A stretch of 64,000 nt of DNA from Daucus carota subsp. sativus (lineage: Eukaryota > Streptophyta > Magnoliopsida > Apiales > Apiaceae): assembly GCF_001625215.2 (NCBI RefSeq), contig NC_030384.2, positions 44,736,390 to 44,800,389 on the forward strand. The letters are read 5' to 3'. Positions 1-64,000 of the stretch are shown here, piece after piece; the stretch's first letter is position 1; the number at the start of each line of letters is the position of its first letter. Under the pieces are notes generated by a model. The model saw nothing but the letters and a program-made list of their open reading frames with translations, searched no databases and was not told where the DNA came from. Both the position numbers and the translations under genes were made by a program.

Positions 1-769
1 ATTACAAAATTACATGTTTGTGAAGGACAATTCAAGATACTCTATAACAAAAATAAAATTAAAGGGAAAAGATATATTGTATACATGTCCATGTATTACA
101 ACATATAAACTGTCAAATCTTCCAGTAATGTATGACTACAATATCTATCCATATACAGAATCATAAATGGTTTCACCAGAGCTTCAATCGGTTACTTGAA
201 GTATAATATCCATATATTACAGAATTAACATAACGCGTTTTATCTCAGCTTAGGATGGAGTGCCAAAATGTTAAAGATGTAGGACGAGTTTAAAAAAGGG
301 CACAGAACCTATCTCCATAGGGAAATGGAAACACATATATCCTCAGATATATCAACCATTCATCAACTTGTGATATTTTTAACATTCAAACAATATAAAT
401 TATCATGTTTTAAATAAAGATCATAAAACTAGGAGAATAACAGGATCCCAGGTAGAGGAATACTGGTCCTGATTGGTAACTACTAGGGAATGGTTTATAC
501 TTACTACCATATGTGATGGGTACAATTAACTATTCCTATTATACTTAAACTAAATAAGCTTCAACTAATCCATCTTTGTAGATATAATCCTCAATTACGT
601 GCTCCACATCAGCTATTCTCGTGACCGGTTTGAATCAGTGATAAGTAGTAATATTGATATGATATCATAAAAATGGAGGATGGTGAAGATTTTAAAGCAA
701 AACATGTTTGACATAAAAATAAATTAGTTCACAACAGTAACTAGCCAGATGCAAATCCCAAATTATTAC
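1..769. other. Unresolved left edge, probably fibrillin intron
   Basis: AT-rich sequence with no coding stretch I can place. The last recognised fibrillin exon ends at 770 with a clean donor (minus strand), so this is probably intron. The C-terminal fibrillin exons, expected to encode the conserved region with a FMISYLDEE-like motif, were looked for on the minus strand and not seen, so they probably lie beyond position 1. Confidence 0.5.
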
Positions 770-2016
770 CGAGTTTAGGAATTTCAACTGTGCAGTAATC
801 TTTGCATTTCCATCCTTAATTAAGACATCCATCTTTGATAAATTTGTCAATGAAGAAGGGAATCTCCTGCAACAATCTGAAGTTAGGGATCCATTTTGCT
901 ACCAATATATGAAACTGGAGTTTATATAAACCTACATGCTCGCTAGCAGCCTATCACTGTCCACATAATCATGATAAAGTACTTCTCTAATTGTATATCG
1001 GATTTGATGATCTGATTGAAGCACAATCCCATGTACTTACAACAGAATGATTAGATAGGTTTTAAAACGCCATGCCAGGTTATACATCATAGTATTGATT
1101 TGTTGAAGCTACTTAAAGATTGATGTGGCATCCTATAAGGCCTACTTGATAATAAATTTAGTAAACAAATGACACTGAATTTCGTAAAAATGTGAATCTT
1201 TAGGTCCTTCCTGCCATGTGAATCATTTGAAAGAGTTGTTTCAATTGTCTCTTCCTGTTGTTATTGTTTATTTACGCAGAATAGTTACTCCCTACCTTCT
1301 TCCAGCAAAAGAAACAAAACATGATACACGTCTACACTATACTAAATTCCCAAACAAATAAACGCCGTACAATTTGCAAATGCGGAAGAAAAGAATGCAC
1401 ATATTACACCACTTACTCGAAGACAATCTTAGCAGCAAACAGCCCTGGGGTCCCCGTTCCTAGCCACTCGAAATTCCACCTCCCTTCGAGAAACGGAGAC
1501 CTGAAGAGCTAAAACACCAATTAACATCCTACATTTAACACAAAACCCTTGAAAAATTCTGCAGCTAAAAACATACGTAGTGGGACGAGGCGTTGGATTA
1601 AGCCTCTCGAGACTCGTAATCCTCTCATTAACATCAATCCTCTGGACATCAGTCGTCTTCCCAGAAACTAACCCCTCAAAACCCCCAGCATCCTTAAACT
1701 AAGCCAATCAAAACGAATTAAATAAAATATTGTTGTAAAATCAGTAATTACACAAATTGAATAAAACAAAGTAATTATAAAAATGTATTACAGCGAGAAG
1801 AAGGGACTCTTTAGCAGAGAGGCGCTCCATTTCTTTGGCATAAGTAGCGGAAGCTCCTTGGACAGGTTGCTGCACCATCATTACTCTGCCGACTCTGTGA
1901 CGGCCGATTTTCCGGCCAAAATTGACGGCGGAGTGAAGTTTCCGGCAGAAAATAGTGACGGGAGAATTAGAACAGCTGGTGCCATAGAATGGAGTGACTT
2001 GAATTGAACAAGCCAT
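770..2016 (-). CDS. FBN7: Plastid fibrillin (plastid-lipid-associated protein), 5' part
   Basis: The family consists of plastoglobule or thylakoid lipid-associated proteins. Four exons read in frame: 2016-1792, 1698-1577, 1500-1417 and 866-770, with GT/AG junctions, giving 176 residues before the gene leaves the window. Residues 1-45 look like a chloroplast transit peptide, rich in Ser, Arg and Lys with few acids. The conserved part begins with MVQQPVQGASATYAKEMERL, followed by FKDAGGFEGLV, RIDVNERIT, LNPTPRPTTSPFLEGRWNFE and FERFPSSLTNLSK. These match my memory of the Arabidopsis PAP7/PAP13 (FBN7) proteins, which are about 300 residues long. The start is the first ATG before the transit peptide. 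The C-terminal 40 percent is missing from the window. It is divergent from the gene at 3523. Subfamily number is from memory; family is firm. Confidence 0.87.
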
Positions 2017-3522
2017 GGATTGGATTAGTGCGAGTAGAGAGCAATCCTAATTGTCGTATGTGTATAAATGGCGAAATTGAAAGAAGGTGATGAGTGTTAA
2101 TTGCTTAAAATGTTGAACAAGGATGACCGTTTATTAAGCTCATGGATTCTTTGCTTGCAGAAATGAGTCCTGGGATATTATTAGGAGTACTAATATTTAA
2201 TATTTGATACCACCGAGTTACGTACGGGGTCCCACACCGAGTCCGGCTTTCGTCGATTAAATTTGTTTTTTTTTACGGGGGAGTGTTTGGGGTATTGTTA
2301 AAAATTGTTATGCGGTCGGGAAAAGTGCGGGTAAAAAAAGTGTTTTTGTAAAAATCAAATAATTGTTTGGTAATTTTTTTAATATTTTCTTATTTTGAGT
2401 TATAATATAAAACTAAAAATTTTTTTGTGAGATTTGATAGTGAAATTTGTAACAGGTTCATTAATCAGAACATAATATACTTGTAATAAATTCTTAATTG
2501 GCGACATATCTAAATTGGAAAATAAAATAATGAGCTGATTTGTTTTCTGATCATTTGACAAATTGATTTTAAAATTGTTAAAGCTAGAAATAAAATAAAA
2601 AATAATCTAGATAATCCAAATTGCATTAACATTCCAGAAAAAGCAACAATATCATAATTAGCCTTATCACATAATAATTATTTTTTAGACCGCTGCTCAG
2701 AAATCCTAATTGCATAAACTAGAGTAGCAATACTCCAATTATCCGCTATCTACATGCCGGATATGAGATATATGCATGTCAAATGTATAAATCACTAACA
2801 GAAGAATAATTTTTTACGGGAAAGATAAACTTTACAATAATTATCATCAATTCATATTTTTCAGATCCTAAAATGCTATCAATGAAATCATTCTTAACCG
2901 ATCCAATATCAAATAAATTCAAATATAACTAAACATAGACATAATAAGGCAATTCAAAAAGGACATATAAATATAAAAAGGAATTAGATTTCATTGCAAG
3001 AAAATCAACGAAATTGAAAGGAAACAAAAGGTTAACGCTTTTCGGGGAAAAAATCTCTCGACTAACCTGAGAAAACACAACAACAAAAGAGAGGAGGGGT
3101 TCATTTTGTATATGAAGCATTTGCTTTTTTTTTTCCCAAGGCGAAGCCCGAAGGAGGAAGAACATGAGAGGCGCGTACAATGCTCCCCACCCCAGGCCCC
3201 ATCCATCAGTAAACAAAACAAAGATGACTTCGTTTGCGAATTGCAGTACTTGCAACTAAACTTTACAATTATTATCTTCTCTAACGGCTATAAACTCTAG
3301 TGTCTACATAGCTTAACTTGGTTTATTTTTTGGTGTCATATAATCCATCACTACCACAAATCCACAATAATAATCCAAGATTGTCCTCTTTCCCTCCAAC
3401 GGTTCACTTCCTACGTACAAATCATCCTTAATTTCCATCTCTTTCCATTACCAAAAATCTCTCCTCCTTTTTTCCCGTCAACAAGGAGAACCGACGCATC
3501 TTTCCCCTGCTTTGCTTCGAAA
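2017..3522. promoter_or_regulatory. Intergenic region between divergent genes
   Basis: About 1.5 kb separates the start codons of the fibrillin (minus) and the small basic protein (plus), so it must carry both promoters. It is AT-rich with poly-T runs. I see no clear MITE, TATA box or coding stretch; short open frames around 2930-3300 lack family features. Confidence 0.4.
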
Positions 3523-4131
3523 ATGGAGGGCGGTGCTGCTGCTGCTACTGCGAAAGTCGAGCATATAACAAAGGCCTCCTCCGTTGAGCTGCTGAGCAAG
3601 TTTGCTCAAGTGAGTTCCAAGAGCAACAATAATAAACTTGCTCTACCTCTTGTTAAGAAGAAGAATAAGAATTTGCGTTTGTCGACGAAACGTCAGAAAA
3701 TAAATAGAGAGAAACCGGACGGGACTAACTACGAGAGTCTATTGAACAATTGTGCAGCCGATAGGAAATCACTTCTTGCTCCTGCTGCCAACCGGAAATC
3801 CACTGCCTCGATCCGCTTAGCGAAGGCCAGGAATCTCAAGAACAAGTCCCTTCTGGGAAGTCTTCAAAAGGTCTGGTATTTTACTTCTGCTCTTATAATT
3901 TTAATTTTATAATATAATATGATCATAGTAAGTCCTATCTTTGACACCTCGAGGTTTTGACAGAATTTATCGATTAACATGATATCAGAGTATGTTATTT
4001 TATTGTGCTTTCCGAACAACATTAACGTATTCTTGGTGCAGACATGGCGTAAAACGGTGGAAGGGGCTTCAAAGATCTTCATAGAGAGACATTACAATCG
4101 GCACAAGCGCTTAATTAGTGACCTTGCATGA
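3523..4131 (+). CDS. Small basic plant protein of unknown function
   Basis: Two exons: 3523-3870 and 4042-4131, joined in frame across a donor GTCTGG and an acceptor ending TGCAG, giving 145 residues. The N-terminus is Ala-rich (MEGGAAAATAKVEHITKASS), followed by SVELLSKFAQV, then a long Lys/Arg/Asn-rich stretch (residues about 38-105). The C-terminus, KTWRKTVEGASKIFIERHYN followed by RHKRLISDLA, looks like an amphipathic helix. It has no signal peptide or membrane segment; the basic middle could serve nuclear or nucleolar localisation. I recall plant proteins with a similar VEGASK-F-E-HYNRH ending, all of unknown function, so the conserved tail is probably the functional part. No function is assigned. 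Confidence 0.75.
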
Positions 4132-4795
4132 GTCCAGTTACAATCTCTGTGGCAAACAGTCGTCGTTAACATTTGTTCAATACTTGTTATATTGCAAATA
4201 GACATTATAGTAGTGGATTTGTCTCTAGTTCCTGCAAATACATTTGTGAATCGAATATGAACAAAATAAATTCTGTGAAATCACCTTGACAAAAAAAGTT
4301 ATGAACGATTTTTTAATTAATGTATTAATCTGGTTTTGTACACAAATTATAGTCTAAAAAATATGACTATATATTCTAGATATTTTTCCTTGATGCCAGG
4401 TTTAAACCACATTTTTTATAGACTAGATTATCTCAATGACTTCACAAGACAAAAGGAGTGAATTTTATGAATCAAAATAAAAACAGCGCAGAAAAAAACG
4501 AACCATTAATGTGTAATAAAATAAATATATTCTCAATATAACAATAGACAAGAAAAATTATTATACACACAGGTCCGAAATTAATTTTGGAAATTATTGA
4601 TACGATTATTATTCTAAATTTAGTGGTTATTGCTGATAAATCTCCGATGTACTGATTAAATATCTATTTATTAAATTGATTAGTTGATTAATTACTAATT
4701 AGTCTCATTAATCTTTACTTTCGTATGTTCACCGCAAAGGTCGATTCGCGTTATGATAATACAGAGACACCACCATTGCTGAAGACAATGTACTT
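4132..4795. other. AT-rich intergenic
   Basis: 3' flank of the small basic gene. AT-rich, no coding stretch and no paired terminal repeats seen. Confidence 0.4.
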
Positions 4796-5454
4796 AAATG
4801 GTATTGACTATATTGATTGGTTATAATTTAAAAATAGAATGTTATTAATATTTTAATTTGTTAAAATAGAATATATCAGTTTAATATGGTAAGAGCATGT
4901 AAGACATTATGTAAAATTTGCTGAACCTGTAAGACATTTTGCATCAATGGTACTGGCTATATTGGTTGGTTATAATTTAAAAATAGTATGTTATTAATAT
5001 TTTAAATTGTTAAAATAGAATATATCAGTTCAATATGGTAATAAATGATGTACAATCTTCCTACAGATTTTCTTACAGACCTGTAGAGGTTCGACAAATT
5101 TAGTCATCCATAGGAGGTTGGCTAAATTTATAGACAACAGCTGATCATGGTTGGAGTTGAGTTTTTGGAGCTGTTGGCTAAATTTTTTTATTTAAGTATG
5201 CCAACTCACGTTTTAGCCAAGAGTTTTAGATGGTTGGAGATGCTCTAAATGATGTGCAATCATCCTATAAATTTCTTACTATAGAGGTTCGACAAATATA
5301 GACATTCATAGAAGGGTTGGCTAAAATTATAAAATTATAGACAACAGGTTCACGTGGTTGGAGTACGATTTTTTCAACATGTTAGACTAAATTTTTATAT
5401 TTGGAATGTCGAACTCATTTTTTAGCTAAGGGGTTTGTATAGTTGGAGATGCTC
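4796..5454. mobile_element. Partly tandem PIF/Harbinger-like MITE copies
   Basis: A block near 4796-4905 recurs at about 4950-5050 (TTGGTTATAATTTAAAAATA followed by an AT-rich tract). A second block, beginning with an AAATGATGT(A/G)CAATC motif, recurs at about 5044-5245 and 5246-5454. Both copies of the second block contain GAGGTTCGACAAAT and end in GTTGGAGATGCTCT, which is the GAGCATCTCCAAC terminus in reverse. The first right end is followed by TAA, a Harbinger-type 3-bp target. A related copy lies in reverse at 17857-18332, and shared ends occur at 58478-59536. The element ends about 200 bp before the J-protein start codon. Left end uncertain. Confidence 0.6.
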
Positions 5455-5664
5455 TTGAAGTGAAGGAAGGAATAAATATTATTATAAATTTTGGGTGTAT
5501 ATTTAAAATTGGTAGAATAAGAGGAGAAGTAGGGAGAAAAACCCGGAACATCGTCAACCCGAGTACCGAGTTGACTCGGAGCGGCGAAGTTAAAGAAAGC
5601 CACATTCCCGTTGAGCTTAACCAAGCATTTGCAGACACAACAAAACAAAATCATATGCAGAAAC

Positions 5665-8600
5665 ATGAACAGAGCAACAAAAGCTGTGATTTCCAGCATT
5701 CAGGCCACCCAATACAACCTTAAATCGACTGCCCTCTTTCACTCCACTCCTGTTCTTCAACGCAAAAGACGTTCTAGCCCCTGGGACACCGTTCGTTTTC
5801 ACACTCTTTCTCTTTATTGATTTTATCACTTTTTTTAATTAATTTATCTCTTAATCTCTTATACACATCTCTGTATTATATTTAGGTTTTTTAAGGATTA
5901 GGGGTTGATGATTTTACTATTGTTTTGGAATTGGTTGAGTAAAATGTTGGGGTTGAAATCTTTGCGTTTCTTGGGTTGATGGCTGATAAAGATTTGTTGT
6001 TTTTCGGTGGCCCTTTTGGTTTTTATTTTGTTATCTTTCATTTCGTTGCTCGAGATTAGGTCTTTTGGGAAATTTAATTGGGTGTTGGAGATAATGTTAT
6101 AAAAGATTTGCTGTTTAGCGAATGAGAGCATGGATTTGATTTGTGTTTTATGTTCTGAATGCAGAGGGGAAGTGCTTCTAAGGGTTCTACAAGGGTGAGA
6201 CTCATCTCTAACATGTCTTCACTAATTTTCATTTATGTTAGTGGTGTGATGGTATACTTGCTGTTGCTTATAATAATTCTTATATCGTAATGAAATTATA
6301 AACCTCGTACTTGGCACCTGCATTTTGTGATTATTAGGCTTATTCGGGTGGAACTACTGTCATCTTTGATGTCCTATCATATATTAGTATGGCAGTGTGT
6401 CAATATGTGGCACCCGAGTTGATTGGTATTCCTTGGCTCCACTGATACAATTTTGCAATACTATTAAGGGAAAAGTTTCCTTCATATGCAAATTGTTCTT
6501 GTAATTGATCAAATAAGGTGTCTTTAACTGAAAGATGCATTACTTAACATTTAAGGTGAAAAAATTATTGGCTGGCTATATTAAGAAAGTGATTAGTGTT
6601 AAAGTATTTTCCAAGTTGGTGACACGACAAATGAATTGTCACAAAGGAAAAGTTCATTTTATTATATATTCTTAGTATAGGTGTCATCACTTTGTTGCAC
6701 TCTGGTTTAATAATGCTATAAAATCTCATATTTGAAGTGATGAAATAGTATAGTTTTTATACTTCATTAGATATTTTAACCATGGGTTGAGGGATAGGTT
6801 AGAGCAAGTTCAATGCTAGTCCTAGAACGGCTATAACTATTCCTATAAGTTGACCTGAGTAGTGATTTTGTGCGACATCGGTAAGATTTGTTGAATTTCT
6901 TTACAATTCGCATATAAACCAATGAACTGCACTCTCTCGCTTAAAGGTACACTTTCTAGCATAATTTATTTATGTTATACTCTTGTGGTTAGGCCAGCAT
7001 TTTCCTATATTTGAATGCCAAATATGACTCTGGTATTTCATCAAGCTTTTGATACATTCAATTCCTCAAAATTTATTTGCAAGTCTGGAATAATGTTTTT
7101 TTTAACAATTTTCAGCGAGCTAAATACTACAGATATTCAGGAAAACAGAACCGTAAAGAAGAATTGCTGCGCAATGTTAGTGCTTTCGCAGAAAATCTTT
7201 TTCAGGTAATTTGTGACCAGTGTTTGTTTACTTACCAATGGCCTCGTGTATATTTAAAGAGTCTAGTGCACTTTGTGTCAGACTCCTTTAAATTCTCCAC
7301 ATCAAAAACTACCATATTGTTATACTCGGATTTATTTACTTACATTTGTTGTGTTTCTGTTAAATGAGTTGAACACATAATGATTACAAGGGTGATTCAG
7401 TCTTTCCATGTGTAGTCAATATACAGTATTTGGACTGATAATTCCTAAAAAAAAACCCGCCAACCAATCTCTCATCACAACACACCAATACCCACCCCAT
7501 CGTACCCGCAAAATCCTCAACAATATCCCATACTACATACATAGCTCTTCTCTTCTACTAATTTGTAACAACAAAAATAAACGACCCGATTCATCTCCTC
7601 CGACAATATCACTCCCCATTCGTACTTACTCCCCTGACAACATCACTCCCTCAATAGTACTTTTACATGATACTAACTCCTTAGAACATCCCACAAAATA
7701 GTACTAAAACAAATCCATATAAAGTCCCACCGCCCCACCCCTAATTCAAGGCTCTGAGATTTCATCATTGATAATAAGACCCAAGTCAAAGTCACAATAA
7801 AAAGCTGCTAAAAAGAAAGTACAATCTGATAATGTTGTTGTTCTTAAATTTTTGAACTTTAGTAAGTTGATGAGCGATTATAATTGTTTTGATGCTTAAA
7901 GAAAGTTGTGTGAGTCTTATGATAAGTTTTTTTGCTGATAAAGGGATTGTTACTTATTTGCTTAAGGTGTTAGGGAAGGTGTTTTTTAAGACAAAGAAGT
8001 TACCTTTGGCTGCTAATTTGAGTATAATAATTGTTAGGAGCAGATTTAGAGGGGGTGTTGGGGTTTGTTGCGGATGAATTCGGGGACTTGTGGTGTGGTT
8101 AAAGTTGGGAGGGTTTCGATCGAGAAAGAGGATGTTGTGGAGAATGTGGTTGAGGGGATTAAGGGGGTTATTGGGTTGGTTCCAAATATGTGGGAGGCTT
8201 TTAGGTCTTTGTATTTGAGGTGGTTGTATTCTATGGCTTCGCCATTGTATCAGAGTGTGCCAGAAGGGTGTTGAAGATTGAAGGGATTAAGGAGGTTGGT
8301 GAGAGTGATGTGGAGGTTATATGAAAGAACTGGATTTAGGAAGAAGAAGCAAGGGAGAATTCAGAAGGTGAAGTATATGGATGTGAGTTATGCCAGGGGA
8401 GATGAACTGGGGAGTTCTGATAGATGTATATAAATAACAAGCATCTAATATATTTATGTGCGTGTGTGTGTACCTATGCATACATAATGTTATGATTGTA
8501 TGTGAATATGTATCTATATAAAGAGAGAGGAGAACAGAGAGAACATAGCTGAAGAAAGGAGCAATGACATATATGCCCTGGATCAAACAGACAGTGTTAT

Positions 8601-10416
8601 TACTTACAAGTGGTAATGATGTCATATTTTGGGCCAAAGATATATACAAACAACATAAAGATATTAATTACCTTTGATGTAACAAGTGGTAATGATGTTA
8701 TATTTGTTTTCTTTCTGTATATGAATTTCTGTTGATCTATCTGTTATTCTTACAAATTGGTGCTAATCATTTGTTGCACCTCTGTTTTTTCTTTATTCTC
8801 AATCCAATTCTACATTTGTTAATTGCTTTTGTCTTCTTTCTTTAAAACGAGGTTTATCTGTTATTTAACTAAAATAATGTAAGTAGCTTTGAAAATAAGA
8901 TGTAACTAGATAATGATTTTCTGTGTTTTAGGGCTTGAACTATGATTATGAAGAATATGAACGTGAACCATCTTCAAGTCGTGGCAGGACCTGGTTTAGA
9001 CCAGATTTCAGGGATAAGGGATCCAAAGCTGGTGGGTCTAATTATAAGGGACCCCGATCTGGGCGTAGAAGTAAGTGCATTGAGAGCGTATGAGTTGTTA
9101 AGTATGCAGAATTGAACCATCTGTTTGCAGTTCTCATTACTCGGAAATGATAAGCTTTCATGCATTCAAATTTAACGAATGAATCCTTAGTTTGATAACA
9201 GCTGGTTTTCGGCATTGTGGCTTCATATATTTGTGTCACAATCTGTAAAGAGTGTGATTATTTTGCATGAATTTTTCCACTCTTCTCAAAAAGCATGTAA
9301 AAAATTAATTGAGGGTTTTTGAAACCCAGAAGCATATTGTTTGTACTTATTGGGAACCAGTGATATAACAATTTGTTTCCAGATTCTTCTAGTTATGGAT
9401 GTTTATTATAATAATAATACATGTTGTTTGCAGTTAGAAGTTTGTATACTATCATCAGAAAATAAAATAAAAATGTCAACTATATACTTATTTGAATAAA
9501 GTTCATATACGTACTTGATAGATCTACATCTTTTAAAGCAATACAGTTTGATGTACTTTTTAACTCTTCTTTAGGGGGTTTTCAGTTCTGTGAAGATGAT
9601 GATGATGTTGAAAACCTTTTCCAGTCTGCATTTGGTGGAAATAAACATTACTTTTGGTCTTTCATGAGTGATGAACCTCCTCGGAGCTCATCAGGATACA
9701 GTTATAACAGTAGGTACTCTTCGAGATGGAAGTGGACTCATGAAGAGGATTATGATACTGATGCTGACAGGTCAGAGTCAGAGTCAAATTCAACTTCAGA
9801 TAGGAAGACACTTGGGTTGAGTGCTACTGGTCCTTTAAATGCGGATGATGTTAAAATTGCGTAAGTTTGTCATTAGTTTTCATTTAGTCTGTTCTTCAAC
9901 CACTTGGTAATGATTGTATGATCTTTTAATCCAGATTTATATGTTATGTTCTACACTGATGGCTTGATGTTACATATCCAGATATCGAAAATGCGCAATG
10001 AAATGGCATCCTGATCGTCACCAGGGCTCATCAAAAGTAAGCTTCATATTGTGCATATAATTATTATATTGGTGCAGAAAAAAATTCTCTTGATCGCCTC
10101 TGTTTTTTATCGTTTCTTTCTTGATGCCTGTTATCCATGGCATGATGGTTGGAGATATAATCAACGGAACATAAGCATCCCCGTTTCCCCTCAGGTTGAT
10201 TGAAAATACATGCAAAAGCCACTGAACTACTACTATCTTTTCAGTGACAACCTTTTCTGAAATTTGAAAACTAAATTCATTGATATCTCTAGTTTAATAC
10301 AATCTGTCAATCTGATATGACATACAACTATATGTGTACAGGCTGTGGCGGAGGAGAAGTTTAAGGTCTGCAGTGCTGCTTATCAATCATTATGTGACAA
10401 ATTGGCCTTAAATTGA
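5665..10416 (+). CDS. C-terminal J-domain protein, probably mitochondrial
   Basis: Seven exons: 5665-5790, 6165-6194, 7116-7205, 8932-9070, 9575-9860, 9982-10036 and 10342-10416. All GT/AG, total 801 nt, 266 residues. The N-terminus (MNRATKAVISSIQATQYNLK, then FHSTPVLQRKRR) is a good mitochondrial presequence, basic and free of acids. The middle is Ser/Arg/acid rich. The J domain is at the extreme C-terminus: LGLSATGPLNADDVKIAYRK, then the HPD tripeptide at residues 233-235 in MKWHPDRHQ, then a helix-III segment EEKFKVCSAAYQSL. HPD-containing loops stimulate Hsp70 ATPase, so a cochaperone role is expected; the partner is unknown. Exon 2 is only 30 nt. The open frame extends upstream through a TTG, but the ATG at 5665 precedes the presequence. 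From memory, Arabidopsis At2g42080/At3g58020 are similar. Confidence 0.85.
7690..8432 (+). pseudogene. Broken ribosomal L1 domain protein (RSL1D1-like) copy
   Basis: Lies in intron 3 of the J-domain gene, same strand. Translated pieces match plant ribosomal L1 domain-containing proteins in order: TNPYK at about 7710, SKLMSDYNCFDA then RKLCESYDKFFADKGIV at about 7860-7950, LGKVFFKTKKLPLAANL at about 7968-8020, then SGTCGVVKVGRVSIEKED and NVVEGIKGVIGLVPNMW at 8080-8190, and PLYQSVPEG near 8255. VKYMDVSYARGDELGSSD near 8370-8425 resembles the C-terminus. Stops (for example between CFDA and RKLC) and at least one frameshift near 8018 break it. No introns are visible, which suits a retrocopy, though the parent may itself be intronless. 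Confidence 0.8.
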
Positions 10417-11722
10417 TATTCCCAATAGTCGATCTCCTTACTAAAGCAGACTGATATGATCTCAATTCTCATGATTAGGTTTAATCAATGACCATAGGTA
10501 TGTACTTGGCCCGAATTTTTTGTTGAATGATCTTCAGATTTCATGAAAGCTTGAAAGTTCAAGGAATCTCTGGCTGAAGATATGCTATAAACTGCGAGGT
10601 TGTACACAGAGCAGTATTTGTAATGTAACTTGGATATTTATTTATTTTAAATAATATTTTTAATTTATCATACACCCTGCCCTTCAAACTGAGGTGCTTT
10701 CCAGTTATCTGTTTATTCATTTGAAATTTTATCAGCACCATAATTTAGGCACTTGATGATTGATTCATGTCGGTTCATGGTCAACTTTATAGATACTTTC
10801 TGATAATACATGTTATTTCTCTTCCCTCCGGGAAGTTTTTTTACTAGGATTAATCTTTTGTCGTAAAGGATTGTAGTGGATTGTTTTTTGTTGCAAAGAT
10901 CATATTTTACTATTTAATATACAGTATGTATAGCATACAATGTTATTGCAGTGGATCAAATTTTATATACAGTATACAATGTTACTAGTTACGAACAAAA
11001 TATGTAAATCATAGTTAATCAATGTTTATGGGTATTACACTATTACTCTTGTAAGTCTGAAGTTGGATGGTCTATGCTATGCAGAAGAAGGTTATGAATC
11101 ACTCCTATAATTTCTCTATTTGAACAAAAATATCTCCAACGGTCATTAAAAAATAAATTCCACATAACAGTATTATTCAATCATTCAACCAAATAATTAC
11201 AATTCATTTTGAACATGCAATTTTTGTTTCCCTATAAAAATTATCAGACAGTTAAAAAAAAAAATTGGCGACCTTCCCAAGAGGCTATTCTTTTTTATAA
11301 AAACAAATAAGAAACGCATTACTTAATGCAGGAAATAATCAATATTACTCTCTTTTATATTTTCCGCATATAGCAACGTCTTGGAGATTATTGCTATTTT
11401 TTAATCTCTTTTTACAAATGTTTCAGGCAAATTAGCCGTACCGTTAAAGAAAACTGACCACCCTGTATCCCATGTTGCTGAACGATTGAAACAAATTTCG
11501 CCACAAGAAACTTGAAACGTTCATAGATATGTAAAATATTGTGTACGAGAAGTATTAGTATTAGTTCGCAGTTATGCGATCCCGCAATTTTGTTAAGTTC
11601 ATTGCTTATTGCAAACCACACTTTTTGGATACATAATCAGCATCTTTTGCACAAACCAAACTTATCTACAATTTCAAGCATCTTGTGTCCAGGAACCTCA
11701 CTTAAGTACTTGACTAATTAAT
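10417..11722. other. Convergent 3' intergenic region
   Basis: Lies between the 3' ends of the J-domain gene (plus) and the HMA gene (minus), so it should hold both 3' UTRs. AT-rich; I see no coding stretch, terminal repeats or repeats of note. Confidence 0.4.
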
Positions 11723-14700
11723 TTACTCTATCACAATTTCTGATAATATCCCTCCTAAAGCCAATTCAAAGAGTGGAGCCTTGCCGCAACACTCTTTCTT
11801 ACAGCAACCCCTGACCTGCCTTACTTCTGAACTTTGAAAGTCAACATTAGAATCCAGCTTATCATCACCATTATCGCAGCAGCCATCAGTTGCAGCAGAG
11901 TTAGAGAGTGGCTCCATTGCCCCAAATGATTTTGGACTCCCAGATTTACATTGATGCTTTGGAGGATTAGAATCAGGGATGCACTTTATATCAACCTGGT
12001 TAGCAGAGCAACAATGTTGTTGACACTTGGATTTTGACTCGTAAATGGCTACATTCTGTTGTACTTCGCGAGCTTGATTATCATCAAGTTCACAATAACC
12101 TTGATCTTTGGGGAATGGCTCAATTTCCCCAAATGATTTTGGACTCGCAGATTCAGATTGATGCTTTGGAGAATTGAAATGAGGAATGCACTTTCTCTCA
12201 ACTTGGTTAGCAGGGCAACAATGCTGGTGACACTTGGATTCCGACTCGGACATAGCTACATTCTGTTGGACTTCGTGAGCTGGATTATCATCAAGTTCAC
12301 AGCAACCTTGGTCTTTGGGGAGTGGCTCCATCTTCCCGAATGATTTTGTACTTGCAGATTCATATTGATTCTTTGGAGAATTAAAACCAGGAATGCACCT
12401 TGTCTCATCTTGGTTAGCAGAGCAACAACGTTGGTGACAATGAGAATTTGACTCGGAAATGACTACATTTTGTTGCACTCCATGAACTGGAACATCATGT
12501 TCACACCCACTATGATCTTTGGGGAGTAGCCCAATCTCCCCAAATGATTTTGAATTCATAGATTCACATTGATACTTTGGAGAATTAAAATGAGGAATGC
12601 ACTTCGTCTCAACTTGGTTAGCAGAGCAACAACGTTGGCGACAATGGGGTTCTGACTCGAAAATGGCTACATTGTGCTGTACTCCTTGAGATTTTTGATC
12701 ATCAAATTCACAACAACCTTGATCTTTAGCTAAAGTCGTCTTCATTTGGAACCCACATGACAGTGAGCAGATGCCATTGGAGAGACTTTGCGCAGAACAT
12801 TTTTTGGGAAAATGTCTTGTGTGCATATGTTTCTTCAGTCTTTTAATAACAGAGCAACAGTGCTTGTGGCTAAGGGCAATTCTGTTGCCATGTCTTGAAA
12901 TAGAAGATTTAAAATTCCCTTTACTGTGGTTATCTTTATGTGCTAAGAGTAACATACTGTTGCAGATAACGAGCAAGCATGTCCCTGCATCTGCAAGAAC
13001 AGCAGCCCAAACAAGCGGATGCCCCATGATAGCTAGAACAACTATAGCAGTCTTGGTGATAACTGACAAAAATAAATTTTCAAGGATTTTCAGTTTCGTT
13101 TTCCTTGCAAGTCGAACGGCTAGGGGTATCTTTCGGATATCATTTGACATGAGAATTATGTTCCCAGTTTCCATTGCTAGTGCTGAACCAGAAATTCCCA
13201 TGGAAATACCAATATCAGCAGTGGCTAATGCTGCAGCATCATTTAGGCCATCGCCAATCATTGCAGTAGTTGATTCATGCTGGAAATCCTTAATTATTCT
13301 TGCCTTGTCTTCGGGTAAAAGTTCAGAATGGACAAGTTCTAGAGCACCATCGATCTAAAAATGAGTATAAAGGTATCGTTCGTCAGTACAATTATACTAA
13401 AGATAGTATAACACTATGCTACACACAAGGAAGCAAACATGTTGCAAGTATGTATACGGATATATGCAGCTTGTTATAAATTTAATGAATGTAAGCTGAT
13501 GCCTTAATGAATTTTAATGTGCCGTATTAGGATAACCTGATCTTGTGCATGCTTTGCTGCCGCTTGATGATCTCCTGTAAGCATAGCTGTTTTTATGCCC
13601 ATTGATTTAAGCTCTTGGATGGCCTCTTTGACTCCAGTACGACAAACGTCAGACAGGCTGAAAATTCCAGCAGGAAAAGACCCTGAGAATATGTATCCAA
13701 TAGACTTTCCTTCCATTTCATCATCTCCTATGGTTGGTACTGAAATGTTTAAAGGTCAAACCGAGATTATGACAAAACAAGAGTAAAGGGTCATGTGAAA
13801 AATAGTCGACACATGCTGTGAAAAGGGTCAATATACTATAAAGTCGAAATCATATATAATATGAAGTTTTCTTACATGTTAAACAACCTGCTCGAAGAGC
13901 AATTCTTTTGTTTCCGATATAGATGTCTTTCCCATCAATCTTCCCATAAATTCCTTCACCTGGAAAGTTATGAAACTCCTCAACTTCATCTGGCTTCGGA
14001 TCAACAGAATATGACTTTGCATACTTAACCAGTGCTTCTGCCATTGGATGACTTGACTTGCTCTCGATACTTGAAACCCTAAATGATATTTGAAATGTAT
14101 GGATATTAAGTGAAACTTTAAGTATCCAGTTATATGAAACAGTGTGTTTCTTGGAGCTAATCTACCAATGAAACATTACTTTAAGTTCGATGGTGAGGTT
14201 TATATATAATTACCAGTACAGTAGCTTGTCCAAGGTAATATGATCATCCTGTAGAATTGGTTTGAAATCTGCAACAATAAACTCCCCTGTGGTAATTGTA
14301 CCTGTTTTATCAAATGCCATTATCTTCACTTTAGCCAGAGTTTCAAGATGTTCTGCTCCTTTGACAAGAAGACCTGATTTAGCAGCATTTGAAAGAGCAC
14401 AGAAGGCAGCAACTGGGGTGGAGAGGACGAGTGCACAAGGACATGCGCTCACCAAAACAACCAATGCCAAGCGGCACCACTCACTTAAATTGTGTGCTCC
14501 TATTGCAGAGGGAACAATCACTAAGCAGAGAGCTATAGCTATGATAACTGTCACAAAAAAATATTGCTCTTATAGGTTAATAGACAAATGAGTGTATTCA
14601 GAAAAATATATTTATCTGCTCACAGTAGCAATTCCCAGCTAAATAAAAGTTAAGTTGCACAAACTAACACGGGGTGTAATATTTCGTGAATTTGTCAACA

Positions 14701-17119
14701 ATTCTTTGGGTTTTTGATTTATTCTTTTGTGCCTCTTCAACAAGATTTGCCATCCTAGTCACCACACAATCTTCCGGTAGAGCAGTAGTGTTAACGTTTA
14801 AATGACCTACAAATATTATGTAATAGTGTAAAAGATGGGGAAAAACAATTTTACTTAAAACATACATGCATATGCAAAAATAGTTAAGGTGTGTAATAAT
14901 AAAATATTTACCATTTAGATTGATGGTGCCGGCCCAAACAGTGGAGCCAATTTGCTTTGAAACGGGAAAAGATTCACCAGTTAAAGTTTTCTCATCAACG
15001 TCACAGTTTCCTTGTACAACAACTCCGTCAATGGGTATAACATCACCGGGCTTAATGGAGAGAATGGTGTTAAGCTGGACTTGATCAGCATTCACTCTTT
15101 CCCCGGTTTCAGCAATGAATGCCGTTTGAGGAACTATGTCTACGAGAGATGACATAGCAGAAGTAGCCTTGTGACTTGCCTTGAACTCGAGCCATTGAGA
15201 AAATGTGAATAAGAAAACTATTGCCCCAGCTTCAAAATAGTCTTTTAGCACAATTGATCCAGCAACTGCATATACCAAAATAGTTAACTTTCCCACTAAC
15301 CTATTGTGTGTCATTTCTATTCAAATATGTACTGTTGTGTTATTGATGTGTATGCTCTAAAGTGTGATATTGTAGTTGATTTTACAAGTTATTTTTTGAA
15401 GAGCCGATTGAAACCAAACCAAATAGTCTATAGAAATATCATCTCACTCCTTGCCGTACCTTATAATAACTTTCTTAAAATTGCTCAGTAATCCAAAACT
15501 TCAGAAAAATTTGTAACAAAAAAAAGGACGGCTGGAAATGCAATTTAGCTAGCCAGTTTTAATCTCCTAGAAACTACTTTACGTCATGAAAGGCCGGCTT
15601 AGCCAATGTGATTGCAGTGATAGCTTCATACAATAACATTATAAGTGAACATAAGGAGATGAACATATTAAGCAAATAACGTAACAAATATGGCAGGCAT
15701 GTGGAGAGGAAAGTGGTTGGTTGATCTTCTTTCGGTGCATTGCAATCTTAATCAGTCAGTCTTTGTTAAGAATCATAGCAAGGTAAAAGGGGGGAGTGAG
15801 GTACCTGTGATAAGGACAAGAATGTTGATGTTGGAGAGGTTGAAATGGCGTATAGCAGCAACGGCTTTCATGAAAATGGGAAAGATAGCAAGCGCAACAG
15901 CAGCCAGGCCCAGGTAATGGAGAGGACGATAAACATGCTGGAGTATTAAGGTTAACAATACCAAGAATCCCGAGCCTAATACAAACGGGCTTGGCCATTT
16001 CTTCTTGTTATTCTTGTTACTGTTTTCCCCTTCTCCAGCTTTGTCTTTGACACTTGCATTCAATCCTGATTCATTCAGAGCGTCCACTGCAATATAATCA
16101 TGATTTTTACATAACTTAAATTAATATATTCATTCAGAGTATGAATATTATTAAACTAGTTACATCTGCAACCTCCAAAATGTTCCCGCTATGCTTTCGC
16201 ATACTACAGTATATATTACAGGTGTAGTATAGGAAGCTAAAATCAAACCCAAGATTGATGGATATTTTATAGAACTTCCTCGCTCAGACCCAAAAAAATC
16301 CCCGATAACTGTATCCACAACTAATAATGTCCTGTGTTGACCATCCATTGTTGTAACAATCTTTCCACGATTTTTTATAGTCTAAAGATTTAAAACCTAC
16401 TCCCTCCGTCCCATATTTATTCTTCCATTTACTTTTGACATGTCTCTGTTCCATTTTAACTAAAGTATAATGTTTGACATTTTGATATACTAAGGTGTAA
16501 CAAAAGTAATAGTTACATCCAGCAAAAAAAATCAATTCCTATATCAAATTACAGTTTAAAATCAACTTCTTCTTTTTTGCCAGAAGAATCTAAACTTTTA
16601 TTTGATATAAATTTTATAATTATGACTATATTCATATGTGATATTTTTAGTACCTTAAAATGGGTGTTAAAAAATCAAACATCAAGTTAATTGGGGGCAC
16701 TGGGCAGAGACTATATTCTGTTTCCTAACAAAGATGTAATGTTCAGACATGAATCGGAAAAAATTATAGAACTATATTTTATAGACGGAAACCACAAAAG
16801 TAGACGTGAAAAAAGTTGTCACATGATTGTCATGATCATCTCCTGTAACCAAAACAGTGCGACGCTTATTTATAATAGTGCTGTAAAATTAATATAGGAG
16901 CGACTATAAAATTGGGAAGCAGGGAGTAAAAGTGATACCAATTTGGATCTGGGAAATAAGGATGGATTGATGATGAACGATGACAGTTCTTGATGGCACC
17001 ACCACCGTCACTTCCGTCACTCCTGGGAGTGGCTTCAGTATTCTCTCTATTAAAGACGCCTCTGAACTACAGCATAGCCCCGACACATTTAAGTAGCTTT
17101 TTTCCACCTTATTCGTCAT
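11723..17119 (-). CDS. HMA: P1B-type Zn/Cd-transporting ATPase (HMA2/HMA4 type)
   Basis: Eight exons: 17119-16939, 16086-15805, 15265-14912, 14806-14669, 14547-14214, 14078-13876, 13739-13537 and 13354-11723. They sum to 3327 nt, 1108 residues (remembered Arabidopsis HMA4 about 1170, HMA2 about 950). The N-terminal metal-binding motif is GLCCSSE, the GxCCxxE form of plant Zn2+-ATPases rather than the CxxC of copper pumps. Catalytic landmarks: TGE 250-252, CPC 354-356 in a membrane helix, phosphorylated D398 in DKTGT, HP 440-441, GDGLND 599-604, and the [10 protein letters not shown] helix. Residues from about 703 form a 405-residue cytosolic tail with ten Cys-Cys pairs. The family exports Zn/Cd across the plasma membrane, often for xylem loading. 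The exon 4 donor is least certain: the obvious GTGTTA site shifts frame, so I used GTTAGT one base on. Intron 1 holds a lone Stowaway end. Confidence 0.9.
11911..12727 (-). repeat. Four tandem 68-residue repeats in the HMA tail
   Basis: Within HMA exon 8 a unit of about 204 nt (68 codons) recurs four times. On the plus strand the reverse of CCSANQ recurs near 12000, 12208, 12413 and 12619. Each unit carries [10 protein letters not shown]-like, VQQNVA-SES, CHQ(H/R)[16 protein letters not shown] and KSFGE segments. Cys-Cys pairs and His are conserved while linkers drift. One unit reads [10 protein letters not shown] and another [10 protein letters not shown], each losing a CC pair. The frame is preserved throughout, so the array is translated. 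Known HMA4 tails bind zinc through such pairs. Confidence 0.88.
16400..16440 (+). repeat. Solo Stowaway/mariner-type terminus in HMA intron 1
   Basis: A TA followed by CTCCCTCCGTCCCATATTTA at 16400. No matching inverse terminus was found before the intron end, so this is a truncated or decayed copy. Confidence 0.6.
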
Positions 17120-17856
17120 CTCCTGATCGTGAACAAGGGTAAGACATTCAATGATAACAAAGTTAATGAAGCGTCGAATTATATAGGCAGTGTTGTGTGT
17201 ACTGTGCACTGTATACAGTATACACCGTATACAATTACGTATGAGAAGGGGATCTGTGTAATATAACATTGCCAATTTGAAAATTTTACCATTTATTAAT
17301 TATCATATGGGAATTCAGACAAAGACCCTCAAATTTTTTTATTATTATTTTTTCTTAGCAATTGCCATTTAGGGATTTCGATTCAGGATCCTAGAGCATC
17401 TTAAAATTTAATTATTAGCATAGTAAGAAAGTTCTAAATATAAATATAAATTTATATGAATTATAAATAAATAAAAATATTATAATGTATATGCATACAA
17501 TTTATATCATATTCATAATAATTGACTGATTAGATGGAGGGCACATTTAGTCATAAAAGTAGTAAATTTATTCACGCAACATTAAATATAAAAATAAATT
17601 TGAAGAGTTGAAATAGTTATAATATTATTCTATATTTAAAATAAAAATTGTTAAAAATCTATGTGATAACCAAAATTTGATATTATTATGAAGAGTTCGG
17701 ATATCTTATACTATTCTGATATGTGACTTATATTAATATTTATTATTTTAAATGATTATATATATATGTACTATTAAATTTAGATATTAAAATTAATATT
17801 TAATAATGAAAGTATTAACCAAAATTTGTTCATAAACTAAACTTAGACTTCACTTA
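17120..17856. other. HMA upstream region, AT-rich
   Basis: 5' flank of the HMA gene. The open frame extends upstream of the chosen ATG to 17275, but that extension is not metal-binding-domain-like. Beyond 17290 the sequence is very AT-rich, with no motif or coding stretch I can defend. Confidence 0.4.
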
Positions 17857-18332
17857 GAGCATCTTCACCATAAAAATCACTTAGCTAAAATGTAAGTTGG
17901 CACATCAAAAATAAAAAAATACAGTCAATTTGTCAAAAAAAAACTCACACTCCAACCCTATTTTATTTGTCGAACCTCTACAAGTCTGTAAAAAATTCAG
18001 ATTGCGCATCATTTATTACAATATTAAACTAATATATTTTATTTTAATAATTTGAAATATTAATAATATAATATTTTTAAATTGTAACCCACCAATATAA
18101 CCAATTGAAGCACGATTCATTTTATATTGATTAGTTATAATTTAAAAATAATATTTTAAATTATTATAAATAAAATATATTACTTTAATATGATAACAAG
18201 TGATGCACAAAGTGCTGGACAAATATAATCAACTATAAGAGTTTGACTATAATTATAGACGAGATGCGGGTAAATTACTCTTAGATGCTATTGTAGCCAA
18301 CCCGATCGGGGAGCAACCCAGTGGAGATGCTC
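17857..18332. mobile_element. PIF/Harbinger-like MITE
   Basis: Left end TTA then GAGCATCTTCACC; right end GTGGAGATGCTC. About 476 bp. The reverse complement shares GAGGTTCGACAAAT, the AT-rich tract and a conserved AAATGATG(T/C)(A/G)CAATC region with the copies at 4796-5454. The right-hand TTA is not preserved, which suggests age. Confidence 0.65.
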
Positions 18333-18465
18333 CGACAAAGCTTACAAGTACATACATAGATTAACAGGGTGAATCAGTTTTGGTAACATGACATTTTTAG
18401 AAGACAAAATGGTTAGTATTACTCCCTCCGTCCCATTTTAAGTGCTTTTTTAGAAAGGTTTGTCT

Positions 18466-18490
18466 AACCTGTGCCCTCAGGGCACAGGTT
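18466..18490. repeat. 25-bp palindrome near MLE left end
   Basis: AACCTGTGCCCT, a central C, then its reverse complement AGGGCACAGGTT. It sits 45 bp inside the MLE left terminus. A near copy (TGTGCCCT-G-AGGGCACA) is at 22957-22973. Confidence 0.75.
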
Positions 18491-18670
18491 TAAGACATTT
18501 ATTGTATCTTGTTTTCATGCACAGTACCATTGTTAATGTATTAATTACTGATTAGAAAATTGGGATCTTTTTAAAAATACCCATCTGTAAAATTAGTTTT
18601 TTAAAAATACTACCATCTTTTTCATTGTTTTTAAAAATACCTTTTCATAAAAATTTTTTTCCAAAAATAC

Positions 18671-19210
18671 GATTTGCAACTTTTGCAACCTCATTTGCAA
18701 CCTTGGGCGGCGCAGCCGTAAAAGTTGCAAATGAGGTTGCAAAAGTTGCAAATAAAAATGGAAAGTTGCAACTGTTGCAACTGTTGCAACCTTGGGCGGC
18801 GCAGCCGTAAAAGTTGCAAATGAGGTTGCAAAAGTTGCAAATGAGGTTGCAAAAGTTGCAAATAAAAATGGAAAGTTGCAACTGTTGCAACTGCAATTGC
18901 AACTAGTTCAACTGAAAACTGTAAGTTGCAAATGAGGTTGCAAATGAAGTTGCAACTGCAGTTGCAACTTTTGCAACTGCAGTTGCAACTTCATTTGCAA
19001 CCTCAGTTGCAACTAAATGCAACTGAAAACTATATATAGTTGCAAATGAGGTTGCAAAAGTTGCAAATGAGGTTGCAACTGCAGTTGCAACTTTTGCAAC
19101 CTCAGTTGCAACTAAATGCAACTGAAAACTGCAAGTAACAACAGATGTATGGTGTGCCCCTGGCGGGGCCATTAGATTACAATAGAATCAACTGAATGCA
19201 ACCATATGCA
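18671..19210. repeat. GTTGCAA/TTGCAAC short-motif array
   Basis: Dense repetition of TTGCAA in both orientations, in 6-12 bp steps (GTTGCAAATGAG, GTTGCAACT). A block of about 90 bp starting CTTGGGCGGCGCAGCCGTAA occurs at about 18701 and again at 18790. The open frames across it are low-complexity (VATEVAKVATAV) and are not taken as genes. Confidence 0.85.
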
Positions 19211-19251
19211 ACTGAATACAACCATATGCAACCATATATGCAATTACAAAT

Positions 19252-19302
19252 CCTGATTTCAAGTTCCAGTTTTCAAATGTCATTTTCGACCTCATTTTCG
19301 GA

Positions 19303-19390
<88 letters not shown>

Positions 19391-19441
19391 TCCGAAAATG
19401 AGGTCGAAAATGACATTTGAAAACTGGAACTTGAAATCAGG
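19252..19441. repeat. 190-bp perfect palindrome with 80-bp AT core
   Basis: Left arm from CCTGATTTCAAGTTCCAG to GGAATCG (19252-19306), an alternating AT tract 19307-19386, then the exact reverse complement of the left arm to 19441. I found no mismatch in the arms when reading. It can form a long hairpin or cruciform. It lies in the middle of the Mutator-like MITE. Confidence 0.9.
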
Positions 19442-21482
19442 TTGCAACACGGCTGGCGCCGCCTGTAGTTGCAAATGAGGTTGCAAAAGTTGCAAACAGT
19501 ATTTTTGAAAAAAAAATTTTATGAAAAGGTATTTTTAAAAATAATTCTGGAAGGTAGTATTTTTGAAAACAATAAAAGAAAAGGTAGGTAGTTTTGTAGA
19601 TTTCCCTAGAAAATTCAAATGTTCACATCTATCAAGAAAACTTGATTTTTCATTTACTTTTGTATTGTATTATATTTTTATTATTTATATTATTTAATAA
19701 TATTAAAATAATAAAAAAAATCATACATTTGTTATTAAATATAAAATTGGTTGATTCCGTTAGGAGGCTGATTTTAATTAGAAAATTAATGTATATGCAG
19801 GGGGGCTTGTTATTATTTGTGGGTTGAGATCAATTAAAATTTATTTTATACTCGATTAAAATTTAATAAAAAAAATATCTTATGATCCCCACATTTTTTG
19901 AAATAAAATAATATTTTGTCATAAGTATAAAATGTGAAAGATAAGTTATAAATAGAGTATATAATCTACTTCTATATATTAAATGGCAACCAAGGGCAAA
20001 AAGAGCAAATAAAATGGCTGTGAAATATCTATTATACCTCTATATTAATTGTAATTACAAAATTACCAATAGATGACTCATTTATTATATTTGATATATT
20101 GAGTATTAGTAATTAATACATTTACATAATAAATATCTATTTAATTACCTTTGTCACTTATTTATGACCGCTCATTAAAAAAAATATATATGTGAATTGA
20201 ATTTGAGATATTTAAACTAACTCTCATGTAAACTCTACGATCATAACTATTAAATTAAGATCTCTTGATTCTCATTTTATCAAAAAAAATATAATTTTTT
20301 TTATGTGCGGATATCTCAAATTAATTTCGATTTAACTTAGTGTTGGTTCGAATATTATAATTAATTAGTTTTTATATTTTTAATGGAGTGATTTTGTTGA
20401 CTAATCTTTTTTTTAATCTCATACACGTGTGTGTGCTTGTGTGTGTGTATAATAATACAATCATATTTATTAATTTAGAGTTTTACATTAATTATTGACA
20501 CTAAATTTCATAACAAATAGTAGATTTGTTACGTCTTGTGTTAAAAAGCCGGAGTACAAATTTTTTGTTTTTGGCATATATCTTGTGATATAAAGAATAT
20601 GATTGGTGACGGTGTGACGGTGTTCAATAAAACCTCTAACACTCAAGTGGCAAGTCAATTAACAGCTAACTGATATTCTAAAATTTGAATTTCAATTTGA
20701 CTTGTTAAGCCTATTGAGTAACGAGTACTCATTTTAGTTGAAAATTACTTATTTAAAAAAATGGATATATTTATAAATTGATTTTAGATATTAAATCATT
20801 AATATATATATATATATAATAATTTATAGTTTATATTATAATATTATATAAAATTTTACAAATGTTAGATAATTATGTTATCATGTGAAATTTTTTCCAT
20901 TTTTAACTTGTTCTTTATTTTTCAATTTAATGTATAATCCAAGTTGCCCCGATTTATTTATTTTTTGGGTAAATGAGGACTACACCATGTAAAATTTTAT
21001 ACCAAGAAAAGAGAATTTACAACGAGAGGACTACTCTCAAATTAAAATCTCGAAAAACACATCTCAAAGAGGGAGTGTCAATAGAAACTAAAATAACAAA
21101 ATTTCTAACCGAGAAAAGAAGTTTTTGAATCGAGTTATGTTTGAGCTTTATCCGAGTTAAACTCAAAATCGAGTTACCGATCAAATTAATCGAATTTTAA
21201 TTAATATATTCCAATAGTTAACTATTAAACAAATAATCATATATAGATTATTATATTAAAAAAGGTCCATTGGATATCGATAAACTCCGATCATAAGGTA
21301 ACAATAGGGTATTCAAGAGTCTATCGACATGTTAGGTATCTACTCATTATAATAATAGCATGGACTTGGATGGTATTAAATATATATGAATAATAATCGT
21401 ATCGTGATCTGAATTAGAGATTTCAGAATTGGAGTTAGGTATGTTAGAAATAGATTCTAATTTAGATATATTTAAGATGACT

Positions 21483-21748
21483 CCACGAAATTACTGTGAG
21501 AGTCAATTGTGAAGCTACTGATTTCGGAGGAGATGCAGGTTGGATTGAACAAGAAACCATCATCTTCGTTTTTAATTTTCAGAATATTTGTATTCAGTCA
21601 GTTAAGCAATCCGAAAACAAAGCGGCTAATTATTTAGCTCGTTTATTTGTTTTTCAACCTGGTTGCATGATCAATTGGGGGTTTGTCCCGATCGATTGAG
21701 TCTCTTTCGTATTAATGAAATCTGCTCTAAATTTTGGCAAAAAAAAAA
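21483..21748 (+). mobile_element. 5'-truncated L1-type LINE tail
   Basis: Flanked by 9-bp AAGATGACT repeats (21474-21482 and 21749-21757), with a poly-A tail at 21739. The frame reads VKQSENKAANYLARLFVFQP then NWGFVPID, resembling the C-terminal RNase H region that plant L1 elements carry (NKAA..LAR motif). Only about 250 bp of the 3' end was inserted, typical of truncated target-primed reverse transcription. It lies inside the Helitron. Confidence 0.75.
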
Positions 21749-22139
21749 AAGATGACTATATATACATAATCATATTTTCTCTATTATTTGTGTTCAAGAT
21801 GTAGACTTGAGTATTATTTGAGAGCGGATGCTTGAGTATGTTAGGCTTGATTATCATAATTTGATTGATTGTATTATTGATACGAATTTGAATCTCATAT
21901 TTATTAATCCTAATTCAACCGAGTGATGTCACTAACTGATAATTGATTGATAATTAGTAAAACACGCTGATGAGTAAGATATATAAATATATAGAGATTT
22001 ATTTTAAAAAAAGGGGGTAGGAAAGAAAGAGGGAGGGAAAAATAATAAGTATCAACAAGTATTATATTTATCTTAACTATATGGTTGCCTCTTGGCAAAA
22101 AAAAAACTATATGGTTGCCTCTTATAAGCATGTTTTATA

Positions 22140-22451
22140 CTCCCTCCATCCCATTTTAATTGACACTTGTTCCTTTTTGGGACGTCCCAAAAACAATGAA
22201 CCTATTAATCTTACTATTTTTGAACACTACTTTTCACTATTACACCCACTACTTTCTTCCACTATCTCTATTCTATAATAACATAAACATTATTACCCCC
22301 ACTACTTTCCTCCACTATCTCAAATCTATTATTAAAATTTTGATGGGTCCCACCACTTTATCAACTTTTCAACTAATTTAATCTCTTTTATTACCTTTTT
22401 CTTAATCTCCGTAAAAGTCAAAGCAGTTCAATCTTTTCGGGACGGAGGGAG
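22140..22451. mobile_element. Stowaway MITE
   Basis: 312 bp with ends CTCCCTCCATCCC and CGGGACGGAGGGAG flanked by TA on both sides. Interior contains GATGGGTCCCACCACTTTA, also found in the copy at 44020-44300, so the two are one family. The terminus resembles that of the mariner-like element around it, which could supply transposase in trans. Confidence 0.9.
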
Positions 22452-22956
22452 TATATTATGTCCATCAGTGTTCGAACTTATCTCTTTTTAATGATCGTAG
22501 CACATGAACATATTAAATCAGTTTTAATTATCCTACTATTTCATGGGTTTGCTTATATGATTCACTCAAACGCGCCTATAATTTTTATCGTTTATAAACA
22601 CATTTTATTATGTTTGATTGAAAAACACGCTGAAAAATTGCAATATAAACCTCTTTCATATGCAATTTTACAGTGTCAATTCGAGCTATATGGAAATTTG
22701 TCAGTTATGTTGAATCAGTTATCATGGATATTATTAATTTATTCTAAAAAATATATCTAAAAATTCAATAAAATTAATATTTTATTAAAAATATTCAAAA
22801 TTTGAACTATTAATCAAAATATACTATATAGAAAATAATTTATAAATGACGGGTCCGTGCCTCGCATGGGCTTTTACGCTAGTTAGTATATATACACATA
22901 CACTGATACTTGTGCAAGTCAAAAGAACACCTAATGATGGTAATCATGACTTATCC

Positions 22957-22973
22957 TGTGCCCTGAGGGCACA
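22957..22973. repeat. Second copy of the TGTGCCCT palindrome
   Basis: TGTGCCCTGAGGGCACA followed by TGTTAGACATT, resembling the right side of the palindrome at 18466-18490 (GTTTAAGACATT). It lies about 75 bp past the Helitron 3' end, within mariner-like sequence. Confidence 0.7.
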
Positions 22974-23630
22974 TGTTAGACATTCCGTTTTTAGAATAGA
23001 GGTGGTGTTCCAAATTAACTGCTGTTCTCACATTTCCACAAAATATAAGATTATCATTTCCAGCTTTACCCTTATTAATGAGTCTTTATGTCTGTCAAAC
23101 TGGTTTGTTAGTATTCCGTCTCCAGTAAAACTCAATTTGCTTTCATACACATCATTGGACTGTACTACTTTGAATGAGTATTGAAAAATTATTGTTTAAT
23201 GAAAACAATATTTATAAAAGAAATACTTTTAGATTGTTAGATTTTTTAACAAAAAAGAGTACCAATATATTCTTAAAATATATAAAATCTAACAAAAAAA
23301 ATTAAAATTAATATTAATACATAATTTATTTTTTATACACTATAAATGTAAAGTTTTTAATATTACAAATTTAAACCTGAAATAAAAAAAAATAAAAAAT
23401 ATTATCAAGAAAACAAAAATAAAATAAAAATAATTTCATGCATGCATTCATAAGGGTTCAGTACAATTTTAAATTCAACTTGTAAACTAAAGTACTACCA
23501 CCACGATAAACAGATCAGATAACATTAGGCCAACAATCTCTGTGTTTCTTCTATCAACTTCAGATCACAGCTAAGTTGGCTAGGTAATTTCTCATCCTTT
23601 TCCAACCTTTCTTTGTTCATATGTGGAATT

Positions 23631-25092
23631 TTATATCAATTGGAGCCTTGTGTCTTCATGAATCATGACTTCTAACATGCAGGATTGTAACGTCAAAAAA
23701 AATTTGTTTAACAGTTTAGGTGAATATGCTTCATATGCATCCTCAACTGCCGCAATAAGATCATCAATGGTTTTTGGTGCCACTTTATACCGTAAGGATT
23801 GAATAGCACTAAAATACGTTTAAATCCGGAGAATTAGCGGGTTGGCACATCAAGCGAATGTCAAAACCACCTTGTCTTGCAGCTTCACAAAATTCTGGAT
23901 CACTAGGATCAACATGTGTTCTTGCGTTGTCCTGTTGTATCACGATTAACTTATTAGCATCATCACTTGGCCATTTTGATCGAACCGATGGAAGGACTTT
24001 TTCAATTAAGAACGACCTTATTGTACTTCTCCCCACAGATGTCATCGCTTTTGTTTCTATGGTCCCTGCAGCTCTGTTGATACTGTTTCTTTTAGCAGGC
24101 TCTTTTGTGACAAATGGATAGATTCCGATTTTTCCAGAGAACTTTACATTGCCTTCTGAATCGAATCTTGGGCGAGCAACCGCAGCAAGGAACATCACTT
24201 TCTCAACAAAATTTTTACTTTTACACACACGATGTGGTTCCTCTTCATCAGCAACAAGATAATATGTTTCAGACTTTTTTGTCATATTAAACCATTTCTC
24301 GTCAATATGGATGATATTGTCCATGTCGATGAATTGTGGTTGATGAGGCAAGCTGTTTATATCGATCATTGATAAGCAAAATTGTAGCCTGGCTTTTTTG
24401 TTCTCGTCCTTCAATAAAGGTTTGATGGCATTGGAGTGACGACGGATTTTCCCAGTCTCTAAAGCTCGATGTAGTGTTGATGAACTAATTTTGAGGGCAT
24501 TAGCTGTAGATCGAACAGTGGTCCGTTGCTGCAAAGGAATGCTACGGAATGCATCAAGATCAATCTGGATTCTTTTCCGACCACAGTTGTTTGTTCTTCG
24601 ATGAGATACATCACCACCTGAATTTTCTTTGGATCTTTTCCAGATGCGTTGAACGGTACTCATGGAGACAGAAAATAATGCTGCAACAGACTTTGTTGTA
24701 TCTCTTTTAAGTTTACCGTTCACGCTTCTTCGCAGCAAGGCTATATATATGTCCTTCCTTTGATCATTTGATAGATTTTTACATGTTGAAACGGCAGTGT
24801 TTTCTCTTGAAAGAGTGAAACTCATATCTTCACCTGCACAAAATAAAGGAGAGACACATAAGAGTATATATCAATAACAAAACATGCTGTCACAGAGAGA
24901 CACTATCCAATGAAATAAGCGACAGTAAATATAAGTAATACTCCTACCATCAGGAGGTGGTGGTTCATTGAGATCAAAGTCTCTTGCGTTCTCTTCGACG
25001 TCAACTTCTTCTGCTTCTTCATTTGTGTGGCTTCCTTCATGATTTTCTACTTCAGTTGGAGGAATATTCAAGTCAAAATAATGGAACTCCAT
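23631..25092 (-). pseudogene. Plant mariner (DD39D) transposase, inactivated
   Basis: Two exons: 25092-24948 and 24833-23631, joined G|GT to give PPPPDGGEDMSFTLSREN. The N-terminus has FDLNIPP and FDLNEPP. The body has a helix-turn-helix region (SNDQRKDIYIALLRR and SVAALFSVSMSTVQRIWKRS), first Asp in IHIDEKWF and second in IVIQQDNARTH. The third catalytic Asp of the DD39D triad should be in SPDLNVLDLGFF, 39 residues after the second. Here the DNA goes from SPDLNV straight to FSAIQSLRYKVAPKT with about 14 nt missing near 23812, which removes that Asp and shifts frame. The remainder to EDTRLQLI and a stop at 23631 is otherwise open. One visible break suggests fairly recent loss of activity. Confidence 0.88.
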
Positions 25093-26208
25093 AATCCAAC
25101 ATTTAGATTTAATTTTATTCTCAAGAAAACTTGTGTTACGCAAATGAACTTTTATAAGCATGTGATGATCTTGGTGGGAAAAATTAAAAAAATAGCGGGA
25201 AGATTTAAAATATGGTGGGAAAGATTAAAATAATTTGGGAAAGAGAATGGTTAAAAAATGGTGGGAGAAATTTAAAAATTTGTGGAAAATCACAGGGGGA
25301 AGGAGAAAGGTTAAAAAGATGGAGGGAAAGATTAAAAGAAGTGGGTGACTAGCCAAGCTAATATGAGTGGTGGGCAATATTTAGAGCAAATTTTCTTGAA
25401 TAATCTTCCAGTGTAAAATCAAAATTCTAATTGATGTGCATTTGCACATGATATAAAAATATGTAGTTATGGACATCAATTACAAAAATAGTTACAATTT
25501 TATTAAATTAAAGGCATAAGCAAATTTTTTTATTATTTCTAATTATAAGTTGGGTTATAATCTAAAATAAAATTTTTAATTTTTAATTATTAATTGAGTT
25601 AATATCAAAAAATATATTTAAATTTGAATTTCTATATTTAATTGTTAGTGGAGTTAATATTCATGATTATATAAAATTATATTTCTTTAGAAGTGAAACT
25701 TAAATATAAATTTCTTTCATTATTTTAGTACGCATAAGTGTCATTTTTTTTTAAATTAAATTTTGTCTTAAAAAATGAAACATCAGCAAATGTATATGAA
25801 GCGCTCTCATCCTACCACTTTGTGTATGAAACGTCAATGCACAGCTAGTACTCCTTCTGGCATGATTTTCATTTTGTTTGATTAGCGTGTTTTTGACTCA
25901 TTAAAGAATTCTATTTAATAAGGGTATTCTTGTAAACCTGTACTCATATTACTCTCAATTAATGTCAATATTGGTCTGTGTGCAAATTTCTAAAAAAGCA
26001 GTTAAAATGGGACACAGAGGGAGTATAAACTATTAAGAATAGTGTAGAAGGAGGAACCATAGCAGACGATCTAAAATTAAATAACCCACCATGTAAGACA
26101 GATAAACGGCGGCTACTTGTCTTAATCTAGCACAAAAATAGATCCTATTTGCTACATCTCCATCTGTTCCGGGCAGTGTTTTACAAGTCCCTGTCTATTA
26201 TAGACATT

Positions 26209-26428
26209 GGGGCCGTTTGGCCAAACTTAAAAAAATGATTCCATACTTAAAGTTAAGAAGTGGAGTAGAAGTGAAAATTAAATAAGTGAATAAAGTGTTT
26301 GGAAAAGAAGCAGAAGCTGTGAGACAGAAGCTAGCATTCTCGGCTTCTTAAAAATGCTTCTACTTCTTTACACAAACGGGTCAAGAAAAGCAGAAGTCAG
26401 AAGTTGATTCTCCTTACCAAACAGCCCC
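26209..26428. mobile_element. MITE-like inverted repeat, family unsure
   Basis: Ends GGGGCCGTTTGGCC and CCAAACAGCCCC, about 220 bp. Subterminal AGAAGCAGAAG and CTTCTACTTCT motifs are also inverted. The flanks could give a 3-bp ATT duplication, but this is ambiguous, so no superfamily is assigned. Confidence 0.55.
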
Positions 26429-27004
26429 ATTATATTCAATAAGCCGTCAGACCTTCGAGAATGTTTGAGATATTTTTCAGCTCTTAATTAAGAACATTGA
26501 TTAGATTATTAATCATATATTATAGTTCTATTAATTACACTCAATCATAATTTCTTAGTTTAATTATAAATAATATATTTAATTATTTAAATTTATATAT
26601 AATTTATCATTTATTAGGAGTCTTAAACGTAATTATTAACTAATCATTAATATCTTTTAATTTTAATTAGTATTAATATTATACTTCTGCTTGAGATTTA
26701 TATTATAAAATATAATGTGCTAGAACATAATCTAAGTTATCGGATGTTTAAAAATATTATACAATAAAAAATAAAATTTAGATGACTAGGTTATATTTTA
26801 CCAAATTTTATACTTTAATATTTCAATATTTTAGTGTACTACATAGAAATTGGCCCTATGTTTTTTATTAATTATATATAATAATTATACACACATATAT
26901 ATAAATTAGTGAGAGTGAAGTAACGTTAAGGAATAATTTTGAAGTAATATTTAATATCAAAATAACTCCAATCAACTGATTAGTGTGATTACGACGTATA
27001 ATAA
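26429..27004. other. AT-rich intergenic
   Basis: Very AT-rich, no coding stretch or paired termini recognised. Confidence 0.35.
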
Positions 27005-27421
27005 TCTATACTATAATATAATAAGCCAACATAGGTTTAATTTGTAGTCGTATAAAATTTTGGTTTGGTCATCTCTTTTATAACTACATGTCGGTCACAT
27101 GTAAACTTCTTTTACTCTTACCATATTAAAGAGTTTTATATCTTTCAAATTACAAACACTTGTGATGTAATACAAGATAAAAAAACTCCACCATTATTCT
27201 TTTAAATATAATTTATATATAATTTATATATTATATTATAATAAACCGATATTAGTATAATTCGTAGTCGTCCAGAAAATGTAATCAGTTGGTAAATATA
27301 ATCTGGTTAAAATCTAATTCATTAATACTAAAATACTAATAAGATGATGTTAAAATTTAAATTCTAATTAATAAATTACGAATTTTTTACCCGCACGTGC
27401 TTCGCACGGGTTAAAGGCTAG
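27005..27421 (+). mobile_element. Short non-autonomous Helitron
   Basis: 5' end A|TCTATACTATAATATAATAA at 27005. The 3' end is the hairpin CCCGCACGTGCTTCGCACGGG minus its last bases in length terms (positions 27390-27410), followed by TTAAAGGCTAG|T. The hairpin stem CCCG(C)ACGTGC/GCACGGG and the CTAG end are textbook Helitron. 417 bp, no coding capacity. Confidence 0.8.
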
Positions 27422-27626
27422 TAATAATAATAATATAAGTGAGTCATGAAAATATATGCATATATAAATAATGATTAATCTTACTTTTTTTGATTATAAT
27501 TATAAGAAAATACGACACAGAATTAGAATGAGGTAGTCCAAATATTTGGAATAAACTATTTGAAAACTTATATTTTTTCTTAATCACGAAAAATTTAAAG
27601 TATCAAATTTAGTTACATTCCATTTA

Positions 27627-28072
27627 GGGATCGTTTGGTTGGAGAGGGGGTATCGGGTTGGAATGAGGAATCGGGTTAAGATGGTATGGGGCTAATGTAT
27701 CATTTCTGATATCAGGTGTTTGGTTGAGTGGTGGAATGAATATGGTTGAATTATAATATTTATGAGTTATTAATTGTAATAAATTTAAAATATCATGAAA
27801 TTAATATTTATATACATTTTTAAGTCATTAAGTACATTTTGTGTTAAAAATTTACAAAAAATAATATAAATGATAATGAAAATAAAAGAAAACAATTTTG
27901 ATTCCTGAAACCCATGTTTCATACCCACCTCCCCCTTGGTATGAAATTTTCATACCTTCTGGGTTTGAGGAATGGGTTTGATGAAATAAAATTCTCAACC
28001 AAACAACAGGTATGGGTTTGGAATGAACAAAACCCATACCTGATACCAAAGAAGCCTGAACCAAACGACCTC
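27627..28072. mobile_element. PIF/Harbinger-type MITE upstream of MTP5
   Basis: 446 bp with ends GGGATCGTTTGGTT and AACCAAACGACCTC, flanked by TTA at 27624-27626 and 28073-28075. Internal GGTATGGGTTTGGAATGA and its inverse repeat add symmetry. Its right end is only 164 bp before the MTP5 start codon, so it overlaps the likely promoter. Confidence 0.85.
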
Positions 28073-28236
28073 TTACATTTTTCTCTTTGTATTCCATCGA
28101 CTAGAGTCGGACGAAAAAAATACCGGGAGAGACTGTCTGCCCGATTCGATATATACTGAATACCCGTTTACCTTTATAGTACCGTCAACGTCATCTGAAC
28201 CCTAATTAGGGCTTTCCCCCCAAATCTAACCATCAA

Positions 28237-31200
28237 ATGGAGAAATTAAATGATCAAGACACAAAATTTCCGTTCTCTAGAACCGGTTCGTTCAATTACA
28301 GCCAATTAGAAACCACCGAGTCACCTCGTTCATGGAACGGCGAGTTCGGACTCGGCGGCGTCACCGATCGCCGATTCGCTTTCTCTCGCCAAGCTTCTTT
28401 TCTCCACTCTCCATCATTCGATTCGCCTCGCACACCTGTATCTATTATCCCCAACGATTCCGTTAGAAAGCCTTTCATTTCTCGAACCGTTTCGAGTATC
28501 GATATACCTGCTGTTGATTACTTGCAAGATGGAATTGATAGTATTTGGACTGAGGATAAGTTGATTTCTGTGAATTCGGTGGATAAAGTGTCGATTTTAG
28601 GTTTTTTGTTGTCGATTTTACGGGCTGGGAGGTCGGGTAATCGGCCTATGAAGAGGCTGTTTGTGTTGATTTCGCTGAATGTGGCGTATTCGACTGCTGA
28701 GTTGTGCATCGGCCTTGTTACTGGTCGTTTTGGTATATTATTTTTTTTTTAATGCTTTTGTGTCGTTTTTTAGTTATTTAGTGGTTAACTGTAAAATTTG
28801 TTGTTATTTCAGGTTTAGTTTCGGATGCATTTCATTTGACGTTTGGTTGTGGATTATTAACTTTCTCTTTGTTTGCAATGGATGCTTCTCGGAAGAAGCC
28901 TGATCATGTCTACACTTACGGGTGAGCTTAAATTAGCCTTTTGTTTACATGTGATAAATAGACTGTTTGCTAGAATAATGCATAGATGTAGGAAATTGCT
29001 TCTACTTGGTTTCCTATTACTAAAAAGAGTTTTGTTACAATTCAGGTACAAACGGCTAGAAGTATTGTCGGCTTTTACTAATGCTGTAAGTAGATACACT
29101 ACAGCATCATCATATCTATTTTGGTTTTGGATTCTATCTTTCTTTCAGTATGCACTATATAATAGTGCTCCATTCCATATGTTTTTATTTGATAAGGATC
29201 ATAGTGAACAGTCCAAACTGAAAATCTTTTGTCATTATGGTACTTGTCGAACTGTGTATCTTTTCCGAGATCAACTTTTCGCAATTTCTTTTGTCTTATT
29301 AATAAAAAAATATCTAGACACTTAATGGGCACTCTTGTTATTTGAATCTTCACATCTTTTTTATCTGTGCCTTTTATCTCCATTTTCATTTTGAGCTAAC
29401 AAGAGGTATATTTTGGTTGTGGTGCCTGTTAGACAGCTGTTTCTTCTATTTATGTCATTCTCCTTGGCTGTTGAAGCACTTCATGCCTTCATACAAGATG
29501 AGTCAGAGCACAAGTGAGTTAGTACTGTTTTAGTTGATTGATATATTGTCTGAGCTTTTTAAATGACTGTAACCGTGTTAAATACTTATCGCTATGGTGT
29601 GTCTTTTTGTTTAAGTTTTTTTTAAAACAAAATTTAGGTGTGCAAGTGCATCAGTGTTATTAAACGCGATATGCGCACAGAAGCGCAAAGGCCCCCTAGA
29701 GCATAAGCGCAACGCGCAACGCGAAATGCGCGGATTCATCGAAGACAAATAAATATACATATTTAAATAATATATAAGCAGAAAATTGTTAATTTACAGA
29801 TAAGATGACATTTAATTGATAAAGCAACCGAATTCTTCTAAGTCAAAGTAGCAAGAATTTCAAACTTAGTCCATTCTTCCACTTCTTCGTCATCAATATT
29901 CAGGAAATCAGCATCTTTACTAATATAATTTGGATCCTTAACAAAGTCTTCTTCATCATACTCAAGACATATGTGTATATACAACACTTGTATGTATATA
30001 TATAAATATATATATTAGTGTATACAAGATATGTGTATCTTATATGTGTGGGTATCTATATGCAATAATCATAAAAGAAGATGAGTTTAACTTTTGTCTC
30101 TGGTTCGATATCTCTTGTTCTTGCATGTAAATCTGGTCTGTATCTATTTGTGTTAGTTACTATAAGGTCTACGGGGTTTTTTCTGAACCCATTTCCTTTA
30201 AGAATGACTCATTTTAAAAGAAGCGCGCTTATTTTGCGCTTTTGAACAGCGCATAAGCGCTCGATGCGCATAAAAGTGAGCGCATCATTGAAGGCGCATC
30301 GCATCACCGAAGCATATGCGCGCTTTTAATAACACTGAAGTGCATTATACGAGCTCATTTGCATGTTCATCCTGAGTATTTTACTGTTGCCTTCATTTTA
30401 TCAGATTATAGCACAAAATTGCATGGTCTAATTCATCTGTTGGTAGAAGCGTACTTATAATGAAACACAAATTGCTATCCAAGCTAAATTTGGTTTATGT
30501 TAATAGTTTTGAGGTCAAGCTGATGACGATATAAATTGAGATTTTTGAAGATTTAGTGCATTGACAGTATAATACAATTCATGATGCTTTGAAAGTAATA
30601 TATGATGTTTTGTGTTTTCTATAAGAGTGTAATTTTTTGGGTTATTGGTACAACTTTGCAATTTAATGTAGCTTAGGGGTTCAAGCAACCGAAATGTTTG
30701 CTTGGATGTAGTGCCAAGGAAAATTAGAACAACAGTACATAACAAATAATCTTTCATGTAATCATTGAAAAAAATAAAGTTACAGAAATGCAAGTTTCAT
30801 CAATTTCTTATGATGCTTTTCTTTGGGTTTCATTTAAAAAGCTTTTGTTCAATAAGCAGCGCACTAACACTACATTCTTTAGGCACTACCTGATTATATC
30901 AGCGGTTACAAATCTGTTGGTCAATCTTATTGGGGTTTGGTTCTTTCGAAATTATGCTCGTGTAAATCTTGGTAAGCTTCATATGCATTATTCAAATTAT
31001 ATTCCATTCCTGTATGAAAAACACAACTGATAACTCAATGTTTAGCTGCAGTTGGGAGGGTGGGAGGGTATGGTAGCCTTTAGAACATGTGAAACTGGAC
31101 AAGTTTTTTTAATGTGAATAGTACAACATGTGTTCGTAAAACAAAATGGAAAGCTCCTTTATTTTCTAAATCAATTGCAACATGAACCTTTCATGTGCAT

Positions 31201-32795
31201 ATACTTTAAAATCTCATGAAGAGGCCTCACTGTTTCAGCTGTTAGTACAAGAATACTTATGTTTGCTTAAATGCCTTTAAATAGTTCTCTACTGATCTGT
31301 TGAGTAGCTTTATAGTTTTAAATGTTACAACTGTACATTTCAGTGAACCATAAATTATATATTCTTGTGAAGTAAATTTTATATTGGTGGGAGAATTCCA
31401 CTTGTTATAGTGCCATTTAAAGACTTAAAGGGTTGAGCCGTTGAGGGTAATGCTTTCAGCCAAAACTTCTTAATTTACTTTTCTATATCAACAATCGAAT
31501 ATTTATGGATACAATGACTTCGTCATTGATTAAAAAGCGAAGTTGCTTTTTTTTCTTTTTTTTTTGATATGCAAGTTGGTGGCAGTTGGATGATTAAATA
31601 TTTCTGTATTCGTGATCTAGAGCCAATAGTCGATAAGCTCATAATTCTAATTGCTTCAGGATATCCTACATACAAACATAAAAGAAACTGTATAAACGCG
31701 AACATGTGTAATTTTTTATTTATCTAGTATCTACGGAAGTACGAAAATATGCACAATATTTTTCATCTTGTTAAACTGTTTTTCTTTCTCAATGTCTGTT
31801 TTGCAGCCTACAGAAATGCAGAAGATATGAATCATCATTCAGTTTGCCTGCATGTTCTTGCCGATTCCATTAGAAGGTCTGAAGTTCATATGTTTTTTCC
31901 GGATAAGTCTTTTTCTGTCTCGCATCACAAACATACTCGCATAGACACTTTACACACAGTGTGTGATGTTTTAGTAATCCCATATTTGAACACCTCAAGC
32001 TGACTTGCTGTTGTTTCTCAGTGCAGGTGTCATCTTAGCTTCCTTCTTGTTGACCCTTGGGTAAACAACATTTTCACTAGATTTTTCTTTTCTTTTTTGG
32101 CTGAGTAATTTTCACTACATACAAGTTTGAAATAATATTCAGTGCTTATACTTCACTCAGTGAGATGTCCATATTCTGCAGGGTTGAAAATGCTGAAGTG
32201 TTGTGTTTGGGACTAGTTGCAGTTATGGTATTTATGCTAGTTATGCCACTTTTCAGAGTTAGTGGTGGTGTCTTGCTTCAAATGGCACCTCCCAGCATAC
32301 CAGCGTCAGCCTTAGGTAAATGCCTGAGACAGGTAAATACTAAATACCAAATACTAATATCCTGTCAGTGTTAGATTGTTGTGTGAGAGTATTTGATCAT
32401 TCTTATGTTAGTTTTGTGATATTTCTTTAATAAATATCAAATGAGTTGACAGTAATTTATATTTAGGTCAATTCTCGTGAAGATGTTGTGGAAGTTTCTC
32501 AGGCTCGCTTCTGGGAGTTGGTGCCAGGCCATGTTGTTGGTTCGCTCTCAGTCCAGGTAGGTTACATTGCTACATCTATTTGTGATGTGATTGATTTTAA
32601 TTTTTTTATTCCACTTTAGTTCAGTGGTTGCTTAGTTAAATATATATAAATAATAAAACAAATATAAGTTTATTTTGGTGGCCTTTTTAACAGGTGAAGA
32701 AAGGTACAGATGAACGGGCAATTCTGGAATATGTGCATCACTTGTACCACGATTTAGGTGTTCAGGACCTGACAGTTCAAACTGATTTTGCCTGA
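28237..32795 (+). CDS. MTP5: Cation diffusion facilitator, metal tolerance protein 5
   Basis: Ten exons: 28237-28732, 28813-28921, 29046-29085, 29437-29513, 30883-30971, 31807-31876, 32022-32060, 32182-32332, 32467-32556 and 32694-32795. Total 1263 nt, 420 residues. Residues 1-130 are a Ser/Pro-rich hydrophilic extension, followed by the CDF membrane domain (ISLNVAYSTAELCIGLVTGR, LFLLFMSFSLAVEALHAF, HYLIISAVTNLLVNLIGVWF) and a C-terminal domain ending YHDLGVQDLTVQTDFA. The TM5 metal site is complete (H286-x3-D290 in HVLAD). In TM2 the site reads H173-x3-G177 (SDAFHLTFGCG), so the usual Asp is Gly. From memory Arabidopsis MTP5 has the same feature and acts as a heterodimer with MTP12 in Golgi zinc loading, as ZnT6 does with ZnT5. 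Intron 4 holds a hAT MITE and a MITE lies just upstream. Confidence 0.92.
29652..30337. mobile_element. hAT-type non-autonomous element in MTP5 intron 4
   Basis: 686 bp with ends CAGTGTTATTAAACGCG and GCGCGCTTTTAATAACACTG, flanked by 8-bp AAGTGCAT at 29644-29651 and 30338-30345, the hAT target length. Both ends are rich in GCGC/GCGCAT motifs. On the minus strand around 29830-29985 a frame reads LEYDEEDFVKDPNYISKDAD then FLNIDDEEVEEWTKFE, a likely transposase C-terminal remnant. Confidence 0.85.
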
Positions 32796-33583
32796 GATAA
32801 GAGGAAACTGGGATTATATATTTTTTTCCCAACCTTTTTTTGTGAAATTGGAATCTCTCAATATAGAAAACATCATGATATAAATATATAATTACAAAAA
32901 TGGAATGAAGTAACTACCTGATAATGGATGTGACCATGTAAATATACGCATATATTTCCTGTGCATTTTATATGTCGTTTACTAACTTAAATTTATCTTA
33001 TATGTTTGTTTAGCCTATGTAAATATTAGTAACAACGACTGAGTTACTCTAACGGTCGGCTCAGAGTCGCAAGTGTGAATGAAGTCCAATTATGTATCTA
33101 TCCGGTGTCATTTATTATTATTATTATTGGCTAACTGATATATTAAATTGATTTGAAAAGTAAAAATCTATAAGATGACGATTATTATAAAATTTTCCAT
33201 GGAAATGATTCTAACATCTAGCAATCTTGGAACTTATTCAAAGAGAGCTGACAAAATATCTATCTACCCATCCGTTGTTTGCAACAGTCTCAGTTTTTTT
33301 TAACTTTTTGACTAACAATTTTCAAAAATAATTAACTAGTGTTAGTGTTGTTTTGAAATACTAGAAAATTTATAGTGAATCTTATTTTCAAGACATCCTA
33401 TGATTATGTATGTGCTCAAGTTTAGTATTTTACGTGGAAATCGGGTTTAATTTATAACTATTGTTAATTATAAAATTATGAGATTTTAAAATAATTCAAA
33501 TAATTATCTATATAACTATATATTAAATGAATTTCTATGAAATTATATACATCATACGAACTTCTAAAATATATATATATATA
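32796..33583. other. MTP5 3' flank, AT-rich
   Basis: Contains the MTP5 3' UTR; no coding stretch or paired repeats seen. Confidence 0.4.
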
Positions 33584-34038
33584 TAGGGGAGGGTTCTGGT
33601 ACAAACTTACAAACTTTTTTTGTTCAACACATATATAACTTGAGTTCAACATTTTTTTAACATATTTTATTGAACATCGATTAAAATAGTGGTGAAGAAG
33701 TACATAAACCAATTTTTAAATGTAAGAAGTAAGGTAAACATGTTATATAACTAATATTTATGTTTCTAGATCCTACCCAAACCCCAGAGGTATAGTTTAA
33801 ACATCTTTTTAGATATATTCAACACAATGATAATTAGTGTTCAACACCCGATGTTGAACTCCAGTTATAAATGTGTTGAAAACGCGATTTATTTATGCGT
33901 TATTTTTAAAAATTGTGATGTTTTTTGAAGAATTTTCAACATGGATACTTTATATAACTAAGGATTAATACGATGGGAGAATAAAAAAAAGTTTGTAAGT
34001 TTGTAACTTAAAAAAGTTTTTATTTGATCCTATCCCTA
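33584..34038. mobile_element. MITE-like inverted repeat with TTCAACA motifs
   Basis: Left end TAGGGGAGGGTTCTGGTAC then AAACTTACAAACTTTTTTT; right end in reverse TAGGGATAGGATCAAATAAA with ACAAACTTACAAACTTTTTTT. Both ends lie in TA-rich microsatellite, so the target duplication cannot be read. Interior has repeated GTTCAACA/TTCAACAC motifs. Superfamily not assigned. Confidence 0.6.
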
Positions 34039-34333
34039 TATATATATATATATATATTTATATATTTTAAAAATATATACATACATGACATGGATTATAA
34101 TTTATAAATTATAATTTTAATTCCGTTTGAGAAAAGAAAAATAGTTTAAATAATTTCAAGTAGCATATATGGTTTTGAGGGGGACTTCTTGTCCTTGTGC
34201 TTGCTTGTCCAATGTTCACGCAAGATATGATGAACAAGTGAAACTCTTGAATTTCTCCACAATTCTTTAACTTACTATTTTCTTCTAGACTTAACGCGGC
34301 ACTTAATATGGATTATGTTTGATCGTCAATATC
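34039..34333. other. AT-rich spacer
   Basis: Nothing recognised. Confidence 0.35.

Positions 34334-34378
<45 letters not shown>
34334..34378. repeat. (AAT)15 microsatellite
   Basis: Fifteen uninterrupted AAT units, about 0.7 kb before the lectin receptor kinase start. Confidence 0.95.
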
Positions 34379-35026
34379 TCTGAAATTATAATCCAATTTA
34401 TTGCGTATAATCTATATTAAATTATAAAAGTTGTATGTGACTATAATTTATAATTTGTTTAATCATATTTTATGTTATTTACTGGATCTTAATCGTTAGA
34501 TTTGCAACTAAATTTGGTGAGAACAATTGAATTTAATACTAAGATAATATAACTCTAAATTTAATTTTCAATAATAATATATAATACTAAATTCTAAATA
34601 TATAAATATACATAAAAGATAATTATATCATACTTTAAATTATTAAAAATATTAAAGTGTGAAATTATTAAAATTTAAATATTGAAAATTAATTCGGATT
34701 TGCCCGTGTTGTAAGTGATATTTCTGGTTTTACTTAGGGGAAAAATAATTTATTTATAGAAATGATAGCAATATAAAATACTTTCACAAACTTGTATTCT
34801 AGTGGTCGTATATATATTTTTCTAAAACGGTTTTATATTTTGAATTTTATTAGATTGACTTAAAATGTTATTTGGGTATGCCCAAGTCAACATTGTGGAA
34901 AAATTATTATAATATTTCAGAACGTAAATTTATTAATATTATTTTATTGAAGTTACTCCGTAATTTCTCCGCGACGAAGACTTGCATGTGAATTTCCATG
35001 GCAAGAAAAATCAAAGCCTTATTAGC

Positions 35027-35035
35027 TATATATAT
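35027..35035 (+). promoter_or_regulatory. TATA box of the lectin receptor kinase
   Basis: TATATATAT at 59-67 bases before the ATG at 35094, followed by CAACCTGGGACG, with a plausible short leader. No other TATA-like motif is as well placed. Confidence 0.5.
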
Positions 35036-35093
35036 GTACAACCTGGGACGTAACTCAGCCTACAACAAAATATCAGTGCAAAAATAATAAAAT

Positions 35094-37127
35094 ATGAGCA
35101 CCATAATGAAGAAGTTTCGCAAGCTCAGCAACATGTTGCTGTTGGCAACAGTGATTCTCTTGGCAAGCTTTTCATCTCAAGCTTCAAGCTTGTCTTTCGA
35201 TTACCCAAAGTTCACAGAAGATCTTTATAATCAATTCAAACACGACGGACCCAACGGTTCGGTTTTTTATCAAGACGCCATTCAGGTTACACCAGATACT
35301 AATGGAGGTGAAATGAGAAACAAGTCTGGGAGAATATGGTACGGCAAGCCGTTGAAGCTCTGGAGCCAGAAGAAAAATGTTACGGCGTCGTTTAATACTA
35401 GTTTTGTACTTAATATAACTCCTCAGCCTCCTAAATCTGGCAATCCAATCCCGAATAATTTAACATGGGGGCATGGAATCGCCTTTGTTTTATCCGGGCA
35501 AGCGGATCCCATCCCAGAGAATAGTTATGGAAGTTGGCTTGGAATTGTTAATGAAACGACAACTGGGAAGACGAGAATAGTTGCGGTTGAGTTTGACACC
35601 AATGGGAACTACTCCGAGGATGGGGATAGAAATCATGTAGGTGTTGATGTGTACTCTAGTCGTTCCATTGTACAAGAACCATTGGCCCCCAATGGTGTTA
35701 ACCTTTCGAGTGGGAAGGACGTTGCGGTTAATCTTCGGTATGATGGGATAGCGAAGAAATTGGATGTGTATGTATTCATGAGTAGTGATGCAGGTGGAAA
35801 TCAGAGCAAAAAGCCGATAATTTCGATGAATATTAGCCTCTCTGATCTTCTTCCTAGACGAGTTTTCGTGGGGTTTTCAGCATCCACGGGTGAATATGCA
35901 GAGCTTAACTGCGTAAGATCGTGGAGTTTTAGTAGCACGAAGATAGATGATGATGGTAATTTATTATGGTTGCTAGGGATAGTAATTCCTTTAGTACTGC
36001 TGGTGGTTGTGGTTGTGAGCGTTGTGTGGTACAAGTGGAGGAAAAGGAGAAGAGCGAATGATGTTGAGAATTCTATGGTGGAGCAGCAGATTCAGAGTTC
36101 AGCAAGTGCGCCGCAGAAGTTCCAGCTTAAGGATCTGAAACGTGCTACTGGAAACTTTGATTCCAAGAATGAGCTCGGAAGGGGGGCCTTTGGAATAGTC
36201 TACAGAGGAGTGGTAATGAATAAAGAGGTGGCTGTGAAGAGATTGAAAAACTCTGGCAATGGGAAGCAAGAATTTATAGCTGAGGTCAAAAGTATTGGCA
36301 ATCTCCATCACAAGAATCTGGTGAAGTTAGTCGGATGGTGTCACGAAGGCAATGAGCTTGTTGTGGTGTATGAATATATGCCTAATGGAAGCTTGGATAA
36401 GATGATCTTCCGTGAAGCGGATACTAGAGTCCCGAGGCTCACTTGGGAAAGAAGGCATGCGATCATTTCTGGGGTGGCTCAGGCTTTGGATTACCTTCAC
36501 AATGGGTGTGCAAATCGGGTGCTTCACAGGGACATTAAGGCCAGCAATATAATGTTGGACTCTGAATTCAATCCCCGGGTAGGAGACTTTGGGCTAGCTC
36601 GAATTGTAATGAGTGATGGAAAAACTCACCACTCGACAGAGATTGCTGGGACGCCTGGTTATATGGCTCCGGAGAGTTTCCTGATAGGCAAGGCAACTGT
36701 TGAAATGGATGTATATGCTTTCGGCGTTCTAACACTGGAGATTGCATGCGAAAGGAAGCCGGGAGTCCAGATAGAAGAAAACAATTACGGCAACAGGATT
36801 GTGGAGTCAGTATGGTTACTTCACACGAGGGATCGTCTAATAGATGCTATTGATGCTGAAGCAAATTTATCATATGACCAAGAGCTGCAGGTCGAGTGCG
36901 TGCTCAAACTGGGACTGGCATGTTGTCATCCGAATCCACACGAAAGACCCTCCATGAGAACTGTTTTGCAGGTTCTTAAAGGCGAGGCAGATCCTCCACC
37001 TATCCCCAAAGAAAGGCCATTCTTCATTTGGCCAGCAATGCCTCCCGTCGGTGTAAATGAAATCATGGAGGAGTCTCTAGCAACTGGCCAACTCTCTCCC
37101 ATATCATTCCTCACCAGTGGAAGATGA
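35094..37127 (+). CDS. L-type lectin-domain receptor kinase
   Basis: Intronless, 677 residues. Residues 1-31 are a signal peptide with a Leu-rich core (MLLLATVILLASFSSQA). Residues 33-282 are a legume-lectin domain (GHGIAFVLSG, VAVEFDTNGN, NHVGVDVYS, VFVGFSASTGEYAELNCVRS). A single membrane helix spans about 288-311 (LLGIVIPLVLLVVVVVSVVW), followed by basic KWRKRRR. The kinase domain runs about 342-625: Gly loop GRGAFGIVYRG, VAVKRLK lysine near 381, HRDIKASNIML near 476, DFGLAR near 497, GTPGYMAPES. HRD, DFG and the lysine are all present, so it should be an active Ser/Thr kinase. The family senses extracellular signals, including eATP and pathogen cues, at the plasma membrane. The best remembered match is the LecRK-S group, but ligand and subgroup are not decided by sequence alone. 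Confidence 0.95.
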   Translation: MSTIMKKFRKLSNMLLLATVILLASFSSQASSLSFDYPKFTEDLYNQFKHDGPNGSVFYQDAIQVTPDTNGGEMRNKSGRIWYGKPLKLWSQKKNVTASFNTSFVLNITPQPPKSGNPIPNNLTWGHGIAFVLSGQADPIPENSYGSWLGIVNETTTGKTRIVAVEFDTNGNYSEDGDRNHVGVDVYSSRSIVQEPLAPNGVNLSSGKDVAVNLRYDGIAKKLDVYVFMSSDAGGNQSKKPIISMNISLSDLLPRRVFVGFSASTGEYAELNCVRSWSFSSTKIDDDGNLLWLLGIVIPLVLLVVVVVSVVWYKWRKRRRANDVENSMVEQQIQSSASAPQKFQLKDLKRATGNFDSKNELGRGAFGIVYRGVVMNKEVAVKRLKNSGNGKQEFIAEVKSIGNLHHKNLVKLVGWCHEGNELVVVYEYMPNGSLDKMIFREADTRVPRLTWERRHAIISGVAQALDYLHNGCANRVLHRDIKASNIMLDSEFNPRVGDFGLARIVMSDGKTHHSTEIAGTPGYMAPESFLIGKATVEMDVYAFGVLTLEIACERKPGVQIEENNYGNRIVESVWLLHTRDRLIDAIDAEANLSYDQELQVECVLKLGLACCHPNPHERPSMRTVLQVLKGEADPPPIPKERPFFIWPAMPPVGVNEIMEESLATGQLSPISFLTSGR

Positions 37128-37808
37128 TCAAATTATTACTTCATTTGTTTATAGCTTCTATTGCCAATTCAGTTTGTTTATTTATTTATCAGTACATATA
37201 GCTCTAGTAAGTGTAATGAATCTAGTGATCACCCAATGTAACTGTTCTCGGCCTGTGAGTGCCTGTGTTTGTCTCTCGTATCTTATTTAAATTAACTGTA
37301 TAAAATGTCCTAGTTTCATCTATTGATCAATTTGTTAACAGAGTACTGTGAGATATTATAAGGCGCGTGAGTTGAACCACAGAATAAGAATAGACCAATA
37401 TACAAACATGCTCGAAGTCTAGTTATGAACTAGTCAGACGTGTTACTAGTCATTGGCAACGTGAGAATAACAATACCAAAATGCTAACATTTTCCTTGAA
37501 TACAAGTCAAATGTATGAGATGCTTGTGCCTTAAGGCAGTGCAAACAATGTGAATAGGTATATGAAAATAAGCAACTAGTGGTTAAGTTAGACATTCAAG
37601 TTAACCGAATAATACCAAGTCAATTACGATGATTGGAAGAACTAAAGGGCCTTATGAGATTGATAATTTTTCCGCTTATACTTGTACAATTCAAACTTAC
37701 AAGTCTAATCAGTCTGATGTCAGAGTAATTGATCATACAGACAGACAGATGAACTAAGCAAACATTGCTTTTACCGAATGGAAGTTTATTCAGGAGACTA
37801 ATATTAGG
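37128..37808. other. Spacer between lectin kinase and DC1 gene
   Basis: Holds the 3' UTRs of two convergent genes. The part from about 37690 (AAGTCTAATCAGTCTGAT) is repeated near 45410, marking the edge of a duplicated unit. Confidence 0.5.
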
Positions 37809-38486
37809 TCAGATAATAGGTTTGAATGAGGCGATCATCTGAGCAAATGCATTGGTCATTTCCATCTGCAGTTGAAGATTATACAACTCCACAGCCATCT
37901 CTTCTGCAGTTAGTGTATTAGACGACGTTCCTGAAGCTGAAGAAGCATCATGATCCCCTTCTAATGGTTTCACCTCATTGACCACACAGTAAATGTGCGC
38001 ATCAAATTGACAAGCGTGACAAGAATAAAAAGAATACTTCGCGCTCAACAATTTGCTGCAGACCTTACAAAACTCATCCTGGCCTTGACCCTCTGAATAT
38101 TTTGTCAATTGCAGCTCGTGTTGATGTAAATTGTGACTTGCCTTCAAAGGCAGGAAAGCGCAATGAAGATGAAGATCAATTTCACAGAGCGTACAACAGT
38201 AAGAAAACGAGCTGCCAGTTTCTCCGCATTTGTTGCAGATGAATGATCCACTGCAGTAAGTTGGCTTGGGGATCAGAACAAGAGGGTGTTGAGGATCTGA
38301 TGAATGTTTTTTGACGTAGCGTTCAGCGCTATAGCAAAGAGTATGGAGAAAGAAGTTGCATTGGCTGCATCCAACGACATGTGTGCTCTGGCAAAGCCTT
38401 TCGCAGCCAGAACAGCGGATGGTTTGGCCTTCGGTGATTTGGTGGACCTTCAATTTGTGATGGTGGCTAAAGTGCTTGTACTCCAT
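37809..38486 (-). CDS. DC1 (C1-like Cys/His-rich) domain protein
   Basis: Single exon, 225 residues. Three C1-like zinc-binding modules: residues about 5-52 (HHHKLKVHQI, CSGCERL, CSQCNFFLHTLC), 67-109 (HPLVLIPKPTYCSG, CNKCGE, CTLCEIDLHLHC) and 118-167 (HQHELQLTKYSEG, CKVCSKLL, CHACQFDAHIYC). The C-terminus after 170 is a Ser-rich linker and a Met/Gln-rich helix (ELYNLQLQMEMTNAFAQMI). DC1 proteins are plant-expanded and some act in stress or defence signalling; no substrate is implied. The start at 38486 is the first ATG of the module. It is the only intact member among at least four copies here (39600-40057, 40880-41050 and 45160-45870 are broken). Confidence 0.92.
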   Translation of the reverse strand: MEYKHFSHHHKLKVHQITEGQTIRCSGCERLCQSTHVVGCSQCNFFLHTLCYSAERYVKKHSSDPQHPLVLIPKPTYCSGSFICNKCGETGSSFSYCCTLCEIDLHLHCAFLPLKASHNLHQHELQLTKYSEGQGQDEFCKVCSKLLSAKYSFYSCHACQFDAHIYCVVNEVKPLEGDHDASSASGTSSNTLTAEEMAVELYNLQLQMEMTNAFAQMIASFKPII

Positions 38487-38936
38487 TGTTAGTGAAGTTG
38501 AAGCTAGCTAAGAATAATTCAGGAACAGATGGTACTTATAAACTTAATGATGCAACTATGTGCTAGTAGATGATATTAATCACAAATTTTTGTCAACGTA
38601 GTAGGAGAGTTTTAATTTGTAATCATAAAAGAATTCAATAGATGCATTCGAAGATGGTTGTAATGGAGGTGAGAAACAACTTGAATCAAACGACTCGAAG
38701 CTATAATACAAGTCAACTGCGTAAGGCCCGTAAACAACGAGATTAATTAGGTGGGCATGAGCAACTGGTTATTACTTAAACACTCCACATAATTAGAATA
38801 TGCCTGCTTAAGATAACTCTAGTTGTTGAGTTAAAACAGTTGGAGGACTGATTCAAGTGCTATACACGACAATTTATACAGATGGAGGAAGTGATTCGTG
38901 TTACATGATATTAACAATTTTCTAACTTATAACTTA
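38487..38936. promoter_or_regulatory. DC1 gene upstream region
   Basis: The stretch at 38640-38770 (GGTTGTAATGGAGGTGAGAA, then GGTGGGCATGAGCAACTGGT) recurs at 40195-40320 upstream of the broken copy, so promoter and gene were duplicated together. Confidence 0.6.
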
Positions 38937-39308
38937 GAGCAAGTCCAATAGGTGTGCTAAATCAAGTCTTAAATCCAAAAATAGGGAATATGGGATAAAA
39001 TTGCACTCCAACACTATGCTAGTGATGTGCTAAATCACTAGCACAAGCCTCCCCTTCCCTATTTTTAGAATATGCTAGCCACTTCTAAACTATTTTTATC
39101 ATTAAAATATTCATTTCCCTCTCTCCTCCCCATCATTTCCCTCTCTCTTTTTTTCTCTCTCCTCCACTATTTAATATTATTATAATAATAGGGAATGGAT
39201 ATAGGGAGTAGTATTGGAGCTCATGTGCTAAATCTTGTGCTAAATCACTAAGACATATTATTTTATAATATTTTTAGGGAACCTCTTAGCATAGTGTTGG
39301 ACTTGCCC
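38937..39308. mobile_element. PIF/Harbinger (Tourist-like) MITE
   Basis: 372 bp with ends GAGCAAGTCCAATAGG and GTGTTGGACTTGCCC flanked by TTA at 38934-38936 and 39309-39311. Internal GTGCTAAATC motifs repeat near both ends. It separates the two DC1 copies. Confidence 0.88.
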
Positions 39309-39599
39309 TTAATGTGTTAAATTATACGCAAGTGTAAAATACGGTGTCGGGTGCAGTGTAGACAAACAAATACAATTCGTATTACCAAGAAGACAAATTC
39401 TATCTGTGGTTATTCGGTTACGGTCAATGGTTTTAATATAGCAAATGATGAGAAAAAATAACTCAAATCATTTTCAACTTCAACTTTAGAATTTGTTATT
39501 CTCTACAATAAAATATTAATATCTATTAAATTAAATCCAAATTAGTGTAAAATATAATTTAATACGAGAATAAAATCATATAAAATATATATAAAAATG

Positions 39600-40057
39600 G
39601 TTACAAGAACAAAAAGAATGCTTGGCGCTCAACAATTTGCTGCAGATCTTACAAAACTCGTCAGCGCCTTGACCCTCTAAAAATTTTACCAATTGCAGCT
39701 CGTGTCGATGTAAATTTTGTCTTACAAAGCGCAATGAATATGAAGATCAATTTCACAAAGCGTGCAGGAGTAAGAAAACGAGCTGCCAGTTTCTCCACAT
39801 TTGTTGCAGATGAATGATCCGCTGCAGTAAGTTGGCTTGGGGATCAGAACAAGAGGGTGCTTGGGGTCTGATGGATGTTTTTCCACGTAGCGTTCAGCGT
39901 TAAGGCAAAGGGCATGGAGAAAGAAGTTGCATTGGCAGCATCCGATTACATGTGTGTTGTCGAAAACCCTTTGGCAGCCAGAACAGCGGAGGGTTTGGCC
40001 TTGAGTGATTTGATGGACCTTCAGTATGTGATGGTGGCTGAAGTGCTTGTGCCCCAT
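39600..40057 (-). pseudogene. Truncated tandem DC1 copy
   Basis: Starts like the intact gene (MGHKHFSHHHILKVHQITQG) and keeps two C1-like modules over 111 residues. It then hits a stop after HIHCAL. The DNA resumes in another frame with NLHRHELQLVKFLEGQGADE and FCKICSKLLSAKHSF, so a short deletion shifted the frame. The third module breaks off near 39600 and the rest is missing. An expressed two-module protein remains possible. Upstream sequence is also duplicated. Confidence 0.85.
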
Positions 40058-40464
40058 TGTTACGGAAGTTGAAACTAGCTGAGAATAATTCAGGAACAGC
40101 TGGTATTTATAAAGTTAATGATGCAACTATTGTCAATGAAGGAGGAGAGTTTTAATTTCTAATCATATAACAATTCACTAGAATATATACATTCCAAGAT
40201 GGTTGCAATGGAGGTGAGAAACAACTTGGATTAAACTTCTCGATGCTATAATACAGTCAACTGTGTAAGGCTCGTAGACAACGAGAATAATTAGGTGGGC
40301 ATGAGCAACTAGTTATAATTACTTGAACACTCCAGATAATCAGAATATACCAAATTAAGGTAACTAGTTAAGTTAAACAGTTGGAGGAACTGATTCAAGT
40401 GCTACATGAGAATGAGATTTAACAATTTGTAGCTTATAACTATCCATCAAATAATTACAAATCT

Positions 40465-40602
40465 CACTACAAGAAAAATGGTCAAAAGTCGCCAATTAAA
40501 AGCAACCAAGTATAAAGGCAAGCGCAAGCGGTTGCTTTTAAAGTCAATTCAAATTCTAGGAGACTGAAACATAAAAGCGATTTCTAGCCAGTTTTCTTGT
40601 AG
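40465..40602. mobile_element. CACTA-derived MITE
   Basis: 138 bp with left end CACTACAAGAAAAATGG and right end CCAGTTTTCTTGTAG, the En/Spm signature. The interior carries AAAGCAACC... and its inverse GGTTGCTTTT. The right TG of the terminus has been lost. Confidence 0.8.
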
Positions 40603-40879
40603 CATCTTATCATCCTGAGTTTATAGTTTAGTTTCATTGTTTTTTTGTTGTGCAAGTCTCTGATAATCACTTGCTGTAGAAAAATATCGGCTGTTTTTTT
40701 TTAGTGGAAAGACTCTTTTTCGTGATTAAAATCATGCATAGATTCTTGACAACAATCAATTATGAGAGACCATCTCCTATTTACAGATTACTAAATACTA
40801 ATTCATTGTTTTCCGATATAGCGTCTCATGAAATAAATCAGAGATGTGTATGAATAATTTACAGATTAAAGTGCAACTA

Positions 40880-41050
40880 ACATGATCGAAATCAAACTCG
40901 CAAATAGTGCAAGAGTAAGAAAATTAGCTACCAGATTATCCGCATCTGTTGCAGATGATGAATGATCCACTGCATTAAGCAGGCTTTCCAGATGAGTGAT
41001 CCACTCAATGTTAAAGCGCAGCACTGCAACAATTGTCATGAAGAAATGAC
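40880..41050 (-). pseudogene. Decayed DC1 fragment
   Basis: DNA matches the middle of the DC1 gene (AGCTACCAGATTATCCGCAT, then GTTGCAGATGATGAATGATCC) with indels. The surrounding 40616-41100 is repeated at 45005-45385. No open frame of use remains. Confidence 0.65.
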
Positions 41051-42111
41051 ATTTCGTTTTTGTGGATGTTCATTTACTGAAAACTAAATGTTATAAAGTA
41101 AATTAAATGTGGTAGCTACACTTTTATGTCCAACAAGTTCAATGATTAAATGTTTTTTTTTATAATCCGGTGTCCAGACCAGTTTTCGCGCATCTCGACT
41201 AATTCGAAAAACCGTTAGCACACTCGTATCACACACAGCTGGTATCAATGACAGTGCACTTACTTCCGTACCTTCCGGTGAAATAAGCCCGCATTATTAA
41301 AGTTAACCATGTACATACATCATAGAACCTAATGATATACAATATTACAACAATGTACAACATAGTAGTTCTAGCAAAAAAAATAAAGTAGTCGTCGAAA
41401 ATAACAAACATGGTGTTAAATCCAAGTTAAAAGAAACAATTGTGAGTAGTATATACAAAGAAGTTGTCATCGCCGCTGTCATATTTAAGATGTCTGCCCC
41501 TCAATACTAATCTACTATTCACCACTCTTTATTATATAAACGCCCACACAATAACTGATTCCTCTCTATTGTGACCGTTTCGACATTGCAGATCCAAAGA
41601 ACAAAACGAGAGCTCATATATACCGGCAGGGGCTGACCAGGTTTGATCCAGGTGCCGAATCGAATATGAAAAACAGTATTCATGTGTGTACTGTTGTGGA
41701 CAGTACGCATGCCTGTACTGTGCTGATGGTCTGATAGGCAAATAGAAAATATAATTCTCTTGCATAATCATGTTCAAGTACTCGTTTAGTTACTTTTTAT
41801 TAGAAGCGATGATAGACATATGGTACAATTTATAATCGAGAAGTCTAACATAATTCCGTTCTAGTAAATACTCGTTTAATTACTTATTACTAAGATTCGG
41901 TAACAGACATATGAAACAATTTATAATCTAGAGTCCAAAAAAGAAAAAATGAATACTACCCGCCACAGGTAGCTTCAAAATAGCACCCTTCGTTTGGCTT
42001 CTCCACAGCTCGGCCCCCACAGACTTGCATCGGAAAGTTCAAAATAGACGACACTTCACAATTTTCCTTCGTCATATAGCAATCAGTTAGCTAAAGAGAG
42101 CTGTTGCTGCA
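41051..42111. other. Spacer 3' of the WRC gene
   Basis: Contains the WRC gene 3' flank. The segment ACATATG(G/A)(T/A)ACAATTTATAATC with a TACTCGTTTA(G/A)TTAC motif is repeated twice near 41777-41930. No gene supported. Confidence 0.4.
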
Positions 42112-43892
42112 TTAATTATCATCCGCTGCTACTACAACTGCATTGTTCGTTTGGTTGAGTAAGCTGCTCAAACTCCTGGCTTTCACCACACCAAGCTTCA
42201 TCCTCTTCTTTTTCACTACTAGTGGCTTCTTCCTCGCTTCATCATTATAATCCTCATCGTCTGCATCTTCCTCCTTGTCCTCGTCGTTATCATAACTACC
42301 ATCCAACATTACAGTTTCCTTGTTATAATCTCGGTCTGGTTGCACCCCGGATGAAGAGACCGCTACTTTCTTGGCTGGATGATTATGATTGGTAGTATTA
42401 TCAATAGTATCCTTGTGAGGTGCAGCAGCAGAAGCCGCAGTAGGCATCTTGGCACGGCCTTTGACGTTGGCCATGCTTCGAAGCCTGCCCTTGCCTAAAT
42501 GATGCTCACACAAGGAATAGCCCACTAGTGTTTGCTGGCAACACCTCCATCCTCTTCCATTGACACGGCTGCAACGTGACCCCTCCATGATTACACCCCC
42601 TCTCTTGCTGGTATTCTTAACAACATTCATGTTATGCTTGGTACAGTTGGTATCATCATTGCCTTTATCTTGCTCCCTATCATTTTGTTGCACGCTAGTA
42701 GCACCGCAATTCTTATTAGTCTTGGACCTCATCCTCTTCGCCTTCTCCAACATCGGTGTTTCTTGGCTTGATTTTTCCACATCGAGCCCCTTTCTCTTGT
42801 TCACTGGTATATATTTATCCACATCAAACCATCTTTCATTAACTAAAACGCAATTGCATTATCATAACAACCCACACAGCTATCTACAATATTTATTGCA
42901 AACCATACATGTTGTTCATATATATTGCATACCTGGGCGAGAACTTAACGGTGTCAAAGAAACAGTTTCTTTCACAGGCGCAGCAGCTGAATTGATTTTT
43001 TGTTTCCTGAATTTATGTAAACATACCAAACCAATGAGAAGCTCTCGACATAAACTCAACACAAAAACTAACTACACCCTTCGTACATAAAATCATGAGA
43101 GGGAGACGGTGCAATGTACACACATACACTACCCAGAGGAGGAAATACATGCGATTTGAATGGATAAAGATGCTTGCTGAGCATCATTCCCACGCTAACA
43201 TGCACGGACACATGATCTTTAATTCTTTCGAACAATACAAGTGAACGAAAATGGACAGCAACAACAAAATCGAGCAAATTAATTCAGATTATATATGTAT
43301 TGAGTATTGACACAACCTGAACAGTATCTCCACTTACATTAGACTTGTATATTGTGCACTTTTTGCTAATATATACAACTAGTTGAAGGCATTATAAGCA
43401 AACTTTTTCGCTTTAAACTTTAATTTACCTGGTACCAGCGCCATTTTCTTGTTGCTCATCTTTAGATGCGTCCTCCAGCTTAGCCTGTAATTCATATACG
43501 CAACAATAATAAGAGCTAGTGACCATATACAGTGCTTGGTGCAATTCTTGTGGCTTAATTAGGGGTCTTTTTTTGAGTAATAGTAAAATTAAAGTAAATC
43601 GGGGAAAACAATTAGGCGAATAAATTGTGTGTGTGTGTGATAAGACACTAGACACCCACCAAAGTAGAAAACATACCTTTTGTTTGGTCTCGAATTTGTG
43701 GCTAGTATTTCCGAGGATGTTGGGTGGGTGGTGAGGCGGCTGATTAGATGGATCGGACGGCTGAGACTCAGTGATGGGTCTAATTGGGTGCAACTCGTGT
43801 GAAGTCGTTGGTTGCACCAAGTGCTTCGGTTGGGGATCTGAGGTTGTCGGAGACAACGTAGACGACAGAAGTAGACGCTTCCTGATCCTCAT
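42112..43892 (-). CDS. WRC-domain nuclear protein
   Basis: Four exons: 43892-43677, 43484-43429, 43006-42933 and 42842-42112, total 1077 nt, 358 residues. The start MRIRKRLLLSS is the one I remember for plant WRC proteins. The WRC motif is complete: C206-x9-C216-x10-C227-x2-H230 in GSRCSRVNGRGWRC then SLCEHH. WRC domains bind DNA and are shared with growth-regulating factors, but no QLQ domain is visible, so this is a WRC-only protein. The C-terminal half has an acidic run (DNDEDKEEDADDEDYNDE) followed by a basic cluster (RKKPLVVKKKRMK), a probable nuclear localisation signal. The last exon alone reads open from a GTG at 42822; joining it to the upstream exons gives SSRPVNERWFDVDKYIPVNK. A (GA)9 tract and a Stowaway MITE lie upstream. 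Confidence 0.85.
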
Positions 43893-43912
43893 CGATATGT
43901 ATGTCTATGAGC

Positions 43913-43930
43913 GAGAGAGAGAGAGAGAGA
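43913..43930. repeat. (GA)9 microsatellite in the WRC gene leader
   Basis: GA repeat 21 bases upstream of the start codon, a CT-rich leader on the transcribed strand; CT-rich leaders are common in plant 5' UTRs. Confidence 0.9.
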
Positions 43931-44019
43931 TTTGAAAATACAAGAGAATTTGGGATGGTTTTAAGTTTTTAAACAAGCGGCACAAAAGCTCCTCTATATC
44001 TCTCTAGACAAAAATAGTA

Positions 44020-44300
44020 CTCCCTCCGTCCCATTTAATTCTATACACTTTTCTTTTTTGGATGTCCCACTCAATTTTATACATTTCAAAACTTTCCCAA
44101 AATAGTCAAGTTTTATAATATAAAAATCCCACACACCCACTTCTTTCAACTATTTTTCCAAATCTATCAATTATATATTGATGGGTCCCACTACTTTACC
44201 CACTTTTCTTTCTCTTTCTTCCTACTTTACATTACTTTATACACTTTTCTTAGTCTCCGTGCCCAGTCCATATGTATACAATTCCGAGGGACGGAGGGAG
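44020..44300. mobile_element. Stowaway MITE upstream of the WRC gene
   Basis: 281 bp with ends CTCCCTCCGTCCC and GGGACGGAGGGAG, flanked by TA on both sides. Interior GATGGGTCCCACTACTTTA matches the copy at 22140-22451. It lies 128 bp upstream of the WRC gene start codon. Confidence 0.92.
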
Positions 44301-44541
44301 TAAATAATAATTTAATTTTATTTCTTCTCTCTCCAACTTTAATTTGTTGCACCACACAAAAAACCATACCTGCTGCGGTACGAATCGAAATAACATGAAG
44401 GAGGTGACTGGCAACCGGTGACGGTGACCGGGGAGGACGAGTAAACAAGTACGGAGCGTGACAGGGTGGATTTATTTAGTTGGGACAGATCAATGAAAAT
44501 GATGGGATTGGGATGTGAAGAGAAGTAAACAAGGGGATTAC

Positions 44542-44573
<32 letters not shown>

Positions 44574-45004
44574 TAGCTTAGATAATTATTTTACGTTTCG
44601 AGATAGCAACTTCTGGGCCCCGCCGGCCGCAACGACCAAGATACCCTTCTAGTACCGTCGAAATTTAACCTGCACAGATTTCTGCTACAATTTAGACCAA
44701 GCCCAAAGCCGAAACTATGATGGATGTGTTAGTCCATGGGCTTTTAGACCTTCAGGCGGAGGAAGACTATATTAGGCCCAAGGTGGTCGAGGCCCTTGAG
44801 TGCTGTTATTGTTTTATAAATATTAAAAATAATTGGAAAAGTATATACTTAAATACTTATATCATTAATAAAATATTAGTCCTGATACAGGTTGAGTATA
44901 TATTTGTATAATTTAATTTTCATTAAGATACATAGTCAACATGATGAGTTATTTCTTTCTTAATTACAGTATATTTATTTTTATAGAAAGAGAAATAGTT
45001 TAGG
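44301..45004. other. Intergenic, no gene recognised
   Basis: Includes a TTTTA pentamer run near 44540-44572 and a GC-richer patch near 44610-44800. The open frame at 44717 has no family features. Confidence 0.4.
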
Positions 45005-45385
45005 AATTTTAAAATAACTATTATCATCTTAAGTTTACAGTTTAGTTCCTTTGTTTTTGTGTGCTAATTACAGATTACTTATTTCATTGTTTTCAGATAT
45101 AGAATCTCATGAAATAAATTAGAGAAAGTTTATGATCAATAATTTACAGATTAAAGTGCATTAACATAAAAATTTAACTCGCAAATAGTGCAAGCGTAAG
45201 ATCATGAGCTACCAGATTGTCCGCATCAGTTGCTGATGAATGATCCACTGCAGTAAGCAGGATTTGCAGATGAGTGATCCACTCCATGTAAAGCTCAGCA
45301 CTGCAACAACTGTCGTGGAGAAATAACATTTCGGTTTTGTGGATATTCATTTACTGAAAACTAAAACGTTATGAATAATTTTTCG
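45005..45385. repeat. Duplicate of the 40.6-41.1 kb segment
   Basis: Direct repeat of 40616-41100, including ACAGATTAAAGTGCA, CTCGCAAATAGTGCAAG, the DC1 fragment and GTGGATATTCATTTACTGAA. Numerous indels show it is not recent. Confidence 0.75.
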
Positions 45386-45389
45386 GCGT

Positions 45390-45870
45390 ATACTTAACAA
45401 TTGAAACCTACAAGTCTAATCAGTCTGATATCAGAGTAATTCATCAAACACGCAGATAGATCAACTAAGCAAACATTTCGAACATTGCTTGCAAACATTT
45501 CCAAAATAGCTTTTTACAAATGGAAGTTTATTCACGAAACTAATATCAGGTCAGATAGGTTTAAATGAGGCCATCATCATCTGCAGTTGAAGAATATATA
45601 ACTCCACAACCATCTCTTCTGCAGTCAGTTCATTCACCAGTCACCACCCCTCCTGTATTCCTGACGCTGATGTTCCTGAAGCTGAAGAAGCATCATGATC
45701 CTCTTCTAATGGTTTCACCTCATTAACCCCACCATAAATTTTTCTCACCAAATTGTCAGTCATTACAAGAATAAAAAGAATGCTTCGCGTAACTCGAGTT
45801 CAACAATTTGCGGCAGATCTTACAAAACTTGTCAGGGCCTTCACCCTCTAAAAATTTTACCAATTGCAAT
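45390..45870 (-). pseudogene. Decayed DC1 gene 3' copy
   Basis: Corresponds to the intact gene's C-terminal part and 3' UTR at about 37660-38110: AAACCTACAAGTCTAATCAG, CATCTGCAGTTGAAGA, AGCTGAAGAAGCATCATGAT, TTCAACAATTTGCGGCAG. Insertions and deletions remove any open frame. With the other fragments it shows repeated local duplication of this gene. Confidence 0.75.
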
Positions 45871-46275
45871 ATAATCCCTCAATTACCATAATTATCATGC
45901 AGGACTACTTTACGATAGAATTTTGAAATTTATAATAGAAGCCAGCATAGTCATCCAAAGAAAACTGTAATATTAGCTTTCAAATTTCAATGTATAGAAG
46001 AAGTTCCATTATATCTACTGAATCCAGCATAAACTGATCCTAATTTAAAAGGCAAACTGAATATAAAATTGTCGCCAAAAGGTAAACATTAAAATTCCAT
46101 TATCATAACATATAATGTCAAAAGAAACACACAGACCAAGCTATATTCTCTGAGAAGGTATTTTGATCGATTATAAATGAACTCGCACTTAAACGAGGAA
46201 AACAATTCTCAAGTTCTTACTACTATAACAAGACTGTATATCAATAGATAGGCAAACAAGAGTACAACTCACAAA

Positions 46276-46944
46276 TTAGAACCTTTCCGCCAATCTGGAG
46301 GTAACAGCTCTTAGTTTTGAATAAACCTTCCCAGCAGGGGAACCTAAGATAAGACTGCAGAGGGAGTCTCTTGCAATTTTAATGTTAGCAAAAGATCCTA
46401 AAATGTGAATTTTTGTGTCGGCAATCACAATACGAGTCTTTGTAGAGTTTTCAATTGCAAACTTAGTTTTACCCCCTTTTCCAGACAACCTCCCAATTGC
46501 ACGGGAGAGGTGTTCACCTCGTAGAGTTTTGACATCCTTGATTTCAAAAGATTCAACATAAAGCTCATCCAGCCGCAAAAGGGCAACAGCATCTATCACG
46601 TCAAAGCCAAGCATGAAGGCATGGACAAAGTCAGCTGACTTCTGGAGGTTACTGATATCAGGAGTGTCTGATCGAGTCTTTAATTCAACTTTCCTCCCCT
46701 TGAGATTCATACGGATATCGACCTTCATCTGCTCATATACAGGACTGTAGATTTCCATCCAAGCTTTCTTGAGAGGTGTGTACCGATGTGGCGGAACAGA
46801 AACCTTGCGAAACTGCACTTGGCCATTAGATATCTCATGTGCTTTCAAAGGCTCAAAATTGGGCTTCAATGCCGATGATACACGATTGGCACCGGATTGG
46901 CCTTTTTCAATTTCCATAGAGGTTGTACCTTTTTCGGATTCCAT
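46276..46944 (-). CDS. PNO1: PNO1, pre-40S ribosome assembly factor
   Basis: One coding exon, 222 residues, from the ATG at 46944 (MESEKGTTSMEIEKG). PNO1 (Dim2) is a KH-domain protein of the small-subunit pre-ribosome that works with the endonuclease NOB1 at the 3' end of 18S rRNA. Recognised stretches: PPHRYTPLKKAWMEIYSPVY, MNLKGRKVELKT, ADFVHAFMLGFDVIDAVALL, LRLDELYVESFEIKDVKTL, then the KH region RAIGRLSGKGGKTKFAIEN with GxxG as SGKGG, and IHILGSFANIKIARDSLCSL near the end. The N-terminal 50 residues are variable, as in the family. A splice acceptor eight bases upstream (46953) indicates a 5'-UTR intron; the frame open to 46971 is intron sequence. Confidence 0.95.
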   Translation of the reverse strand: MESEKGTTSMEIEKGQSGANRVSSALKPNFEPLKAHEISNGQVQFRKVSVPPHRYTPLKKAWMEIYSPVYEQMKVDIRMNLKGRKVELKTRSDTPDISNLQKSADFVHAFMLGFDVIDAVALLRLDELYVESFEIKDVKTLRGEHLSRAIGRLSGKGGKTKFAIENSTKTRIVIADTKIHILGSFANIKIARDSLCSLILGSPAGKVYSKLRAVTSRLAERF

Positions 46945-46952
46945 ATTAAGTC

Positions 46953-48281
46953 CTGTTAAGGTGTACCACAATAGATATATTAAAATAATATTAGTTCACC
47001 GTGTATCAATGATTTAAATCCATACTATTAAGTGCTGCGAGACATTATGGTAAGTCTACAAACAGATGCAACAATCTAAAAAATGTTCTTGTCGCCAGGG
47101 TTGGACCCAAGATTTTATTTTTACCCGGGCTATAGTTTTTTTTTTTTACGCAAATTCAATAGAAAGCACTTAATAAATGTGGTCCAGTATATAAAAGACC
47201 TATCTGCTAAACACATTCTACTGCATTTAAATAAAAATCTGTTGGCTTAGCTAGTAACTGAGCTTTGATAACAAAATAATTTTATTTTGTGTAACAATGT
47301 CGGTAGTCAGTTAGTCACTATAAATCAATCTCTTAAGTAAATTTAAACAATGACAAATCTGGAGAAGGATGTGGTTAAATGATACGAACTTGAAATTCTC
47401 TTTTGGTTTCACACTTAATAACTAAAATCTCTCACATCCTATGAATCGGGTCTCCTTAGCGTTCCTTTAACTCATCTTTATTTCGCTTAAATGTATTATG
47501 TATTCATATTAGGCAATCAAGATAATACATGCCGCATACAACCATCAACCCGTAACTAATTTCACAAACCACAAACTAATTTACTAATTCTACACACTAC
47601 AAACACAATCAAAAAAACTTACCAATATCATAAAATCCATCAAACCAATAGACAAAATTAAGCAATTACATGAGTATTGTTACCACAGAAGTTCAAAGTC
47701 TGTAATTCACAGAGTCCGCTCTGGAAGCCAGCCGGGAGCGTATTAGTAGTCCACATGACACAACCTAATTTTTGAGTTTTGGTGTTCTTTCTCAGTTTGG
47801 AAATTAATTGTATTTGATCTATTTGCAGGTTGCAGCATCACCTGATTTATTTTGGGCACATGACTAATACTTTTGATTATTCTGTTGTATGGGTTATTAG
47901 ACCGTTGCCTATTGGGTATTTGGGTTAGCAATTTCAATTATTTGAATCATTTGGACAGTACTAACACATATATAACAGGGCTCTAAATATTTTCTACAGG
48001 GCTACAGGAGAAGTTGTCGCTCAAAATGACTGATATCAAACTGTTACAACTCTTCTGGATAGACCCAAATTCCCACAGGTCATTAATTATATAAATTAAG
48101 CTAAAAACATATTTACACTAGTCTGCATACTAATCAAGAAATCTAAAAAACTAACATCTGATTGACATACTTTGCGAATAAACAAATCAAAAAATTATCC
48201 AGGACTTCCAACCATAGATTCCAGGTAAAAATATCAGAGAGAAAGAGAGATTACGAATATAAGAAAATCAAATATGAATAC
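46953..48281 (-). other. Probable PNO1 5'-UTR intron
   Basis: Bounded by a GTATTC donor after CCAG at 48281 and an acceptor ending TTAACAG at 46953. About 1.3 kb, AT-rich, with no coding stretch seen. Leader introns are common in plant housekeeping genes. Confidence 0.55.
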
Positions 48282-48400
48282 CTGGAAGATTGAAGCTTAT
48301 GAAAGGTCTGGCACTTAACCGCAAAGCTTCAGGACTCCTGTATCCGCGTTTTCCAGAATCCCTCGCTCTCCCTCTCTCTGATTCTGTAATGAATTCTCGT
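48282..48400 (-). other. Probable PNO1 5'-UTR exon
   Basis: Purine-rich on the sense strand (AGAGAGAGGGAGAGCGAGGG), ending TCTTCCAG before the donor. The right limit, the transcription start, is approximate. Confidence 0.5.
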
Positions 48401-48412
48401 GTAAGTGTGTAA

Positions 48413-48604
48413 CCTAAACCCTGAAAGGCTGCTTAGTGGACTCGATCCAGCCCAATAGGTTTTTTACTTTTCAAGTCTAATTGTTATACCGCTATACCTG
48501 GCCGCTGGGCAAACAAAAGAGAGATAATTTCGATCAATTGCAATTCTTGTGATAGTAACATTAGGCCCAAATCCATATTTGCCTTCTGGTTCAAGAGTTG
48601 GGCT
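48413..48604 (-). promoter_or_regulatory. PNO1 promoter: telo-box-like and site II motifs
   Basis: Just upstream of the leader exon: CCTAAACCCT at 48413-48422 (a telomere-repeat permutation), AGCCCA at 48449-48454, GGCCCA at 48564-48569 and TGGGCT at 48599-48604. Site II (TGGGCY) plus telo-box pairs are known marks of plant ribosome-biogenesis and ribosomal-protein promoters, recognised by TCP factors and telo-box binders. Confidence 0.65.
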
Positions 48605-48858
48605 TTTTAATGCATTGTAGATTGAGGAGCTCACACAACTGAATGTGAAACTTTCTATCTATTGTTTCTTCGATTTTTGCAAAGTTGGAAAATATGTAAT
48701 TATTAAATTCTATAATTTATTTTTTTGAACAAAAATTCCATAATTTTTATATCTATGTTGACTGTTGAGTAACTTAATTTCGTGTAAAAATTTCAAGTTC
48801 GCATTCCACAATTGTTTAATTCAACAGATATAGGAAAGGTGATCCGATCAATCAATAT

Positions 48859-49042
48859 CTATGTTCTAAAAGTCGGTGATTAATCATTGGTTAATCCCTG
48901 TTCCGTAACTCGCCGAACTGATTAAATCTCCGATTAATCACCGACCAATCCGATTAATTCCCGATCAGTTCAATTAATCCCAGATTAATCCTTGTTTCAT
49001 AACTTCACCGATTAAGTCTGATTCCCGCTTTTTGCAACACTG
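48859..49042. mobile_element. Short hAT MITE
   Basis: 184 bp with ends CTATGTTCTAAAAGTCGG and, in reverse, CAGTGTTGCAAAAAGCGG, flanked by 8-bp ATCAATAT at 48851-48858 and 49043-49050. The interior is a run of CGATTAATC motifs in both orientations. Confidence 0.85.
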
Positions 49043-49050
49043 ATCAATAT

Positions 49051-49767
49051 ATAAAAAGCATAGTCTAGTTTGTTTGTTTTTTGATAATTTATACTTACAT
49101 GTCTTATAAATAATTATCCGCTGACTATTCTGACACTTCTCAAGATAAGAAATATTTGAACCCAAATGATAGTAAAAAAGAGAATAAAGCCATGATTTGG
49201 GTTATCGAATCGTGCATGGCACAATTCGGTTTTTCTAAATCTGAAGTAAATTAGAATCTAATAAAATATTATCTTGTGACTTGCTGGGTGCACATGCACT
49301 TTATTTGTTCTTCTGCCAAGTAACATTTTTATTGAGATGGTTAGGCACAAAAACGTTAAGTATCAGAAGTTGATGTAAATAACACAAAAAGCGAATCTTT
49401 TTATGTATTCGTAAGTCGTAACGGGTAAGTAAACAACTCTCACCTGCAACCGGCCAGATCTTTGTATAAAAAACAAAGGCCAGCACTCAGCACTCAGCAG
49501 CTTGTCTTGTGAGTCCAGTAGTGGTTGCTTCATGCTCACATAGCCACATGTTTTTAACCCCCTTTTCCTTTGATCGTTTATTTTTGTGATTGAATGCGAT
49601 TTATATATTTCTGATTTGATAATATTTAAATTCATGAAAAATCTAAAATAAATAAATCATGGTTAAGATTGACAATTTATCCAGCCCAACAAAAAATTGA
49701 GATGGGTTTAATCCCTTCGCTACAAGTTAGAAAGCGGTATTAGCGACTTAGCGTATTCCGGTGCTTA
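49051..49767. other. Intergenic, no gene recognised
   Basis: AT-rich, no coding stretch or terminal repeats beyond those listed. Confidence 0.35.
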
Positions 49768-50851
49768 GAGCATTCACCAGCGATGGTAACGGGTCGGGTT
49801 GGGTCGGATTTCTTGAGATCTAAACCCGATCCATTATATTTCGGGTTGGTTCGGGTCCGGGTCCGGGTCTGAAAGATTAAGATCCGGATCCGATCCATCG
49901 GGTTTTTTTAGGTTTCGGTTTGGGTTCGGGTCTAATTCGAATATTTAAAAAATAAAATTAAATAAATATTAAAAATTATATATCTATAAAAAAATGTGAT
50001 GATTGATTTTTTTTTAATTCAAGAATATAAAAAAGGGTTTTACAAGTTTCGTCTAGTACAATAAACACGTGAAACATATTAACTTAATTGTATACAATCA
50101 TTCAACTTATCATTTATATTTTATATTTTTATTATATTTAGATTTTTTAATGTACAATAATTGAGAAAAATATTGATGAAATGAATATAAATTCTGTATT
50201 GGGCATATAAAATTAAGTAAAATATTAATATTCATACCTCATAATTCATAATATTTCAATATATATATTTTACATTAAACATATAATATATATATATACA
50301 TATATAATATTTTGTATCAGGTTTCGGGTTCGGATCGGGTTTCGGGTTGGGTCTCGGTTCGGAATACCTGATATCCAGATCCAGATCCAAAAAATCGGGT
50401 TCGGGTAGACCCAATCGGGTCGTAACGGGTCGAGTATCCATCGGGTCGGGTGAAACTGTCATCCCTAGCATTCACAATGGGTTCTCCATCCCTATCCCTA
50501 TTTTCTTACTAAATTTAGTAATTCTCTAAAATTATGTTGATGAAATTAAAAATCTTCTACATCTTATTACCCATCCTATCTTACCCCATCCCTATATTCA
50601 ATTTTATATTACTTCATTTTCTCTCTTCCATCTATTATCTAATCAATTATAGTTATAAACAAAAGTAAAAAAATGAAATAAAAAGGAATGGGGAATAAAT
50701 AGTAAGTCCCCAACTATGGGGTTTCAGTTTTTGTCCTTAAAACTAAACCCCATTTTAGAGTTTCTCATAGAACAACAATTTAGACTAAAAGTTAAAAATT
50801 TCCCTAAATTATAATGACAGGGAAAGTATGGGGAACCTAATAGGAATGCTC
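49768..50851. mobile_element. PIF/Harbinger MITE split by a hAT insertion
   Basis: Ends GAGCATTCACAATGGG (reading across the insertion) and CCTAATAGGAATGCTC, flanked by TTA at 49765-49767 and 50852-50854. Without the inserted hAT element and its duplicated target it would be about 386 bp, close to other MITEs in the window. Confidence 0.83.
49778..50467. mobile_element. hAT element nested in the Harbinger MITE
   Basis: 690 bp flanked by 8-bp GCATTCAC at 49770-49777 and 50468-50475. Ends CAGCGATGGTAACGGGTCGG and, in reverse, TAGGGATGACAGTTTCACCC. Both arms are rich in CGGGTCGGG/GGGTTCGGGTC motifs, an inverted arrangement around an AT-rich middle. No coding capacity. Confidence 0.85.
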
Positions 50852-50854
50852 TTA

Positions 50855-53800
50855 GTGAGTGTTTGACTATCCTAAAATAAGTTTTTTAGTTTGTTCAGAG
50901 GTTTTATTTTATATAAGATTGTCCACCAAATATAGCAAAATATATCAAATAGTTACCTTTATTCAAAAAAAAGGTAGTTACTTGATCTCCATGATGTCAT
51001 TTGTTTTTACCAGAAAAAATTCGAATTTTATTCATCTCTCAAGTCATTTAATAAAACCTAATGAAACTCATAGTGGACATCTCCCACTCTCCAAATACAA
51101 TCGGCTATTGAACATTTTCTTCCCGTTAAGTAATGAGTGATCTTATTCGCTGACCGTTTTAAAATTTTAAAATACTTTAATATATATCATTCAGTTAATT
51201 TTTCAAAAAAAAAAAAATGGCGATAAGCTGTTGTCATAACGAAATTACTGATATGTTAACGGGATTCCGTTAACTTGAAAATGCAATCAAATATAACACT
51301 GATATTCCCATTCAAACTTTTTAGACTATCTCAAATGTAATTTTAATTGAGATGGAGAAATATAAACATACAGCTACTTACTCAAGTGAATCCGGTCAAT
51401 TTATGTATTAGGTTAGTTGAAATATAGTCGGTTTATGTATTAGGTTGTTGAGAGTGAGAGACATGATGCATTGTACAAATTCACAAATGCTAATGTGTGG
51501 GGGTTTAAAAAAAATAACATAATAATATATAATAGTATTTTAGTGATTTAAATGAGCGGTCGTGGAGATCGAGTAGCTACTTGATATATTTTGCTAAGTT
51601 CAGTGAATAATTTGATATAAAATCCGTTATTAATTAAGAAGTTATATATAAATAAAAATTATTACTCGACTTATAAGTTGAGTTTGAATATTTTATTAAT
51701 AACTTAAAGCTTTCTTATTTAAAAAATCCAACAATTAAAAACGGTATGTTTCTAATTATAGTTGTCTATTACCCTTGCATAATCAAATAGTTTCAAACAC
51801 TAAAGATATCGGTGATGTTCTACAAAAGAAAATTTACATTACCTTTCTATCTATATTATTTTAAAATTAAAAAATATATAAATATTGAGAGTTATCAAAT
51901 AATATATTTTTTCTTACAAATGGAGAATAAAAATATATAATTTATGATTAGTTAAAAATAAAATAATATACTCTGAATATCTTATATTAATATTAAAAAA
52001 TACTTATAGATGTATGATAAACTAGCAGTATATAATTTCTTTTACATATTTATATTGTGTAAAAAATATTGTAAGAGTTATATCTCTAAAAAGAAATATA
52101 ATTGATTGGTCAATAATAATTAATTAAATTTTAATATATTACTATAGATTTTTTCCTATAAAAAGATATAATAATGAAAATCAAATAATAAATATAAAAA
52201 TTTAATCTTTTTTCCATGCAAAGTTGAAAGTACGGATTGTGGAGAACTGGAGATGAATTTTGGTAATAATTTTACGCAGGAAAAGGAAAAAAAAAAAATA
52301 ATAAACAGCACACGCGGTGGATGCTTAAACGTAACGTCTTTCAAGTGGGAGGGAGGGAATTGGCGTGCAGTACCTGTTCCTTTGCGTATGGATCCAGGAA
52401 ATTGCATTCTTCCTTCCCATCATTCTCCCTTCTCGCTGTTGTTACACGTGTATAAAATATAATTATGACGCCCATGTATTTTCTCTAGTCCCTTCTAGGT
52501 TGTTCTCATCGGTATTGTTTGTTTGTTTTCTACGCTTTATTTCACCTCGTCTGTTTCTTCGTTTTTTCTCCATTTTATTTGACCTGGTCTCATTCTTTTC
52601 ATCCACAAAAAATCACCTTTTATTAGTCACAAAAAATAAATAAAAGTCTACTCACGACTAAACTCTAGGCGATGTATATATATCTTAGTGGCGTAATTTC
52701 GATAATAGCAAAGCCATAGGAATTATTAAATATATTAAGTGTAAATCGTTTTTTTAATTTTACAACATGAATATTAAAATAAACGAAATGGATGAGTCCC
52801 CACTTCCCGCCCGGGATTTGTTTCCCCTTTCTTTCATTTTCATTTATAATTATTTAGAAATCATTAAAAACAAAAGCGATAGCTAAATATTTTATGAAAA
52901 TAAAAAGAATTAACTTAATTTTTATAAATTAAAAATAATTTATATTATTTTTAAGTCAAGCTATTAAGAAAAAAATAATATTTTTATATGATAAATTATA
53001 TTAATTTATAAATATAAATATATTATTATAAACATAAATATTACTGATTATCTTTTTGAAATTATGTAATATTTGAAAATTAGGTATTGAAGTAATCGTA
53101 TAAATTTTCATTCTGTCTCCAGTTTAAAACCAAACAAATTTATATAATTCAGCATCATTTTTTTTTCTTTTCTTCACGATTTTTGTGGGGAATTCGTTCT
53201 GTTTTCTGAGTCAAACCAAACGACGCTAAACGCTAGCCCAGTTTCTGTACTCATGGATAAACCAGATGGGAAGAGGAGTATTAATTAGTTATAATCTATA
53301 TTCAATATGTATCTCCAATATATCTCACTTATTGTATCATAGAGTAATTAATAATTACTCTACTACCTACCTGCACTATATATAGGTTCCGTTTCTGAAT
53401 TAGTGGTTAGCTGTTAACGAGTTAAATTAAATATTTTGACTAATTGATTGAATTAGATGTTTTGATTAACGGATTGAATTAACTGTTTCTCGTAAAACTG
53501 TTTGGTAAATAATTGGTTCATTAGCTTTTTTTGACACAAACAAAAACCGATGATCCAAAAACTCCACAAAATAGCTTTTTCAGAATTAGTCTTTTGAATT
53601 CAAATTTCAATTTCAATCCGTTAACTATCAAACACTAATATTAACTTATTTTAGTGGTCAAATCTCTAAAATACCTTTCCAAATAGGACTATAAGTTTAG
53701 AGAAATATATTAAAATAATCAAAATCTAAAATCTACTATCTACGGACATTAATAAGTTTTAAACGGATTGCAATTTGTGAAAGTAGGATTTGATTCTTTA

Positions 53801-53992
53801 CGAGTGAGATTGTAATAATAATAATCCGTCAAAAAAAAAAAAAAAGATTGTAATAATAAATGCCCCTCACTCCCTTATCCATAATCAATACGAGCAATAT
53901 TTAATTCATTTATAAATCTCACTATTTAACAGGAGTCCCACTGTCCCAGTCAAAACCCTTGATCCGCTTCACAAACCCCAATATAATTCCCC
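50855..53992. other. AT-rich region upstream of bZIP17
   Basis: About 3.1 kb with no gene recognised. A CACGTG G-box (52445-52450) directly before TATAAAAT (52451) and a pyrimidine-rich stretch to 52620 looks promoter-like, but I find no coding exon after it; it might be a distal leader for the bZIP gene. No paired terminal repeats were seen. Confidence 0.4.
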
Positions 53993-56900
53993 ATGGCGGA
54001 CCAAATCGCCGCCGATCCGATCTCCGATTACGACGGCCTCGTCGTCCCGCCGCTCGGCGACTCTTTCTTCTCCGACGACATCAACAACTCCCTTCTCTTC
54101 CTCAACGAAAGCGACGACGTTTTAAACTTTGACTTCACATTCGATGATATTGTTAATCTCTCTAACGATACCTCTAATTTTCGTGATTCCAGCTTGCCTG
54201 ATTCTATCCCGGTAAATGTTTCTTCCGATCCGGATGATTCCGGGTCGAATACTGAGTCGCCCGAGTTGACTCACCTCTCTGATGATCCTAATTTTAATGT
54301 GGCTGGGTATTTTAATGCTGATGGTGATAAATCTGGGGATAATTCGTCGGCGTCTGTTCCGAAATGTTCGGATTGTTTGTCGGTTGAGGTGGTTAGGGTT
54401 TGTGATGATGCGAGTCAGGTGAATGTTTCGTCTTCGGATTCTCGTGATTCGTCGAATGAGTGTGAGAATAAGGATGTGAATGGTGGTGGTGATTCGAAGG
54501 TTGAGGCTCTGAAGATGGAGTTTTCGGGACCGACGTCCTCTCAGGGTTCGGATAACTGTGAACGTTCGGTTGGCTCGTCGATGAAATTAGATAAGAATTT
54601 GGTGAGTGATGTGGTTGATTGGAAGGTTAAGTTGGAGGAGCCAGGGAAGAATGGCCAGTTGTTAAAGAGGAAGAAGGAGGATCAGGATGTTAATTCCGAC
54701 TCGACTAGGACTATTAAGTATAGGAGATCAGCTAATGCTGGTGCTGCTGCTGTTACTACTGATGAATCGAATGTTATTAGTGAAACGAATGATGACGACG
54801 AAAAGAGGAAGACGAGGCTGATGAGGAACCGGGAAAGTGCTCAGCTTTCAAGACAGAGAAAAAAGCATTATGTCGAGGAGTTAGAGGATAAGGTAAGGGC
54901 AATGCATTCTACGATACAGGATTTGAATGCTAAGATTTCGTATATTGTTGCAGAAAATGCTACTTTGAGGCAGCAGCAAATGAATGGTGGTGGCGGTGTG
55001 GGTGTAGGTCCTCCTCCGATGCAGGGGATGTATCCGCATCCACCAATGGCTCCCATGGGTTATCCGTGGATGCCGTGCCCTCCTTACATGATGAAGCCGC
55101 AGGGATCACAAGTGCCTTTAGTTCCTATTCCGAGGTTGAAACCTCAACAATCGGCAGTCAAGCCTGTTAAGAAAGAGGGTAGTAAGAAAAATGTAGGTAA
55201 AAGTAAGACTAAGAAGGTTGCAAGTGTTAGCTTTCTTGGTATATTGTTTTTTATGTTGTTGTTTGGAGGATTAGTTCCTATGGTAAGTGTAAAATATGGA
55301 GGGATTCGAGATGCAATTTCTGGTGGTTCTGGATATATTAGGAACATAATTTATGATCAGCGTCATGAGAGGATCTTGATGGTCAATGGAACTAATCATG
55401 AATATGGAGCTAAAGGTTCAGATAATAAATATGATGCTTGGAAGGATCATGTTGGAGGAACAGAGTCAAATATAAAGCAGTCCGGTTCTGATGAGTTTGC
55501 TAGTTCAGGAAATGCTAGTGACCCTCTTGTTGCCTCTTTGTATGTTCCAAGAAATGACAAGCTTGTGAAGATTGATGGAAATTTGATAATTCATTCTGTT
55601 CTAGCTAGTGAAAAAGCCAAGGCATCTCATGATGATGTAAAGGCAAAGAGTGACAGGGAGACCAGCTTGGCATTGGCACTGCATTTGACCCCTCCTGTAT
55701 CTGTTCAAGGAGCAGGGAAAGATGATGAAAGACAGTCTCATATATACCGCAGTACAATCGAACAACAAAGGGCTCTTGCCTCGGGTTCTGGCGGTAAGGA
55801 TAATTTGAAGTCAACACCAGCCAATGGTAAATTACAACAATGGTTCCGCGAAGGTCTTGCAGGTACACTCACTACATATTGGCTTAGTACTTGAGTTGTT
55901 TTTCATTCATTTATTTAAGTTCATTTATTTTAGATTCATGTTAATGTGTCACTTTGTTCAGATTCAGGGTGATGTGTTCATTTTTTAGATTCGCGTTAAT
56001 GTGTTCATTAAATTTGGATTTAGGTTAATCTGGGGATATACACTAATGTGTTCATTTATTTTTGATTTACGTTAATCTGGGAGTATTAGGGTAAATGGTA
56101 ACGGTCTTATCTATATGCCTCATATGCGCTTGTAGTAAACAAATTTAGCAGTTTTGCATGCTATTGTCTTAAAAGCCGGGTTAAATTTATATTCTGTGAC
56201 ACATAGTAATCTAAACTAGTTTCGGAATATTTAGGACTGCTAGCTATTTCTTCATTTCACATTGGGCTTGAATATCAATTTTCTCCATGCATCTATCAGG
56301 CTGTGCTTTCATAATTGTATCTCCAGAACCTTTCTTTCCTAAACCAAATTAGTGTTTAGTTTTCATTCTAATCCAACAACCTTAAATTCTAGTTTCTTTA
56401 TGTTGTCAGACCCAAATTTATTTATTTATTTATACTGGTCATGCGCATGTCGTGGTTATCCTATCAGAAATTAATGTTGTGATGTTATAGTGATGTTTAA
56501 ATGGTAGTACATGCAGCAGGTATATGAAGATGTTTTCTCATTGTTTACCTGTATGGCTATACCCTTGAATAACAATAAGCATTGGCAGACATAAAGTACA
56601 GGTCTTCATTGTATTATTAGTGTCTAATTTAGAACAATATAACAGATGTATTCCTTAATCAGTTCTGCATTCCTGCTGCTTTCCATATTTTGTATTGAAC
56701 GCATGTACTTGCTTCAAGCCTTTGAAATTAAAGAATATAGACATAAATTTTTCTCTTAGTTGAGTCCTGTGAAACTTGTGAGATTTGTATCACGAGTGAT
56801 CAAACTATTGTGCCTGCCCTTTTTGTCTGGCTTGTAATATTGATACCAATTCTGAATAGTGTCCTTCCAATAATACCTATATTTCTTATCCCTTTGAGGA

Positions 56901-57704
56901 TGAAAGCTGTATTTTGTACTCTTTGTGGTCTTAGGTTAGCTTTTCGGAGGCTCTAGCTTTCCTGCTTTGTCAACTTAACATGTCAAGTGAATCCATTGTG
57001 AAATTTAGAAATCTGTAACATTGAGTTCTCAATTTTAGAAGTCAAAAAGTTCAGTCAGTGATTCAGTAAATACATAGAATATACCTAATTATATGCTACA
57101 TAGTCCTGGTGTGTGAGAAACGATGTAAAAGAATCTATGTGGGTATTGCTTCAACTGGTGTTCAGTTTTTGCATCTTTCTTCATTGTGAGCATATTCTTA
57201 TTATGGTAATCTAGCACGACAATAATACTTGAACAAAATTTTTTTGTGCGCTTTGTAGGGCCAATGCTAAGTTCGGGCATGTGCACGGAAGTATTCCAGT
57301 TTGATGTATCGCCGTCCCCAGGAGCCATAGTACCAGCGACTCCAGGCAGTAGAAACATATCAGAGGAAGAAAGGAAAAACTCTACACACCTCATTAAAGG
57401 AAGGAACAGACGGATTCTTCATGGTCTTTCTGTTCCTCTTACCGGATCTGCCAATAACATCAGCAAAGAAAACAACAGGAGTAAAACACAGAAAGAAAAG
57501 TTCCACAGTAATAGTTCAGTTTCTCCTATGATTGTTTCCGTTCTTGTTGATCCAAGAGAGGTCGGTGATGCTGATGTTGATGGTACTATTGGGACAAAGT
57601 CCATCTCTAGGATATTTGTTGTTGTGCTGTTGGACAGTGTTAAGTATGTTACCTACTCGTGCATGCTCCCCTTCAAAGGGTCTAGTCATCTAGTGACAGC
57701 TTGA
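53993..57704 (+). CDS. BZIP17: Membrane-tethered bZIP transcription factor, bZIP17 type
   Basis: Two exons: 53993-55862 and 57259-57704, total 2316 nt, 771 residues (remembered Arabidopsis bZIP17 721). The acidic N-terminal region (residues 1-260) suits an activation domain. The bZIP is at about 268-325: EKRKTRLMRNRESAQLSRQR with the N-x7-R signature NRESAQLSR, then a short leucine zipper. A Pro/Met-rich linker follows, then one membrane helix at about 410-430 (VSFLGILFFMLLFGGLVPMV). The lumenal part has a site-1 protease motif RRIL at about 674-677. In this family ER or salt stress sends the protein to the Golgi, where S1P and S2P free the bZIP part for nuclear import. N-x-S/T sites occur in the lumenal domain. 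Alternative read-through of the intron would truncate it at 55894. Confidence 0.95.
56740..56866. repeat. Segment similar to 63813-63946
   Basis: In the bZIP17 intron. Shares an ordered set of stretches with 63813-63946: GACAT(A/G)AATTTT, AGT(T/C)GAGT, TGTGAAA, ATCA(C/T)GAG, ATCAAA, TTTTT, and GATAGTGT/GAATAGTGT. Confidence 0.55.
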
Positions 57705-58099
57705 GCAAGACGGAAAAGAGTTCTGTTAGCTGCTTATTATAGTCTTATACAGAGTAAACTTATGGCTGGACCAGAACCCAGTTTTGTAGATAGAGATCTA
57801 TCAATAATGGTCCTTGTAACTTTTATGGTGTCTTCATATACATTTTGGAGATTGTATAATTGTTACTGATGTATTCCCTGAGGTGGCTAAGTTAACTAAT
57901 TGGAAAAGTTTACCTATCCATTTCCATAGAGCTTTGCCTTCTTTTTTTTTTTGAAAATAGTTTATTTATAAGTTGGTATTAGTTGATTCCGGCTGAGAAT
58001 GTGGAAGGAGATGTTGTGGTTGGAGTGAGAGCGATGAGAAGGATATGATAGATGTTATTTTGAATTTGAATCTGAGCGGAGAAGAGCTAGAGGTTTAAT
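57705..58099. other. bZIP17 3' flank
   Basis: Contains the 3' UTR; no other gene seen. Confidence 0.4.
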
Positions 58100-58320
58100 T
58101 GAGTGGCGGAGTGGAAGAGAATGAGCCGAAAGCCATCCAGGTTGTTATTAATCGAGGAGGAGAACCAATTGAGGAAAAGGATAAAAAAGAAGGGGACGTG
58201 CCAACAACTAGCACCGCCTCTCTTCCGGTGATAATTTATTTTCATGACTGTGGATTCGTTCTTTATTATTGCCGTACGAAGCTTTATGATGATGTGTGTC
58301 ATCGTTGAGCTTTTGGAGTT
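58100..58320 (+). pseudogene. Carboxylesterase (CXE) fragment
   Basis: Residues read from about 58216 LPVIIYFHDCGFVLYYCRTK then LYDDVCHR. This matches the oxyanion-hole region of plant alpha/beta-hydrolase carboxylesterases, normally LPV-I-YFHGGGFV, where HGGG is catalytic. Here it is HDCG, so the oxyanion hole is destroyed. No catalytic GXSXG or downstream region follows; a stop comes at 58306. A dead, truncated gene copy. Confidence 0.65.
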
Positions 58321-58477
58321 TTGGCTATTAGCCTATTATTCGTGACAGAAATGGTATCTTAGACCGTCTTGTAACTGTTGTGAAGGTCAGTATAGCAATG
58401 AAGGGGCTTCATGGGAGGAAGGGTGCAGCACTTCAGCAGTTCAGCTTTTGACATGCTTACACTGTTTTGGCATTTAA

Positions 58478-59536
58478 GAGCATCTCCAACGCAGGGCATC
58501 TGTTAGCTTTAAAATCTACGTGTCAGCCCATATACTTAAAATGTAAAAAAAACATCACTCCAACGCAGAGACCTTTTAGCAATATTTTTAGATGCCGAGA
58601 AACCAGCACGTTACATTTGTTGAATGAGTGTCTGTCATCTATATAATATCCACATCATTTTCTTTTAAAATTTAACTCAAAAGAAGATTTCACTCTGCTC
58701 CAACCTAGGTGTTTATATAATATTATATATGTGTTATAATATTATAATTCTATTATATATATTTATATAAAATTTTAATTTTATAACTTAATTTTATGTA
58801 TTGTTAAGTGTAAAAATATTTGGAATAAAAAAATAATATAATAAAACTAATATAATAACTTATATAGTTATTTAATGTCAATTGTGAATTCTTAATAAAG
58901 AAAATTAGAAAATGTTTTACATAATATAAGTAATTTTTGTTAATTAGTTTTTTCAATTATTATTATTATAATAGTATCAGTATATATGTTTTTATTATTA
59001 TATTTTTATTTTCACCTGTATTAAATAAAAAAATAATTAACTTTTTATTTTTGATTCTCTCAAACCTTTTTTATCAAAAAATAATTAGCCTAAAATCTTT
59101 CACTTTAACTTTGATTCTTGCCTAAAATCATTTTTACAATATCTAAATTGAAATATTTAAGGTACTATTATTATGATTGCAAGTATAGCTGTACTATTTA
59201 TGTTTTTTATAAATAATATTGTTATGTAATATTATGTGAAAATGTTATTTTATTGTCAATCTAATTTTTAAAAAATTATAATATAATAATATTAAAATGT
59301 TAAATATTATAATTAATCATTATTTATTAAATATATTATTTTGTTTTCAATAATACATAATAAAATCAAATAAATTATTTTATTGTATATTTATAATTAA
59401 CATTTAAAATAATATTTTGAATATAGCTAATGGTTTTAGCTAATACCCGCTGGAGCAAAAATCCTTACAGGCTCAAAAATTTTTTTAGCTGATGATATTT
59501 TAGCTAACAGTTTTATCTTTAGCGTTGGAGATGCTC
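58478..59536. mobile_element. PIF/Harbinger-like element, long MITE
   Basis: 1059 bp with ends GAGCATCTCCAACGC and GCGTTGGAGATGCTC, a 15-bp perfect inverted repeat, flanked by TAA at 58475-58477 and 59537-59539. The interior is extremely AT-rich, with no coding capacity. Termini are shared with elements at 4796-5454 and 17857-18332. Confidence 0.88.
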
Positions 59537-59607
59537 TAAGGGCGCATAATATAACTCGTTAAGTAATATATTATGTGATCAAATATGAGTTCAAGTATTA
59601 AATTTTT

Positions 59608-59746
59608 TTTTTTTTTTGACTAATATGACTTATAGCCTTACAAAGTGAGTATCTGTTCGAAGATATTCTCGGGGTGAGCCAGAGTCGAACCCATAACCTG
59701 GGACGACAGAGAATAAACCCTTAACCACTGGGCTATCCGATCGTGC
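59608..59746 (-). mobile_element. tRNA-derived SINE
   Basis: On the minus strand: box A-like GGATAGCCCAGTGGTTAAGG and box B-like GGTTATGGGTTCGACTC, then a poly-A tail (the T run at 59608-59618). It is bounded by 17-bp direct repeats TCAAGTATTAAATTTTT at 59591-59607 and 59747-59763. The long direct repeats, poly-A tail and promoter boxes identify a SINE, not a tRNA gene, since no acceptor-stem pairing is seen. Confidence 0.88.
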
Positions 59747-59763
59747 TCAAGTATTAAATTTTT

Positions 59764-60570
59764 AAAATTGTATTTGTGGTTGTTTTTGGTTGATGAGTGG
59801 TGAATATGATTACAACAGTTATAAATTGTATTTTTAAAAATATTAATTTTCCTTAAAAAATTTTGAAAAGATTTCGCGAATATTTTTGAAAAAAACCCTT
59901 ACGCCTAAAGAAAAATAGCTAAAGAAAAGTAGTAAAAAGTAAGAATGCTCAGATTACTGTAACTGGACTATGTTTTTTTTAATTAAAAATAAAATTATTA
60001 GTTAATATTATATCACAAAGTTAGATAAATTTTAAATATTTGCTATAGTTTTTTTTTATTACAGTATCTCATATATAATTTGAAAATGTTGAATTTTATA
60101 ACCTTTTTTTTAATCAAAGATTAGTTATAAACATGAGAGCAAGAACGAAATATGTGAGCTGATCCAACAACCTCGAACAATCTGCCGCTCTTATGCAATG
60201 TTAATCTTTGTTAAAACTGTATCATTCTCCCTTAATATATATCTCATGATATTCACCCGCTGAAGATACACAAGGGATGATCAACGAGCCAAGAAAGCGA
60301 GCCCTTATGTTTTCATTGAGGTGACCTTTATATCCCATTTAGTATTTGCCAGTTATTGATCTAAATATTTGTTTTAGAGTTTTTTTATTTGATTGCTTGA
60401 TTAGGTAACTCTGATGATGATTTTGTTTTATAATTTGTTCTATTGCTGTATAATTTCACCTAATGTTGTAGTTTGATTACCGATCATGTCAATTTTACTG
60501 ATCAATTTATATTTAATGATCATATAAATTTTGCTAAGAATGTGAAGAATTTTATGTAGAGATTAACACA
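59764..60570. other. SEC15A upstream region
   Basis: AT-rich promoter region. A GAG|GTGACC donor near 60321 and an acceptor TTATGTAG ending at 60560 could bound a 5'-UTR intron, but this is a guess. Confidence 0.35.
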
Positions 60571-62940
60571 ATGAGTGCAAAACCACCTAAGAGGAGGACC
60601 GTAACAGACGAAGGTGTTGATACAAGTGAAGATTCTGTTCTGGTGACACTGATAAGTAATGGAGAGGATTTGGGACCTATGGTACAACTTTCTTTCGAGA
60701 GCGGAAAGCCTGAAACCCTACTTCACCAGCTTAAGAATGTTGTGAGGAAGAAGGAGATTGAAATTGAGGAAATTTGCAAGCTTCACTATGAGGAATTTAT
60801 TCTTGCTGTTGACGAGCTTCGTGGTGTGCTTGTTGATGCCGAAGAGCTAAAAGGTGAACTGGCTAGTGAGAATTTTAGGTTGCAAGAGGTTGGAAGCAGT
60901 CTGCTTTTTAAACTTGAGCATCTACTTGAATCTTACTCGATCAAAAAGAATATTAGCGGAGCACTTAAAATGTCAAAGACTTGTTTTAAGGTGTTGGATC
61001 TTTGCGCTAAGTGTAACACTCACATTTCTGAAGGTCGGCTTTACCCTGCGCTAAAGGCAATTGATCTGATTGAGAAAAATTATATAGAGCATATCCCTGT
61101 CAAGAAACTCCGGAAGCTAATAGAGCAGAAAGTGCCAGTAATAAAATCTCATATTGAAAAAAAGGTCACTACTCAGGTAAATGAATGGCTAGTTCAAGCA
61201 AGGAGCAATGCGAAGGATATAGGGCAGACGGCAATAGGATATGCTGCTGCTGCCCGTCAGAGGGCTGAAGATGTGGTATCCAGTCAGAGGAAAGCTGAGG
61301 AACAGAGTTGTATGGGTTTGGTAGATATCACATATACATTAGAAATTGAAGATTCTTCAGAAGATTCTCTATTGAAGTTTGATCTAACTCCTTTATATCG
61401 GGCTTATCACATCCACACTTGTCTAGGAATGTCAGAGCAGTTTCGTGAGTACTACTACAAAAATCGATCACTACAGCTGAGTTCAGACTTGCAAATCTCC
61501 ACTGTTCAACCATTCCTTGAATCACACCAGCCTTTTTTGGCAACAATTGCAGGTTACTTTATTGTTGAAGATCGAGTCCTAAGGACGGCTAGTGGATTGC
61601 TATTATCTAACCACGTTGAGACAATGTGGGAAACAGCTATCTCGAAAGTAACTGCTGTGTTGGATCAACAGTTTAGTCGCATGGATATTGCAAGCCATCT
61701 TCTTTTGGTCAAGGATTATGTGACTCTGCTTAGTGCAACCCTCCGACAATATGGTTATGAAGTGAATACGCTTCTTGAGAGCCTTGGCAGGAGTCGTGAC
61801 AAATATCACGGGCTTCTAATATCCGAGTGTGAGCAGCAGATTATAGATTTACTTGACAATGACACATGCGAGCAGATGGTAATGAGGAAGGAGTCAGAGT
61901 ACCAGGCAAATGTCCTCATGTTCAACCTCCAGACTTCCGATATCATGCCAGCTTTTCCATATATTGCTCCATTTTCTTCTATGGTTCCTGAGTGCTGCCG
62001 CATTGTAAAATCATTTATTAAGGATTCAGTCAGTTACCTGTCTTATGGCAGCCAAATGAATTTTTTCGAATATGTGAGGAAGTATGTGGACAAACTATTG
62101 ATTGATGTATTAAATGACGCTATACTTGATAAAATTCAAAATGGTGGTGCGGGAGTGTCTCAAGCAATGCAAATTGCTGCTAACTCAATTGTGCTTGAAA
62201 GAGCTTGTGATTATTTTCTTCAGCATGCAGCCCAACTATGTGGAATTCCAATCCGAGCAGTCCAGAAATCTAGTTTATCAGCCAAAGTTCTTCTCAGAAC
62301 TTCAAGGGATGAAGCATATCTAGCTCTTCTAACTTTGGTAAACAACAAACTGGACGCGTTTATGGCACTTACTGACAATGTGAAATGGACTTCTGATGAC
62401 TTGCCCCAACATGCTAATGAATACATAAACGAGGTTGTTATTTACCTTGACACTCTTCTGTCCACTGCTCAGCAGATTTTACCTCTGGATGCTTTGTATA
62501 AAGTTGGTTGTGGAGCACTTGAGCATATTTCTAACTCTTATATGGAAGCTTTCCTTAGTGATATTATTAAGAGATTCAATGATAATGCAGTAACAAGCAT
62601 CAACTATGATCTGAAGGAGCTAGAAAGTTTTGCAGATGAGAGGTTTATGAGTACAGGGTTGAGTGAGATATACGACGAAGGTAGCTTTCGAAGCTGCTTG
62701 GTTGAGATCAGGCAGTTGATAAGCCTTCTCTTGAGCAGTCAGCCTGAGAACTTCATGAATCCTGTAATACGTCAGAGAAACTACCATACGTTAGATTATA
62801 AAAAGGTGGCAATGATCTGTGAGAAGTTCAAGGATTCCCCTGATAGTCTTTTTGGCAGCCTTGCAAACAGAAACGCGAATCAGAGTTCTAGAAAGAAATC
62901 GTTGGAAGTATTAAAAAAAAGGTTAAAAGATTTCAATTAA
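60571..62940 (+). CDS. SEC15A: Exocyst subunit SEC15A
   Basis: Intronless, 789 residues, matching the family length. SEC15 is the exocyst subunit that binds Rab GTPases and links secretory vesicles to the tethering complex at the plasma membrane. Recognised in order: KPKRR-like start ([12 protein letters not shown]), [154 protein letters not shown] and a Lys-rich C-terminus [12 protein letters not shown]. It agrees with SEC15A rather than SEC15B as I remember them. No break or missing region. The start ATG gives the expected short N-terminus. Confidence 0.97.
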
Positions 62941-64000
62941 TACTCGCGATAATTTTGAATACGAAGTACATGAACTATTCAGTTATCTATTTCCATCTTT
63001 GTAATGAGTATTATTATTATTACTTAAATTGTAGTCTGAGTTTCTAGGTGGCTAAATAGAGCTGAGAGAATATAGTACCCTGCTACATGTATTTTGAAAA
63101 TGCTTTGCATGAACTGCCCCCCACCTGAGTGAAACTATCACTCTGGTATTGCTTTCAGTTTATGTTCTTGATTGTCTGGACAATGTTGTGGTTCTATTTT
63201 GCACGTTTTTTGCTCTCTTTTTTTGCTTGTATAGTTGCGGTGCATGAAAAGAGAGCTGCTTTAGCATCAGCAGTTGCTCTACTGTGTCATTAACCTAACA
63301 TAGAAATTTCAAAGACAAAGAAGAGTCTGTTGGGCTCAATTGCAAGTATTGTTCACTTTCTAGTGTACGTGAGCCAGGTATGGTCTAAACTCTAGAGCTA
63401 TAGTTAGCACATCTGGTCTCTCTGCCTGATTATATATGCTAGGCATTGCTGCATAAATTCCTGGACAAAGTTATAAAGATAAATACTTGTAAAGATATTA
63501 AAATACACCAAAAAAATACTACATATGCTCATATCTTTTATTTCTCATACCTTATCCTAGCAGAGAATACTTCATTGTAAGTTTGTAACCTTAACAGAGT
63601 TGTTCACATGGAGACCATGGTTTCTGTTAATTGAAGCTTCCCGTATACGTTTATTGTCTATACTTGTAGATATAGCGTCAGAAACTCAAAAAGGCTGTCT
63701 TGTAGTCTTGTGATAATTAAGCTGCTCTTGTGAATAAATATCCAGGTTTATCTGCAGGGAGGTCAAATAAATCAACATATGTGTGTTGATTGTTTTGGTT
63801 GTTTTATTCTATGACATGAATTTTCTCCCTAGTCGAGTTTGTGAAATTTTTTGAGACATGTTTCAGGTATCATGAGCCATCAAAATGTACTGTGCTTGTC
63901 TTTGTTGATGGACTTTTTATGTTAATACAATTTCTGGATAGTGTTCTGACAGAAAGGGGGGATATTATGAGTATTGCTGGGGTCATTTTATCGGTTTGTC
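62941..64000. other. SEC15A 3' flank to window edge
   Basis: 3' UTR and intergenic sequence; no coding stretch found. Positions 63813-63946 resemble part of the bZIP17 intron. Confidence 0.4.

Follow-up and report, generated by a model that had tools for sequence, protein, structure and literature searches.

Mutator-like MITEs duplicate 9 bp at their target. The non-autonomous Helitrons of plants begin with TC, end with a hairpin and CTAG, and are inserted between A and T with no target duplication. In carrot, the mariner-like Dcmar elements were described with 11 copies of 1922-4940 bp, and the catalytic motif named for the mariner-like elements of this plant is DD39D (passages of PMC6881990). 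Nested insertions into the Stowaway MITEs of carrot (DcSto) have already been published, as passages of PMC3695323 and PMC6881990 report, and the carrot Mutator-like MITEs have a mean length of 429 bp in the corresponding passages of PMC8227079.

In the window, i.e. the whole stretch of 64,000 nt of carrot DNA analyzed here, six stacked mobile elements in four levels were found between positions 18422 and 26023, adjoining a heavy-metal transporter gene. We consider this nest to be real, with a probability of about 0.94, as a product of successive insertions of plant transposons that is ordinary but deep. Every element in the stack is of a known kind; the nest is provable and not surprising. 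The preliminary description of this DNA had read a mariner as the outermost element, holding a Mutator-like MITE and a Helitron, and a LINE tail and a Stowaway inside the Helitron. The readable nest, the outermost position of the mariner and all target duplications named there hold. This MITE, a foldback element, and the Helitron, on the other hand, are not located directly in the mariner; both sit in an overlooked Mutator-like MITE, here termed X, which itself sits in the mariner. The order of insertion given there was correct at its beginning (mariner) and at its end (LINE and Stowaway), and incorrect in the middle, where the layer X is missing.

According to the nesting, the mariner-like element would have entered first, at a TA, followed by X at the inner edge of the left inverted repeat of the mariner, duplicating TTTTTAGAA. 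The foldback Mutator-like element, duplicating TAGAAAATT, and the Helitron, at an A/T site, would then have entered X independently of each other, and finally the 5′-truncated LINE and the Stowaway the Helitron. Within the third and within the fourth level, the nesting gives no order of insertion. Boundaries, duplications and empty sites were observed, the latter for all elements except for the mariner's own TA. The MITEs and X presumably moved by the usual route of their families (cut-and-paste in trans), the Helitron by rolling circle and the LINE by target-primed reverse transcription.

The mariner-like element (18422-26023, transposase on the minus strand) has inverted termini with CTCCCTC of the Tc1/mariner type (plant MLE) and is flanked by TA at 18420-18421 and 26024-26025. 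The right terminus was found to be CTCCCTCTGTGTCCC and not CTCCCTCC as first given, which is a minor correction. With its inserts the element spans 7602 bp. Its own sequence consists of 18422-18455 and 22997-26023 (34 + 3027 = 3061 bp) and does not close to the about 3.6 kb expected in the preliminary description; the leftover of ~0.5 kb ascribed to the mariner is X, as judged by its same-genome matches.

A relative of the left end, L069, is continuous across the X site. It runs from the TIR through 22997-23074 as one piece with an identity of 98.2%, contains TTTTTAGAA as a single copy and shows 1 mismatch in a 42-mer over the X join, compared to 16-18 mismatches in 7 control loci. This empty mariner end is a single relative, matched over 114 bp only. 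No partner terminus was found within about 3.5 kb downstream of its end, nor a second mariner terminus in the 4.3 kb searched downstream of L069. The genome also yielded no long relative covering the entire mariner, the next best match having an identity of 73% over about 1.2 kb. Since the mariner sequence on the left flank of X is only 34 bp long and this TIR is common to several Stowaways, the left CTCCCTCC end could also be the stub of an unrelated Stowaway, in which case X would have joined two different elements. This is very unlikely in view of the continuous piece in L069, the presence of TTTTTAGAA on both sides of X and the sequence CCCATTTTAA.TGCTTTTTTAGAA, which both mariner TIRs have in common.

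The second level is X, a Mutator-like MITE (18456-22987) with a length of 560 bp without its two inserts. It is present in three pieces, 18456-18552, 19616-19964 and 22883-22987, and is flanked by the target duplication TTTTTAGAA at 18447-18455 and 22988-22996 (plus strand). A given pair of 9-mers matches by chance at the local base composition with a probability of about 1.7e-5. Near-full-length relatives of X elsewhere in the genome are 95-98% identical and run through both joins; six of them (L042, L043, L040, L041, L044 and L048) span both joins unbroken with 558-568 bp. Both ends were detected in 9 of the 17 loci tested (L057-L059 were left out), the search pattern not picking up the two ends together in the remaining 8, and an exact 9-bp duplication of their own was identified in 7 of these 9 relatives, in addition to the window copy. 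Exceptions are L041 with no duplication and L056 with 8 of 9 positions, and in L044 the duplication is a plain A run. Same-genome matches to the left end divide at the X boundary, most of them stopping at 18455-18457 or beginning at 18454-18458. None of the 12 X copies whose flanks were inspected is flanked by mariner sequence. With its inverted termini and lack of coding capacity, X fits the Mutator-like MITEs of carrot as characterized in passages of PMC8227079. Its 9-bp duplication has the length typical of Mutator-like MITEs.

These relatives also bear on the nest of three levels described first, in which a mariner of about 3.6 kb directly holds both the MITE and the Helitron. Both CTCCCTC ends and the TA are real and the named target duplications close, but the intervening pieces form the 560-bp element, several near-full-length copies of which occur elsewhere in different flanks, with their own 9-bp duplication in 7 of the 9 relatives in which both ends were found. 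The three-level nest is highly improbable and, on the sequences of the X relatives, is already refuted. It had been proposed that a mariner relative without MITE or Helitron should join exactly at the named duplications. The duplications do close in relatives from the same genome; the test could not succeed as written, because the pieces flanking MITE and Helitron belong to X. The case also illustrates that target duplications can be read correctly by eye and an entire layer nevertheless be dropped, since the pieces of the missed element resemble filler of the host element.

The window copy of X carries 6 private substitutions in 558 bp. Assuming 7e-9 substitutions per site and year, this corresponds to an upper age bound of roughly 1.5 million years for X and the later insertions, so that a single copy would yield one upper age for five insertions.

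In the third level, the foldback Mutator-like element (18562-19606) is 1045 bp long, with the termini GGGATC...GATTTCCC, and its 9-bp duplication TAGAAAATT was confirmed at 18553-18561 and 19607-19615. It contains an array rich in TTGCAA and a perfect palindrome of 190 nt with an (AT)n center; the folding z-score of 18662-19500 is -36.9. Compared to a usual MITE it is longer and rich in TTGCAA palindromes. Copies elsewhere are 884-1069 bp in length, and the exact 9-bp duplication typical of Mutator-like elements was found in 5 of 6 relatives examined (exception L005; L002 was left out) as well as in the window copy. The site is empty in X relatives: of 20 X-relative loci, 6 match a 30-mer over the join exactly and 12 have at most 3 mismatches, compared to 8-12 mismatches in all 9 controls. 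The other 8 loci showed 5-12 mismatches, overlapping the controls (an indel in L047, divergence in the others). Long palindrome arms were recovered in 3 of 8 loci, the window's own copy included, which is an underestimate, since inverted matches occur in many more copies.

The non-autonomous Helitron was confirmed at 19965-22882 (plus strand) as A/TC...CTAG/T, with a terminal hairpin and a length of 2918 bp (2329 bp without inserts). It shows no notable difference from other plant non-autonomous Helitrons. The ends are constant in copies: 22 of 41 other matches to the 3′ end stop 1-3 bases beyond 22882, and in a relative for which both ends were read, TC and CTAG lie at an A/T site in different flanks. 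This site is also empty in X relatives, 13 of 20 X loci having at most 3 mismatches over the join, which is short (18 bases) and A/T-rich and gave 4-5 mismatches in 9 control loci and control-like values of 4-6 in the other 7 X loci.

Both elements of the fourth level sit in the Helitron, as the preliminary description had stated, and both sites are empty in Helitron relatives. The first is the 3′ end of a 5′-truncated LINE (21483-21748, plus strand) with a poly(A) tail and the 9-bp duplication AAGATGACT, confirmed at 21474-21482 and 21749-21757. Of the 39 other matches listed, 36 begin at query positions 7-14, and this apparently fixed 5′ end suggested a SINE. The element was identified as a truncated LINE and not a SINE, because all 12 relatives fetched among these 39 share sequence further 5′ of the truncation point. 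It resembles 5′-truncated L1-type LINEs of plants in poly(A) tail, 9-bp duplication and longer relatives, with no notable difference. In our own reading, the 72-aa frame may represent an RNase H-like end of ORF2; a Pfam match was not found for this piece. The LINE join had at most 3 mismatches in 4 of 6 Helitron relatives, the other two being 2 bases shorter in a TATA run.

The second is a Stowaway MITE of 312 bp (22140-22451) with CTCCCTC ends, confirmed between TA at 22138-22139 and 22452-22453. Scoring 40 of 2356 candidates, the window's own copy among them, gave 39 other near-full-length copies with an identity of 93-96% and additionally one partial piece. Of 6 Helitron relatives, 5 have the Stowaway site empty with 0-2 mismatches; L076 is rearranged there (16 mismatches). 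At the LINE and Stowaway joins, 8 control loci showed 10-16 mismatches.

The corrected nest therefore passes the empty-site test at five joins (X, MITE, Helitron, LINE and Stowaway). For X, LINE and Stowaway the relatives match much better than the control loci, and the Helitron join is statistically the weakest. The locus is a compact worked example of five successive insertions, for each of which the same genome offers an empty site as a check. A chimeric join of repeats during assembly is the least likely explanation, for although only one assembly was read and the perfect (AT)n palindrome is difficult to assemble, chimeric joins would not yield a family-typical target duplication at five elements and place the Helitron at an A/T site. 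If the successive-insertion nest is right, X-free haplotypes would carry ...CTTTTTTAGAATAGAGG... at the left end of the mariner.

The transposase remnant of the mariner (23809-25224, minus strand) consists of the open pieces 24871-25224 and 23809-24870. The latter matched PF24964 (1e-24) and HTH_Tnp_Tc3_2 (6e-7; 30.0 bits, just under the cut-off of 31.5), as expected for a Tc1/mariner transposase (plant MLE), and for 24871-25224 no family match was found. A deletion of 14 bp directly after SPDLNV takes out the LD belonging to the DD39D motif and causes a frameshift. The place of the third Asp, a residue assigned by counting in this analysis, is deleted, leaving incomplete the triad that is required for activity only. 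The deletion is absent from all 14 aligned related copies, which have letters opposite the gap (L012 is one base short) and whose pieces are 53-74% identical at the protein level. The mariner is probably dead and immobile now, because the region of the third catalytic Asp is lost. A motif search for TIR pairs around the transposase copies L010-L038 detected one end in 6 of 29 loci and two facing ends in none within the fetched flanks.

The mariner is similar to the Dcmar elements in its TA target, CTCCCTC termini and mariner-type transposase, and differs in its span of 7602 bp and the deleted third Asp; furthermore, the search mask published for Dcmar, CTCCCTYYSKYMC, does not cover its right TIR CTCCCTCTGTGTC (passages of PMC6881990). 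Because of these three differences it is, as far as these passages describe the set, probably not among the 11 published copies.

Of 71 candidate matches to the right terminal 67-120 bp of the mariner, 40 were scored, this copy included; the 39 other places match with 76-88% identity, and 34 of them end within 4 bp of the mariner's TA. Sampled MITEs have ends that match the left TIR with 89-97%. Both the ~280-bp MITEs that have the mariner's end in common and the inner 312-bp Stowaway are of the same kind as DcSto, as far as described in passages of PMC3695323 and PMC6881990. On the basis of these end matches it is possible, rather than probable, that a mariner lineage outside the published Dcmar set was the now dead parent or former mobilizer of the ~280-bp carrot Stowaway family; in this scenario, X hit the mariner where its TIR ends on the inner side, and the entire four-level stack above would be young. 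The wider use is modest, as this would add one more damaged mariner to the candidate mobilizers of carrot Stowaways.

The nest had initially been placed between two zinc transporters. The gene on the right (28210 onward) may be a zinc transporter; its first exon had no Pfam or NCBIfam match, and the exon 32105-32374 gave only a weak CDF match (E 0.084); a PDB match was meaningless (E 1.9). The left neighbor is a heavy-metal P1B ATPase.

A query of the left end of the stack (18400-18575) was searched against the genome assembly (441,086,747 bases in 11 contigs), resulting in two classes of matches. Most of them either stop at query positions 56-58, corresponding to 18455-18457 in the window, or start at 55-59 and reach to about 162; a few cross this boundary by some bases. 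The matches stopping at 18455-18457 are the ends of Stowaway or mariner elements and those starting there belong to another element, here designated X (18456-22987). The sequence between the foldback Mutator-like MITE (18562-19606) and the Helitron (19965-22882), i.e. 19607-19965, matches the same places as the second class. For example, C2:51503984-51504105 is followed by C2:51504097-51504454, the overlap being exactly the nine bases of TAGAAAATT.

With the MITE, one copy of its duplication and the Helitron removed, X is a unit of 560 bp with TTTTTAGAA at both sides in the window. Since the duplication length and the ends fit, X was classified as a Mutator-like MITE. Its near-full-length relatives in the same genome share 98.0% (L042), 96.8% (L043), 96.2% (L040), 96.1% (L048), 95.5% (L044), 95.3% (L041) and 95.0% (L047) of the compared columns, and L045, L046, L052, L054 and L056 share 77-92%. 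The duplication was analyzed by end motif in 17 of the 20 X-relative loci (L057-L059 left out). Both ends were found in 9 of these 17, with an exact 9-bp duplication in seven of the nine, one being a plain A run; of the other two, one has a duplication matching in 8 of 9 positions and L041 has none.

Empty sites were analyzed for five joins (MITE, Helitron, X, LINE and Stowaway), each being the insertion site with the insert left out. The 1054-bp MITE insertion is absent from all 12 aligned X relatives. The 30-mer of this join was identified exactly in 6 of 20 X loci, with up to 3 mismatches in 12 and with 5-12 mismatches in the other eight, compared to 8-12 in nine control loci without X. The Helitron join reads TATATAA/TTAGTA (join at the slash) in eight of 12 aligned X relatives, among them L052 with extra bases immediately to the right; L046 reads TATATAA/TTAATA, and L045, L054 and L056 are altered at the join. 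An ungapped scan found up to 3 mismatches of 18 in 13 of 20 X loci, but is weak here because the controls (4-5 mismatches) score near them. The MITE and the Helitron had been placed directly in the mariner in the preliminary description, whereas the X relatives spanning both joins show that they sit in X.

For X within the mariner, the locus L069 (C2, reverse) joins the left end of the mariner to the sequence that follows X on the right in one 114-bp match (98.2%), and the 42-mer of the join has 1 mismatch there vs. 16-18 in 7 control loci. At about 942-1055 of L069 (C2:58167900-58169700), the mariner left end is 100% identical to the window over the inner 87 bp, followed by abrupt divergence; no second mariner terminus was found in about 3.5 kb beyond its end. 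The LINE join was found with up to 3 mismatches in 4 of 6 Helitron relatives (controls 10-13), L073 and L074 being two bases shorter directly after AAGATGACT with 7 mismatches each. The Stowaway join shows up to 2 mismatches in 5 of 6 (controls 10-16) and is rearranged in L076 (16 mismatches).

All target duplications named earlier are present, namely TA (18420 and 26024), TAGAAAATT (18553 and 19607) and AAGATGACT (21474 and 21749), and the Helitron ends (19965 and 22882) and the TA around the Stowaway (22140-22451) were likewise borne out in the sequence. The nesting alone places the mariner before X, X before the foldback element and the Helitron, and the Helitron before the LINE and the Stowaway. 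The proposed order thus holds for the mariner as first arrival and for the two insertions in the Helitron, but lacked the layer X between the mariner and the MITE and Helitron. Instead of the suggested 3.6 kb, the mariner's own sequence (18422-18455 and 22997-26023) comprises 3061 bp. The earlier reading was therefore largely right, its interpretation being short of one layer and its mariner too long. All elements of the stack belong to known kinds.

In a comparison of 558 positions among eight relatives, 6 substitutions are private to the X copy in the window; this copy differs from L042 at 11 of the 558. The private substitutions give an upper age bound for the arrival of X and all later insertions. 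At an assumed substitution rate of 7e-9, X and everything above it arrived roughly 1.5 million years ago at most, with a wide error. Nested insertions into carrot Stowaways have been published (PMC3695323). This stack was not found described in the literature searched on carrot nested insertions and transposable elements (exclusive of supplements), and the joint terms carrot, nested insertion, Helitron and transposable led to a single paper, concerning orchids.

The 3′ part of the Helitron has 41 other matches, of which 22 end 1-3 bases past 22882; the rest go slightly further or fall short. The relative C7:13460190-13462560, of which only the ends were read, shares the TC start and the CTAG terminus and is likewise inserted between A and T, with different flanks. 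Another copy (C7:38471662-38473194) holds a Stowaway of the same family at a different site (C7:38472340-38472645), an independent nested insertion. For the LINE piece (21483-21748), 36 of 39 other matches start at query positions 7-14, since the LINE part of the query starts there. The 12 fetched copies continue 5′ with common sequence, so the copy in the window is 5′-truncated; a SINE, with its constant 5′ end, was ruled out by this shared extension.

The foldback element (GGGATC...GATTTCCC) is 1045 bp in length, with copies elsewhere of 884-1069 bp. An exact 9-bp duplication was found in 5 of 6 relatives (not in L005; L002 lay outside the sample). Scoring covered 40 places, the window among them, out of 930 first-look candidates, so the number of copies found is a minimum. 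Folded as a single DNA strand, 18662-19500 reaches -311 kcal/mol, whereas 20 shuffled versions average -102 (z -36.9). A perfect palindrome of 190 nt within the element (19252-19441) is centred on an AT run of 80 nt. Its right half has inverted matches (90-100%) in many other copies, which suggests that the palindrome is a family feature.

The mariner transposase consists of two open pieces. The longer one matches PF24964 and falls marginally short of the cut-off for HTH_Tnp_Tc3_2; the shorter has no Pfam match. The closest long relative shares 73% over about 1.2 kb. Of 29 related copies fetched, 14 (L010-L023) were aligned with the window, which shows a 14-base gap directly after SPDLNV, where letters are present in all 14 relatives (L012 is one base short); the eight relatives with printed translation read LDLGF, LDHGF or LDLDF. 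DD39D has been named for carrot mariner-like elements (PMC6881990). By this rule, with the residue assigned by counting, the gap is predicted to remove the third catalytic Asp, and because this position is lost the mariner is probably immobile by itself.

Its right end was found in at least 39 other places, with 76-88% identity along 67-120 bp; scoring covered 40 of the 71 candidates, the window's own copy being one of them. Of these 39 scored matches, 34 stop no more than 4 bp away from the TA at 26025, 20 of them exactly at it. Among seven loci sampled by the left TIR (L060-L065 and L068), L060, L061, L065 and L068 carry Stowaway MITEs of 276-281 bp including both TAs; both TIRs resemble those of the mariner and one end resembles the mariner right end further inward. 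The likeness is confined to the first ~28 bases in L062, and L063 and L064 have one end each by pattern. Dcmar1 has been described as the likely source of another family, DcSto7b, and the TIR printed there differs from that of the stack mariner (PMC6881990).

Zinc transporters had been proposed on both sides. The left neighbour, on the minus strand, stands as a heavy-metal P1B ATPase gene (PF00122 and ATPase-IB matches), with a heavy-metal-associated domain at 16904-17299 (minus strand); the CDF-type identity of the right neighbour is tentative. Directly left of the mariner lies a MITE-like stretch (17857-18333) with inverted ends GAGCATCT..CC and GG..AGATGCTC, for which a clear target duplication was not seen. 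Just right of the mariner, a Tourist-like MITE (26209-26428; GGGGCCGTTTGG...CAAACAGCCCC) is flanked by ATT (26206-26208 and 26429-26431). A second Helitron-type 3′ end, consisting of the hairpin CCCGCACGTGCTTCGCACGGG followed by CTAG and T, was identified outside the stack at 27390-27421.
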